Shown: positions 1 through 64,000 of the stretch, in pieces
Numbering within the stretch: the stretch's first letter is position 1
Layout: every line of letters starts with the position of its first letter
From: Burkholderiales bacterium
GTDB lineage: Bacteria; Pseudomonadota; Gammaproteobacteria; Burkholderiales; Burkholderiaceae_C
Direction: 5' to 3'
NCBI GenBank assembly: GCA_016191995.1
Contig: JACPVA010000132.1
Location: forward strand, 1-64,000
Length of the DNA: 64,000 bases
Made by a program: the position numbers and the translations under genes
The notes under the pieces: generated by a model
The model's input: the letters and a program-made list of their open reading frames with translations, nothing else
Told to the model about the DNA's origin: nothing
The model's database searches: none

Positions 1-222
1 TACGACCGCAGCCTGAAGTTCGCCCTCTACCGGCGGCTGGCGAGCCTGCAGGAGTACGCCCTCGTCGACCCCGACACGCGCCGCGTCGAGGTCTTCCGCG
101 TCGGCGCCGACGGGCTGTGGGTGCTGCACGACATGAGCGAGCGCGACACGCTGTCACTGGCGAGCCTTGGCTGCGAGGTCCCGATGGCCGACGTCTTCGA
201 CGGCGTCGATCCCGACGCGTGA
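1..222 (+). CDS. Uma2 family (DUF820-like) endonuclease, C-terminal part (truncated at window start)
   Basis: Frame 1 open from base 1 to TGA at 220-222: YDRSLKFALYRRLASLQEYALVDPDTRRVEVFRV...; YxxxxKFxLYRxLxSLQEYxLVD is Uma2-like. Confidence 0.75.
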   Translation, partial: YDRSLKFALYRRLASLQEYALVDPDTRRVEVFRVGADGLWVLHDMSERDTLSLASLGCEVPMADVFDGVDPDA

Positions 223-237
223 GGGCCGGCGGGCCGC

Positions 238-1149
<912 letters not shown>

Positions 1150-1226
1150 GGCGCGGAGCTTACCGCCTGTGCCGGGCGGATCGGCCGCGCGTCGTCCGGC
1201 GAGCATGAGGCTCGTTGCCGTCCGGT

Positions 1227-2774
1227 TCATCCTGTGGTCGGCGGCCCGGCGCGCAGCCGTGTCCGCAACTCGGTCTTCAGCACCTTGCCGTAGTGGTTCT
1301 TCGGCAGCTCGTCGACGAAGACATAGCGCTTGGGCCGCTTGAAGCGCGCGATGCGCGCCAGGCAGTGCGCGTCCAGCGCCTCGGCCGAGACGGCCCGGCC
1401 CGGCCGCGCGACGACGAAGGCCACGACGACCTCGCCCCACTCCGGGTCGGGCGCGCCGACGACGGCGGCCTCGGACACGCCGGGGGCGGTCAGCAGTACC
1501 TCCTCGACCTCGCGCGGGTAGATGTTGGAGCCGCCGCTGATCAGCAGGTCTTTGCTGCGGTCCTTCAACGTCAGGAAGCCGTCGGCGTCCAGGCTGCCGA
1601 TGTCGCCGGTCCACAGCCAGCCGTCGCGGATCGCCACGGCCGTCGCCTCGGGGTTGCGCCAGTAGCCGGCCATCACGCTGTCGCCGCGCACCAGCACCTC
1701 GCCGGGCTCCTCAGGCGGCAGGCTGTGGCCCTGCGCGTCGGCGACGCGCAGCTCGACCGGCGTCTGCGCCACCCCGACCGACGCCAGCCGCTGCAGGTGG
1801 CGCGGGTGCGACGCATCGGCGATCCGCGCGCGCGACAGCGCCGTGCCGACCATCGGCGTCTCGCCCTGGCCGTAGATCTGCACGAAGCGCGGCCCCATCA
1901 CGCGCAGCGCGCGCTGGATATCGGCCAGGTACATCGGCGCGCCGCCGTAGACGATGGTCTTGAACGCCGCGGCGGCGCGCTCGGCCGGCAGGCCGGACGC
2001 CTCGGCGTGGTCCACCAGCCGCTTGACGATGGTCGGCGCGGCGAAGGTCGACAAGGGCCCGAGCGCGCAGCCGAGCTCGAACAGCTCGGCCGGGTCGACG
2101 CCGCCGGAGGCCGGCACGACATGCCGCGCGCCGGCCATCAGGTGCGGGATCGCATACAGGCCGCAGCCATGCGACATCGGCGCGGCGTAGACGATGGCAT
2201 CGGCGGCGCCGACCGGGTCGACGTCGACGAAGTAGGCCAGCCCCATCGTCATCAGGTTGCGCTGCGTCAGCATCACGCCCTTCGGCCGGCCGGTGGTGCC
2301 GCTGGTGTAGAAGATCCAGGCCAGGTCGTCGGCGCGGCGCTCGGCCGGCGGCACGGCGGCGGCGCTGGCCACCGGCGCGAGCAGGGCGTCGGCCTCGGCC
2401 GACTCGGCGTCGACCTGGCGCTCGATGCCGGCCAGCGCGGCCGGCGCCACGTCGCGCGTGACGAAGGCCCAGCGCGCCTGCGCGTCGGCGACGATCCACT
2501 CGACCTCGGCCGGATGCAGCTTGGCGTTGACCGGCACCACGACCAGCCCGGCCCACCAAGCGCCCCACAGCAGCTCGAGATAGCGCGGGTGGTTGCGCAT
2601 GAAGATCACGACACGGTCGCCCGGCGCCAGCCCCGCCTGCCGCATCCGCTGCGCCAGGCCGGCAGCGCGTGCGGCCCACTCGGCGTGCGTCGCCCAGGGC
2701 CGCGTCCCGTCCAGGATCGCGGGGCGGTCGGGGGCGGCCAGGGCCTGGCGGACAAGCAGCTGGGCAAGAGACAT
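1227..2774 (-). CDS. AMP-binding acyl-CoA synthetase/ligase
   Basis: YTSGTTGRPKGVMLTQRN, GWLWTGDIG, LKDRSKDLLISGGSNIYPREVEE, PKNHYGKVLKTELR. Confidence 0.92.
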   Translation of the reverse strand: MSLAQLLVRQALAAPDRPAILDGTRPWATHAEWAARAAGLAQRMRQAGLAPGDRVVIFMRNHPRYLELLWGAWWAGLVVVPVNAKLHPAEVEWIVADAQARWAFVTRDVAPAALAGIERQVDAESAEADALLAPVASAAAVPPAERRADDLAWIFYTSGTTGRPKGVMLTQRNLMTMGLAYFVDVDPVGAADAIVYAAPMSHGCGLYAIPHLMAGARHVVPASGGVDPAELFELGCALGPLSTFAAPTIVKRLVDHAEASGLPAERAAAAFKTIVYGGAPMYLADIQRALRVMGPRFVQIYGQGETPMVGTALSRARIADASHPRHLQRLASVGVAQTPVELRVADAQGHSLPPEEPGEVLVRGDSVMAGYWRNPEATAVAIRDGWLWTGDIGSLDADGFLTLKDRSKDLLISGGSNIYPREVEEVLLTAPGVSEAAVVGAPDPEWGEVVVAFVVARPGRAVSAEALDAHCLARIARFKRPKRYVFVDELPKNHYGKVLKTELRTRLRAGPPTTG

Positions 2775-2893
2775 CGGGTGGCTCCTCGGGCGGCGGGGCG
2801 GCGCGGGCGGGTTGCCGTGGCGCGCGCAGGGGTGTCACCTTAGCCGGGTGGAGGGCGGCTGACCTGATGTTGCGCATGCCGTTCGACGGCCGC

Positions 2894-2915
2894 CCAGTCC
2901 AGTCCAGTCCAGTCC
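2894..2915. repeat. Short tandem repeat, (CCAGT)x4 pentamer
   Basis: ccagtccagtccagtccagtcc in the intergenic region between divergent genes. Confidence 0.9.
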
Positions 2916-2975
2916 TTGCAGCGTGGGAGGCTCGGTGCGATAGTCGTTGCCTCGGGGTGGGGAGGGAGAGACGGC

Positions 2976-3830
2976 ATGGAAATGAAAGTGTGGCCAGGCC
3001 TTCTGGCACTCGGGCTGATGGCACAGGCGCCGATGGCGGCGCTCGCGGGATCGTCACCATGGGTTCCGATCGTCGACGGAGCGACCTGGGCGTTCCTGGA
3101 GTCCGGTCAGTACGAGAACTCGGAGGGCGTGGCCAATGAATGGGGGCCCGAGTTGGCGATTGCCCGGTTCGACGCGGTCGACGAGCAGATCTTTGACCAC
3201 CATGCGAATTTCAAGCTTACCAAGAGCGGCGACGTCGACTTCTTTCAGCTGAACGAGGACGGCCTGTTCAGAGTGTCGGACGGCGATCCGCGCGATGCAT
3301 CCTCCGGGTACCGCTACTACGTCGATCCCAGGCCTTTTCTCTTGACGGCGCCGCTGGAGATCGGTGAGGAGCGGGTGTATGCAGGCGACGTGTTTGGGCA
3401 GGAGGTTTCTCCGTTTTTCGGGACCTACGCCTGGGCCGGGTCTTGGAGCGCGAAATACACCAACCTGGGGCCGGAGGAGGTGACCGTCCCTCTCGGCACT
3501 TTTCAGGCGACCCGATTCCGGCTCGACTCCGAGCGCGTGTCGTTCGCGGGCAGCAGTTCTTCGCGGGACTACTGGACCGAAATCTGGTGGGTAGTCGAGG
3601 GGGCACTGGTCGCGAAGGTGATGGGCGAGGGCGGCGGCACGAGCGATTACAACGGCGACGGATTGATCGATCGCTGGTACCTGGAGCAGTTGACCATGGT
3701 GGCCACGACGGTTCCCGAGGTGGGCACCGCTTACCTCTCTCTGGCAGGCCTGCTTTCCATCGGGGCCGTCGTGTGGTTGCGGCGTCGCTCCCACCGTGCA
3801 GTGCCGGACGACTCCGGTCGCCCGTCCTAG
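2976..3830 (+). CDS. PEP-CTERM-like exosortase-sorted secreted protein with an EF-hand-like loop
   Basis: Signal peptide; C-terminus VPEVGTAYLSLAGLLSIGAVVWLRRRS; internal DYNGDGLIDRW. Confidence 0.65.
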   Translation: MEMKVWPGLLALGLMAQAPMAALAGSSPWVPIVDGATWAFLESGQYENSEGVANEWGPELAIARFDAVDEQIFDHHANFKLTKSGDVDFFQLNEDGLFRVSDGDPRDASSGYRYYVDPRPFLLTAPLEIGEERVYAGDVFGQEVSPFFGTYAWAGSWSAKYTNLGPEEVTVPLGTFQATRFRLDSERVSFAGSSSSRDYWTEIWWVVEGALVAKVMGEGGGTSDYNGDGLIDRWYLEQLTMVATTVPEVGTAYLSLAGLLSIGAVVWLRRRSHRAVPDDSGRPS

Positions 3831-4096
3831 CCGAGCGGCCGGTCGCACCCGCGTCTGCGGGCACCGCTCACGGTCGTCGTCTCTACGCTTTCGCCGGGGC
3901 ATGGCCGGCCGGTGAGCGACTGCGAAGACGGTGCGCCGCGAAGGCGCCTTGCAGGAGACCGTCCGCGAGCCCGAGGACCGCATCCGCGGTGCGCCGTCGT
4001 GCTTCGGGCGAGGAACTGCGCCCCACCGAACCCGTCATCGACGGCCCTCGATAATCGCTGCCGTCGCCGAGACCGGCTCACGAGTTCCCGCTTGCC

Positions 4097-4606
4097 ATGT
4101 TCAAGAAGCTGATCCTGCCGCTGCTCGCGCTCGTCGTGCTCGTGGCGCTGTACTTCTGGGCTGCGCTGAACTGGAGCTATTCGACCGGCGAGCGCGCCGG
4201 CTGGGTGCAGAAGCTGTCGAAGAAGGGCTGGATCTGCAAGACCTGGGAGGGCGAGCTCGCGCTCGTCTCGCTGCCGGGGTCGACGGCCGAGAAATTCTTC
4301 TTCACGGTGCACGACGACGAGGTCGCCCAGCGCATCACACGCCATATCGGCAAGCGCGTCGCGCTGCACTACGAGGAGAAGGTCGGCCTGCCGACGAGCT
4401 GCTTCGGCGAGACGCGTCACTTCATCACCGGCGTAACGCTGGCCGAGGAGATCCCGATCGGCCCCGGCATCGTCGTGCCGACGCCGCGGGACGTATCTGC
4501 ACCGCCGGCGACGGCGCCAGCCCCGGCCGCACCGGCCGTGCCGCCCGTGCCGAACGCGCCGCCCGCCACGGCGCCCGCGCAACCGGCCCCCGCGGCATCG
4601 AACTGA
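4097..4606 (+). CDS. Hypothetical protein with N-terminal TM segment and Pro/Ala-rich tail
   Basis: MFKKLILPLLALVVLVALYFWAALNW...; APAPAAPAVPPVPNAPPATAPAQPAPAASN tail. Confidence 0.7.
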   Translation: MFKKLILPLLALVVLVALYFWAALNWSYSTGERAGWVQKLSKKGWICKTWEGELALVSLPGSTAEKFFFTVHDDEVAQRITRHIGKRVALHYEEKVGLPTSCFGETRHFITGVTLAEEIPIGPGIVVPTPRDVSAPPATAPAPAAPAVPPVPNAPPATAPAQPAPAASN

Positions 4607-4785
4607 AGCGCCTGGCCGGCCCTGGCAGCGCCGGACCCGCCGGCACCGGACCCGAACCGCCCTGCGACGGCCTCGCCATCGGGTTGCGGCCGCGCCGCGC
4701 GCGTGCCGGCACCACCCCGGCCAGGCGTGCAGCGCGCCGGCGGCTGCGGCATGATCCGGGCTCCCGTCACGACCCCGGAGGCACC

Positions 4786-5337
4786 ATGCGCTTGCTGATC
4801 CTTTGCGCCACCTTGCTCGTCGGCGCCACCGCGGCCCAGGCCGCGGCGATGAGCCTGTCGAGCCCGACGATCAAGCCCGGCAGCATGCTGACCGACGCCC
4901 AGGTGTTCAAGGGCTTCGGCTGCGAGGGCAGGAATATCTCGCCGGCGCTGAAGTGGAGCGGGGCGCCGAAGGATGCGAAGAGCTTCGCGATCACCGTCTA
5001 CGACCCCGACGCGCCGACCGGATCGGGCTGGTGGCACTGGGTCGTCTACAACATCCCGGCGACGGTGACCGAGCTGCCCGAGGGCGCCGGCGCGGCCGAC
5101 GGAAAGGGGCTGCCGGCCGGTGCGGTGCAGGGCCGCACCGATTTCGGCGCGCCGGGATTCGGCGGCGCCTGCCCGCCGCAGGGCGACAAGCCGCACCGCT
5201 ATATCTTCACCGTCCACGCGCTGAAGGTCGACAAGCTCGACCTGCCGCCCGACGCGACGGCGGCGCTGGTCGGCTTCATGATCAACGCCAACCGGCTCGG
5301 CAAGGCGAGTTTCGAGGCCAGGTACGGGCGCAAGTAG
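4786..5337 (+). CDS. YbhB/YbcL family (PEBP, Raf kinase inhibitor-like) secreted protein
   Basis: GRNISPALKWSGAPKDAKSFAITVYDPDAPTGSGWWHWVVYNIP. Confidence 0.92.
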   Translation: MRLLILCATLLVGATAAQAAAMSLSSPTIKPGSMLTDAQVFKGFGCEGRNISPALKWSGAPKDAKSFAITVYDPDAPTGSGWWHWVVYNIPATVTELPEGAGAADGKGLPAGAVQGRTDFGAPGFGGACPPQGDKPHRYIFTVHALKVDKLDLPPDATAALVGFMINANRLGKASFEARYGRK

Positions 5338-5839
5338 CGACGCGGCGATCGCGCGGTGGCCGTCGCCGCTGGACCGGCGATAAGCCGGGCCACGGCAATG
5401 CTCGCCGCTGCGCTCGGCGACGGGGCGCAACGGCTGCCGACGGCGTCGTCGGGGAGGCGGTGGCCGAGGCCACGAAGCCTGCCATCGAGCGGCTGGACAG
5501 GAAACGAGAAACGCACGCCAGGAATGCCGGGCGGAATCTCGGGTGAGGACGCGGCTTGCCGATTCGCGTGCCAGCGCGTTGGCGGACCCGCGCGAAATGA
5601 GCGGGCACCCGGCACGGCTGCCCAGGCAAGCCGGGGAACCCAGGCCATCTCGGCGCGCCCTGTCCGCTGCGATGGGGCTCGCGGCTCGAGCGGGACAAGC
5701 CGCCCCTTGACGTCGAGGGTTATGTGCCGTGCCGAGAATGCATCGGCTGGTGTTCGGCTAGCCGGCGATCTTGGGCCCGGGCCGAAGCCTCGAGGATCTG
5801 CGGCCGGGTCTCGGCACGTTCACGTCAGGAGACCAAGCC

Positions 5840-7402
5840 ATGAAGAAGAGATGGATTGCCGCTGCATTGGCGGTAACCGCTGCGGGAGGGGTGCTGGCGG
5901 CCGATTGGCCCAGCGCCGGCGCGAACCTCGGCAATACGCGTTACCAGGAGTCCGAGGACGCCATCACGGCGAAGACCGCAGGCAACCTGACGCTGAAGTG
6001 GTCGCTCGACACGAGCGGCCATGTCACCGCGCACCCGGCAGTCGACGGCGGCTACCTCTACTTCCCGGACTTCGCCGGCTTCCTGTACAAGGTGGAAAAG
6101 GCCACCGGGACCGTCGTCTGGAAGAAGCCGATCTCGAGCTACACGGGGATCGCAGGTGACTTCGCGCGTGCCACGCCCGCCGTCGCAGGCGATGCGCTCA
6201 TTCTCGGCAACCAGAGCGGCAAGTTTCTCGGCGCGGCCCTTGGCCAACCGAATCCGTCGCCGGCGCGAGTCTTCGCGGTGGACAAGCACTCCGGCGACCT
6301 GCTCTGGGTGACGCAGGTGGACGCCACGCCGCTGTCGGTCGTCACGCACTCGGCCATCGTTGCCAACGGCACCGCCTTCGTCGGCATCGCGTCGAACGAG
6401 GAGCTTGTGGCGGCCTTCGTGCCGAAGATCTATTGGCAATGGCAATTCCGCGGCAGCGTGGTGGCGCTGGACGTGAGCACCGGTGCCGTCAAGTGGAAGA
6501 CCTACACGGTGCCGCAGGGCTGGTACGGCGGCGCGGTATGGGGCAGCACAGGAAGCATCGACCTGAAGAGCAACCAGGTCTTCATGGCGACTGGCAACAA
6601 CTACAACAACGACCCGGGCGCGGCCGATGTGGCGGACAACCACTTCGATTCCATCATCGCGCTCGACATGAGCACCGGCAAGGTCAATTGGGGTGGTCGA
6701 GGCCTGGCGAGCGACACCTGGAACGTCGCTTGTGGTCTGGTCGCGCCGGGCTTCGTGGTTGCGCCCGGGCCCTTCTTCCCGGGCGTGTACGACAACTGCC
6801 CGAATGGAAGCCCGGCCACGGCCGGCCCTGACTACGACTTCTCGCAGGGCCCGATGTGGCTCGGCGGCGGACTCGTGGGCGCGGGCCAGAAGAGTGGTCG
6901 TTTCTGGGCGTTCCATCACAAGACGGGCGAACTGCGCTGGGCCACGCAGGTGGCGCCGGGTGGCGTCACGGGCGGCCTGCAGTGGGGTTCGGCCACCGAC
7001 GGGGCGCGCATCTTCGTGGCCATCTCGAACAGCGGGCCTTCGACCAACGGTGGTGGCGTGGGCGCGATGCCGTGGACGCTGAAGGATGGCACGACCACGA
7101 CGGCGGGAGGCTGGGCCGCGCTCGACCGTCGCACGGGCGAGGTGCTGTGGACCACCAAGGATCCGTACGGAAGCCGCTCCGAGGCGCCCGTGAGCGCGAC
7201 CAACGACGTGGTGTTCGGCTGCAACATGTCGCCTTCGGGCACGATGTTCGCGCTCAACGCCCGCAACGGGGCGGTGCTCTGGTCGCATGACAGCGGTTTG
7301 CCCTGCACGGCCGGTGCGTCGATCTCCGACGGCATGGTGTTCTGGGGCAGCGGTACGTTCCTGTTCCCGGGGCCGGCGAAGATGATGGCGTTCGGGCTCT
7401 GA
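5840..7402 (+). CDS. PQQ-binding-like beta-propeller protein (polyvinyl-alcohol dehydrogenase/BamB-like)
   Basis: Signal peptide; repeated blades (FLYKVEKATGTVVWKKPI, FAVDKHSGDLLWVTQV, IALDMSTGKVNW, AALDRRTGEVLWTTKD, FALNARNGAVLWSHD); no CXXCH. Confidence 0.78.
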   Translation: MKKRWIAAALAVTAAGGVLAADWPSAGANLGNTRYQESEDAITAKTAGNLTLKWSLDTSGHVTAHPAVDGGYLYFPDFAGFLYKVEKATGTVVWKKPISSYTGIAGDFARATPAVAGDALILGNQSGKFLGAALGQPNPSPARVFAVDKHSGDLLWVTQVDATPLSVVTHSAIVANGTAFVGIASNEELVAAFVPKIYWQWQFRGSVVALDVSTGAVKWKTYTVPQGWYGGAVWGSTGSIDLKSNQVFMATGNNYNNDPGAADVADNHFDSIIALDMSTGKVNWGGRGLASDTWNVACGLVAPGFVVAPGPFFPGVYDNCPNGSPATAGPDYDFSQGPMWLGGGLVGAGQKSGRFWAFHHKTGELRWATQVAPGGVTGGLQWGSATDGARIFVAISNSGPSTNGGGVGAMPWTLKDGTTTTAGGWAALDRRTGEVLWTTKDPYGSRSEAPVSATNDVVFGCNMSPSGTMFALNARNGAVLWSHDSGLPCTAGASISDGMVFWGSGTFLFPGPAKMMAFGL

Positions 7403-7657
7403 TCAGCTCGGCTTGGCAGTCGTGGGCGCGGGTCGTGTGCTTCGGGTCCGTGGCCCGCGGCGGCGGTTGCCGCGGGCGCGTCCCGAGGCGCCTGACGAGC
7501 GCACGGGCCGCCGCCGGTTGGCAGGCCCGCGGGGCCGCAGCGTGCCATCATCGGGCCGGGCGCGGCGTATGCCGCGCGAGGCCAGAAAGCACCTGAAGCG
7601 CCATGGGCGCGCCGGGCCGCGCCCGAGCGCTCGTCGCGCGGCGCGGAGCTCAGCCGA

Positions 7658-8749
7658 GTGACCACCCACCGCATCGCGATCATCCCCGGCGACGGCATCG
7701 GCAAGGAGGTGATGCCCGAGGGGCTGCGCGCGCTCGACGCCGCGGCGCGGCGCTTCGGCATCACGCTGCAGCTCGAGCCCTTCGACTTCGCCTGCGTCGA
7801 ATACTGGGGGCGCCACGGCGACTACCTGCCGGCGGATTGGAAGGACCGTCTGGGTGGCTTCGACGCCATCTTCTTCGGCGCCGTCGGCTGGCCGGCGCGG
7901 GTGCCGGACCATATCTCGCTGTGGGGATCGCTGCTGAAGTTCCGGCGCGACTTCGACCAGTATGTCAACCTGCGCCCGGCGCGGCTGATGCCGGGTGTGC
8001 GCAGCCCGCTCGTCGGCCGCGACGGCCAGCCGCTGCCCGCCGGTGCGATCGACATGCTGATCGTGCGCGAGAACACCGAGGGCGAATATTCGAGCGTCGG
8101 CGGGCGCATGTACGCCGGCACCGAGCGCGAGATCGTGATCCAGGAGACGGTGATGTCGCGCGTCGGCGTCGACCGCGTGCTGCGCTTCGCGTTCGAGCAG
8201 GCGATGCGGCGGCCGCGTCGCCGCCTGACCTCGGCGACCAAGAGCAACGGCATCGCGATCACGATGCCGTACTGGGACGAGCGCGTCGCCGCGATGGCAG
8301 TCGAGTACCCTGGGGTCGCGGTCGACCAGTACCACATCGACATCCTGACGGCGCACTTCGTCCAGCGCCCGCAGCAGTTCGACGTCGTCGTCGCGAGCAA
8401 CCTGTTCGGCGACATCCTGTCCGACCTCGGCCCGGCCTGCACCGGCACGATCGGCATCGCGCCGTCGGCCAACCTGAACCCGACGCGGCAGTGGCCGAGC
8501 CTGTTCGAGCCGGTGCACGGCTCGGCACCCGACATCGCCGGCCGCGGCATCGCCAACCCGATCGGGCAGATCTGGTCGGCGGCGCTGATGCTCGACTTTC
8601 TCGGCCATGCCGACGCGCACGATGCGGTGCTCGGCGCAGTCGAGGCGGCGCTCGCCGACCGCGAGGCACCGCGCACGCCCGACCTGGGCGGCCGCGCCGG
8701 CACCGCCGATGTCGGCCGCGCGATCGCGGCGCGGATCGCGGGCGGCTGA
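7658..8749 (+). CDS. Tartrate dehydrogenase/decarboxylase-type isopropylmalate dehydrogenase family protein
   Basis: IAIIPGDGIGKEVMPEG, FFGAVGWP, IVRENTEGEYSSVGG, FEPVHGSAPDIAGRGIANPIG; GTG start. Confidence 0.85.
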   Translation: MTTHRIAIIPGDGIGKEVMPEGLRALDAAARRFGITLQLEPFDFACVEYWGRHGDYLPADWKDRLGGFDAIFFGAVGWPARVPDHISLWGSLLKFRRDFDQYVNLRPARLMPGVRSPLVGRDGQPLPAGAIDMLIVRENTEGEYSSVGGRMYAGTEREIVIQETVMSRVGVDRVLRFAFEQAMRRPRRRLTSATKSNGIAITMPYWDERVAAMAVEYPGVAVDQYHIDILTAHFVQRPQQFDVVVASNLFGDILSDLGPACTGTIGIAPSANLNPTRQWPSLFEPVHGSAPDIAGRGIANPIGQIWSAALMLDFLGHADAHDAVLGAVEAALADREAPRTPDLGGRAGTADVGRAIAARIAGG

Positions 8750-8786
8750 CGCTGGCGCGCCCGGCGCGGCGCTGCGCCGCGCGTGG

Positions 8787-9572
8787 CTAGGCGGCGGGCC
8801 GGGTGCCGGCGTCCGCGACCCCGGGCCGCTGGCCGCATACCGGGCAGCCCGGATGCCGCGCGGTGCGGATCTCGTGCCACTCCATCGCCCGTGCATCGAG
8901 CATCAGCAGCCGGCCGACCAGCGGCTCGCCGAACCCGGCGACGAGCTTGAGCGCCTCGGCCGCCTGCACGCAGCCGACGATGCCGACCAGCGGCGCGAAC
9001 ACCCCCATCGTCGCGCAGGCGACTTCCTCGTAGTTCGCGTCGGGCGGGAACAGGCAGGCATAGCAGGGTGCGTCGGCGCGCCGCGTGTCGTAGACCGAGA
9101 TCTGGCCGTCGAACCGGATCGCCGCCCCCGACACCAGCGGCCGCGCATGCGCGACGCAGGCGGCGTTGACCGCATGCCGGGTCGCGAAGTTGTCGCTGCA
9201 GTCCAGCACCACGTCGGCCTGCGGCACCAGTTCGGCCAGCAGCGCGGCGTCGGCGCGGCGCTGCAGCGCGCGCACGCGCAGCGTCGGGTCGATCGCCTGC
9301 AGGGTCAGGCGCGCCGAATCGGCCTTCGGGCTGCCGATGCGGTCGTGGCGGTGCGCGATCTGGCGCTGCAGGTTGGTCAGGTCGACCGTATCGTGGTCGA
9401 CCAGGATCAACTCGCCGACGCCGGCGGTGCCGAGGAACAGCGCCACCGGCGAGCCCAGCCCGCCGGCGCCGATGACGAGCGCGGTCGCCTCGCGCAGCCG
9501 CTGCTGGCCCTCGATGCCGATCTCGTCGAGCAGGATGTGGCGCGAATAGCGCAGCAGTTCGTCGTCGTCCAT
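8787..9572 (-). CDS. HesA/MoeB/ThiF family adenylyltransferase
   Basis: RYSRHILLDEIGIEGQQRL, IGAGGLGSPVALFLGTAGVG, DLTNLQRQIAH, CSDNFATRHAVN, two CXXC. Confidence 0.9.
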   Translation of the reverse strand: MDDDELLRYSRHILLDEIGIEGQQRLREATALVIGAGGLGSPVALFLGTAGVGELILVDHDTVDLTNLQRQIAHRHDRIGSPKADSARLTLQAIDPTLRVRALQRRADAALLAELVPQADVVLDCSDNFATRHAVNAACVAHARPLVSGAAIRFDGQISVYDTRRADAPCYACLFPPDANYEEVACATMGVFAPLVGIVGCVQAAEALKLVAGFGEPLVGRLLMLDARAMEWHEIRTARHPGCPVCGQRPGVADAGTRPAA

Positions 9573-9683
9573 CGTCGGCCCCATGCGCGTGGCGATGACC
9601 CGAGCGTAGCGCAGCGCTGGCGCGGGTTGCGACGCAGGCCGATGCCCGCACCAGGTTACCGGCCCCGGCGTATGCTGCGCGGC

Positions 9684-10178
9684 ATGAGGACGTTCGTCGC
9701 GATCGTGGTGATGTTGCTGCTGGCTGCCTGCGCCGGCCCCGGGCTGTCGCGGCTCGAGCCGGGGCTGGACGAGCCGGCGGTTCTCGCGCGCTGGGGCGAG
9801 CCGACGGGGCGCCATGCGCTGCCCGGAGGCGGGATCCGGCTCGAGTATGCGACCGGCCCCTACGGCCTGCAGACCTGGATGGTCGACCTCGACACCGCGG
9901 GCCGCGTCACGCAGGCGCGCCAGGTGCTGGAGTACGGCGCGCTGACGGCGCTGCAAGGCGAGCTGCCGGGCATGACGCGCGAGGAGCTGCTGCGCACGCT
10001 CGGCCGCCCGGGCGAGGTGCGCAGCGGCGGCCGCCAGGGCGGGCAGGTCTGGTCGTGGCGCTTCTTCTCGCCGTTCTGCCTGTGGTTCCAGGTCGGCGTC
10101 GGCGACGACGGCCGCGTCGTCGACGCCGTCTTCAGCCCCGACCCGGCCTGCGACGCGCTCGACGACGACCGCATGTGA
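9684..10178 (+). CDS. Putative lipoprotein, BamE/SmpA-like
   Basis: Lipobox MLLLAAC; LEPGLDEPAVLARWGEPTGRH and MTREELLRTLGRPGE repeats. Confidence 0.65.
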   Translation: MRTFVAIVVMLLLAACAGPGLSRLEPGLDEPAVLARWGEPTGRHALPGGGIRLEYATGPYGLQTWMVDLDTAGRVTQARQVLEYGALTALQGELPGMTREELLRTLGRPGEVRSGGRQGGQVWSWRFFSPFCLWFQVGVGDDGRVVDAVFSPDPACDALDDDRM

Positions 10179-10269
10179 CGCGGCGGCCGGCGCGGCGTTT
10201 GCCGAACCCACCCGGGTGTGGCGCGCCGTCGTAGCAGGCCGTGCACGGCGACGGCCGATAATCGGGCCC

Positions 10270-10998
10270 ATGTTCACCGGTATCGTCCAGGGCGTGGCCC
10301 GCGTCGCGGCGGTCGTCGAACGACCGGGCCTGAAGACCCTCACGCTGCAGTTTCCGGCCGGTTTCGGCGCCGGGCTGGAGGTCGGCGCCAGCGTCGCCGT
10401 CGACGGCACCTGCCTGACCGTGACCGCGCTGCACGCGCAGCCCGATGCCCCGGGCCGCGCCGCGGCGGCGGATTTCGACGTCATGGCGCAGTCGCTGGCG
10501 CTGACGACGCTGGCCCGGCTGCGCGACGGCTCGCGCGTCAACGTCGAGCGCGCGGCGAAGCAGGGCGCCGAGGTCGGCGGGCACGAGCTCTCCGGCCATG
10601 TCGACTGCACCGGCACCGTGGTCGACATCCGCCGGCCCGAGAACAACCACGTGCTGCGCATCGCGCTGCCGGCGCCGTGGATGCGCTATGTGTTCGCCAA
10701 GGGCTATATCGCGGTCGACGGCGCCAGCCTGACGGTGGCCGAGGCGCGGCGCGAGGCAGACGGCAGCGGCTGGTTCGAGGTCTGGCTGATCCCGGAGACG
10801 CTGCGCATGACGATCTTCGGCGACAAGGCCGCGGGCGACGCGGTCAACATCGAGATCGAGCGCCAGACGCAGATCGTCGTCGACACCGTCGAGCGCGTGC
10901 TGGCCGATCGGCTCGGCCCGCTGATGCCGGCGATCGAGCGGCTGCTGGCTGATACGGTGCCCGCGACTGGCGCAGCCGGCGGCCCCGCTCGGCGCTGA
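10270..10998 (+). CDS. ribC: Riboflavin synthase (E. coli RibC-type)
   Basis: MFTGIVQG, DGTCLTVT, RVNVERAAKQGAEVGGHELSGHV, VDGASLTVAEA, VNIEIERQTQIVVDTVERVL. Confidence 0.88.
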   Translation: MFTGIVQGVARVAAVVERPGLKTLTLQFPAGFGAGLEVGASVAVDGTCLTVTALHAQPDAPGRAAAADFDVMAQSLALTTLARLRDGSRVNVERAAKQGAEVGGHELSGHVDCTGTVVDIRRPENNHVLRIALPAPWMRYVFAKGYIAVDGASLTVAEARREADGSGWFEVWLIPETLRMTIFGDKAAGDAVNIEIERQTQIVVDTVERVLADRLGPLMPAIERLLADTVPATGAAGGPARR

Positions 10999-11008
10999 GG
11001 GGCGGTGG

Positions 11009-11275
11009 ATGGTCTTCGTCCTCAGCGTGCTGAAGTTTCTCGTCGACCCGCTGAACCTGATCGTCTTCCTCGGCTGCGGCTTCATCGCCCGCAGCCCGGT
11101 GGTGGCCGCGGTTGCCGGCGCGGTCTGGGGCTTCGTCGTGCTGCAACTGCTCGGCGAAGCCGTCGCCGCCGACGCGCGGCGCGACGCGCTGGCGGTCTAC
11201 ATGGTCGGCGGCGTGCTGGGCGTGCTCGCCGTCTACGGCATCAAGACCTGGCTGCAGCGGTTGCGCGGGGGCTGA
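11009..11275 (+). CDS. Small hydrophobic membrane protein
   Basis: 88-aa ORF with hydrophobic segments; codon phase consistent with flanking genes. Confidence 0.5.
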   Translation: MVFVLSVLKFLVDPLNLIVFLGCGFIARSPVVAAVAGAVWGFVVLQLLGEAVAADARRDALAVYMVGGVLGVLAVYGIKTWLQRLRGG

Positions 11276-11333
11276 CGCCCGCCCGCCCCGGGGCTGGCCG
11301 CCACCCGGCACGTGTCGTCGCGGGCCACGGCCC

Positions 11334-12581
11334 TTACGCCCGCCGCCCGCCGGATCGACGCAGCCGCAACGCGACCCAGGCCGCGGCGGCGAATGCGGCC
11401 CCGGCGAGGAACGTCGCCTGCGAGCCGATCCGCTCCCACAGCACGCCGGCGATCGCGCTCGCCGCCAGCATCGCGGCGCCGCCGACCAGGTTGAACAGGC
11501 CGAAGGCCGTGCCGCGCAGCTCCTCGGGGGCGGCGTCGGCGACCATCGCCGCCAGCAGCCCCTGCGTCATGCCCATGTGCAGCCCCCACAGCGCCACGCC
11601 GAGCAGCATCGCCGGCCAGCCGGGCGCGAGCGCCAGCACCAGGTCGGAGGCGACCAGCACCAGCAGGCCCCAGCCCAGCAGCGCGCCGTGGCTCATCGAG
11701 TCCGACAGGCGGCCGAACGGATAGGCGGCGAGCGCGTAGACGATATTCATCGCCACCATGACCAGCGGGACGAACGACGCCGCCACGCCGAGCTGCCCGG
11801 CGCGCAGCACGAGGAAGGCCTCGCTGAAGCGGGCCAGGGTGAAGACCGCGCCGATGACGACGACGGCCCAGTAGGCCGGCGCGAGCCGCCGCAGCGCCTC
11901 GCGCCGGATCGGGCTCGTCGCGGCCCTGCCCGCGGCGGCCTCGGGCTCCCGCACGCCGGCCACCAGCAGCAGCACGGCGAGTGCCGCCGGCAGCACGGAG
12001 ACCCAGAAGACGGCGCGGAAGTCGCCCGCCAGCAGCAGCATCAGCGCGGTGGCGAGCAAGGGGCCGACGAAGGCGCCGACGGTATCGAGCGACTGCCGCA
12101 GGCCATAGGCGGCGCCGCGCTGCGCGGGCGGCACCAGATCGGCGACCAGCGCGTCGCGCGGCGCGCCGCGGATGCCCTTGCCGATGCGGTCGACGAAGCG
12201 CGCCGCGACGACCAGCCCGGCGCCCTGCGCCAGTGCGAAGGCCGGCTTGCTGGCGGCACCGAGCGCGTAGCCGACGACGGCGAGCAGCTTGCGCCGGCGG
12301 AAGTGGTCGCTCAGCATGCCGGAGAAGACCTTGACGACCAGCGCCGTCGACTCGGCCACGCCCTCGATCAGGCCGACGACGACCACGCTCAGCCCCAGCG
12401 AGCCGACCAGGAACAGCGGCAGCAGGCTGTGCACCATCTCCGAGGCGATATCCATCAGCAGGCTGACGAACCCGAGCACCCAGATCGCGCGCGGCAGCGG
12501 GGCCGGGGTGGCGCGCAAGGGCTCGACCGACGCCGGCCCGGCCTCGGGCGCCGGGGCCCTGGCCCGCCTGCGGCGGGTCAT
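11334..12581 (-). CDS. MFS transporter
   Basis: ALVVKVFSGMLSDHFRRRKLLAVVGYALGAASKPAFAL, FVDRIGKGIRGAPRDALVADLVP; intact counterpart of fragments at 17.8-18.4 and 21.7-22.2 kb. Confidence 0.9.
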   Translation of the reverse strand: MTRRRRARAPAPEAGPASVEPLRATPAPLPRAIWVLGFVSLLMDIASEMVHSLLPLFLVGSLGLSVVVVGLIEGVAESTALVVKVFSGMLSDHFRRRKLLAVVGYALGAASKPAFALAQGAGLVVAARFVDRIGKGIRGAPRDALVADLVPPAQRGAAYGLRQSLDTVGAFVGPLLATALMLLLAGDFRAVFWVSVLPAALAVLLLVAGVREPEAAAGRAATSPIRREALRRLAPAYWAVVVIGAVFTLARFSEAFLVLRAGQLGVAASFVPLVMVAMNIVYALAAYPFGRLSDSMSHGALLGWGLLVLVASDLVLALAPGWPAMLLGVALWGLHMGMTQGLLAAMVADAAPEELRGTAFGLFNLVGGAAMLAASAIAGVLWERIGSQATFLAGAAFAAAAWVALRLRRSGGRRA

Positions 12582-12680
12582 GCGGCCGGCCCTCGGACGA
12601 GCCTGCCGACGTCGAGCCGCGTCGGCAGCCCCGGGATCGCGGCGATGGCGGCGGCGCTGCCGGCGGCGGCATGGTCGTCG
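12582..12680 (-). pseudogene. Remnant of the C-terminus of a TMEM165/GDT1 (UPF0016) family gene
   Basis: Frame reads AAGSAAAIAAIPGLPTRLDVGRLV, matching HGLAAAIFAILGLLTLLDVGSLF of the intact copy at 18427-18999; DNA similarity visible by eye. Confidence 0.55.
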
Positions 12681-12794
12681 GGCCAGGGATCTCGCTGCGC
12701 CGCCGCGTCGCGCCGGCGGGCGCCTGCCCGGTGGCGGGGTGGGGTCATCGGCGCCGCATCCTGGCCTGGGTCTTCCCGACGGCTGCGCGTGCGC

Positions 12795-13421
12795 TCACCG
12801 GCCCGAGCCCGCACGCTGCGCCGTGCCGCCGGGCCGCTGCGGCGCGCTGCGCCGCGCCTCGTCCAGATAGTCACGCGCGCGCTGCCTCGCGGCGGGCGTC
12901 GACAGCCAGGCGTCGAGGTTGCGCTCGAGCCACGCGAGATGCTGGTCGGCCTCGAATCCGAAGCGTTGCGCGTCGATGCGCGAGCCCGCGGGCGTATACC
13001 GCCAGAGCCGGTCGGCGTCGCGCACCAGCGCATCGTCGAGCGAACGCGCGCCGGTCCGGGTATCGTGCCCGTCGACGATGGCGACCACTGCGTCGACGAT
13101 GGGCTGCGCGAACCCGAGCTCCGCGAGAATGCCCGCCGCGATGCGCGCGCCTTCGGTCTCGTGCAGGCGCTGCAAGGCCTGGTTCGTCATGTGTGGGCCG
13201 AAGGCGGTCGACAGCTCGCCCTCGGCGACCGCGCTCCAGCCGACGTCGTGCAGCAGGATCGCGGGCAGCACGACCGATTCGTCGGCGTCGGGATGGCGGC
13301 GCAGCAGCCAGCGTGCCTCGCCATAAGCGACGCGCGTATGGACAGCGTTGTGGCGCGTGCGCAGGAACGGCAGCGCGCGCCGGAAGAGCTCCTGGTGGCG
13401 ATCGTCGATTTCGGGGAGCAT
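12795..13421 (-). CDS. HD domain-containing phosphohydrolase-like protein
   Basis: RHNAVHTRVAYGEARWLL, LPAILLHDVGW, VDGHDTRTG, VRDADRLWRY. Confidence 0.85.
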   Translation of the reverse strand: MLPEIDDRHQELFRRALPFLRTRHNAVHTRVAYGEARWLLRRHPDADESVVLPAILLHDVGWSAVAEGELSTAFGPHMTNQALQRLHETEGARIAAGILAELGFAQPIVDAVVAIVDGHDTRTGARSLDDALVRDADRLWRYTPAGSRIDAQRFGFEADQHLAWLERNLDAWLSTPAARQRARDYLDEARRSAPQRPGGTAQRAGSGR

Positions 13422-13599
13422 CCGGGCGTCGGGGTCGGGGGTCGGTCGGGGCTGTCATGTATTCGCGCCGCGGCAGCGGTTCGGGCCGCATCACGGGGCC
13501 GGCGGACATTGTCGGCGACGGCCGCGCGCGCCGCGCCCATCGACCCAGGCCGTCGGGTCCGGCCAACGACGACCGTGCCTGCAGTCTGCGGCGCTGTGG

Positions 13600-13627
13600 A
13601 TGAACGACGCCTGAACGCGGCGTTCAT
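13600..13627 (-). terminator. Candidate hairpin downstream of the AraC-type regulator
   Basis: atgaacgacgc-ctgaac-gcggcgttcat, 11-bp stem with one mismatch, 6-nt loop; no U tract. Confidence 0.3.
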
Positions 13628-13736
13628 CCGGCATTGGGGCGGAGCACGCCGTGCGACGCGGGCCGGCCCGACTGGCTCTCGGTACGCGGATCGCAACAGC
13701 TGGCCCCGACTTGGGCCTCATCGTGGCCCCGACGCG

Positions 13737-14831
13737 TCAGGCGCCTGATCCCGGCGGCTCCGTGCGCCGTGGCGCCCGGGCCGACCCGCGCCGGGCGCGC
13801 CACGCGCTCGGCGACGTGCCGGTCCAGCGGCGGAACGCACGGTTGAAGCTGCTCAGCTCGCCGTAGCCGAGCATGTCGGCCAGCTGGCCGAGCTTCATGT
13901 CGGTCTGCGCCAGCATCTCGAGCGCGACTTGGCGTCGCATGGAATCGATGACTTCTTCGAAGGTCGTGCGGCTGGCGGCAAGCTGGCGATGCAGCGTACG
14001 CCGGTGGATCGAGAACAGCGCCGCAACGCGGTCCGCGGTGCAGTTGCCGGTGGGCAGCAGCGTGCGCACGACGCTGCGCAGCTGGCCGAGAAAGTTGCCC
14101 GAGTGTCGGGCCTCGATCTGCGCGATGTAGCGGTCGAGGATTTCGCCCAGCCCCGCGTCCGCGCTGGGGATCTTGCGGTCGAGATCGCGGGTCGGGAAGA
14201 AGACGGCGCTCGCTGGCTGGCTGAACTGCACCGGCGCGCCGAAGAACTCGCGGAAGGGCGCCGCGTCGGGCGGAGCGCGAAAGCAGAAGTGCACTGCCGA
14301 CGGCCGCCAGTCCCGGCCACACAGCAACTGCAGGAAGCGGAATTCGTTGGCCATGCAGATGGCGTAGACCTGCTCGGCGCCGACGACTCGCGGGATCAGG
14401 ATGTGGTAGGAGAACTCGATCGAATCGCCCCGCACCGTCAGCCTGGCGCTGGCGCCCTGCACGTGCAGATGCATGTAGCGCATCAGATTGGAGAGCGCGC
14501 TGCGCACGTCGGGCGAGTGCTGCATCAGAAAGCCTATCGGCCCGAGCAAGGCCAGGTTCTGCCGCTGCCCGAGCAGCAGCCCGAAGTGGGGGCAGGACAA
14601 CTCGGTGCGCGCGAGGTGCAGCAGGCGCGCCCCGGCGCGAAACGGAATGATGTTGTCCGGGTCGCGCAGCGTCGCGGGCGCCAGGCCGCAGGCGGCCATC
14701 AAGCCCTCGGGGTCGCCGCCCATCGAGGTGACAAGTTCGCCAAAGCCCATCAGGCCGCCGACGCGCACGGTGCCGCTGCGCACCGGCGCCTCCGCCGCGC
14801 AGGAAACGATCTCCAGCCTGTCGCGCTGCAT
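13737..14831 (-). CDS. AraC family transcriptional regulator with Arabinose_bd-type N-terminal domain
   Basis: VAALFSIHRRTLHRQLAASRTTFEEVIDSMRRQVALEML...LADMLGYGELSSFNRAFRRWTGTSPSAWR. Confidence 0.93.
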   Translation of the reverse strand: MQRDRLEIVSCAAEAPVRSGTVRVGGLMGFGELVTSMGGDPEGLMAACGLAPATLRDPDNIIPFRAGARLLHLARTELSCPHFGLLLGQRQNLALLGPIGFLMQHSPDVRSALSNLMRYMHLHVQGASARLTVRGDSIEFSYHILIPRVVGAEQVYAICMANEFRFLQLLCGRDWRPSAVHFCFRAPPDAAPFREFFGAPVQFSQPASAVFFPTRDLDRKIPSADAGLGEILDRYIAQIEARHSGNFLGQLRSVVRTLLPTGNCTADRVAALFSIHRRTLHRQLAASRTTFEEVIDSMRRQVALEMLAQTDMKLGQLADMLGYGELSSFNRAFRRWTGTSPSAWRARRGSARAPRRTEPPGSGA

Positions 14832-14945
14832 CGGATTCACCTCGCGAGCGTCACGAAATACCAAGCCGCTGTCACCAGAAGACGCCTGTCGCCTGGCCGC
14901 CGAGGCATAAATTTCGGGCTTCACATTCTGCGGGTGGAGGCACTC

Positions 14946-16655
14946 ATGTCAAAGAGCAGGACATGCAAGGCGCTGGCTGCGCTGGGGCCACTGGTCACCG
15001 CGGCATTGGCGTTGGGCGCTGTGACGCTGGCGCATTCCGGTGTGGTCAGCGGCGCGGTGGTCGATGGCGACGGCAAGGCCGTTGCCGGTGCGATCGTCAC
15101 GCTCGCGGACAAGCGCGGCGTGAGCGAGTCGGTGTATTCGGACGCCGTGGGCGGATTCCGCCTCGCGACCGGACTGCAGGGCGAGCTCGACTTCTGGGTG
15201 CGCATGCGCTACTACCGCGACGACACGCGCAAGCTGGCGCTGCCGGCAGGCGCGACGACCTCGGTCAAGGTGACGCTGGCGGCGCTCACGGATGCGAGGG
15301 CGATCTCCGAAGACAGCCCGCCGCTGGCGCACTTTTCCACGATCGCCTTCGACCCTGACGAGAAGGCGCTCTTCTCGCGCCCCAACTTCGCGCGCGACTG
15401 CGTGTCCTGCCATGCGCTGGGCGAGGCCGTCACGCGCCAGACGCGGCCGCTGGCGGAGTGGTCCCAGACCGTGCAACGCATGCACGCCTATCTTGGCAAC
15501 GGCGATCCGAAGGCCATCCAGGCGCGCAGCGAGATGCTGGCCAAGGCCTTCGACGGCAGCCTCGTTTCGTCGCGGCCCGTCGTGCCCGTCGACCCGCTGC
15601 TCTTCACGGCCAAGGTTCGCCGCTGGCGCCTGGACACCTCGCTCGTGCCGCACGACCCGGCGGTGCACTCGGTCGACAACCGCATCTACACCGTCGACAT
15701 GATGGGCGGCAAGGTGCTGGAGACGGACCTCGCGAGCGGCACGACGAAGGAGTACGCCGAGCCGGCCGACGGCATGCCCAGTGGCGGCGTGTTCACGAAG
15801 ATGGGCATGCCCGCACCCTATGGCATGACGGTGCCGCGCGGCCCGCACAGCCTGGCCGAAGGCAAGGACGGGAAGTTCTATCTGACCGACCTGATCGGCA
15901 ACTCGATTGGCGTGTTCGATCCGAAGACGAAGACCTTCGAGCACCATCCCATTCCGATGGAAGCGAAGGCGCTGTATCCGCACACCATTCGCGCCGCCGG
16001 CGACGGCAAGCTGTGGTTCACGATCGCGTTCTCGAACCAGGTCGGCCGCTTCGATCCCGCGTCGAAGGAGATGAAGATCATCGCGCTGCCCGACTCGCCG
16101 TCGTTGAGCATCGTCGGCGGCCCAAGTCCCTACGGCATCGACATCCATCCGGCGGACGGCAGCGTGTGGTACGCCAAGCTCGCCGCCGACCGGATCGGCC
16201 GCATCGACCCGAAGACGCTCGAGATCAAGGAGTTCGACTCGCCGGTGCGCGGGCCGCGGCGCCACCGCTTCGACGCGCACGGCAAGCTGTGGGTGGCCGG
16301 CTTCTCGGAGGGCGCGATCGCCCGCATCGATGTGCGGACCTGGCAGTCGAAGGTGTTTCGCCTGCCCGTCTTCGCGCCGGGGCAGGTGCCCTCGCCCTAT
16401 GCGCTGGCGGTGCATCCCAGGACCGGCGAAGTCTGGGTCAACGACACGATGCTCGATCTGGTCTGGCGCTTCCTGCCCAAGGAGGAGCGCTTCGTCGCCT
16501 ACCCGCTGCCGCTGAAGGGCACCTACACGCGCGAGTTCACCTTCCCGAAGCAAGGCTGGGCGTGCACGACGAACAACAGCCTGAACCGCTTCATCGAGGG
16601 CGGCATGCCCGAGCTCATCTGCATCGACACCGGTCGCGTCCTGGCGCGGAATTAG
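14946..16655 (+). CDS. CnaB/carboxypeptidase-regulatory-like domain + c-type haem motif + virginiamycin B lyase-like propeller
   Basis: SGAVVDGDGKAVAGAIVTLADKRGVSESVYSDAVGGFRLATG; DCVSCHALGEAV; repeated PYGMTVPRGPHSLAEGKDGKFYLTDLIGNSIGVFDPKTK-type blades. Confidence 0.82.
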   Translation: MSKSRTCKALAALGPLVTAALALGAVTLAHSGVVSGAVVDGDGKAVAGAIVTLADKRGVSESVYSDAVGGFRLATGLQGELDFWVRMRYYRDDTRKLALPAGATTSVKVTLAALTDARAISEDSPPLAHFSTIAFDPDEKALFSRPNFARDCVSCHALGEAVTRQTRPLAEWSQTVQRMHAYLGNGDPKAIQARSEMLAKAFDGSLVSSRPVVPVDPLLFTAKVRRWRLDTSLVPHDPAVHSVDNRIYTVDMMGGKVLETDLASGTTKEYAEPADGMPSGGVFTKMGMPAPYGMTVPRGPHSLAEGKDGKFYLTDLIGNSIGVFDPKTKTFEHHPIPMEAKALYPHTIRAAGDGKLWFTIAFSNQVGRFDPASKEMKIIALPDSPSLSIVGGPSPYGIDIHPADGSVWYAKLAADRIGRIDPKTLEIKEFDSPVRGPRRHRFDAHGKLWVAGFSEGAIARIDVRTWQSKVFRLPVFAPGQVPSPYALAVHPRTGEVWVNDTMLDLVWRFLPKEERFVAYPLPLKGTYTREFTFPKQGWACTTNNSLNRFIEGGMPELICIDTGRVLARN

Positions 16656-16929
16656 TTCTGCCCGGCGTCGCGGCGGCCCGGATGGCGCGACGCTGCCGCC
16701 GCGCAGCGGGTCGCGGTCGAGCACGCGCCGCTTCGGGCGGGCGAGGCCGCCCAAGTGAGTTTCTGCCATAGTCGGACGCGAGATGGCCCGCTGTCCGACC
16801 CGACCGGGCGCCGTCGGCGCCCGCTCCACCAGCCCCGCCAGTACCGCCGTTACCGCCGACCTCGGCGGCCTCGATGACCTCGGAGGCGCTGGGGGCCGGG
16901 CGCCGCGGGTGCCGTTGCATCGCCGCCGC

Positions 16930-17784
16930 ATGCTGCTCGCGCTGCCGCTGCTGGCGACCGCCTGTGCGCTCGACCCCGACGCCGACCACGACGGTCCCGA
17001 CGCGCCCGCCGCCGCGCCGCTGGCCGCGCCGCCGCGCGTCGCCTGGGTGCTCGGCTCGGGTGGCCCGCGCGGCTTCGTGCACGTCGGCGTGATCAAGGCG
17101 CTCGAGGAGCTGGCGCTGCGGCCCGACGCGATCGTCGGCGCCTCGGCCGGCGCCGTCGTCGGTGCGCTGTATGCGGGCGGGGTGCGCGCCGCCGAGATCG
17201 AGGCGCTGGCGCTGTCGCTGCAGCCCTGGAGCCTGCTGCGGCTGAGCTTCGGTGCCGGCGAGCGCCTGAACGGCCGGGCGCTGGCGGGCATGATCCGCGA
17301 CCGCGTGCGGGTGCGCCTGCTCGAACGGCTGCGCACGCCGATGGTCTGCGTCGCGCAGCGCCTTGCCGACGGCGCGGTGGCGGGCTTCACGCGTGGCGAC
17401 GTCGGCATCGCGGTCCAGGCCTCGGCGGCGATCGAGGGCCGGTTCACGCCGGTGCGGATCCGCGGCCAGCGTTATGCCGACGCCGACCTGCGCATGCCGC
17501 TTCCGGTGCGGGTGGCGCGCGCGCTCGGCGCATCGCGCGTGCTGGCGGTCGATGCGTCGGCGCACGAGGACCGCGCGCCGCCGGGTGCCGAGGAGTACCG
17601 CGCCATGGACCTGCGCAAGCGCGAGCTGACGCGGCCCGATGCGGCGCTCGCCGACCTGCTGCTGCATCCGGATTTCGGGTACTGGGCCGGGATGAGCCGC
17701 GCCTACCGACAGCGCGTCATCGAGGCGGGCTACCGCGCGACGATGGCCGTGGCCGACCGCGCGCGACGACTGCACATGGCCTGA
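16930..17784 (+). CDS. Patatin-like phospholipase, putative lipoprotein
   Basis: VAWVLGSGGPRGFVHVGVIKALEEL, IVGASAGAVVGALYAGG, YADADLRMPLPV; start uncertain. Confidence 0.85.
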   Translation: MLLALPLLATACALDPDADHDGPDAPAAAPLAAPPRVAWVLGSGGPRGFVHVGVIKALEELALRPDAIVGASAGAVVGALYAGGVRAAEIEALALSLQPWSLLRLSFGAGERLNGRALAGMIRDRVRVRLLERLRTPMVCVAQRLADGAVAGFTRGDVGIAVQASAAIEGRFTPVRIRGQRYADADLRMPLPVRVARALGASRVLAVDASAHEDRAPPGAEEYRAMDLRKRELTRPDAALADLLLHPDFGYWAGMSRAYRQRVIEAGYRATMAVADRARRLHMA

Positions 17785-17789
17785 AACGA

Positions 17790-18400
17790 CGCCGCGATCG
17801 ACTGAGCTGCCCGCCGTTTTTCGTCTTCCGGGAGCGCCTTCACGGCCTGGAGTCTGTCCGCCGCGCCGCGAAGCGCTTGCGATCCGGCCCGGCCGGGGCG
17901 GGCCGTCAAGATGAAGAAGCCCACGCTCCGCAGGTGCCTGGTCACTGCAACGGGTCGCTTGTCTTCGATGAACCCGGCCAGGCCGAGCCGCCGCAGCGCC
18001 TCACGCCGGATCGGGCTGGGCGCGGCCTTGCCCACGCCCGCCGGGGGCTCCCGGACGCCTGCCACCAGCAGCAGCAGCAGCAGCAGCACGGCCAGCGGCG
18101 CCGGCATCACGGCGACTCGGAAACCTGCGCGGAAGTCTCCGGCGAGCAGCGGCATCAGCGCAGTGGCGAGCAAGGGGCCGACTAAGGCGCCTACGGTGTC
18201 GATCGACTGCCGCAGGCCGTATCAGGCCGAGCGAGCCGACCAGGATCAGCGGCAGCAGGCTGTGCACCCTCTCCGAGGCGATGCCCATCAGCAGGCTGAC
18301 GTACCCGAGCACCCAGATCGCGCGCGGCAGCGGGGACGGGGCGGCGCGCAGGGGCTCGACCGACGCCGGTCCGGTCTTTGGGCGCCTAGGCCGTGGGCCG
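17790..18400 (-). pseudogene. Chimeric pseudogene A: MFS transporter fragment joined to Phd/YefM-like antitoxin C-terminus
   Basis: LATALMPLLAGDFRAGFRV...GVREPPAGVGKAAPSPIRREALRRL (MFS) continuing into GLAGFIEDKRPVAVTRHLRSVGFFILTARPGR (Phd-like); internal MFS deletion near 18230; N-terminal LGYVSLLMGIASERVHSLLPLILVGSLGL. Confidence 0.75.
18067..18087. repeat. (AGC)x7 trinucleotide tract inside pseudogene A
   Basis: Seven AGC units against three at the equivalent site of the intact MFS gene. Confidence 0.85.
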
Positions 18401-18426
18401 CCTGCGCGGGCGCATGCCGCAGAGCC

Positions 18427-18999
18427 TCAGAAGAGACTGCCGACGTCGAGCAGCGTCAGCAGCCCCAGGATGGCGAAGATGGCGGCGGCCAAACCGTGCA
18501 CCCTCCGCATCGAGACCTTCTGCGCGATCGTCTCGCCGAGGAAGACCGCAGGGACGTTGGCCAGCATCATGCCGAGCGTCGTTCCGAGCACGACCTGGAC
18601 CACGTCGGCATAGCGCGCCGCGAGCGCGACGGTCGCGATCTGCGTCTTGTCGCCCATCTCGGCGAGGAAGAACGCGACCACCGTCGTGCCGAATACACCG
18701 ATGCGCTGCGCGCGGCCGGCGCCTGCGTCGGCGACCTCGTCGGGCACCAGCATCCACAGCGCCATCGCGAGGAAGGACAGGCCGATGATCCAGCGCAGCA
18801 TGTCCGCGCCGAGCGCATGCGCGACCCAGGCCCCGACCGCGCCGGCCGCGGCATGGTTGGCCAGCGTGGCGACCAAGATGCCGGCGACGATCGGCCAGGG
18901 CCTTCGCAGCGTGGCTGCCAGCACGATCGCGAGCAGCTGGGTCTTGTCGCCCATCTCGCCGAGCGCGACGACGCCGGTGGACACGAAAAACGCTTCCAA
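18427..18999 (-). CDS. TMEM165/GDT1 (UPF0016) family cation transporter
   Basis: Two EMGDKTQ motifs (VALGEMGDKTQLLAIVLA, FFLAEMGDKTQIATVALA); likely TTG start LEAFFVSTGVVALGEMGDKTQ. Confidence 0.9.
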   Translation of the reverse strand: MEAFFVSTGVVALGEMGDKTQLLAIVLAATLRRPWPIVAGILVATLANHAAAGAVGAWVAHALGADMLRWIIGLSFLAMALWMLVPDEVADAGAGRAQRIGVFGTTVVAFFLAEMGDKTQIATVALAARYADVVQVVLGTTLGMMLANVPAVFLGETIAQKVSMRRVHGLAAAIFAILGLLTLLDVGSLF

Positions 19000-19069
19000 G
19001 GGGTTCTCGGGCTGGCGGCCCGGGTTCGGCCGCAGCGCATCGCCGGCAGGCCGAGCGGGGCGGCGGGGC

Positions 19070-19291
19070 GAGACCCGCGCGTTGGCCGGTTTGCCATCGT
19101 TCCAAGGCCGCAGGCTCGGCAGCGCCTTGCTGGCGGACGCAGCGCTTCGCTCGGCACGTTCAGAGGCCGCCATCTTAGCCCGGATCGTCGACGCCAAGGA
19201 CGACGATGCCGCCGCGTTCTGCCGGCACCACGGCTTCGAACCGTTCGGCGGCCACGTTGCGGCTTCGGCGCCTCGAGGGCGGAGCACCTGA
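19070..19291 (+). pseudogene. Remnant of a GNAT acetyltransferase (TacT-like toxin) C-terminus
   Basis: RRLGSALLADAALRSARSEAAILARIVDAKDDDAAAFCRHHGFEPF resembles the GNAT toxin C-terminus; no upstream GNAT N-terminus; overlaps the GDT1 upstream region. Confidence 0.6.
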
Positions 19292-19300
19292 CGGCTGCCA

Positions 19301-19597
19301 TTGTTCGAGCTGACTGCATGTGACCCGCACGAACACTTGCCGATCTACAACCCGGCGCTGGGCCTGATGATGCAGTTCGAGAGGCTGGTGGCGAGCTTCT
19401 CGCGTCAGCACATGGGCACGCTTGGCACCGGGTTGCGCGAAGGAAGCCGGGCGGTGCTGGTGCAGGAGGAGCGCGCCAACAACACAAGCCCCCGCGGCAG
19501 GCGAGCCGGCGGACTGGTGGTGCTGCGAGACCGCATCGAGCCCGGCTGCTGGCAGGTCTTGCCCGGCCCTCGTGCGGATCCGGGCCCCGCTCGATGA
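19301..19597 (+). pseudogene. Avd-like four-helix-bundle protein (diversity-generating retroelement accessory), apparently degenerate
   Basis: DPHEHLPIYNPALGLMMQFERLVASFSRQHMGTLGTGLREGSRAVLVQEERANN...LVVLRDRIE matches the remembered pattern HExLPIYK...FSRxHxYTLGTDLRxxxR...RANxR. Confidence 0.5.
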
Positions 19598-19621
19598 TCC
19601 CGCGGGGCCTGGGCCTCTGGA

Positions 19622-19821
19622 CTAGAACTGCTTGGGCAGTCCCGCTTGCTTCAACACGCCGTTGGCGGTGTGTCGAGACAAGATCTTGTGGTCGACCGGG
19701 AAGCTCTCATCCCGCTGCGCGGGGAGTGCCAGATGTCGTGATCGCCCTTGCCGTGGCGGACGAACTCGCATCCAGCCAGCTTCAACAGCCGGACCGACTC
19801 CGGCGTGAAGCTCTGGCCCAT
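19622..19821 (-). pseudogene. hicA: HicA-family toxin interrupted by a frameshift
   Basis: Frame 1: MGQSFTPESVRLLKLAGCEFVRHGKGDHDIWHSP then out of frame; second frame resumes RDESFPVDHKILSRHTANGVLKQAGLPKQF*. Confidence 0.75.
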
Positions 19822-19826
19822 CACGG

Positions 19827-20066
19827 TCAGGCGGCAGCGGGAAGCGCGACGCTGAACCGGCGCGCAAGCAACTCGACGACCACCTGGCCATCGGCCGGCA
19901 TGCAGCCGTTGGCCTCCAGCAACTCCGGCACCATGCTCCTGAGCTTGGCGTCCAGGGCTTCGATGGTTTGCGCTTCAGTGACCAGACCCGGTACCTCATC
20001 CGAGGTGGCGACCCAGACCGCGGCTTCGTCGTCCCATTCGGCGCGCACGAAGTAGGGCTTGTTCAT
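19827..20066 (-). CDS. DUF1902/HicB-like antitoxin
   Basis: MNKPYFVRAEWDDEAAVWVATSDEVPGLVTEAQTIEALDAKLRSMVPELLEANG. Confidence 0.8.
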   Translation of the reverse strand: MNKPYFVRAEWDDEAAVWVATSDEVPGLVTEAQTIEALDAKLRSMVPELLEANGCMPADGQVVVELLARRFSVALPAAA

Positions 20067-20665
20067 GGACCCATGATACGCCGCGCACCAGGCGCGGTGG
20101 CTCGCGGTGATGCGCGCCGAAGGGCCAGAGCACGCCATCGGCAGCGCCGCGCGCCGGTGCAACGGTGGGTGGCGGTCGAGGGGAAAGCGGCGGTGCGCGA
20201 CCGACCGGTGTGAGCGACGGCGGGTGTCTCCTCGTGGCTGACAAGGTGAACTGGGGTCGGGTCCAAGCCGACGCAGCTCGCGCGTTTCCGGATTCGCGAC
20301 ATTCGATCGACGACTCGCGAAACGGGCAAAGGATGTCGCGCTGACGCCGCCGGTGGCGTTGCCTGCCTGAACCGAAATCCGGCAGTTATCCCGTCGCTGG
20401 GACCCCGGTTGAGCAGACCAGGGTCAGTTCCCGCATTCCTGTGCGCCGGGCGGGTGCACGAGAATACGCTCGACGCGATCGGGCCGGCCTGGCCGCTGGG
20501 GCGCTGAGCGGCGTCGCGCCGAAGCGCGAAATTCTTCAACTGGGGCAAGGATGTGACCGCGTTAGTGCGCCAAGAACCGCGCTCGCGCAGTCTCTTCCCG
20601 GGTGTCCGAACGGGCACTGCCATGCCGACCATCGGGCCCCGGTCCTTCATGAAAGGAGCCGCATC

Positions 20666-21127
20666 GTGAAAAGCCTGATCGGAGTCGAGTCTCTCGTTGC
20701 CCTTGCCGTCGCCTGCGGCTGCCCGGCCGTCGGCGCGCAGGATGCCGGCCGAACGCTGACGCCCGGCGATCTGCAGTGGAAACCGTCGACGCGCGTCAAG
20801 GGCCTGGAGCAGGCCGACCTGATCGGCAGCTCGACCCAGTCCGGCCCCTACGTTCAGCGCGTGCGCTTTCCGGCGAACTTCGTCAACCCGCCGCACAGCC
20901 ATCCCGAGGAACGCACCTACACGATCATCTCGGGCACCTGGTACGTCGGATGGGGCACCAAGCTCGACGAAAGCAAGCTCGTGGCGCTGCCGCCCGGCAG
21001 CTTCTACACCGAGCCTGCCAACGTGCCGCACTTCGTGCTCAGCAAGGACGAGCCGGTCGTCGTGCAGATCAGCGGCACGGGGCCGACGTTGACCCGCTTC
21101 GTCGATCCGTCGCAGGCGCCGAAGTAG
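20666..21127 (+). CDS. Cupin domain-containing secreted protein
   Basis: FPANFVNPPHSHPEERTYTIISGTWYVGWG...LPPGSFYTEPANVPHFV; GTG start after AAAGGAG. Confidence 0.85.
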   Translation: MKSLIGVESLVALAVACGCPAVGAQDAGRTLTPGDLQWKPSTRVKGLEQADLIGSSTQSGPYVQRVRFPANFVNPPHSHPEERTYTIISGTWYVGWGTKLDESKLVALPPGSFYTEPANVPHFVLSKDEPVVVQISGTGPTLTRFVDPSQAPK

Positions 21128-21288
21128 CGAATCGCTGGCGCCGGCGTGGCGGCGCCGCGTTTCCTGTCGCCCGCCCCTATGTCCCTTTCCGAGGAAGCGC
21201 ATCGGTCGCGGAAGGGACCCCGTCATTCGAAGACTCATCGCGGTGGTGCGGTGTCTGTCGTTCGCGCCCCCCAGACGCAGAGGGTCGG

Positions 21289-21537
21289 CTACACGGTCTC
21301 CCGCAGATCGAGCCGACGCTCGATCTTCTCCACACGATCGCTCAGACCGTCGATCCGCACGTTCAGGCCAGCGAGGTCTTCGTGGATGAAGGCGACGCTC
21401 TCGTGCATCTGGACCACCTGCCCCTCCAGGGAGGCAAGGCGCGACTTGACCTCGCGAACTTCACCGCGCAGATCGCCCAGGTCAGCCCGGATGGCCTTCG
21501 AGTGCCCGGGGAACAGGTTCTCGACGTTGCCGTTCAT
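21289..21537 (-). CDS. Small predicted coiled-coil protein
   Basis: MNGNVENLFPGHSKAIRADLGDLRGEVREVKSRLASLEGQVVQMHESVAFIHEDLAGLNVRIDGLSDRVEKIERRLDLRETV, heptad-rich. Confidence 0.6.
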   Translation of the reverse strand: MNGNVENLFPGHSKAIRADLGDLRGEVREVKSRLASLEGQVVQMHESVAFIHEDLAGLNVRIDGLSDRVEKIERRLDLRETV

Positions 21538-21713
21538 GCCTCCGCTCCAGGGGGAAGGGGCCTCGTCGGACGCCGTCATGATATTTGTCGACGAGAGCCA
21601 AGGACCTCGCGCCGGGACCGGTGAGATCCCACTCCAACAGAGCCGTCGTCCATGTGGCGGCCGGGCACGGCGCACATCGGCACGTTCGCGTCGAGGGCGA
21701 CGGCGCGTGGTCA

Positions 21714-22200
21714 TGATCGTGCGCGCCGGATCGTCGACGCAGCTTTGCGCAGGGTGTCGAAGCCCCGGGCAGCCGCCTCGATTACGCCCTCCGGGAACGC
21801 CATCACGGCTTGGAGTCTGTCCGCCGCGTCGCGAAGCGCCTGCGATTCGGCCCGGCCGGGGCGGGCCGTCGGGATGAAGTAGCCCGCGCTCTGCCCGTGC
21901 CGGGTCACTGCAAGGGGTCGCTTGTCTTCGATGAACCCGGACAGGCCGAGCCGCCGCAGGGCCTCGCGCCGGATCGGGCTCGTCGCGGCCTTGCCCGCGG
22001 CGGCCTCGTGCTACCGGACGCCGGCAACCAGCGGCAGCGCAGCCAGCGCCGCCGGCAGCGCGGCAATCCGGAAGCCGGCGCGGAAGTCGGCCGCCAGCAG
22101 CAGCATCAGCGCAGTGACGAGCAAGGGGCCGACGAAGGCTCCGACGGTGCCGAGCGACTGTCGCAGGCCGTAGGCGACAGAGCCGGGGCGCCTCCGTCGG
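21714..22200 (-). pseudogene. Chimeric pseudogene B: second copy of MFS-fragment/Phd-tail chimera
   Basis: VAYGLRQSLGTVGAFVGPLLVTALMLLLAADFRAGFRIAALPAALAALPLVAGVR*HEAAAGKAATSPIRREALRRLGLSGFIEDKRPLAVTRHGQSAGYFIPTARPGRAESQALRDAADRLQAV; in-frame TAG. Confidence 0.75.
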
Positions 22201-22203
22201 TTG

Positions 22204-22518
22204 CTAGACACCCGACCGCGCCGCGTCCAGGGCCGACACCAGCGCGCTGGCTTGCGAAGCCACGTTGTCCACCGGTCGATTCAACACCTTTGCGGGCAAG
22301 GGTGCGGCGTAATGCGCCAGCGCATGCAGGCGCTGGCCCTTGACCACGATGGCCGGACACAGCGCAGTCGGCACCTTGGTCGCGGCATCGACGACAGCCA
22401 GCGGCATGGTCAGCCGCGTCGCCAGGGCATCCAGCAGGTCGCTCTGGACCACGACCACGTAGGGGATCCCGCCGGCCGCGCTGCCGCTCGGGTTGGCGAA
22501 GACGTCGTACTGGGCCAC
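22204..22518 (-). CDS. ccdB: CcdB family toxin
   Basis: MAQYDVFANPSGSAAGGIPYVVVVQSDLLDALATRLTMPLAVVDA...VPTALCPAIVVKGQRLHALAHYAAPLPAKVL; GTG start. Confidence 0.88.
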   Translation of the reverse strand: MAQYDVFANPSGSAAGGIPYVVVVQSDLLDALATRLTMPLAVVDAATKVPTALCPAIVVKGQRLHALAHYAAPLPAKVLNRPVDNVASQASALVSALDAARSGV

Positions 22519-22525
22519 CGGCCGC

Positions 22526-22795
22526 TCACCACGGGCGCAGGTCGGCGCCAGGAATGCCGTGCGTCTCGAAGCGAGCGTTCTGGGCGGCGATCCAGTCACC
22601 ATATTCGGCTTCGAACGCCTTCTTGCGCGCGGCACGGCTGGCCTTGTCGTGGCTGGCCAGCAGCGCCTGGTAGCTCTCGGCCGAGAGGATCACCGTGTCG
22701 AGTCGACCGGCCTTTTCCACGAACACGGGTTCGCGCTTGGCCTGGGCACAGAGGCTGCCAAAACGGTTCTTGGCTTCGGTGGCAGTGACGCGCAT
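22526..22795 (-). CDS. Type II antitoxin with Phd/YefM-like N-terminus and CcdA-like C-terminus
   Basis: MRVTATEAKNRFGSLCAQAKREPVFVEKAGRLDTVILSAESYQALL (Phd-like) + YGDWIAAQNARFETHGIPGADLRPW (CcdA-like tail). Confidence 0.82.
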   Translation of the reverse strand: MRVTATEAKNRFGSLCAQAKREPVFVEKAGRLDTVILSAESYQALLASHDKASRAARKKAFEAEYGDWIAAQNARFETHGIPGADLRPW

Positions 22796-22990
22796 GGTGG
22801 TCTCCTCGGGGGCATGGCCATTTTGCTGTTCAGGGCCGCGACGGCCGAGCGGCGCCACCTGCAATGCAGCCTGCACTGGAGCAGCCATTCATCGAGGACC
22901 GCTCCTGGCCGTCAGCGAAGGCCGCCACCCCTTCAAGACGCGATGATCGCCTGCGATTCGAAACGGATCGACATCGCGCGTGGCCGCCCG

Positions 22991-23812
22991 TCAGCCCTTC
23001 GTGCCGCCTCGGCCCGCACCCGCCGCGAACCGCGCCGCGCCCGCCAGACCCTCCTCGAACACGATCGCGTAGCCGCCTTCACCCTCGCGCCGCAGCGCCT
23101 CGGCCAGCGGCCAGTCCCACTGCGCGATCGCCGACGCGCGGTCGGCCCTCATGCAGCGCTGGGGCAGCGCCGCCAGCTCGCGCGCCAGCGCCTGCGCCGC
23201 GGCCAGCGCCTGGCCGTCGTCGACGACGCGGTTCGCAAGACCCATCGCCAGCGCCTCGTCGGCGCCGACCGGCCTGCCGGTCAGGATCATGTCCAGCGCG
23301 CGGCCCTGGCCGACCACGCGCGGCAGCCGCACCGTGCCGCCGTCGATCAGCGGCACGCCCCAGCGGCGGCAGAAGATGCCGAAGACGGCGCTCCTCGCGG
23401 CCACGCGCAGGTCGCACATCAGCGCCAGCTCCAGCCCGCCGGCGACCGCGTAGCCCTCGATCGCGGCGACGACCGGCTTGGCGAAGTCGATCCGGGTCGG
23501 CCCCATCGGCCCGGGGCCGCGGCCGTCGGGGGCGATGGTGTTGCGCGCCGCCGGGTCCGTCATCGCCTGCAGGTCGGCGCCGGCACAGAACTGGCCGCCG
23601 CCGCCGGTCAGCACCGCGACGTGCAGCGCAGGGTCGGCCTCGAAGCGCTCGAAGGCCTCGCGCAGCGCGGCGGCGGTCGGCCCGTCGACCGCGTTGCGGC
23701 GCGCCGGGCGGTCGATCGTGACCGTGCAGACCGCGCCGTCGATCGCCACGCGCACCGCGTCCGCACCGGTGGGGCCCGCCGGTGGCGCCGCCGCGCCCGG
23801 TTGCGCGGCCAT
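22991..23812 (-). CDS. Enoyl-CoA hydratase/isomerase family protein
   Basis: VTIDRPARRNAVDGPTAAALREAF, GGGGQFCAGADLQAM, KPVVAAIEGYAVAGGLELALMCDLRVAA. Confidence 0.92.
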   Translation of the reverse strand: MAAQPGAAAPPAGPTGADAVRVAIDGAVCTVTIDRPARRNAVDGPTAAALREAFERFEADPALHVAVLTGGGGQFCAGADLQAMTDPAARNTIAPDGRGPGPMGPTRIDFAKPVVAAIEGYAVAGGLELALMCDLRVAARSAVFGIFCRRWGVPLIDGGTVRLPRVVGQGRALDMILTGRPVGADEALAMGLANRVVDDGQALAAAQALARELAALPQRCMRADRASAIAQWDWPLAEALRREGEGGYAIVFEEGLAGAARFAAGAGRGGTKG

Positions 23813-23814
23813 GC

Positions 23815-26682
<2,868 letters not shown>

Positions 26683-26883
26683 GGCGGGGCTCCGCGGCGG
26701 GTTGGGGTTGTGTCGGCGGTCGGCGCGCGGGGGCCGGGGCGGGCGAGCGCGGCCGATCACCGCCTATCGTAGCGAGCGCGCGTGACGCCGCCGCAGCGAC
26801 GCGCCGGCGCCCTGCGCGGGTCAGGGGCGACGCAGCCGCGGCCGTCGCCGGGCGGCCGGCCGATGGCCGCAGTCGAAAGTGGT

Positions 26884-27558
26884 CTACACGCTGCGCAGCA
26901 GCTCGCGCACCCCGTCCCAGACGATCTGCACCCCCAGGCACAGCAGGATGAAGGCCGACAGGCGCAGGAAGACGATGGTGCCGGTCTCGCCGAGAAACCG
27001 CAGCAGCCGCTGCGCGTAGCGATGCGCGAGGTAGACCATGCCGCCCAGCAGCACCAGCGCCAGCACGCCACCGGCCACACGCGACAGCGTCAGCGCCCAG
27101 CCGCCCTCGGGCAGCGTGACGCCGACCGTGATCGCGGCCGTGATCGACCCCGGACCGCAGGTCATCGGGAAGGTCAGCGGGTAGAAGGCCTGGCGCTGCA
27201 CGTGGTCGAGCGTGAAGCCCTCGGCCAGCGCCTGGCGGCTGTCGCGCGTCGCATGGTCGACGTTGAGCAGCCGCCACGCGGTCGAGGCGACGATCAGCCC
27301 GCCCCCGACACGGACGATCGGCAGCGAGATGCCGAACAGGTCGAGCACGTAGGAGCCCACCAGCATCGCCCCCAGCAGCAGCAGGAAGACGTTGCGCGCC
27401 ACCTTGCGCGCGAGCACGCGGCGCGTCTCGGCGCTGGCGCCCTCGGTCAGCCCGAGGACCATGGTCGAGCTGGTCGGCGGGTTGAGGATCGGCAGGATCG
27501 TGGCCAGCACGAACAGGAAGCTCTTGCCGAAGCCGAGCGCGAGCGAGGTGGGGTCCAT
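26884..27558 (-). CDS. marC: MarC family (NAAT) membrane protein
   Basis: FLFVLATILPILNPPTSSTMVLGLT, PLTFPMTCGPGSITAAI. Confidence 0.85.
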   Translation of the reverse strand: MDPTSLALGFGKSFLFVLATILPILNPPTSSTMVLGLTEGASAETRRVLARKVARNVFLLLLGAMLVGSYVLDLFGISLPIVRVGGGLIVASTAWRLLNVDHATRDSRQALAEGFTLDHVQRQAFYPLTFPMTCGPGSITAAITVGVTLPEGGWALTLSRVAGGVLALVLLGGMVYLAHRYAQRLLRFLGETGTIVFLRLSAFILLCLGVQIVWDGVRELLRSV

Positions 27559-27681
27559 GCAAAGGTGATTGTCGGCGCATGGCGGCGATCGCGCGGCGGC
27601 CGGCCCCGGGGCGGCGCCACCCTGCGGCCGGATCCTATGCCAGTCCGGGTGTGCCCGCGGCGGCGCCCGCGTCGGCCGCCC

Positions 27682-29199
27682 TCAGCGACGGGAACCGGCC
27701 GCGGCCTCGTCGGCCGCGGACGGCGCGGCCTGCGGGACCTCGACGCGCACGCGCAGCCCGCCCAGCGTCGGTGAGCGGTCGGCCGTCACGCGCGCGCCAT
27801 GCGCGGCGGCGATGCGCTGCACGATCGACCAGCCCAGCCCGCTGCCGGCCTGGCCGCTGCCGAGCACGCGGAAGAAGCGCTCGCCGAGTCGCGCGAGGTC
27901 TGCCTCCTCCAGCCCGGGCCCGCTGTCCTCGACCGTCAGCAGGGCCGTCCGCGCGGCGGCGGCGCGGCCCGCCGCGCCGCCCGCCGGCTCGACCGCCACG
28001 GCGATGCGCGCGCCCTGCGGCGCATAGCGGATCGCGTTGTCGACCAGGTTGCGCACCAGCACCGCCAGCAGCGTCGTGTCGCCGCGCACCGGGCAGGGCG
28101 CGTCGGCCGCGAGCTCCAGCGCCTGCCCGCGCGCCAGCGCGCGCGCGCCGAGCGCGGCGGCCTCCTGCCGCGCCAGCGCCGCCAGGTCCAGCGCGGCCCG
28201 CGCCGGCGCCGCACCGGCCTCCAGCCGCGCCAGCGTCAGCATCTGATCGCCCAGCCGCGTGGCGCGGTCGCAGCCCGCCAGCGTGGCCTGCAGCGCGTGG
28301 CGCCGCGCCGCGTCGTCGGTCTCGCCCAGCGCGACCTGCGCCTGGGCCCGGATGGCGGCGATCGGCGTGCGCAGCTCGTGCGCGGCGTCGGCGGTGAAGC
28401 GGCGCTCGGCCTGCAGCAGGCCGCCGATGCGCTGCAGCAGGCCGTTGAGCGCATCGACCATCGGCCGCATCTCGGCCGGCGCGTCGTCCAGCGTCACCGG
28501 ATCGAGCGCCTGCGGCGCGCGCCCGGCGAGCGCCCGCCCCAGCCGCGCGAGCGGGCGCAGGCCGCCGGCCACCGCCCACCACGCGCCCAGCGCCAGCAAC
28601 GGCAAGGCGACGAGCAGCGGCGCGAGCGTGCTGCGCAGCACCGCGCGCAGGATCGCCGCACGCGCGTCGAGCCGCTCGCCGACCAGGACCAGGATGTCGC
28701 GCTCGGAGCCGGCGGCGGCGAACACGCGCCACGGCACGCCGTCGAGGCGGGTGGTGTGGAAGCTGGCGCGCGCCGCCGCGTCAGGGTCGTCGTCGTGATC
28801 ATCGTGCCGCGGCTCGTCGTCGACGCGCTTGCCGTGCCGGTCGCGCTCGCGCACGCTCGCCGCGCCCGGCCGCGCGCGCTCGAGCGCGACCATCGGCTGC
28901 ATCGGCGCCTGCGCCGACCGCAGCGCCAGCCGCCCCTCGTGGAAGACCTGGAACGCGACCTGCGGCGCATAGCGGTGCAGCGTCGGTGCGTCGACGGCGC
29001 GCTCGTCGTCGTGCGGGGCACGCGCCTGCTGCAGCACCAGCAGCGCCGCCGCTTGCGCGAGGTGGCCGTCGAGCAGCTCGTCGAGCTCGCGCCGCGCATC
29101 GTGCCAGGTCCAGGCCGCGGCCGCGCCCCAGACGGCGGCGACCAGCCCCAGCACCAGGGCCAGCACGCGGCCTTGCAGCGAGCGCGGCCAGCGTCTCAC
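27682..29199 (-). CDS. QseC-like sensor histidine kinase
   Basis: RRFTADAAHELRTPIAAIRAQAQVAL, VRNLVDNAIRYAPQG, VEDSGPGL, GSGLGWSIVQRIAAAHGA. Confidence 0.92.
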   Translation of the reverse strand: MRRWPRSLQGRVLALVLGLVAAVWGAAAAWTWHDARRELDELLDGHLAQAAALLVLQQARAPHDDERAVDAPTLHRYAPQVAFQVFHEGRLALRSAQAPMQPMVALERARPGAASVRERDRHGKRVDDEPRHDDHDDDPDAAARASFHTTRLDGVPWRVFAAAGSERDILVLVGERLDARAAILRAVLRSTLAPLLVALPLLALGAWWAVAGGLRPLARLGRALAGRAPQALDPVTLDDAPAEMRPMVDALNGLLQRIGGLLQAERRFTADAAHELRTPIAAIRAQAQVALGETDDAARRHALQATLAGCDRATRLGDQMLTLARLEAGAAPARAALDLAALARQEAAALGARALARGQALELAADAPCPVRGDTTLLAVLVRNLVDNAIRYAPQGARIAVAVEPAGGAAGRAAAARTALLTVEDSGPGLEEADLARLGERFFRVLGSGQAGSGLGWSIVQRIAAAHGARVTADRSPTLGGLRVRVEVPQAAPSAADEAAAGSRR

Positions 29200-29876
29200 G
29201 CGCGATCCGCGGCGGGGGGATCGCGCAGCAGCGCATAGCCGACCCCGCGCACGGTCTGGATCAGCCCGGCGCCGAGCTTGCGGCGCAGGTGGTGCACGTG
29301 CACCTCGATCGCGTTGCTGTCGACCTCGCGCCCCCAGGGGTAGAGCTGCTGCTCGAGCTGCTCGCGCGTCAGCACGCGCCCGGCGTTCAGCATCAGCAGC
29401 TGCAGCAGGTCGAACTCGCGCGTGGCGAGCTGGACCGGCTCGCCGCGCTGCGTGACCTGGCGCGCCGCCGGGTCGAGCTCGACGTCCTGCGCGCGCAGCC
29501 GCTCGCTCGGCTGGCCGTGGGCGCGCCGCACCAGCGCGCGCAGCCGCGCCGCGAGTTCGTCGAGGTCGACCGGCTTGACGACATAGTCGTCGGCACCGAG
29601 GTCGAGCCCGCGGATGCGGTCCGGCACGGCGTCGCGCGCGGTCAACACCAGGATCGGAAACTTCACGCCGGCCGCGCGCACCTCGGCCAGCACATCCATG
29701 CCGTCGCGCCGCGGCAGGCCCAGGTCGAGCACCGCCGCCGCATAGGGCTCGGCGCGCAGTTCGCGCTCGGCGGCGGCGCCGTCGCGCACCCAGTCGACCT
29801 GGAAGCCGTGCTGGCGCAGCCCGGCGCGCAGGCCGTCGCCGAGCAGCGGGTCGTCCTCGACGAGCAGGATTCGCAT
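29196..29876 (-). CDS. QseB/PmrA-like (OmpR family) response regulator
   Basis: MRILLVEDDPLLGDGLRAGLRQHGFQVDWVRDG...VKPVDLDELAARLRALVRRAHG...VEVHVHHLRRKLG-type C-terminus. Confidence 0.93.
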   Translation of the reverse strand: MRILLVEDDPLLGDGLRAGLRQHGFQVDWVRDGAAAERELRAEPYAAAVLDLGLPRRDGMDVLAEVRAAGVKFPILVLTARDAVPDRIRGLDLGADDYVVKPVDLDELAARLRALVRRAHGQPSERLRAQDVELDPAARQVTQRGEPVQLATREFDLLQLLMLNAGRVLTREQLEQQLYPWGREVDSNAIEVHVHHLRRKLGAGLIQTVRGVGYALLRDPPAADRA

Positions 29877-29900
29877 TGCGGCGAGTGTCGCGCGCGGCGC

Positions 29901-30641
29901 TCAGTCGTCGTCTTGACCGCCGTCATGGCCGTGACGCTCGACCGCGGCCGGCCCGGCGTCCAGGGCACCGGCTTGGGGCGCGGTCTGCCACTGCCAGGCC
30001 CACAGCGCCAGCACGGCGGTGAGCAGCGCCACGGCCACCGGGACGCGTGCGCTCGCGATCGCATCCTGCGGCCGGCCCCGCCTGAGCCCGGTGAACATCG
30101 CGCGCACGAGGTTCTCGCGATGCGCGAGGCTGCCGATCAGGACGCCGGCCAGGTGCACGCCGACGAGCGCCAGCATCAGCATCGCCGCGCCCTCGTGCAG
30201 TTCCTCGGCCCAGTCGCCGGCCAGTTCGTGGTAGTTCGCCAAGCCGGTCGCGGTGACGAGCGCCGCCAGCGCGAGCAGGGCGACGATCGCCAGCGCCCCG
30301 GCCGGGTTGTGGCCGGCATGCGGCTCGGGCCGGCCGCGTAGCAGCGAGCCCAGGTAGCGCCACGCCGCCACCGGGCCGCGCACGAAGTCGGCGAAACGCG
30401 CGTGGCGCGTGCCGACCAGCCCCCACAGCAGCCGGAATACGACCAGCCCCGCCACCGTATAGCCGAGCGTGACGTGCAGCAGCCGCCAGCGCTCGCTCTC
30501 GGCGGTCAGGAAGGCGCCGGCGAAGCCCAGCACCATCAGCCAGTGGAAGACGCGCACTGGCGCGTCCCAGACAAGGACACGGCCGCCGCGCTCGGCGGCG
30601 GCAGCCGGCGCCTCAGCGCGGGATGCGGATAGCGTGTTCAT
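29901..30641 (-). CDS. Cytochrome b561-domain membrane protein
   Basis: VLVWDAPVRVFHWLMVLGFAGAFLTAE...VGVHLAGVLIGSLAHRENLVRAMFTG. Confidence 0.88.
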   Translation of the reverse strand: MNTLSASRAEAPAAAAERGGRVLVWDAPVRVFHWLMVLGFAGAFLTAESERWRLLHVTLGYTVAGLVVFRLLWGLVGTRHARFADFVRGPVAAWRYLGSLLRGRPEPHAGHNPAGALAIVALLALAALVTATGLANYHELAGDWAEELHEGAAMLMLALVGVHLAGVLIGSLAHRENLVRAMFTGLRRGRPQDAIASARVPVAVALLTAVLALWAWQWQTAPQAGALDAGPAAVERHGHDGGQDDD

Positions 30642-31092
30642 CGAACTCTCCTCGGTCGGCTCGGGGGTGGCAGGCGCCGCAGTTGGCGGCGCTGCGGATC
30701 GCGGGGCGCTGCCAGGTCGCGGCGGGCAGCTCGTCGTGCTCGCGCAGGAACCAGGCGCTGCGCGTGATGCGGTCCTGCGGCGGCACCTGGGCGGCGCGGC
30801 GGCCGCTGGCGGCGTGGGCGACGAGCCAGTCGGTCAGCTTGCGCGCGAGCTCGCGGTCGAGCGAGGCGTCGCTGCCGAAGTGATGCGCGAGGTCGCCCAT
30901 CAGGCGCTGCCAGGACGCGGCCGGCAGCAGGGCGGGCGGGTAGGCGACGTGGCAGGACCCGCATTCCTGGACGTAGCTCGGGTCGAGCGGCACGCGCGCG
31001 CGGCGCTCGCCGTCGGCCCAGGCCGGCGCGGCGAGCAGCGCGAGCAGCGCGAGAGGGGCAGCGCGGCGGCGCCGGGAAGGGTTCGTGGGCAT
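30613..31092 (-). CDS. Diheme cytochrome c
   Basis: Signal peptide; CGSCHVAYPPALLPAASWQRLMGDLAHHFGSDASLD; NCGACHPRAD. Confidence 0.88.
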   Translation of the reverse strand: MPTNPSRRRRAAPLALLALLAAPAWADGERRARVPLDPSYVQECGSCHVAYPPALLPAASWQRLMGDLAHHFGSDASLDRELARKLTDWLVAHAASGRRAAQVPPQDRITRSAWFLREHDELPAATWQRPAIRSAANCGACHPRADRGEFDEHAIRIPR

Positions 31093-31107
31093 GGTTTCGG
31101 GTCCGGT

Positions 31108-31512
31108 TCAGGGTTGCAGCGAGATCAGCCAGGCGAGCAGGTCCGCCTTCTCGGCCGCGGTGCAGCTGCGCCCGAGCACGTCGCCGCAGTTGCGGCGAAA
31201 CCACTTCTCGGTCTTGGCCGGGTCGGTGAAGCGCCCGGCGTCGAACGCTGGCGCGAGCGGGGCGATCGTCTTGCCGGTCGAGGCGTGGCGCCCGCCTGCG
31301 GTGGGCGGCTTGCCGTGGCACGAGGCGCAGCTCCACTCGCGGCCGTGCGTGCTCGTGAACAGCGCCTGCCCGCCTGCGGCGTCGGGCGCGCGGCCGGCCT
31401 CGGCGGCGTAGCCGGCCAGCATCTGCGCCGGCGTCGTGGCGGCGATCGCGGCCGCGCCGAGCGCGGCGGCGGCGGCGAGCAGCGGTGTGGCGATCCAACG
31501 GGTGCGGGTCAT
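31108..31512 (-). CDS. DUF1924 protein (SHP-type monohaem cytochrome c)
   Basis: REWSCASCHGKPPTAGGRHASTGKTIAPLAPAFDAGRFTDPAKTEKWFRRNCGDVLGRSCTAAEKADLLAWL; SD AAAGGAG before ATG. Confidence 0.87.
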   Translation of the reverse strand: MTRTRWIATPLLAAAAALGAAAIAATTPAQMLAGYAAEAGRAPDAAGGQALFTSTHGREWSCASCHGKPPTAGGRHASTGKTIAPLAPAFDAGRFTDPAKTEKWFRRNCGDVLGRSCTAAEKADLLAWLISLQP

Positions 31513-31550
31513 CGCATCTCCTTTCATGGCGGAGATGCTCGGGCGGGCGG

Positions 31551-31567
31551 ATTAGCGCCGTCTTAAG
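31551..31567 (-). promoter_or_regulatory. Candidate PmrA/QseB-type box upstream of SHP operon
   Basis: Minus strand CTTAAG-ACGGC-GCTAAT; first half-site perfect, second imperfect. Confidence 0.4.
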
Positions 31568-31696
31568 GGCTGGGCGGCGGCCGGCCTCGAGCGTGGCGGG
31601 CCCGGCGGGCCGCGCCTGGCGCGGATCGCGCGCCGGCTCGTGCCGCTCCGCGTGCCCAGGCCGGCGCCGGCCGCCTCGATGGGGAGCCCGCCCTGA

Positions 31697-31715
31697 CCCG
31701 GGGCGATGCCCCGGG
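31697..31715 (-). terminator. GC-rich intrinsic-terminator-like hairpin downstream of the enoyl-CoA hydratase gene
   Basis: CCCGGGGC-GAT-GCCCCGGG perfect 8-bp stem just past the stop at 31725. Confidence 0.45.
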
Positions 31716-31724
31716 GCGCGCGAG

Positions 31725-32528
31725 TCAGCGCCCGCTGAAGCGCGCCGTGCGCCGCTCGGCGAAGGCGGCCAGGCCTTCGCGCAGGTCGTCGCTGGCGGCG
31801 CAGGCGGCGACGCGCTGCCGCAACACTTGCGGGTCGGCGCGGCCGCCGGCCAGCTCGTCGATCGAGGCCTTCATGCCGCGCAGCGCCAGCGGCGCGCCGG
31901 CGGCCAGCGCCCGTACGATGCGCGCGACCGCGGTGTCGAGTTCGTCGGCGCCGACCAGCTCGTCGAGGTAGCCGATCTGGCGCAGCGTCTGGTCGTCGAC
32001 CGCCTCGCCGAGCAGGAACAGCCGCTTGGCCGCCCCCGGGCCTAGCCGCTCGACGAAGCGGCGCAGGCCGCCCGGGTAGTAGTGCAGCCCGAGGCGCGCC
32101 GCCGGCATGCGCAGCTCCATGCCCGTCACGCCGACGCGGAAGTCGCACGCCAGCGCGAGGTCGGTCGCACCGCCGTAGACGCTGCCGTTCAGCCGCGCGA
32201 CGCTGGGCAGCGGCAGCGATTCGAGCGCGTCCACGGTGCGCTCGAAGGCCTGCGGGCCGGCGTCGTCGGCGTCGCGACGCGCCGGATCGCCGAGCTCGCC
32301 GAGGTGATAGCCGGCGCAGAAGGCGCGGCCCTCGCCGGTCAGCACCAGCGCGCGCGCATCGGCGCTGCCGCGCAGGGCATCGAAATGCGACTGCAGCGCC
32401 GCCAGGTCCTCGGCGTGCAGGCGGTTGAGGTGGCGCGCGCGCTGCAGCGTGATCGTCGCCACGCCGTCGGCGTCGATCGTCATCCGCGGCGGCGCGCCGG
32501 CGTCGCCCGCGGGCTTCATCGTGCTCAC
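31725..32528 (-). CDS. Enoyl-CoA hydratase/isomerase family protein
   Basis: LVLTGEGRAFCAGYHLGEL, LPSVARLNGSVYGGATDLALACDFRV. Confidence 0.9.
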   Translation of the reverse strand: MSTMKPAGDAGAPPRMTIDADGVATITLQRARHLNRLHAEDLAALQSHFDALRGSADARALVLTGEGRAFCAGYHLGELGDPARRDADDAGPQAFERTVDALESLPLPSVARLNGSVYGGATDLALACDFRVGVTGMELRMPAARLGLHYYPGGLRRFVERLGPGAAKRLFLLGEAVDDQTLRQIGYLDELVGADELDTAVARIVRALAAGAPLALRGMKASIDELAGGRADPQVLRQRVAACAASDDLREGLAAFAERRTARFSGR

Positions 32529-32702
32529 GTCGCTACCGGCCCACGGGCCGCGGCGTCGCGGCCTGCGACGCGCTGCGCGTTCACCGGGCCACAGCCCGCG
32601 CCGCGCGGTGCGCGGCAGACACTCGCGACATCCCCGCCGCGCTCGCTGGGCTCCCTTCGGGCTGCGCCCTGAGGTATTCGCCCTTGGGGCGGCCCGGCGC
32701 GC

Positions 32703-33887
32703 TCATGCCGCGCGCGGCAGGTCGCGCACCGACAGCACGCCCGCGATCCCGCGCAGCGCCGCCAGCACCGGCTCGGCCACCGGGCTGTCGACGTCGACCA
32801 GCGTGTACGCGATCTCGCCGCGCGAGTGGTTGACCATGTTGTGGATATTCAGCCCGGCAGCGGCCATCGCGGTCGAGATCTGCCCGAGCATGTTCGGCAC
32901 GTTGGCATTCACGATCGCGACCCGGAAGTCCGATTCGCGCGCCATCGCGACGGCCGGGAAGTTGACCGCGTTGCGGACCTCGCCGTCGTCGAGGAAGGCG
33001 CGCAGCTGCCCGGCGACCATCACGGCGCAGTTCTCCTCCGCCTCGGCGGTCGAGGCGCCCAGGTGCGGCAGGGCGATGACGCCGTCGCGCCGGTGCAGCT
33101 CGGGGCCGGGGAAGTCGCAGACGTAGTGGGCCGGGCGCCCGGCGGCCAGCGCGGCGGCGACCGCCTCGTGGTCGACGACACCCTCGCGGCTGAAGTTCAG
33201 CAGCACCGCGTCGGGGCGCATCAGCGCCAGCCGGCGCGCGTCGACCAGGTGCTTGGTGGCCGCAAGCAGCGGCACGTGCAGCGTGACGAAGCGTGCGCTG
33301 CGCATCACCTCGTCGACGCTGGCGGCGCGCCGCACCTGCGACGGCAGCCGCCAGGCGGCGTCGACCGTGATGTCGGGGTCGTGGCCGATGACCTGCATCC
33401 CGAGCGCGATCGCGGCGTCGGCCACCGAGCAGCCGATCTTGCCCAGCCCGATGATGCCCAGCGTCTGCCCGGCGAGCTCGTAGCCCGCGAACGCCTTCTT
33501 GCCGTCCTCGACCACGCGCTCCAGATCCGGGTCGACGACGTCCAGCGCATCGACGAAGGCCAGCGCCTGCGGCAGCCGGCGCGCCGCCATCAGCATGCCG
33601 GCGAGCACCAGCTCCTTGACCGCGTTGGCATTGGCGCCCGGCGCGTTGAACACCGGCACGCCGCGCGCGGTCAGCTCGGCGACCGGGATATTGTTGGTGC
33701 CGGCGCCGGCGCGCGCGACCGCCAGCACGCTGGCCGGCACGCCGCGCGCGTGCAGGTCGGCCGAGCGGCACAGGACCGCGTGCGGGGCGGCGAAGTCGCC
33801 GCCGGTGCGAAAGCGCGGCGCCGGCAGCAGCGCCAGCCCCGAGGGGGCGATCTTGTTCAGGACCAGGATGTCGAAGGCGTGCGTCAT
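32703..33887 (-). CDS. serA: D-3-phosphoglycerate dehydrogenase
   Basis: RAGAGTNNIPV, GQTLGIIGLGKIG, LNFSREGVVDHEAV, LPHLGASTAEAEENCA, C-terminal ACT-like region. Confidence 0.92.
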   Translation of the reverse strand: MTHAFDILVLNKIAPSGLALLPAPRFRTGGDFAAPHAVLCRSADLHARGVPASVLAVARAGAGTNNIPVAELTARGVPVFNAPGANANAVKELVLAGMLMAARRLPQALAFVDALDVVDPDLERVVEDGKKAFAGYELAGQTLGIIGLGKIGCSVADAAIALGMQVIGHDPDITVDAAWRLPSQVRRAASVDEVMRSARFVTLHVPLLAATKHLVDARRLALMRPDAVLLNFSREGVVDHEAVAAALAAGRPAHYVCDFPGPELHRRDGVIALPHLGASTAEAEENCAVMVAGQLRAFLDDGEVRNAVNFPAVAMARESDFRVAIVNANVPNMLGQISTAMAAAGLNIHNMVNHSRGEIAYTLVDVDSPVAEPVLAALRGIAGVLSVRDLPRAA

Positions 33888-33901
33888 CGCGGTCGTCCCT
33901 C

Positions 33902-34984
33902 TCAGCCGCGCTCGCGCACGAAGTCGCGCATGTAGTCGACCAGCGCCTGCACGCCCTCGACCGGCATCGCGTTGTAGATCGACGCCCGCATCCCGCCGAC
34001 CGAGCGGTGGCCCTTGAGCTGGACCAGCCCGCGCGAGTCGGCACCCTTCAGGAATGCGGCGTCGAGCGCCTCGTCGGCGAGCTTGAACGGCACGTTCATC
34101 AGCGAGCGGCAGTCGCGCGCCACCGGGCTGCGGTAGAAGTCCTGGCTGTCGAGGTAGTCGTACAGCACGGCCGCCTTGGCGCGGTTGTGCGCCTCCATCG
34201 CCGCCAGCCCGCCGCGTGCCCTGATCCACTCGAAGACCAGCCCGGCGATATAGATCGCGTAGGTCGGCGGGGTGTTGTACATGCTGTCGTTGTCGGCCAC
34301 CGTCTTGTAGTCGAAGGCCGACGGCGTGATCGGCAGCGACTGCCCGATCAAGTCGTCGCGCACGATGACGATGGTCAGCCCGGCCGGGCCGATATTCTTC
34401 TGCGCGCCGGCGTAGATCAGCCCGTACTTCGCGACCTCGACCGGGCGCGACAGGATGTCGCTCGACATGTCGGCGACCAGCGGCACCCCGCCGACCTCGG
34501 GGGTGAAGTGGTATTCGACGCCGCCGATGGTCTCGTTGCTGCAGATGTGGACGTAGGCCGCGCCGGGGTCGAGCTTCCAGCTCGCGCGCGGCGGGATCGT
34601 CGTGTAGCCGCTGTCGGCCGCGCTGGCGGCGACGTTGACGGCGGCGTACTTCTTCGCCTCCTTGATCGACTTCTTGCTCCACTCGCCGGTGTCGACGAAG
34701 TCGATCGAGCCGCGCCCGCGCAGCAGGTTCATCGGCACGATCGCGTTCTGGCCGATCGCTCCGCCCTGCATGAACAGCAGCTTGTAGCCTGCCGGCACCG
34801 CCAGCAGCTCGCGCAGCGCCGCCTCGGCGCGCTCGGCGATGCCGATGAAGGCCTTGCCGCGGTGGCTCATCTCCATCACCGACATGCCTTCGCCATGCCA
34901 GTCGAGCATCTCCTCGGCGGCCTGGCGCAGCACGGCCTCGGGCAGCGCGGCCGGGCCGGCGCTGAAGTTGTGAATCCGGGTCAT
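33902..34984 (-). CDS. serC: Phosphoserine aminotransferase
   Basis: [69 protein letters not shown]. Confidence 0.96.
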
Positions 34985-35185
34985 CGTGGTTTCTCCTGGG
35001 CGGCGGGCCGGGCCGGCCGTGGCCGCAACCGCGCATTATCGGCGGCGCGCGCGGCGGCCCCGCCACGGCCCTCGCCGGCGACCTCGCGGCGGCCCTTGCC
35101 GGCGGCGGCACTTGCTGCGACGATGCGCGGGCGCGCCGCGCGACCGCGGCGCCGCCCCCACGACCAAGATCCTCGAGGAGAAACC

Positions 35186-35875
35186 ATGGCCAGACCCGCC
35201 TTCGATGCCGACGCCCTGATCACGATGTTCGAGCAAGCCTCCGCCGAGGGCAGCGCCAAGCTGCGCAAGGCGGTCGCCGACGCCACGCTGCAGGCGCTGC
35301 AGGGGCGCGAGCTGACGCTGAAGAATATCCGTGGCGTGCTCGCCACCGTCACCCAGGCCGCCAGCACCGGGCTGGCGAACAACCCGGCGGCGGTCGATGC
35401 CGACAAGCTGCTCGACCAGGCCGTGGCCGGCATGGACGATGCGGTGCTGAAGGCGGTCGACGCCCACCGGGTCGCGCTGCAACAGCTCGCGGCGCAGGGC
35501 GCCGACCTGCGCGACAAGCACCTGAAGAAGGCGCTCTCCGACCTCGACCGCTTCGAGGACATGATGGTCGACACGCTGGAGAAGGCCGCCGCCTCGGCCG
35601 GCGACCCGCTCGCCGCGGCCTGGGCGCCGGTGCTCGGCAAGCTGCAGGCCGGCGGCACCGCCAGCGGCGCGCAGGCCGCCAGCGTCGTCGAGCAGCTGCA
35701 ATCGCAGGCCAAGCAGGTGCAGGAGGCGGTGCGCGGGTCGCGCGCCGCCGGGCTGCGCGCGGCGCAGGCGCTTGCCGAGGGCTATACCGCGATGGTCAGC
35801 GGGGTGCTGATCGGCATGTCCGACGCGATGCGCCCGCCGGCGGCCAAGTCGGCGCCGCGCAAGGGCGCCAAGTAG
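35186..35875 (+). CDS. Phasin-like/DUF6781-like helical protein
   Basis: Helix-rich MARPAFDADALITMFEQASAEGSAKLRKAVADATLQALQGRELTLKNIRGVLATVTQ..., basic tail. Confidence 0.6.
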   Translation: MARPAFDADALITMFEQASAEGSAKLRKAVADATLQALQGRELTLKNIRGVLATVTQAASTGLANNPAAVDADKLLDQAVAGMDDAVLKAVDAHRVALQQLAAQGADLRDKHLKKALSDLDRFEDMMVDTLEKAAASAGDPLAAAWAPVLGKLQAGGTASGAQAASVVEQLQSQAKQVQEAVRGSRAAGLRAAQALAEGYTAMVSGVLIGMSDAMRPPAAKSAPRKGAK

Positions 35876-35927
35876 GCCGGCCGCGCGCCTGCCCCGGCCC
35901 AGCACCGAGCGCACGAAGGAGAAGCCC

Positions 35928-38900
35928 GTGAACGATCGAAGCGACGCCAGCGACCGCGCCGACGCCGAGCTCGACGAACTGCTCGAACCGGTCGTCCGCC
36001 GCATACGCGAGCGGCTGCCGGCGGCGCAGGCGGGCATCGCGGAGGACTTCGTGCGCCAGTACTACCGCGACGTCGACGCCGGCGACCTCGCCGAGCGCGC
36101 CGCCGACGACCTCTACGGCGCGGCGCTGTCGCACTGGCACTTCGCGCGCAGCTACCCCGGCGGACGGCCCAAGCTGCGCGTCTTCAACCCGCGCGTCGAC
36201 GAGCATGGCTGGCAGTCCTCGCACACCGTGATCGAGATCGTCAACGACGACATGCCGTTCCTCGTCGACTCGATCACGATGGAGGTCAACCGCCAGGGGC
36301 TGACGCTGCACCTGATCGTGCACCCCGTGCTGCGGCTGCGGCGCGACGCCGAGCACCATATCGTCGAGCTGCTGCCGCCGCAGGGCGACGGCGAGGGGCG
36401 CTACGAGTCGCTGATGCACGTCGAGGTCGACCGGCGCAGCGACCCCGAGCGGCTGCAGGCGCTGCACGACGGGCTGCTGCAGATCCTGGGCGATGTGCGC
36501 GCCGCGGTCGAGGACTGGCAGCCGATGCGCGAGGCGCTGGTCGACGCGGTGGCGCAGATCGAGCGCCGGCCGCCGCCGGTCGCGCCGGACGAGCTGGCCG
36601 AGGACCTGGCCTTCCTGCGCTGGCTGGCGGCGGACAACTTCACGCTGCTCGGGCAACGCGACTATGCGCTGGTCGACGAAGGCGGCCGCGACAGCCTGCA
36701 AGTCCTCACCGGGTCGGGGCTAGGGATCTTGCGCGCCGGCGCCGGCGCCGAGGCGGCTTCGGCCTCGTTCGCCGCCCTGCCGCCCGAGGTGAGGGCGCGC
36801 GCACGCGACCCGCGACTGCTGCTGCTGACCAAGGCCAACGCGCGCTCGACCGTGCACCGGCCCGGGCACCTGGACTATGTCGGCGTCAAGCGTTTCGACG
36901 ACACCGGCCGCGTCGTCGGCGAGCGCCGCTTCCTCGGCCTGTTCACCTCGATCGCCTACAACGCCAAGGCGGCCGACATCCCGCTGCTGCGGCGCAAGCT
37001 CGCCGCGGTCACGCAGCGTGCCGGCTTCCTGCCGCGCAGCCACAAGGCCAAGGCGCTGGCGACGATCCTCGAGCAGTTTCCGCGCGACGAGCTGTTCCAG
37101 ATCGAGCCGGACGACCTGCACCGCATCGCGATGGGCATCCTGCGCCTGGGCGAGCGCCAGCGCACGCGGCTGTTCGTGCACCGCGATGCCTACGGCCGCT
37201 TCACCTCGTGCCTGGTCTATGTGCCGCGCGAGAACTACAACACCGAGGTGCGCGCGCGCATGCAGTCGCTGCTGACCGAGGCGCTCAGCGGCGAGTCCTC
37301 CGAGTTCGCGGTGCAGTTCTCGGACTCGCCGCTGGCGCGCGTGCTGATCGTGGTGCGCACGCCGGCCGGCCGGGCGCGGCCGATCGACGTCCAGGACCTC
37401 GAGCAGCGCATCGTGCGCGCCGCGCGGCGCTGGGACGACGAGCTGCGCGATGCCCTCGTCGAGGCGCGCGGCGAGGAGCGCGGCAACGCGCTGCACGAGC
37501 GCTATGCGCGCGGCTTCGGCCCCGGCTACCGGCACGACTACGGCCCGCGCGAGGCGGTGCGCGACATCGAGATGATGGAGTCGCTGGCCGACGACCCCGA
37601 TGCGATGGCGCTCGGGCTCGTCCGGCCGCTGGAGGCGGCGCCGGACCGGCTGCGCTTCAGGCTGGTGCGCGGCGGCGAGCTGGCGCCGCTGTCGCAGAGC
37701 ATGCCGATGCTCGAGAACATGGGCGTGCAGGTGCTCGAGGAGCGGCCCTACGAGGTCCGCCGCAGCGACGGCGGCGAGCTGTGGATCGACGACTTCGGCC
37801 TGGCGGTGCCGGGCGGCGAGGAGATCGATGTCGACGCATTGCGCGAGCGCTTCCTCGAGGCCTTCCGGCGCACCTGGACCGGCGTCAACGAGAGCGACGC
37901 CTTCAACCGGCTCGTGCTGCTGGCCGGGCTGGACTGGCGCGGCGTCTCGCTGCTGCGCGCCTGCATGCGCTACATCAAGCAGGGCGGATTCCCGCTCAGC
38001 CGTGCCTACATCCAGCAGACGCTGGCGTCCTACCCGGCGATCGCTGCCGAGCTGGTGGCGCTGTTCCACGCCCGCTTCGACCCCGACCCCGACCCCGACC
38101 ACGACGGCGACCGCGACGCCGCGCAGGCGGCGATCGGTGCGCGCATCGAGGCCGCGCTCGACGCTGTCGCCAATCTCGACGAGGACCGCATCCTGCGCCA
38201 GGTGCTGGCGCTGATCCGCGCCACGCTGCGGACCAACTTCTTCCAGCGCGGCGCCGACGGCGGCTTCAAGCCGGTGATCTCGTTCAAGATCGACCCGGCC
38301 AAGGTGCCCGGGCTGCCCGCGCCCAGGCCGCGCTTCGAGATCTTCGTCAGCTCGCCGCGCGTCGAGGGCGTGCACCTGCGCTTCGGCCGTGTCGCGCGCG
38401 GCGGGCTGCGCTGGTCGGACCGTCTGGAGGATTACCGCACCGAGGTGCTCGGCCTGGTCAAGGCGCAGCAGGTCAAGAACACCATCATCGTCCCGGTCGG
38501 CTCCAAGGGCGGTTTCGTCGTCCGCAACCCGCCGGCCGGCGGCGACCGCGAGGCTCTGCTGGCCGAGGGCGTGGCCTGCTACCGCGCCTACCTGCGCGGG
38601 CTGCTCGACCTGACCGACAACCTGGACGGCGGCCGCGTCGCGGCGCCGCCACGCGTCGTGCGCCACGACGACGACGACCCCTACCTGGTGGTGGCCGCCG
38701 ACAAGGGCACGGCGACGTTTTCCGACATCGCCAACCAGACCGCGGCCGAGTACGGCTTCTGGCTCGGCGACGCCTTCGCCTCGGGCGGGTCGGCCGGCTA
38801 CGACCACAAGAAGATGGGCATCACGGCGCGCGGCGCCTGGGAGTCGGTCAAGCACCACTTCCGCAGCCTCGGGCACGATACGCAGAGCCAGGACTTCAGC

Positions 38901-40793
38901 GTCGCCGGCGTCGGCGACATGAGCGGCGACGTGTTCGGCAACGGCATGCTGCTGTCGCGCCACATCCGGCTCGTCGCCGCGTTCGACCACCGGCATATCT
39001 TCGTCGACCCGGATCCCGATGCCGCGCGCAGCTTCGCCGAGCGCGAGCGCATGTTCGCGCTGCCGCGGTCGTCCTGGGCCGACTACGACCGCGCGCTGAT
39101 CTCCGCCGGCGGCGGCGTCTGGCCGCGCAGCGCGAAATCGATCCCGATCTCCGACGACATGCGCCGGGTGCTCGGGATCGACGCCGACGTGCGCGCGATG
39201 ACCCCGGCCGAGCTCGTGCACGCGATCCTGAAGGCGCCGGTCGACCTGCTCTACAACGGCGGCATCGGCACCTACGTCAAGGCGAGCGACCAGAGCCACG
39301 CCGAGTGCGGCGACCGCGCCAACGATGCCGTGCGCGTCGACGGCCGCGCGCTGCGCTGCAAGGTCGTCGCCGAGGGCGGCAACCTCGGCTGCACGCAGCG
39401 CGGGCGGATCGAGTTCGCGCTCGCCGGCGGACTGATCAATACCGACGCGATCGACAACTCGGCCGGCGTCGACTGCTCGGACCACGAGGTCAATATCAAG
39501 ATCCTGCTCGACGCCGTCGTGCGCGAGGGCGAGCTGACGGCCCGCCAGCGCGACCGGCTGCTGGCCGAGATGACCGAGGATGTCGCCGCGCTGTGCCTGC
39601 GCGACAACGTGTTCCAGAACCAGGTGCTCGGCGTCACCCGGATGCGCGGGCTGGACCTGCTCGACGAGCAGATGCGCTACATGCGCCACCTGGTCGCGCG
39701 CGGGCGGCTCGATCGCGCGCTGGAGAACCTGCCCGACGACGAGGCGCTGGCCGAGCGCGCGCGCGGCGGCAGCGGGCTGACCACACCCGAGCTCGCGGTG
39801 CTGCTGGCCTACGCGAAGATGGAGCTGTACGACCTCGTGCTCGACTCCGACGTGCCGGAGGACGCCTACATCGCGACCACGCTGGCGCGCTACTTCCCCG
39901 AGCGGCTCGCGCAGCGCTACCCGCAGCAACTGCAGCGCCACCCGCTGCGGCGCGAGATCATCGCCACCCATGTCGTCAACAGCATGGTCAACCGCGTCGG
40001 GCCGACCTTCGTCTTCCGGCTCGTCGAGGAGACCGGGGCCGCGGCGGCCGACATCGTGCGCGCCTACATGTGCACGCGCCAGGTCTTCGAGCTGGTGTCG
40101 CTGTGGCAGGACAACGACGCGCTGGGCGCCGGGGTCGAGCAGGCGGCGCGGCAGCGCGTCGTGCTGGCGTCGCTGCAGCTGCTCGAACGCGGGACGCTGT
40201 GGATGCTGCAGCACCGCGACGCGCTGGCCGACCTGGCGGCGGCGATCCGGCGTCATGCACCCGGCGTGGCCGAGGTCGGCGCCGGCCTGCCGCGCTGGCT
40301 GGTCGACGCCGAGCGCGACGCGCTGCAGGCGCGCGAGGCGGCGCTGGTCGCCGAGGGGCTGCCGGCGACGCTGGCGCAGCGTGTCGCGCGGCTGGACGGG
40401 CAGCTCGCGGGGCTCGACGTCGTCGAGGTCGGCGCGGCGCAGGGCATGCCGATCGAGGTCGTGGCCGGGGTCTATTTCGGCATCGGCGGGCGGCTCGACC
40501 TCGGCTGGGTGTCGCAGCAGATCGCCGCGCTGCCGGCGCATGGCCACTGGCAGGCGCTGGCGCGGCTGGCGATGCGCAACGACCTGTCGGCGCTGGCGCG
40601 CGAGCTCGCCGCGTCGGTGCTCGGCGACGCCCAGGGCGAGCGCGATCCCGAGCAGCTGATCGCGCGCTGGCAGGAGCGCCGCGCGCACCAGCTCGCGCGC
40701 TGCCGGCAGCTGCTGGCCGAACTGCGCCCGCTGGCGGCGCTCGACGGGCCGATGCTGTCGGTGCTGCTGCGCGAATTGCGGGCGTTGGCCTGA
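35928..40793 (+). CDS. NAD-specific glutamate dehydrogenase (large, ~180 kDa type)
   Basis: 1621 aa; LRWSDRLEDYRTEVLGLVKAQQVKNTIIVPVGSKGGFV, FSDIANQTAAEYGFWLGDAFASGGSAGYDHKKMGITARGAWESVKHHFR, VAEGGNLGCTQRGRIEFALAGG; GTG start. Confidence 0.95.
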   Translation: MNDRSDASDRADAELDELLEPVVRRIRERLPAAQAGIAEDFVRQYYRDVDAGDLAERAADDLYGAALSHWHFARSYPGGRPKLRVFNPRVDEHGWQSSHTVIEIVNDDMPFLVDSITMEVNRQGLTLHLIVHPVLRLRRDAEHHIVELLPPQGDGEGRYESLMHVEVDRRSDPERLQALHDGLLQILGDVRAAVEDWQPMREALVDAVAQIERRPPPVAPDELAEDLAFLRWLAADNFTLLGQRDYALVDEGGRDSLQVLTGSGLGILRAGAGAEAASASFAALPPEVRARARDPRLLLLTKANARSTVHRPGHLDYVGVKRFDDTGRVVGERRFLGLFTSIAYNAKAADIPLLRRKLAAVTQRAGFLPRSHKAKALATILEQFPRDELFQIEPDDLHRIAMGILRLGERQRTRLFVHRDAYGRFTSCLVYVPRENYNTEVRARMQSLLTEALSGESSEFAVQFSDSPLARVLIVVRTPAGRARPIDVQDLEQRIVRAARRWDDELRDALVEARGEERGNALHERYARGFGPGYRHDYGPREAVRDIEMMESLADDPDAMALGLVRPLEAAPDRLRFRLVRGGELAPLSQSMPMLENMGVQVLEERPYEVRRSDGGELWIDDFGLAVPGGEEIDVDALRERFLEAFRRTWTGVNESDAFNRLVLLAGLDWRGVSLLRACMRYIKQGGFPLSRAYIQQTLASYPAIAAELVALFHARFDPDPDPDHDGDRDAAQAAIGARIEAALDAVANLDEDRILRQVLALIRATLRTNFFQRGADGGFKPVISFKIDPAKVPGLPAPRPRFEIFVSSPRVEGVHLRFGRVARGGLRWSDRLEDYRTEVLGLVKAQQVKNTIIVPVGSKGGFVVRNPPAGGDREALLAEGVACYRAYLRGLLDLTDNLDGGRVAAPPRVVRHDDDDPYLVVAADKGTATFSDIANQTAAEYGFWLGDAFASGGSAGYDHKKMGITARGAWESVKHHFRSLGHDTQSQDFSVAGVGDMSGDVFGNGMLLSRHIRLVAAFDHRHIFVDPDPDAARSFAERERMFALPRSSWADYDRALISAGGGVWPRSAKSIPISDDMRRVLGIDADVRAMTPAELVHAILKAPVDLLYNGGIGTYVKASDQSHAECGDRANDAVRVDGRALRCKVVAEGGNLGCTQRGRIEFALAGGLINTDAIDNSAGVDCSDHEVNIKILLDAVVREGELTARQRDRLLAEMTEDVAALCLRDNVFQNQVLGVTRMRGLDLLDEQMRYMRHLVARGRLDRALENLPDDEALAERARGGSGLTTPELAVLLAYAKMELYDLVLDSDVPEDAYIATTLARYFPERLAQRYPQQLQRHPLRREIIATHVVNSMVNRVGPTFVFRLVEETGAAAADIVRAYMCTRQVFELVSLWQDNDALGAGVEQAARQRVVLASLQLLERGTLWMLQHRDALADLAAAIRRHAPGVAEVGAGLPRWLVDAERDALQAREAALVAEGLPATLAQRVARLDGQLAGLDVVEVGAAQGMPIEVVAGVYFGIGGRLDLGWVSQQIAALPAHGHWQALARLAMRNDLSALARELAASVLGDAQGERDPEQLIARWQERRAHQLARCRQLLAELRPLAALDGPMLSVLLRELRALA

Positions 40794-40881
40794 GCCTGGC
40801 GCGGTGGCTGCGGGACGCTGGCCGCTCGCCCGGGAACCGGCGGCGGCCGCGCTGGGCGGCGCATGCGCTATCGTGCCGCCG

Positions 40882-42336
40882 ATGGCCGAGACGACCTTCT
40901 TCTGGCACGATTACGAGACCTTCGGCCGCGACCCGCGGCGCGACCGGCCGGCGCAGTTCGCCGGTGTTCGCACCGACGCCGCGCTGAACGAGGTCGAGGC
41001 GCCTGTGATGGCCTACTGCCAGCCGGCGCCCGACTACCTGCCCGACCCCGAGAGCTGCCTGCTGACCGGCATCCTGCCGCAGCGATGTCTTGCCGAAGGC
41101 GAGCCCGAGCACGCCTTCGCCGCCCGCATCGAGCACGAGCTCGGCCGCCCGGGGACGATCGGTGTCGGCTTCAACAGCATCCGCTTCGACGACGAGTTCA
41201 CGCGCTTCCTGTTCTGGCGCAACCTGGTCGATCCGTATGCACGCGAGTGGCGCGACGGCTGCGGCCGCTGGGACCTGCTCGACGTCGTTCGCGCCGCCTG
41301 GGCGCTGCGCCCGGAAGGCATCCATTGGCCGACTGGCGACGACGGCCGGCCGACGTTCCGGCTGGAGCGGCTTAGCGCCGCCAACGGGCTGGCGCACGAG
41401 GCGGCGCACGATGCGCTGTCGGACGTGCGCGCGACGGTCGCGCTGGCGCGGCTGGTGCGGGCGCACCAGCCGCGGCTGTGGGACTTCTGCCTGAAGCTGC
41501 GCGACAAGCGCGCGGTGTGGGACGAGATCGGCCCGCTCGGCGCGCGCCGCCCCTTCGTCCACGTCTCGGGGCGCTACCCGGTCGAGCGCGGCTGCCTGGC
41601 GATCGTCTGGCCGCTGGCGATGCACCCGGCCAACCGCAACGAGCTGATCGTCTGGGACCTGGCGCAGGATCCGTCCGAGCTCGCGACGCTGGGCGCGGCC
41701 GAGATCCGCCGGCGCCTCTTCACGCGCCGCGACGAGCTGCCCGACGGCGTCGAGCGGCTGCCGATCAAGACGATCCACGCGAATCGCTCGCCGATCGTCT
41801 TCGGCAAGCTGAAGGCGCTGGGCACGGCGACGGCGCGCTGGCAGATCGACGTCGACCAGGCGCTGCGCCACGCCGAGCGCGCGGCGGCGCTCGGCGGGCT
41901 GCTCGACGGCCTGTGGGGCGAGGTTTATGCGCGGCCCGGGCCCGAGCTCAGGCCGGATGTCGACGAGGACCTCTATGGCGGCTTCGTCGGCGACGCCGAC
42001 CGCGCGCGGCTGCAGCGGCTGCGCGCGCTGCCGCCGGGCGACCTCGCGGCACGCCAGCCAGCGTTCGACGATGCGCGGCTGGGCGAGCTCCTGTTCCGCT
42101 ACCGCGCCCGCAACTTCCCGGCCACGCTCGACGACGACGGGCGTGCGCGCTGGCAGCAGCACTGCGCCGAGCGGCTGCACGCGGGTGCCGGCGGCGCGCT
42201 GACGCTGGCGGCCTTCATGGCGCGCGTCGACGAGCTGGCCGAGGCCGCGCTGCAGCACGACGACGAACGCGCGCAGGCGCTGCTCGAGGCGCTGCACGAC
42301 TACGCGGCGACGATCGCCCCGGAGGCCCACGCATGA
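40882..42336 (+). CDS. sbcB: Exodeoxyribonuclease I
   Basis: FFWHDYETFGRDPRRDRPAQFAGVRTD, GFNSIRFDDEFTRFLFWRNLVDPYAREW, AHDALSDVRATVALARLV. Confidence 0.95.
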   Translation: MAETTFFWHDYETFGRDPRRDRPAQFAGVRTDAALNEVEAPVMAYCQPAPDYLPDPESCLLTGILPQRCLAEGEPEHAFAARIEHELGRPGTIGVGFNSIRFDDEFTRFLFWRNLVDPYAREWRDGCGRWDLLDVVRAAWALRPEGIHWPTGDDGRPTFRLERLSAANGLAHEAAHDALSDVRATVALARLVRAHQPRLWDFCLKLRDKRAVWDEIGPLGARRPFVHVSGRYPVERGCLAIVWPLAMHPANRNELIVWDLAQDPSELATLGAAEIRRRLFTRRDELPDGVERLPIKTIHANRSPIVFGKLKALGTATARWQIDVDQALRHAERAAALGGLLDGLWGEVYARPGPELRPDVDEDLYGGFVGDADRARLQRLRALPPGDLAARQPAFDDARLGELLFRYRARNFPATLDDDGRARWQQHCAERLHAGAGGALTLAAFMARVDELAEAALQHDDERAQALLEALHDYAATIAPEAHA

Positions 42337-43085
42337 TCGACCCGCTGCTGCTCGCCTGCACCCGCATCGGCACCTTCGACGGCGCGCGCGCGCTGACCAA
42401 CGCCAGCGGCTTCTTCTTCGAGCGCGACGGCGCGCTGTTTCTCGTCACGAGCCGGCATGTCTTCGTCGACTCGCCCAGCGGCCACCACCCGGACCGCATC
42501 GAGCTCGAGATCCACAGCGACCCCGACGACCTCGGGCGCTCGGTGGCGCTGTCGCTGCCGTTGTACGCTGGCGGCCTCAGCCTGTGGCGGCAGGCGCGCG
42601 ATGCCGGCGGCGAGGTCGACGTCGCCGTGCTGCGCGTCGACCGCGCGCTGCTGCCGCCGCGCGCGCAGCTGCGCGGCTTCGCGCCGGCGCATCTGCAGGT
42701 CGACACGTCCGAGGTGCCGCCGGGGCAGCCGGTGGCAATCGTCGGTTTTCCGCTCGGCTTTCACGATACGCTGCACCACCTGCCGGTGGTGCGGCAGGCG
42801 GTCGTGGCGTCGGCCTTCGGGCTGCGCTTCCAGGGCCAGGGCTACTTCCTGACCGACGGCCGCACGCACCGCGGTACCAGCGGCTCGCCGGTCGTGATGC
42901 GCGCGCCCGGCCCGGTCGCCGCCGGCGCTGCGCTGCCGTGGCGGCTGCTGGGCGTGCACTCGGCCAGCATGGACCTGCGAACGCGCGACCGCGAGCTCGA
43001 CGAGAGCCTGGGGCTGAACCTGGCCTGGTATGCCGACATCCTGCTGACGCTGACGGCACCGTCGCCGGCTGCTGCACCGGGCTGA
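42333..43085 (+). CDS. Trypsin-like serine peptidase domain protein
   Basis: NASGFFFERDGALFLVTSRHVF, DVAVLRVD, THRGTSGSPVVM; overlaps the sbcB stop by 4 nt. Confidence 0.8.
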   Translation: MIDPLLLACTRIGTFDGARALTNASGFFFERDGALFLVTSRHVFVDSPSGHHPDRIELEIHSDPDDLGRSVALSLPLYAGGLSLWRQARDAGGEVDVAVLRVDRALLPPRAQLRGFAPAHLQVDTSEVPPGQPVAIVGFPLGFHDTLHHLPVVRQAVVASAFGLRFQGQGYFLTDGRTHRGTSGSPVVMRAPGPVAAGAALPWRLLGVHSASMDLRTRDRELDESLGLNLAWYADILLTLTAPSPAAAPG

Positions 43086-43156
43086 CCGCGGCGCCCGACC
43101 TGCCGCCGCGCGGCGAGCGTTGCACAATGGTTCCCCGCCCGCCAGCGAGCCCCCGC

Positions 43157-43882
43157 ATGGAAGTCCCGACGCTGCAGCACGAGACCGTCACACCCATCCA
43201 TCTGATCGGTGGCGAGAAGGGGGGTGTAGGCAAGTCGATGATGGCGCGCGTGCTCGCGCAGTATTTCATCGACCACGAGATCGACTTCGTCGGCTTCGAC
43301 ACCGACCGCTCGCACGGCGCACTGCTGCGCTTCTACGCCGAGCGGGCGTCGCCGGTGCTGGTCGACCGCTACGAGGCGCTGGACCGGATCGTCGAGGCCG
43401 CCTGCGAGCAGCCGGGCCGGCGCGTGCTCGTCGACCTGGCGGCGCAGACGCACGAGCCGCTGGTCGAGTGGATGGACGAGTCGGGCGTGCTCGACATGGC
43501 CGACGTGTCGGGCATCGCACTGAGCTATTGGCATGTGATGGACGCCGGGCGCGACTCGGTCGACCTGCTGCAGCGGCTGCTCGACCGCTTCGGCCAGCGT
43601 GTCCAGTATGTGATCGTCAAGAACCAGCTGCGCGGCGACGACTTCGGCCAGCTGCTGCGATCGGGCGAGCTCGATCGCGCGCTCGGCCTGGGCGCGCGGG
43701 TGATGGACCTGAGAAGGCTGCACGAGCCGATCGCGCAGAAGATCGACGCCCGCAACGCCAGCTTCGCCGCCGCTCGCGACGCGCATGCGATCGACGGCCC
43801 GGGGCTCGGGCTGATGGAGCGCCAGCGGCTGAAGCTGTGGATGAATCACGCCTACGAGGCGATCGCGCGCATCGGGGTCTGA
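43157..43882 (+). CDS. ParA/CobQ-like P-loop ATPase
   Basis: IHLIGGEKGGVGKSMMARVLAQYFID; FVGFDTDRSHGALLRFY. Confidence 0.82.
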   Translation: MEVPTLQHETVTPIHLIGGEKGGVGKSMMARVLAQYFIDHEIDFVGFDTDRSHGALLRFYAERASPVLVDRYEALDRIVEAACEQPGRRVLVDLAAQTHEPLVEWMDESGVLDMADVSGIALSYWHVMDAGRDSVDLLQRLLDRFGQRVQYVIVKNQLRGDDFGQLLRSGELDRALGLGARVMDLRRLHEPIAQKIDARNASFAAARDAHAIDGPGLGLMERQRLKLWMNHAYEAIARIGV

Positions 43883-43958
43883 GGCGCGGCGGCTCGTCAT
43901 CGCCGCAGTGGCCGCGCGACGCGCCTGCAGCGCGCCGGCACTGCAACCGGGGGGAAGC

Positions 43959-44954
43959 ATGAAGATCGAACGCATCGCCATCGTCGGTGCGGGGGCCATC
44001 GGCGGATGCCTGGGGGCGCGGCTGGCGGCGCTGGACGATGTCCGCGTCGGCGCGGTCGCGCGCGGCGCGACGCTGGCGGCGCTGCGTGCGCACGGCTGGC
44101 GGCTGGATGTCGGCGGCGAACTGCTGCAGTCCCCGGTGCACGGTCTGGCCGAGGACCCGGCGGCGCTGGGCGAGCAGGACCTGGTCGTCGTCGCCGTCAA
44201 GCAGCCGGCGCTGCCGGCGCTGGCACCGCGGCTGGCGCCGCTGGTCGGGCCGCACACGGTGATCCTGCCGGCGATGAACGGCGTGCCGTGGTGGTTCGGC
44301 CACGGGCTGCCGGGGTCGGCCGCGGGGATGAAGCTCGCGACCGTCGACCCGGGCGGGGCCTGCGCGCGTGCGCTGCCGACCGCGCGGGTCGTCGGCTGCG
44401 TCGTGCATCTGGCGGCGCTGGTGGCCGAGCCGGGGCGCGTGCTGCTGAAGATGGGGCAGGGGCTGATCGTCGGCGAGCCTCTGGGTGGTACGAGTGCGCG
44501 GCTGGAGGCCGTCTCGGCGCTGCTGCGGCGCGCGGGATTCGACGTCACCGTCTCGCCGGCTATCCACCGCGACACCTGGTACAAGCTGTGGGGCAATATC
44601 ACGATGAACCCGGTGTCGGCGCTGACCGGGGCCACGGCCGACGCCATCCTCGACGACCCGCAGGTGCGCGCGCTGTGCTCGGCGGTGATGGAAGAGGTCG
44701 CCGCGGTCGGCGCGCGCATCGGCTGCGGCATCGACCAGACGCCCGAGGACCGGCACGCCGTCACGCGCAAGCTGGGTGCGTTCAAGACCTCGATGCTGCA
44801 GGACGTCGAGGCCGGACGCGCGATCGAGCTCGACGGCATCGTCGGCGCGGTGCGCGAGATCGCCGCGCAGGTCGGTGTGGCCACGCCCTTTCTGGACGCG
44901 CTGTTCGGGCTGACGCGGCTGATGGCGCGCGTGCGCGGACTGGTTGCGGCCTGA
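43959..44954 (+). CDS. 2-dehydropantoate 2-reductase family protein
   Basis: IAIVGAGAIGGCLGARLA, VVAVKQPAL, RDTWYKLWGNITMNPVSALTGAT. Confidence 0.88.
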   Translation: MKIERIAIVGAGAIGGCLGARLAALDDVRVGAVARGATLAALRAHGWRLDVGGELLQSPVHGLAEDPAALGEQDLVVVAVKQPALPALAPRLAPLVGPHTVILPAMNGVPWWFGHGLPGSAAGMKLATVDPGGACARALPTARVVGCVVHLAALVAEPGRVLLKMGQGLIVGEPLGGTSARLEAVSALLRRAGFDVTVSPAIHRDTWYKLWGNITMNPVSALTGATADAILDDPQVRALCSAVMEEVAAVGARIGCGIDQTPEDRHAVTRKLGAFKTSMLQDVEAGRAIELDGIVGAVREIAAQVGVATPFLDALFGLTRLMARVRGLVAA

Positions 44955-44997
44955 CGGTGCGCGCCGCCTCCGCAAGCTGCCCGGCGCACGCCGCGGC

Positions 44998-46290
44998 ATG
45001 ATCATGCGCGCGGGCCGGACCACGGCGCACGAGCCGGACAGCCGCTACGCCTGGTGGCGGCTGGCGGCGACGCTGGCAACGATGACCGTCGGCTCGTGCG
45101 CGATGTACGTCGTCTCGGTCGTGCTGCCGGCGGTGCAGGTGGAGTTCGGCGTCGCGCGTGCCGACGCCTCGCTTCCGTATACGCTGCTGATGGTCGGCTT
45201 CGGCCTCGGCGGCGTGCTGATGGGGCGGCTGGTCGACCGCTTCGGCGTGATGCCGGTGCTGTGGATCGGCGCCGCCGGGCTCGGGTCGGGCTTCGTGCTG
45301 GCGGCGCAGACGCAGAGCATCACCGGCTTCGCGCTCGTGCACGGGCTGCTGATGGGGCTGCTCGGCAGCAGCACCAGCTTTGCGCCGCTGGTGGCCGATA
45401 CCGCGCAGTGGTTCGTGCGTCGGCGCGGCATCGCGGTGGCGATCTGCGCCAGCGGCAACTATGTCGCCGGCACGATCTGGCCGCCGCTCGTCCAGTGGGG
45501 CATCACGCACTGGGGCTGGCGCGACACCTACACCGCGCTCGGGCTGTTCTGCGCCGCGTCGATGGCGCTGCTCGCGCTGGCGATGCGGCCGCGCGCGCCG
45601 GCGGCCGTGCCGGTGACGGTGCGTGCCGGCGTGCCGGTGGCCGGCGAGCGGCCCTTCGGACTGTCGCTGAATACCGCCACCGCCTGGCTGTGCCTGGCCG
45701 GCGTGGCCTGCTGCGTGGCGATGGCGATGCCGCAGGTGCATATCGTCGCCTACTGCAGCGACCTGGGCTTCGGCCCGGCACGCGGGGCCGAGATGCTGTC
45801 GCTGATGCTCGCCACCGGCATCGTCAGCCGGCTCGTGATGGGTGCGGTCTGCGATCGCATCGGCGGGCTGCGCACGCTGCTGCTGGGCTCGACGCTGCAG
45901 GCGATCGCGCTGCTGATGTTCCTGCCCTTCGACGGGCTGGTCTCGCTGTACCTGGTCTCGGCGCTGTTCGGGTTGTTCCAGGGCGGCATCGTGCCGAGCT
46001 ACGCGATCATCGTGCGCGAGCATTTCCCGCTGCGCGTGGCCGGCGCGCGCACCGGCGCGGTGCTGATGGCCACGTTGTTCGGCATGGCGCTGGGCGGCTG
46101 GATGTCGGGCAAGGTCTACGACCTGACCGGCTCGTACGACGCCGCGTTCGTCAACGGCATCGCATGGAATGCCCTGAACATGGCGATCGCCGGCTGGCTG
46201 CTGTGGCGCGTGCACGGTGGCTCGGGGCGGCGCGGCGCCCTGACGGCGCCCGGTCTGGCACGATCCGCGGGCCCGGGGCCGCGCCGCTAG
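44998..46290 (+). CDS. MFS transporter
   Basis: 12-TM-like; MGRLVDRFGVMPVLWIG; ATLFGMALGGWMSGKVYDLTGSYDAAF. Confidence 0.88.
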   Translation: MIMRAGRTTAHEPDSRYAWWRLAATLATMTVGSCAMYVVSVVLPAVQVEFGVARADASLPYTLLMVGFGLGGVLMGRLVDRFGVMPVLWIGAAGLGSGFVLAAQTQSITGFALVHGLLMGLLGSSTSFAPLVADTAQWFVRRRGIAVAICASGNYVAGTIWPPLVQWGITHWGWRDTYTALGLFCAASMALLALAMRPRAPAAVPVTVRAGVPVAGERPFGLSLNTATAWLCLAGVACCVAMAMPQVHIVAYCSDLGFGPARGAEMLSLMLATGIVSRLVMGAVCDRIGGLRTLLLGSTLQAIALLMFLPFDGLVSLYLVSALFGLFQGGIVPSYAIIVREHFPLRVAGARTGAVLMATLFGMALGGWMSGKVYDLTGSYDAAFVNGIAWNALNMAIAGWLLWRVHGGSGRRGALTAPGLARSAGPGPRR

Positions 46291-46377
46291 GAGACCGCCG
46301 GGTTCCTCGGAGTGCCGCGCGCCAGTGTCGCGTGCTACCCGCCCGGCGCCGCGGCGCCGGCGGGCGCCGGGCGGCGT

Positions 46378-46449
46378 GGCGGACCCGGCGGACCCGGCGG
46401 AACTGGCGGACGTGGCGGACGTGGCGGACGTGGCGGACGTGGCGGACGG
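46378..46449. repeat. 9-bp minisatellite, 8 units (GGCGGAC..)
   Basis: ggcggaccc x2, ggcggaact, ggcggacgt x4, ggcggacgg in tandem. Confidence 0.93.
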
Positions 46450-46616
46450 CCGGCGTGGAGCCAGGCCGGGCCCGGATACGCGCCCCGGTGTCGCGGTGGC
46501 GACATATTTCGCGCCGCGACCGGATCATGGGTTGAGCCCGGCGCTGCGCGGGCCGACAATCATTCGCCAGCCTCGATGCCCCGCCTCTGTCCCGCCCCCC
46601 GACCTGCCCGAGCCCC

Positions 46617-47639
46617 GTGACGCGCTATCTCGAGCCCGCGAGCCGCAGCGGCGAGCTGCTGCGCCTGGTGCTGCCTCGGATGAGCCAGCACCCGGCGGCG
46701 TTCAACCCGCTGACCTACGCGGTCTGGTACGAGCACCTGGCCGGCATCAATGCGAAGCTGAGCGCGGCGGTCGAGAAGTGCCTGGCCGGCGGCGGCAAGC
46801 TCGACGATGCCGCGATCGCGCGCCTGCACCGCGACCATGTCGCCGATATCGACGCCGAGACCGCGGCCCGCGTCAGCGGCAGCATGCAGCGCGTGATGGA
46901 GGAGTTGCGCCAGTCCGCGTCCGAGGCCGGCGGGTCGGCGGGCGAGGTCGCGCCGCGGCTCGAGGCGCTCAGCCGCGCGCTGGCCGGCGGCGACGCCGGC
47001 GCCGTCGCCGCCGAGGTCGACGGCATGCGTGCCAGCACCTCGCGCCTGCAAGGGGCGCTGGACGTGCTGCGCGAGCAGGTCCAGAGCAGCCGCGGGGAGA
47101 TCGAGCGGCTGCGCGGCGAGCTCGACCGCACGCGCGAGGAGGCGGTGATGTGCGCGCTGACCGGCGTGCTCAACCGCAAGGGTTTCGAGCAGCGCATGCG
47201 CGAGCTGTTCGAGTCGCCGCGCGGGCGGCCGGCGTCGCTGGCGCTGGCGATGATCGACATCGACCACTTCAAGCGCATCAACGACGAGCACGGCCACCTG
47301 ATGGGCGACCGCGTGCTGGAGGCGCTCGGCCGCGTGCTGCGCGAGACCGTCAAGGCGCCGGGCGCGGCGGCGGCGCGCTACGGTGGCGAGGAGTTCGCGC
47401 TCGTGCTGCCCGGCCATACCGCCGACGAGGCGGCCGAGCTGGCCGAGCGGATCCGCGTGGCGACGCCGGGGATGCCGGTGCGCCAGCGCCAATCCGACCG
47501 CAAGATCGCCGGCGTGACGATCTCCGCCGGCGTCACCGTCGCGCGCGCCGGCGACGACGCGACCACGCTCGTCGCGCGCGCCGACGCCGCGCTGTACCAG
47601 TCCAAGCACGGCGGGCGCAACCGCGTCACGGTCGCCTGA
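46617..47639 (+). CDS. GGDEF diguanylate cyclase
   Basis: CALTGVLNRKGFEQRM, IDIDHFKRINDEHGHLMGD, ARYGGEEFALVLPG; GTG start. Confidence 0.93.
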   Translation: MTRYLEPASRSGELLRLVLPRMSQHPAAFNPLTYAVWYEHLAGINAKLSAAVEKCLAGGGKLDDAAIARLHRDHVADIDAETAARVSGSMQRVMEELRQSASEAGGSAGEVAPRLEALSRALAGGDAGAVAAEVDGMRASTSRLQGALDVLREQVQSSRGEIERLRGELDRTREEAVMCALTGVLNRKGFEQRMRELFESPRGRPASLALAMIDIDHFKRINDEHGHLMGDRVLEALGRVLRETVKAPGAAAARYGGEEFALVLPGHTADEAAELAERIRVATPGMPVRQRQSDRKIAGVTISAGVTVARAGDDATTLVARADAALYQSKHGGRNRVTVA

Positions 47640-47717
47640 ACGGTCAGCGGCCGCCGCGCTCAAGCGGCGCGGCACGCGGCCGATAGCCCGGGGGTGTACT
47701 CCCCGGACCCGTTCGCG

Positions 47718-49703
47718 ATGCGAAGCCGCCGCCGCCCGATTCCCCGCCGACCCGGCTGGCCGCTGGCCGGCGCCATGCTGGTCGCCTGCGCCTGGCCGGC
47801 TCGCGCGGCCGGCGATCTGACCGGGCTCAGCCTGGAGCAGTTGCTCGACGTGCGCATCGTCGGCGCGTCCAAGTACGAGCAGACGGCCGACCGCGTCGGT
47901 GCGGCGGTCAGCGTGATCGGGCGCGAGCAGGTCCGCGCCTTCGGTTGGCGCACGGTCGAGGAGGCGCTGGCCAGCCTGCCCGGCATCCACCTGAGCTACG
48001 ACCGCCAGTACGCCTACCTCGGCACGCGCGGTTTCGGCCTGCCGGGCGACTACAACACGCGCGTGCTGGTGACGGTCGACGGCAACCGTCTCAACGATGT
48101 CGCCTACGACGGCGGGCCGCTCGGTCGCCAGCTGCCGATCGACCTCGACCTGATCGAGCGCATCGAGTTCATCCCCGGCCCGGCGGGCGCGGTCTACGGC
48201 CAGAACGCGATGTTCGGCGTCGTCAACCTGGTGACGCGGCGTGGCGCGGAGGTCGGCGGGGTCGAGATCGCCGGCGGCGTGCATCATCCGCAGCGGCTGG
48301 CGGAGGCGCGCGCGAGCTGGGGCGGCACGCTGGGCGGCGGCCTGGACCTGCTGGTCTCGGTGACGGCGCAGGATGCGCGCGGTCAGGACCTGGCGCTGGA
48401 CTTCGGCGACGCCGGCATCGCCGGCACGGCGCGCGGCCTGGACGGCGAGCGCGATCTCGAGCTGTACGCGCGTATCGGCCGCGGCGCGTGGTCGGCCGAC
48501 CTGACGCTCGGCCGCTGGCGCAAGGAGGACCCGACCGGCGCCTACTTCTCCGACCCGCTGGTGCCGGGGCAGTACCAGCAGGACGGCTATGCGCTGGCGC
48601 AGTGGCAATGGCGCGAGAGCCTGCAAGGCGGGGCGGTCGAGCTGCATGCCCGGCTGTTCGCCGGCGAGGAGCGCTATCGCTCGATGCTGATCTACGAGGG
48701 ATCCGGCTACCGCTTCCCGGCGACCTCGCAGTGGCGCGGCGGCGAGCTGCGCGCGGTGTCGACCGCCTGGGACGGCCACACGCTGATGGCCGGCGTCGAG
48801 CTGCAGGACAACGCCCGCACCGACCAGTCGGTGCTCGACGTCGCCGAGCCGGCGAACGACTTCACGATCCGCTCGCCCGGATGGCGCGTCGGCGCCTACC
48901 TGCAGGACGAGTGGCAGCTCGGCACCGACTGGGCAGCGACGCTCGGACTGCGCGCCGACCGCAACGACCGCACCGGCACCGCGCTCAGCCCGCGCGCGGC
49001 GCTGATCTGGCGTGCGACGCCGGCCAGCGTCGTCAAGGCGCTGCTCGGCCGCGCGCACCGCGCGCCGAATGCCTACGAGCGCGACTACGACGACGGCTTC
49101 GCGCAGGTCGGCAACCCGGCGCTGGGGCGCGAGAGCATCGATACCGCCGAGCTCGTGCTCGACCATCGGCTCGACGCCGAGCTCGCGCTGCGCGCGTCGG
49201 CCTACCGCTGGCGGATGCACGATATCGTCACCCTCGATATCGACCCGGTGTCGGGCCTGCCGCAGTACCGCGCCGGCCCGACCGTCGACGCGCGCGGGCT
49301 GGAGCTGTCGGCCGACAAGACCTGGCGTGGCGGCGCCCGCCTGCGCGGCAGCGTCTCGCTGCAGCAGGTGCGCAACGCCGACGGCAGCGCGCTGGTCAAC
49401 TCGCCCGAACGCATGGCCAAGCTCGCGTTCAGCGCGCCGCTGCCGTGGGCCGGGCTGCGGCTGGGCTGGGAGTGGCAGGCCGAGAGCGGGCGCCTGGCGC
49501 TGGACGGAAGCCGGCTCGGCGGATTCGCGCTGTCGCACCTGAACCTGGCTGCCGACGGCTGGCTGCCGGGGGTGGAGCTGTCGCTGGCGCTGCGCAACCT
49601 GCTCGACAAGCGCCATGCGCATCCCGGCGCCGATACCAACTGGCAGAACGCGATCGAGCAGGACGGCCGCAGCCTGCGGCTGACCGCGCGCGCGCGCTTC
49701 TGA
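47718..49703 (+). CDS. TonB-dependent receptor
   Basis: Signal peptide; LSLEQLLDVRIVGASKYEQTADRVGAAVSVIGREQV, VYGQNAMFGVVNLVTRRG; C-terminal RLTARARF. Confidence 0.92.
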   Translation: MRSRRRPIPRRPGWPLAGAMLVACAWPARAAGDLTGLSLEQLLDVRIVGASKYEQTADRVGAAVSVIGREQVRAFGWRTVEEALASLPGIHLSYDRQYAYLGTRGFGLPGDYNTRVLVTVDGNRLNDVAYDGGPLGRQLPIDLDLIERIEFIPGPAGAVYGQNAMFGVVNLVTRRGAEVGGVEIAGGVHHPQRLAEARASWGGTLGGGLDLLVSVTAQDARGQDLALDFGDAGIAGTARGLDGERDLELYARIGRGAWSADLTLGRWRKEDPTGAYFSDPLVPGQYQQDGYALAQWQWRESLQGGAVELHARLFAGEERYRSMLIYEGSGYRFPATSQWRGGELRAVSTAWDGHTLMAGVELQDNARTDQSVLDVAEPANDFTIRSPGWRVGAYLQDEWQLGTDWAATLGLRADRNDRTGTALSPRAALIWRATPASVVKALLGRAHRAPNAYERDYDDGFAQVGNPALGRESIDTAELVLDHRLDAELALRASAYRWRMHDIVTLDIDPVSGLPQYRAGPTVDARGLELSADKTWRGGARLRGSVSLQQVRNADGSALVNSPERMAKLAFSAPLPWAGLRLGWEWQAESGRLALDGSRLGGFALSHLNLAADGWLPGVELSLALRNLLDKRHAHPGADTNWQNAIEQDGRSLRLTARARF

Positions 49704-49726
49704 GCACGGCCTGCTGCGGCCCGACG

Positions 49727-49951
49727 ATGCCAGCGCGATCCCGCCCCCTGCATCCGCGCCGTCCCGCGCGCGCGGCGGCGCAGCTGCTGCTGGCGCTGGC
49801 GCTGATGGCTGGCGGGCCGGCGCCGGCGATGACGCTGCAGGCGCTGCTGCAGTTGCCGCTGGAGCGGCTGCTGCAGCTCGAGATCGGCGCGCGCCGCGTC
49901 GCCGGTGCACCCGCGGCCCTCGCCGCCGAAGGGGCAGGCGATGCCGGCTGA
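49727..49951 (+). CDS. Short secreted protein resembling an orphan TonB-receptor N-terminal motif
   Basis: 74 aa; MTLQALLQLPLERLLQLEIGARR resembles receptor LTGLSLEQLLDVRIVGASK; overlaps next ORF. Confidence 0.45.
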   Translation: MPARSRPLHPRRPARAAAQLLLALALMAGGPAPAMTLQALLQLPLERLLQLEIGARRVAGAPAALAAEGAGDAG

Positions 49952-50492
49952 GCGGGCCATGCCCGGGCGCGGCTGGCGCGCCTTGCTGCTGGCGCTGCTG
50001 GCGCTGACGGCCGCCGCGGCCTGGCTGCCGGCGCGCGCCGAGATGCTGCCCGAGTACCGGCTGAAGGCCGCCTTCCTGTACAACTTCGCGCTCTTTACCG
50101 AGTGGCCCGCCGGCGCCGGCGAGACGCTGCCGCTGTGCCTGGTCGGTGCCGACCCGTTCGGTGCCGAGGCCGATGGCCTGGAGGGCAAGGCCGTCGGCGC
50201 ACGCCGCCTGACGGTGCAGCGCGGCAGCGGGCCGGGCGCGCTCGCGGGCTGCCGCATCGTCTTCGTCGCGCCGGCGGCGATCGCCGAGCTGCCGCGGATC
50301 GCGCAGTCGCTGCGCGGCGCGGGCGTGCTGCTGGTGGCCGACAGCCCGGGCGCGCTGCGCAGCGGCGCGATCATCAACATGAATGTCGAACGCCAGCGCG
50401 TGAGCTTCGAGGCCAGCCTGGCGGCCGCGCGCGAGGCCGGGCTGGGCTTGAGCTCGCGCCTGCTGCGGCTGGCCACCGAGGTGATCCAGTGA
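49941..50492 (+). CDS. yfiR: YfiR (DUF4154) family periplasmic protein
   Basis: [82 protein letters not shown]. Confidence 0.9.
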
Positions 50493-53449
50493 CGACGTCG
50501 CAGCCGCTGCCGACGCTCGGCCAGAGGCTGGGCCGGATCAACCGCGCGCTGCTCGCCGCGGTGATCGCGATCATCGCCGCCGTCGTGCTCGCCGGCAGCT
50601 TCGCGCACGGCCTGGTGACGCTGGTCGACACGAGCCGGGTGCAGGCGCGCATGCTGGCCGACAACGTCGCCGCCGCGATCGTCTTCGACGACGCGCGCTC
50701 GGCGCAGGAGGTCCTCGCGACGCTGCGCAACCTGCCGCAGGTCGAGGCCGCGGCGGTGCTCGCCGAGGGCCGCGACGCTCCGCTGGCGGGCTACCTGCGC
50801 GAGGCCGAGGTCGTGCCGCCCGCTGCACTCGCCGCCGACAGCTACGCGCTCGGGCTGGCGCGCATCGAGGTCGCGCAGACGGTGCACTTCGACGGCCGCG
50901 TACCCGGCCTCGTCAGGCTGGCGGTCTCGACGGCGCCGCTGTGGTGGCAGACCGCATGGCAGGCGGCGGCGCTGCTGGCCGCGGCGCTGCTGGCGGTGGC
51001 GGCGAGTCGGCGCCTGGTCGCGCGGCTGAGCGGTGCGGTGCTGCAGCCGCTGGCGGATCTGGACCGGCTGATGGACCGCGTCTCCGACCGCGCCGACTAC
51101 ACGCTGCGCGCGCCGGGCTGCGAGGTGGCCGAGATCGACTCGCTGGCGCGCGGCTTCAACGGCATGCTGGCGCAGATCGAGCTGCGCGACGCCAGCCTGG
51201 CCGCGCACCGCGACCACCTCGAGGAGATGGTCGCCGCGCGCACCGCCGAGCTGCAGCGTGCCAAGGATGCCGCCGAGGCCGCCAACCAGGCCAAGAGCGA
51301 GTTCCTGGCGACGATGAGCCACGAGATCCGCACGCCGATGAACGGCGTGCTGGGCATGAACGAGCTGCTGCTCGCCAGCACGCTGGACGCGCCACAGCGC
51401 GCCTGGGCCGAGGCGGTGCAGTCGTCGGGGCAGCATCTGCTGGCGGTGATCAACGATATCCTGGACTTCTCGAAGATCGAGTCCGGTCACCTCGAGCTCG
51501 AGGCGGTCGACTTCGACCCGCTGGACCTGGTCGAGGATACGCTGGCGATGTTCGCCCACGGCGCCGACCTCAAGGGGCTGGAGCTGGCGGCCGACCTGCC
51601 GCCAGCGCCGGGGCTGCCGGCGTTGCGCGGCGATCCCTTCCGGTTGCGCCAGATCCTGTCCAACCTGGTCGGCAATGCGATCAAGTTCACCGAGGTCGGC
51701 GAGGTCGTCGTCCGCATGCGCGCCCGGGCCGACGAGGCCGGCGCCGTCGCGCTGCAGATCGTCGTCGAGGATACCGGCATCGGCATCGCGCCCGAGGCGC
51801 AGCAGCGGATCTTCGACCACTTCTCGCAGGCCGACGGCAGCACCACGCGCCAATACGGCGGCACCGGGCTCGGGCTGGCGATCTGCCGCCGGCTGCTGAC
51901 GCTGATGGGCGGGTCGATCGGCGTCGACAGCGAGCCCGGCCGAGGCGCGCGCTTCCGGGTCGAGATCGTGCTGCCGCGCGCCGAACGCGCGCCGCCGCGC
52001 GAGCTGGCGCCCGCGGCGCTGGCCGGGCTGCGTGCGCTGGTGGTCGACGACAACCGCACGAATCGCGAGATCCTCGAGCAGCAGCTCGGCGGCTGGCAGG
52101 TCCAGGTCGCCTGCGCCGGTGGCGCCGAACAGGCGTTGCGGATGATGACCGAGGCGGTGCGGCGCGGTGCGCCGTTCCAGATCGCGGTGCTGGACATGCA
52201 CATGCCGCGCATGGACGGGCTGCAGCTCGCGCGTGCGATCCAGGACGATCCGGCACTGCGCACGACGCGGCTCGTGATGCTGACCTCGACCTACGCCGCG
52301 GCCGACGCCGACGAGCGCCGGCGCGCCGGCATCCTGCGCTGCGTCACCAAGCCGATACGGCGTGCCGACCTGCAGCGCGTGCTGGTCGGGGCGCTCGATG
52401 CACCAGTGCCCGAACCGGCTGGCGCGGCGCCCGACCGCAGTTCCCCGGGCGACTCGCCGCGCGGGCTCGTGCGCGCCGGCGCCGGCGGCGCGCCCGATGC
52501 GCGCAGCGACGGCCGGGCGCTGCGCGGCAGCGTGCTCGTGGCCGAGGACAACCCGGTCAACCAGGGTGTCGCGCGCGCGATGCTGCGCCGGATCGGCATC
52601 GAGCCGCTCATCGCCGCCAACGGGCAGGAGGCGCTGCGGCTGCTGCGCGAGCACGCGGTCGACCTCGTGCTGATGGACTGCCAGATGCCGGTCATGGACG
52701 GCTACGAGGCGGCGGCGGCGATCCGGCGCGACCCGCCGCGCACAGGCGCGCCGCTGCCGATCGTCGCGCTGACCGCGAATGCGATGCCGGGCGACGAGGC
52801 GCGCTGCCGCGCCGCCGGCATGGACGGCTTCCTGGCCAAGCCGTACAGCTTCGTGCAGCTGCGCGAGGTCCTGCTGCGCTGGCTGCCGGTGGCCGATGCG
52901 CCGGCGCTGCGCGTCGACCTGGCGCCGGCGGCGCGCGCCGGCGTCGCGCCGGCGGCGCAGGCCGACGAGGCACCGCCCGCGCGAGTCGACGAGGCACTGC
53001 CGGTGCGAGTCGACGCGGCACCTGCGTCGCATGCCGACAAGGCACCCGCGGTGCAGGCCGACGCGGGGCCTCCTGCTGGCGCCGACGAGGCGGCGCCGAT
53101 CCGCGAGGAGGTGCTCGCGGCGCTGCGCGAGCTCGACCCGGAAGGCGGCGACGCGCTGCTGCGCGAGCTGGTCGGCGAGTATCTGGCGATGGCGCGCGAC
53201 GTCGCGCCGCGCATCGAGTCCGCGCTCGCGGCGGGCGACGCCGCGGCACTCGCGCGCGCCGCGCATGCGCTGAAGTCCGCCAGCGCGAATGTCGGCGCCG
53301 AGGGGCTTTCGGCGCAGTGCCGCGAGCTCGAGGCGCTGGGCCGCGCCGGCAGGCTGGAGGCGGCGCGCGCGCTCGCATCGCGCTTCGGGCGCGAGCACGC
53401 GCGGGCGCAGGCCGCGCTGGCGGCGATGCTGGAGGAGGTCACGGCGTGA
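50489..53449 (+). CDS. Hybrid histidine kinase (CHASE8-like, HAMP, HisKA-HATPase, REC, REC, HPt)
   Basis: [82 protein letters not shown] and [13 protein letters not shown] domains; [13 protein letters not shown] HPt; GTG start overlapping yfiR stop. Confidence 0.93.
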
Positions 53450-55968
53450 CGTTGCCGCCGTGCAGGGTGCTGGTCGTCGACGACGACCCGACGGTGCGCG
53501 TGCTGATGCGCACGACGCTGGTGCGTGCCGGCTTCGAGGTCGTGCTCGCCGGCGGCGGGAACGAGGCGCTGGCGCGCTTCGACGAGGGCGGCATCGGCAT
53601 GCTCACGCTCGATGTCGACATGCCCGACCTCGACGGCCTGCAGGTCTGTCGCGCGGTGCGCGCACGCGCGGGCGATCGGCTGCCGATCCTGATGGTCACC
53701 GGCATGGACGACGTCGGATCGGTCGACGAGGCCTACCGCGCCGGGGCCACCGACTTCATCGCCAAGCCCATCCCCTGGGCGCTGTTCGCCTACCGTGTCC
53801 AGTACCTGCACCGGGCCGCGAAGGCCGCGGAGGAGTTGGCGCGGCTGCACGCGCACAGCGCGGCGATGCTCGACGCGCTCCCGGACCTGCTGCTGTGCCT
53901 GGCGCGCGACGGCACGGTGCGCGAGCTGCGCCGCGGCGCCGCCGAAGGCGACGATGGCAGCGCGCAGGACCTGCCGCGCGTCGGCGAGCCGCTTGCGCGG
54001 CGCTGGCCGGAGGCGCTCGCGGCGCAGCTGTGCGAGCAGGCCTCGCGCGCGATCGACACCGGCCGCGTGCAGCGGCTCGCCTTCGCGCACGAGCGCGCCG
54101 GCGGCCGCACGCGCCACGCCGAGGCGAGCATCGTCCGCATCGACGCGGCGCAGGCTTTGTGCCTGGTGCGCGACATGACCGCGCATGCCGAGGCGCAGGC
54201 AGCGCTGCAGCGCAGCGAGCGCAGGCTGGCGCAGGCGCAGGAGGTCGCCGGGCTGGGCAGCTGGTACCTGCATGCCGGTAGCGGCGCGATGGAATGGTCG
54301 ACGCAGGCGCGCCGGATGTTCGGCGTCGGCGAAGGCGAGGCGCTCACGCGCGAACGCATCGCGCGCCAGCTGCACGAGGACGATGCCGAGCGCGTGCGCC
54401 GGGCGTGGGCGGGCGCGCAGCTCGGCGGCCGGGGCTATGCCTGCGAATACCGGGTCCGCGCCGGCGACGGCGGCCTGCGCTGGCTGGTCGAGCAGGCGCA
54501 GGTCGAGCGCGGCGACGATGGTGCGCTGCTGGCGGTCTATGGCACCGTGCAGGACATCACCGAGCGCAAGGAGGCCGAGTACCGCATCGCGCGCCTGGCC
54601 TATGTCGACGGGCTGACCGGCATGCCGAACCGGCTGGCTTTCATGGAGCGGCTCGAGCGCGAGGTGCGGCGCGCCGCCCACGACGGGCGTCGCATGGCGC
54701 TGCTGTTCCTCGACCTGGATGGCTTCAAGACGGTCAACGATACGCTTGGCCACGACTGCGGCGACCGGCTGCTGCAGCAGGCCGCCGACCGGCTGCGTGC
54801 CGTGCTGCGCGCGGGCGACATCGTCTCGCGCGCCGACGGCGGCGCGGTGCCGGGGGAACTGGCGCGCCTGGGCGGCGACGAGTTCACCGCGATCGTGCCC
54901 GACCTGGACGACCCGGCCGACGCGCTGGGGGCGGCGCAGCGCGTCCTCGCGGCGCTGCGCGAGCCCTTCATCGTCGACGGGCGCGAGCTGTCGCTGTCCG
55001 GCAGCATCGGCATCGCCGTCTGCCCGGAGGATGGCGCCGATGCGGCGAGCCTGCTCAAGCACGCCGACACGGCGATGTACCACGCCAAGGAGCGCGGTCG
55101 CGACAACTGCCAGTTCTACAGCGCGGCGCTGACCGAGCGTGCGCTGGCGCGCATGACGGCCGGCAAGGAGCTGCGGTGCGCGCTGGAGCAGGGCGAGTTC
55201 CACCTCGTCTTCCAGCCCCAGTTCGACGTGCGCAGCGGCCGCGTGACGGCGGCCGAGGCGCTGCTGCGCTGGAACCACCCGCAGCGCGGCGTGGTGCCGC
55301 CGGCGGAGTTCATCCCGCTGGCCGAGGCCAACGGGCTGATCGTGTCGATCGGCCGCTGGGTGCTGCGGCGTGCCTGCGAGGCCGCCGCCGGCTGGCGGCG
55401 CGCCGGCCTGGCGCTGCGCATCGCGGTCAACCTGTCGCCGCTGCAGCTGCGCGACCCCGGGCTGGTCGAGACCGTGCGCGACGCGCTGGCAGCCTGCGCG
55501 CTGCCGCCGTCGCTGCTCGAGATCGAGCTGACCGAGGGCGCGCTGATGGACGACACCGCGGCCACGACCGCGATGCTGGATGCGCTGCGCTCGATCGGCG
55601 TGCGGGTCGCGCTGGACGACTTCGGCACCGGTTACTCGTCGATGGGCTACCTCAAGCGGCTCGCGGTCGACTGCATCAAGATCGATCGCAGCTTCGTGCA
55701 GGGACTGCCGGCGGACCGCGACAGCCTGGCGATCGTGCACGCGATCGTGTCGATGTCGCGCAGCCTGGGCTTCGAGGTCACGGCCGAGGGCGTCGAGACG
55801 CCGGCCCAGCACGAGCTGCTCGCCAGGCTGGGCTGCGATGTGCTGCAGGGCTACCTGATCGGACGCCCGCAGGCTGCCGAGTCGCTGCTTCGCGCGCTGC
55901 GCGCGGCCGACGCGGCGGAAGTCCGGCCGGCGAGCACCGCGCCGGCGACGCTCGCGCTGCGCGCCTGA
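53446..55968 (+). CDS. Response regulator with PAS, GGDEF and EAL domains
   Basis: [18 protein letters not shown]...[77 protein letters not shown] start overlapping previous stop. Confidence 0.94.
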
Positions 55969-56108
55969 GCGCGGCTCGGGTGCGGGTTGCCGCCGGACGC
56001 CTGGACGAAGACCCATCTCAGTGGTCCATGGCGCGACCACGCCACCCGCGACGCCTGAAACCGGCCCAGCCAAGCCCTTGCGCGGATCCGGCTCTGCCGG
56101 TCCGCAGC

Positions 56109-56152
56109 AAGCGCCCCCTCGGGGGGCAGCGAACGAAGTGAGCGTGGGGGCT
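56109..56152. repeat. Dispersed-repeat-like intergenic element with hairpin between convergent genes
   Basis: gcgccccctcggggggcagcgaacgaagtgagcgtgggggc; GCCCCC/GGGGGC inverted repeat; resembles an intergenic element I associate with Burkholderiales genomes. Confidence 0.5.
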
Positions 56153-56157
56153 TCATT

Positions 56158-58761
56158 TCAGACCGCGACCGAGTTCGCCGCCTGCGCGTACTCCTCGATG
56201 CGGTCGAAGTTCATGTAGCGGTAGACCTTGCCCGCATCGGCGTTGATCACGCCCATGTCGGCGTGGTACTCGGCCACCGTCGGCAGGCGGCCCAGGCGCG
56301 ACGCGATCGCCGCGAGTTCGGCCGAGGCCAGGAAGACGTTGGTATTCTTGCCCAGCCGGTTCGGGAAGTTGCGCGTGCTGGTCGACACCACCGTCGCGCC
56401 CTCGCGCACCTGGGCCTGGTTGCCCATGCACAGGCTGCAGCCCGGCATCTCGGTGCGCGCGCCGGCGCTGCCGAAGTTGGCGTAGTGGCCTTCCTTGGTC
56501 AGCTCCGCGGCGTCCATCTTGGTCGGCGGCGCGACCCAGAGCTTGACCGGGATGTCGCGCCTGCCCTCCAGCAGCTTGCTCGCGGCGCGGAAGTGGCCGA
56601 TGTTGGTCATGCACGATCCGATGAAGGCCTCGTCGATCTTCGTGTTCTGCACCTGCGACAGCGGCTTGACGTCGTCCGGGTCGTTCGGGCAGCACAGCAG
56701 CGGCTCGGTGATCTGCGCCAGGTCGATCTCGATCACCGCGGCGTACTCGGCGTCCTTGTCCGCTTCGAGCAGCGTCGGCGCGGCCAGCCACTCCTGCATC
56801 TTGCGGATGCGGCGCTCGAGGCTGCGCTTGTCCTGGTAACCGTCGGCGATCATGTTCTTCAGCAGCACGATGTTGCTGTTGAGGTACTCGACGATCGGCG
56901 CCTGGTCGAGCTTGACGGTGCAGCCGGCGGCGCTGCGCTCGGCGCTGGCGTCGGACAGCTCGAAGGCCTGCTCGACCTTCAGGTCCGGCAGGCCCTCGAT
57001 CTCGAGGATGCGGCCGCTGAAGATATTCTTCTTGCCCGCCTTGGCCACCGTCAGCAGGCCCTTCTCGATCGCGGCGTAGGGGACCGCGTGCACCAGGTCG
57101 CGCAGCGTGATGCCGGGCTGCATCGCGCCCTTGAATCGCACCAGCACGCTCTCGGGCATGTCCAGCGGCATCACGCCGGTGGCGGCGGCGAAGGCCACCA
57201 GCCCCGAGCCGGCCGGGAAGCTGATCCCGATCGGGAATCGCGTATGGCTGTCGCCGCCGGTGCCGACCGTATCGGGTAGCAGCATGCGGTTGAGCCAGCT
57301 GTGGATCACGCCGTCGCCCGGTCGCAGCGCGATGCCGCCGCGCGTGCTGATGAAGGCCGGCAGCTCGCGGTGCGTCTTCACGTCCACCGGCTTGGGGTAG
57401 GCGGCGGTGTGGCAGAAGCTCTGCATCACGAGATCCGCGCTGAAGCCCAGGCAGGCCAGGTCCTTCAGCTCGTCGCGCGTCATCGGCCCGGTCGTGTCCT
57501 GGCTGCCGACGCTGGTCATGTGCGGCTCGCAGTAGGTGCCGGGGCGGATGCCTTGTTGCGTCCCGTTCACCTCCGGCAGGCCGCAGGCGCGGCCGACCAT
57601 CTTCTGCGCCAGCGTGTAGCCCTTGCCGGTGTCCTTCGGCGCCACCGGCAGGCGGAATGCGGTGCTGGCGGGCAGGCCGAGGAACTCGCGCGCCTTGGCC
57701 GTCAGGCTGCGGCCGATGATGAGGTTGATGCGGCCGCCGGCGCGCACCTCGTCGAGCAGCACGTCGCTCTTGAGCGCGAACTCGGCGACTGTCCGCCCTG
57801 CCTTTTCGACCTTGCCGTCGTAGGGATGGATGTCGACGACGTCACCCATCTCGAGCGCCGAGACCTCGACCTCGATCGGCAGCGCGCCCGAGTCCTCCTG
57901 CGTGTTGAAGAAGATCGGCGCGATCTTGCCGCCCAGCGTGACGCCGCCGAAGCGCTTGTTCGGCACGAACGGGATGTCCTCGCCGGTGGCCCAGATCACG
58001 CTGTTGGTCGCGCTCTTGCGCGACGAGCCGGTGCCGACGACGTCGCCGACATAGGCCACCAGGTGGCCCTTCTTCTTCAGATCCTCGATGAACGCGATCG
58101 GGCCGCGCTTGCCGTCCTCCTCGGGCACGAAGGCGGCGTCGGGGCGCGTATTCTTCAACATCGCGAGGTAGTGCAGCGGGATGTCCGGGCGGCTCCAGGC
58201 GTCGGGGGCCGGCGACAGGTCGTCGGTGTTGGTCTCGCCCGGCACCTTGAAGACGGTGACGGTGATCTTGCGCGGGACCTCGGGGCGGCTCGTGAACCAC
58301 TCGGCGTCGGCCCAGCTCTGGATCACCTCCCGGGCCTTGGCGTTGCCGGCCTTGGCCTTCTCCGCCACGTCGTGGAAGGCGTCGAACATCAGCAGCGTCT
58401 TCTTCAGCCCTGCGGCGGCGACCGCGGCGACCTCGGCGTCGTCCAGCAGCTCGATCAGCGGCCTGACGTTGTAGCCGCCGACCATCGTGCCGAGCAGCTC
58501 GGTGGCCTTCGCCCTGGAGACCAGGCCGACTTCGATGTCGCCGTGCGCGACCGCGGCGAGGAAGCTGGCCTTGACCTTGGCCGCGTCGTCGACGCCCGGC
58601 GGAACGCGCTGGCTGAGCAGCTCGACGAGGAAGGCCTCCTCGCCCGCGGGCGGGGACTTGATCAGCTCGATCAGCTCGGCGACCTGCTGCGCGGACAGCG
58701 GCAGCGGCGGGATGCCGAGCGCGGCGCGTTCGGCGGCATGGTGGCGGTAGGCTTGCAGCAT
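56158..58761 (-). CDS. acnB: Aconitate hydratase B
   Basis: [103 protein letters not shown]. Confidence 0.96.
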
Positions 58762-58820
58762 GGTGGTCCGTTCGGATGGCGGGGGTGGTACGTGGGGCAG
58801 TGTGCGGGCCCAGGCTTGCA

Positions 58821-59243
58821 TCAGGCTTGGGGCACGATGAGCTTCAGGCCCTTGAAGTAGTCGCGGAAGAATCCGGCGTCGCGCGTGATCAGCCCCTGGC
58901 ACTGCAGCAGGGCGTGGGCGCCGATCAGGAAGTCGGGCACGGTGCGCGGCACCGCGGGGCGGGGCTCGGCACCGCGGCGCAGGCGTTCGCGGTAGCGGCG
59001 CTGCATCTCGCCGGCCCGCACGGCCGCGCGCAGCTCGAGCGGCGAGTAGCCGATGCCGACCGCGTCCAGCGTCTCCATGACGACGTCGCTGTGGCCGAGG
59101 CCGGCGACGACCTCGCTGACGACGACCTCGCAGGCGACGACCGGGCCGACCGACAGCGCGGCGCGCAGCGCATCCTCGGCCACCTCGGCCAGCGGCCCGT
59201 CGCCGATATAGTCGACGAGGACGGAGGTGTCGACGGCGATCAC
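58821..59243 (-). CDS. vapC: PIN domain toxin, VapC family
   Basis: [30 protein letters not shown]...[29 protein letters not shown]. Confidence 0.92.
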
Positions 59244-59500
59244 GCGCCGTCGTCCGGGGCCGGGTAGGGGTCGCCGGGGGCACGGCCGCGCAGCTCGCGC
59301 ATGATGTCGTCGGTCGTCACGCCCGGCGGCAGCTTGATGCGCCCGCGCATGCGCGACAGCGCGTCCTTGACCTCCTTGCGCAGCACGATGCGCCCGCCTT
59401 CGAGCTCGACCTCGAGCTTGGTGCCCTTGGTCAGTCCCAGCGCATCGCGAACCGCCTTGGGCAGCGTGATCTGGCCGCGCTCGGCGACGGTGGCTTGCAT
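59240..59500 (-). CDS. vapB: AbrB/MazE/SpoVT-fold antitoxin, VapB-like
   Basis: [43 protein letters not shown]; overlaps vapC by 4 nt. Confidence 0.92.
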
Positions 59501-59535
59501 GGCGGCTCCAGCTGGACGGTGGCGGCGGCGACGTT

Positions 59536-59560
59536 CGGTATGCAAGAATTCTACATACCG
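59536..59560 (-). promoter_or_regulatory. Candidate VapB operator (inverted repeat) overlapping the vapBC -10
   Basis: CGGTATG-caAGAATTCTa-CATACCG. Confidence 0.65.
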
Positions 59561-59576
59561 ACGCTGCCATATTCAA
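59548..59576 (-). promoter_or_regulatory. Candidate sigma70 promoter of vapBC
   Basis: Minus strand TTGAAT-17 nt-TAGAAT, about 50 nt upstream of the vapB ATG. Confidence 0.6.
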
Positions 59577-59677
59577 GGTCGATCCCGCGCTCGGGACAAG
59601 GTTGCGCTGGCGTCGCCGCGCGCCGCGGCCGCTGCCGGGCGCGGTATCGTTGCGGCGCCAACATTTCGGAGGGTTCG

Positions 59678-60058
59678 ATGGCCAGGATCGAAGGCGTATG
59701 CCGCGAGGTCTGCGACGCGACCGAGTATGTGACGATCGTGACGAGCGGCGCCGACGGCCCGCACCTCGCCGGGCACTGGGGCAGCTACATGCGCATCGTC
59801 GATCCGGGCGAGGTCGTCGTGTTCCCGGTCGGCCGCTTCCAGCGCACCGAGCAGAACCTGCGCGCGAACGGCCGCATCCAGCTGATGGTCGCGACGCGCA
59901 AGGTGCAGGGCACGCGCAGCCCGGGCCAGGGCTGCGTGATCGACGGCCATGGCGAGATCGTCGCCGCGGGCGAATATGTCGACCTGGTGCGCGAGAAGTT
60001 TCCGTGGGCGCGCGGCGCCCTCGTCGTGCGGGTCGCGGGGGTCGAGACCCAGCTCTGA
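59678..60058 (+). CDS. Pyridoxamine 5'-phosphate oxidase-like (FMN-binding split barrel) protein
   Basis: VTIVTSGADGPHLAGHWGSYMRIVDPGEVVVFPVGRFQRTEQNLRANGRIQLMVATRKVQGTRSPGQGCVIDGHGEIV. Confidence 0.72.
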   Translation: MARIEGVCREVCDATEYVTIVTSGADGPHLAGHWGSYMRIVDPGEVVVFPVGRFQRTEQNLRANGRIQLMVATRKVQGTRSPGQGCVIDGHGEIVAAGEYVDLVREKFPWARGALVVRVAGVETQL

Positions 60059-60069
60059 GTAACCATCGC

Positions 60070-61068
<999 letters not shown>

Positions 61069-61284
61069 GGCAGGCTCGATTCGGGTCGGCTGGAGCGGCT
61101 AGCGTAGCGCCAAGGCTGCCGCGCGGCCACTACGAGCGTTCGCAGGCCGCGCCCGGGATCCCGCGCCGGGGGCGCCGCGCCAGCCGCCGCCGGCTGCGCC
61201 GTGCCGAAAGACGAAGAGCCGGCCCGCAGGCCGGCTCGCGCATCGTCAGGAGGCGGCCGCAGGCGCAGCCGTCGCGCCGCCGCG

Positions 61285-62271
61285 TCAGAGCAGGTGGCGC
61301 ACGCCGTCCTGCTCGCCCATCAGCTCGGCCAGCGTCTTGTCGATGCAGGCCCGGCTGAACTCGTCGATCGGCAGGCCCTCGACGATCTGGTAGTCGCCGC
61401 CGGCGCAGGTGACCGGGTAGCCGAACATCACTTCCTTCGGGATGCCGTATTCGCCGTTGCTGCGCACCCCCATCGTGACCCACTCGCCGTTCGTCCCCAG
61501 CGCCCAGTCGCGCATGTGGTCGATCGCGGCGTTGGCGGCCGACGCCGCCGACGACAGCCCGCGCGCCTCGATGATCGCGGCGCCGCGCTTGCCGACGGTC
61601 GGCAGGAAGACATCCTTGTTCCAGACCTGGTCGGCGATCATGTCCTTGACGCCCGCGCCGTCGACGGTCGCGAAGCGGTAGTCGGCGTACATCGACGGGC
61701 TGTGGTTGCCCCAGACGCAGACCTTGCGCAGGCTGGCCACCGGCTTGCCGGTCTTCAGCGCCAGCTGCGACAGTGCGCGGTTGTGGTCCAGCCGCATCAT
61801 CGAGGTGAAGTTGCGCGCCGGCAGCCCGGGCGCGGACTTCATCGCGATATAGGCGTTGGTGTTGGCCGGGTTGCCGACGACCAGCACCTTGACCTGGCGC
61901 GAGGCCGAGGCGTCCAGCGCCTTGCCCTGCGCGGTGAAGATCTGCGCGTTGGCGGCCAGCAGGTCGGCACGCTCCATGCCGGGGCCGCGCGGACGCGCGC
62001 CGACGAGCAGCGCGTAGTCGGTATCCTTGAACGCGGTCTTCGGGTCGGCGTGGCCCTGCATGCCGGCCAGCAGCGGGAAGGCGCAGTCTTCGAGCTCCAT
62101 CATGACGCCCGCGAGCGCCTTCTGCGCCTTTTCGTCCGGGATCTCGAGCAGCTGCAGGATGACGGGCTGATCACGGCCCAGCATCTCGCCGGAGGCGATG
62201 CGGAACAGCAGGGCGTAACCGATCTGGCCGGCGGCGCCGGTGACGGCCACGCGGACGGGCTTCTTGCTCAT
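61285..62271 (-). CDS. mdh: Malate dehydrogenase
   Basis: [86 protein letters not shown]. Confidence 0.97.
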
Positions 62272-62365
62272 CGGGAGCTCCTCGGGGTGCGGTGAAAAGG
62301 CTGGCCGACGACGCAGGCCGCGGCGATGGCACGAGTGTACGCCGCCGAGGCTGACTGGACTCTTA

Positions 62366-62381
62366 TGTCTTATGTAAGACA
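62366..62381. promoter_or_regulatory. Candidate GntR-type operator in the mdh/gntR intergenic region
   Basis: TGTCTTATGTAAGACA, near-perfect 16-bp inverted repeat. Confidence 0.6.
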
Positions 62382-62388
62382 ATGGGGC

Positions 62389-63189
62389 ATGGCCGACCCC
62401 ACGGCACCGACCGTTACCGCCCCTCCCGCCGCGGCCCCGGCGCCCGCCGTGGCCGCGGCGACGCCGTCGTTCAGCCCGCTGTACCAGCAGATCAAGGGGC
62501 TGCTGCTGCGCAGCCTGCAGGGCGGCGAGTGGAAGCCGGGCGAGGTCATCCCGAGCGAGGTCGACCTGGCGACCCGCTACAAGGTCAGCCAGGGCACGGT
62601 GCGCAAGGCGATCGACGAGCTCGCGACCGACAACCTGCTGGTGCGCCGCCAGGGCAAGGGCACCTTCGTCGCCACCCACGCCGAGGAGCGCACGCAGTAC
62701 CGCTTCCTGCGCCTGCAGCCCGACGACGGGGCGGCCGCCGGCATGCGCCGGCGCTTCCTGGACTGCCGCCGCCTGCGCGCGCCGGCCGAGGTCTCGAGCG
62801 CGCTCGGCCTGAAGGGCAGCGAGTCGGTCTGGCAGGTGCGCCGGCTGCTGCTCGGCGAGGTCGGCGGCCGCATGCGGCCGGTCGTCTTCGACGAGATCTG
62901 GCTGCCGGCGGCGCTGTACAAGGGCCTGAGTGCGGAGCGCCTGTCCGGCCAGCGCGGGCCGATGTACGCCTTCTTCGAGACCGAGTTCGGCGTGCGGATG
63001 ATCCGCGCCGACGAGAAGATCCGCGCCGTGGCGGCCGACGCCGAGGCGGCACGGCTGCTCGAGGTGGCCGAAGGCGCGCCGCTGCTGTCGGTCGAGCGGC
63101 TGTCCTACACCTACGGCGACCGGCCGGTCGAGCTGCGCCGCGGCCTGTACCACACCGCGGCGCACCACTACCGCAACCAGCTCAGCTGA
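62389..63189 (+). CDS. GntR family transcriptional regulator (HutC/UTRA type)
   Basis: [73 protein letters not shown]-like C-terminus. Confidence 0.92.
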
Positions 63190-63230
63190 GAGCCGCGACG
63201 TGCGCTGCCCGACCCAGACCCACAGCTCCG

Positions 63231-63238
63231 TGTAAGAC
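63231..63238. promoter_or_regulatory. Half-site matching the GntR operator upstream of sdhC
   Basis: TGTAAGAC, identical to half of 62366-62381 apart from the terminal base. Confidence 0.4.
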
Positions 63239-63312
63239 TGCTGCATTGCAATAAACTGTGACGGTTCCGGGTGTGGCGCCAAGCCTGCCCGGTAGCGTCG
63301 ACCACGCAGGAC

Positions 63313-63750
63313 ATGCCGATGACGAACGCCCCCGCCAAGCCACGCCCCGTCTACCGCAATATCCACGTGACCGACATCGTGCGCTACCGGCTGCCGGTGG
63401 CGGGCATGGTGTCGATCCTGCACCGCGTCAGCGGCGCGCTGATGTTCCTGCTGCTGCCGTTCGCGCTGTGGATCTTCGACGCCAGCCTGAGCTCGGAGTT
63501 CTCGTACGAGGCGCTGGCCAGCGCGTTCGCGGCCGGCGCCGGGCCGCTGCCCGGCTGGTTCCTGAAGCTGGTCTCGCTGGCGCTGATCTGGGCCTACCTG
63601 CACCATGCGATCGCCGGCGTGCGCCACCTGTGGATGGACGCCACGCACAGCGTCAGCAAGGCACAGGGGGCGAACTCGGCGATCGTCACGCTGGCGCTGT
63701 CGCTGCTGCTGACCCTGGCGCTCGGCGCCAGGCTGTTCGGCCTGTTCTGA
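63313..63750 (+). CDS. sdhC: Succinate dehydrogenase cytochrome b556 subunit
   Basis: [36 protein letters not shown]...[16 protein letters not shown]. Confidence 0.94.
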
Positions 63751-63762
63751 AGGAGTCGGGCG

Positions 63763-64000
63763 ATGGCCGTCAACTACGGATCCAAGCGCATCGTCGTCGG
63801 CGCGCACTACGGCTTTCGCGACTGGCTGAGCCAGCGCGTCAGCGCGGCGCTGATGGCGATCTTCACCCTCGCGCTGGTCGTCCAGGTGCTGCTGCCGGGG
63901 CCGATCAGCTACGACAAGTGGGCCGGCATCTTCGCCGCCCAGTGGATGAAGCTGCTGACCTTCACCGTCGTCGTCGCGCTGCTGTGGCACGCGTGGGTCG
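63763..64000 (+). CDS. sdhD: Succinate dehydrogenase membrane anchor subunit (truncated at window end)
   Basis: [43 protein letters not shown]... Confidence 0.92.

Follow-up and report, generated by a model that had tools for sequence, protein, structure and literature searches.

Avd proteins are four-helix bundles and have a fold in common with the proteins of 23S rRNA intervening sequences (IVS). In the prototype of the diversity-generating retroelements (DGRs), the experimentally active element of Bordetella phage BPP-1 (mtd-avd-TR-brt; PMC3240598), the accessory gene avd lies between the target gene and the TR-RT. Avd and the DGR reverse transcriptase (RT) together make adenine-mutagenised cDNA from the template (TR), and this cDNA takes the place of the variable repeat (VR) in the target gene (PMC3240598, PMC6642488). 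DUF1566 (Lcl_C) is reported to be the Pfam domain found most often in targets of DGRs (PMC6642488). Among the intact relatives of the locus described here is a complete DGR from Azohydromonas sediminis (L048), with the following layout:

NZ_QOAZ01000010.1, 5585-5723: VR, in the target gene
NZ_QOAZ01000010.1, 5992-6354: avd
NZ_QOAZ01000010.1, 6574-6712: TR
NZ_QOAZ01000010.1, from 6726: RT

All mismatches between TR and VR fall at TR adenines in this element (16 of 16), as they do in L044 (16 of 16) and L046 (20 of 20), and by anatomy the three are intact DGRs; RTs next to related intact cassettes are 62-69% identical to that of A. sediminis. Two phage DGRs from IMG/VR, L042 and L043, have the order target, avd, TR region, RT, with DUF1566/Lcl_C-like targets and with Avds that match both bAvd (PF22296) and NF033474.

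The window, by which we mean the whole stretch of 64,000 nucleotides analysed here, contains what sequence comparison identifies as a pseudogene fragment of a DGR avd, corresponding to its decayed front two-thirds:

19301-19597, + strand: TTG-started open reading frame (ORF) of 98 aa, open by chance around the pseudogene, whose ancestral gene boundaries differ
19318-19320, + strand: surviving ancestral avd ATG, placed by its sequence and by comparison with the copy on contig C159 (ATGGCCCGGCAC)
19328-19542, + strand: fragment of an avd pseudogene that corresponds to codons 4-75 of ~120 (nhmmer) and is 51% identical to A. sediminis Avd

With six intact avd genes of Betaproteobacteria combined into a DNA profile, nhmmer aligned 19328-19542 to profile positions 10-224 of 363 with 112.8 bits (E = 3.8e-34), and the runner-up place in the window reached 6 bits. 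The ORF peptide scored 77.4 bits against intact betaproteobacterial Avds, compared with a maximum of 23.9 bits for 1000 shuffled peptides, and is 51-58% identical to intact Avds residing within target-avd-TR-RT cassettes. In tblastn searches, its best segment was 52-59% identical to eight of ten genome loci, all eight of them betaproteobacterial, the remaining two being L050 (49%) and L053 (33%). The phage elements L042 and L043 have in common with the window remnant the HEHLPIYKAALDL...LGxDLR core and the gene order of its lineage, but are intact, phage-borne and only ~30% identical to it overall (42% over 52 residues, E = 4e-14, in a single comparison with the L042 Avd); the Avd of BPP-1 is distant in sequence. 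The ORF peptide alone had no match at E <= 10 in Pfam, NCBIfam or PDB and none in the phage and plasmid collections, and the curated Avd models detected neither this remnant nor the one on C159. Since the peptide by itself matched nothing, the bridge to its identity is formed by intact relatives: the window and C159 copies, used as an alignment, led to the two phage DGRs and from there to the ten genome loci. The Avd-like character proposed in the sequence-only reading is borne out by these matches. The ORF described there is exact in coordinates, strand, TTG start and length, although homology to Avd is confined to 19328-19542 and the TTG, which just happens to lie upstream in the homologous frame, is not the start of avd.

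The window copy is far from a complete four-helix protein of ~120 aa. The ancestral ATG is immediately followed by an in-frame TGA resulting from a 1-nt indel (TGACCCG here versus GCCCGG in C159), so that its frame stops at once. Relative to the profile, the fragment carries further indels of +4, -3 and -1 nt, and ~45 C-terminal codons are missing, with no resemblance to the Avd C terminus beyond 19542 in any forward frame. Instead of a VR-bearing target and a TR-RT, its neighbours are a GNAT remnant and a DUF1902/HicA-like pair. The former, just upstream (~19110-19291, + strand), is a possible C-terminal fragment of a GNAT acetyltransferase that Pfam matches only weakly (14.9 bits), and hints at a region of gene decay. 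The latter (19622-20067, - strand) comprises an antitoxin-like gene of the DUF1902 type (83 bits) and, behind it, a gene for a HicA-like toxin with an apparent frameshift, its first half scoring 21 bits and the remainder lying in another frame, which reflects either a real pseudogene or an assembly error.

The same genome contains a second avd pseudogene, 48% identical to the window copy and located ~70 nt behind a putative DGR target gene:

C159:3290-3508: avd pseudogene with one in-frame TAG, 63% identical to A. sediminis Avd
C159:3582-4382: Lcl_C/PEP-CTERM target gene (Lcl_C 24.1 bits, below the cut-off; PEP-CTERM 32.3 bits)

The C159 avd covers profile positions 1-220 of 363 (E = 4.6e-40, nhmmer with the same avd DNA profile) and is truncated at its 3' end, with the 3' third missing. 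The target gene has a C-type-lectin-like VR at its 3' end, which aligns without gaps to the A. sediminis TR (73% over 136 nt), and its Lcl_C type is ordinary, DUF1566 being reported as the commonest domain of DGR targets (PMC6642488). Thirteen of the 37 differences between this VR and the A. sediminis TR fall at TR adenines (Fisher p = 0.04) and 24 at other bases, a weak adenine signature, as would be expected in a comparison with the TR of another species. The target and avd follow one another in the same order as in A. sediminis, whose DGR is complete, whereas all that the genome studied here keeps is broken copies of avd and a single target. Beyond the break of the C159 avd, at a distance of about 90 nt, lies not a TR-RT but a member of a ~140-bp repeat family. 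This family, found at C159:2963-3293 and in about 60 other places of the genome, looks like REP/BIME or MITE elements, and its members often form closely spaced inverted pairs, for example C19:37784-37923 (- strand) and 37909-38046 (+ strand).

The remaining parts of a DGR were not found in the draft genome, which is MAG-like (4.55 Mb, 199 contigs, 94% complete). Its sole RVT_1 match (G000:C77:62701-63321; L001) is a group II intron reverse transcriptase/maturase (TIGR04416, 409.7 bits), and the A. sediminis RT used as a query had no match in it; the same RVT_1 search detected RTs in five of six related genomes. No TR with adenine-specific mismatches to the VR emerged from searches of the draft with the C159 VR and with the A. 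sediminis TR, of which the cleanest scored all of its 32 candidates and two others 40 of their initial candidates. The best of the short secondary matches, 19-29 bp on C22 and C174, were rejected, as they lie within what look like transporter and hydantoinase-like genes. The wider genome search suggested by the sequence-only reading thus returned a VR-like target with a second avd pseudogene, and neither a DGR RT nor a TR; the "orphan or decayed module" of that reading holds up.

Taken together, the fragment in the window is very probably the dead 5' part of an avd gene that belonged to a DGR of betaproteobacterial type with the order Lcl_C/PEP-CTERM target (VR)-avd-TR-RT, a system that has been lost here. 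By its anatomy and by analogy with BPP-1, the Avd of this lineage would have taken part in producing mutagenised cDNA from the TR for replacement of the VR, and the element would once have been intact in this lineage. The window copy no longer has its start context, its former neighbours or the C-terminal third; the C159 copy still has its old target gene but contains a stop codon and is cut short at the 3' end. Both avd remnants are presumably inactive, and of the machine's working parts none is left in this genome, with the possible exception of the target gene. The DGR appears dead in this genome because neither a matching RT nor a template was found beside the two decayed avd copies.

Alternatively, the DGR could still be alive, with its RT and TR in an unassembled gap, the C159 target still being diversified and the window copy representing dead litter. 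An RT or TR could indeed sit in such a gap, given an assembly that is 94% complete and divided into 199 contigs; contigs with related DGRs often stop inside the cassette, several related loci start no more than a few hundred bases from the end of their contig, and DGR repeats may break contigs. However, the avd copy next to the only target has an internal stop, lacks its 3' third and is followed by the dispersed repeat rather than by a TR-RT, and the C159 VR differs from the A. sediminis TR, admittedly that of another species, mostly at non-adenine positions, so that it bears no fresh adenine signature relative to that TR. We consider a living element very improbable.

Even less probable is that the window fragment derives from a four-helix-bundle protein of the 23S rRNA IVS kind (PF05635/TIGR02436) unrelated to DGRs. 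Beyond the fold in common, this idea draws on weak matches of the intact relatives to PF05635 (23S_rRNA_IVP, 15.8-20.7 bits) and of one of them to TIGR02436 (16.3 bits). Nevertheless, the closest intact relatives score higher with bAvd PF22296 (32-39 bits) and NF033474 (Avd; 28-33 bits) than with the IVS profiles, those with enough flanking sequence (L042, L043, L044, L046 and L048) sit inside TR/VR/RT cassettes, and the paralogue in the same genome lies behind a VR-bearing target. One outcome that the sequence-only reading had named as fatal to its proposal, hits to IVS proteins only, did not occur. The Avds of L044, L047 and L048, which belong to this lineage, score under the curated cut-offs of PF22296 (40) and NF033474 (80) and may therefore go unnamed in automatic annotation.

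The pattern of substitutions bears on whether the remnant has been under selection. Between the window and C159 remnants, identities at first, second and third codon positions are 65, 72 and 71%, compared with 72, 85 and 47% between the intact L048 and L044, where the differences are mostly at third positions; third positions that match as well as the first and second are expected for neutral decay without selection. That the shortened Avd was retained in a different role, for example as a small nucleic-acid-binding protein, is the least credible reading. Although 72 codons are free of stops (given the G+C content, an open frame of this length does not speak for function) and several conserved residues persist (HEHLPIY, LREGSRAVL and RANN), there is no usable native start, the fragment contains internal indels, third positions show no excess of changes between the two remnants, and 80 further genomes of the genus yielded no close relative of this Avd lineage. 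A different Avd lineage, 28-38% identical, is carried by some congeners (G008, G016, G028 and others), in several cases with adjacent RTs; the weak protein matches L006-L008 in genus members were discarded as unrelated or wrong-frame ORFs.

Broken DGR pieces are also present in other betaproteobacterial genomes, including avd 5' fragments (L050, L051 and L052), an RT with a large internal deletion (L045) and several RT fragments (G065); decay has therefore recurred in this lineage. The window and C159 remnants break off only 4 nt apart, at profile positions 224 and 220 of 363, respectively. Such near-identical 3' ends are poorly explained by independent decay, with a chance of roughly 2-3% by our own estimate. 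The two breaks may have a common origin, although the DNA behind them shows no homology between the two loci. In a related case, L051 and L052 (JANXYG010000057 and JANXYG010000050), from one MAG, share an avd 5' fragment that breaks off at an identical codon (...YHKY) and has related sequence behind it, and full-length avd copies (L045 and L047) are located elsewhere in the same genome. It is conceivable, if rather unlikely, that this betaproteobacterial DGR lineage spreads within a genome in the form of target+avd cassettes, and that its repeated extinction leaves behind 5' pieces of avd broken at favoured sites. This possibility is raised by the two remnants that end nearly together without common downstream DNA and by the two loci of the related MAG cut at one other common point, beside intact copies. 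If true, avd relics would be a marker of DGR copying and loss.

Our literature searches turned up no account of avd relics like these, which does not prove that none exists. The fragment is a relic of a known kind, mainly of historical interest, and alters no known mechanism. It shows that DGRs lost from bacterial chromosomes can still be recognised by their fossils, and that at a given locus the sole trace of such an element can be an avd relic, beneath the reach of curated profiles, so that surveys starting from the RT would miss such genomes.
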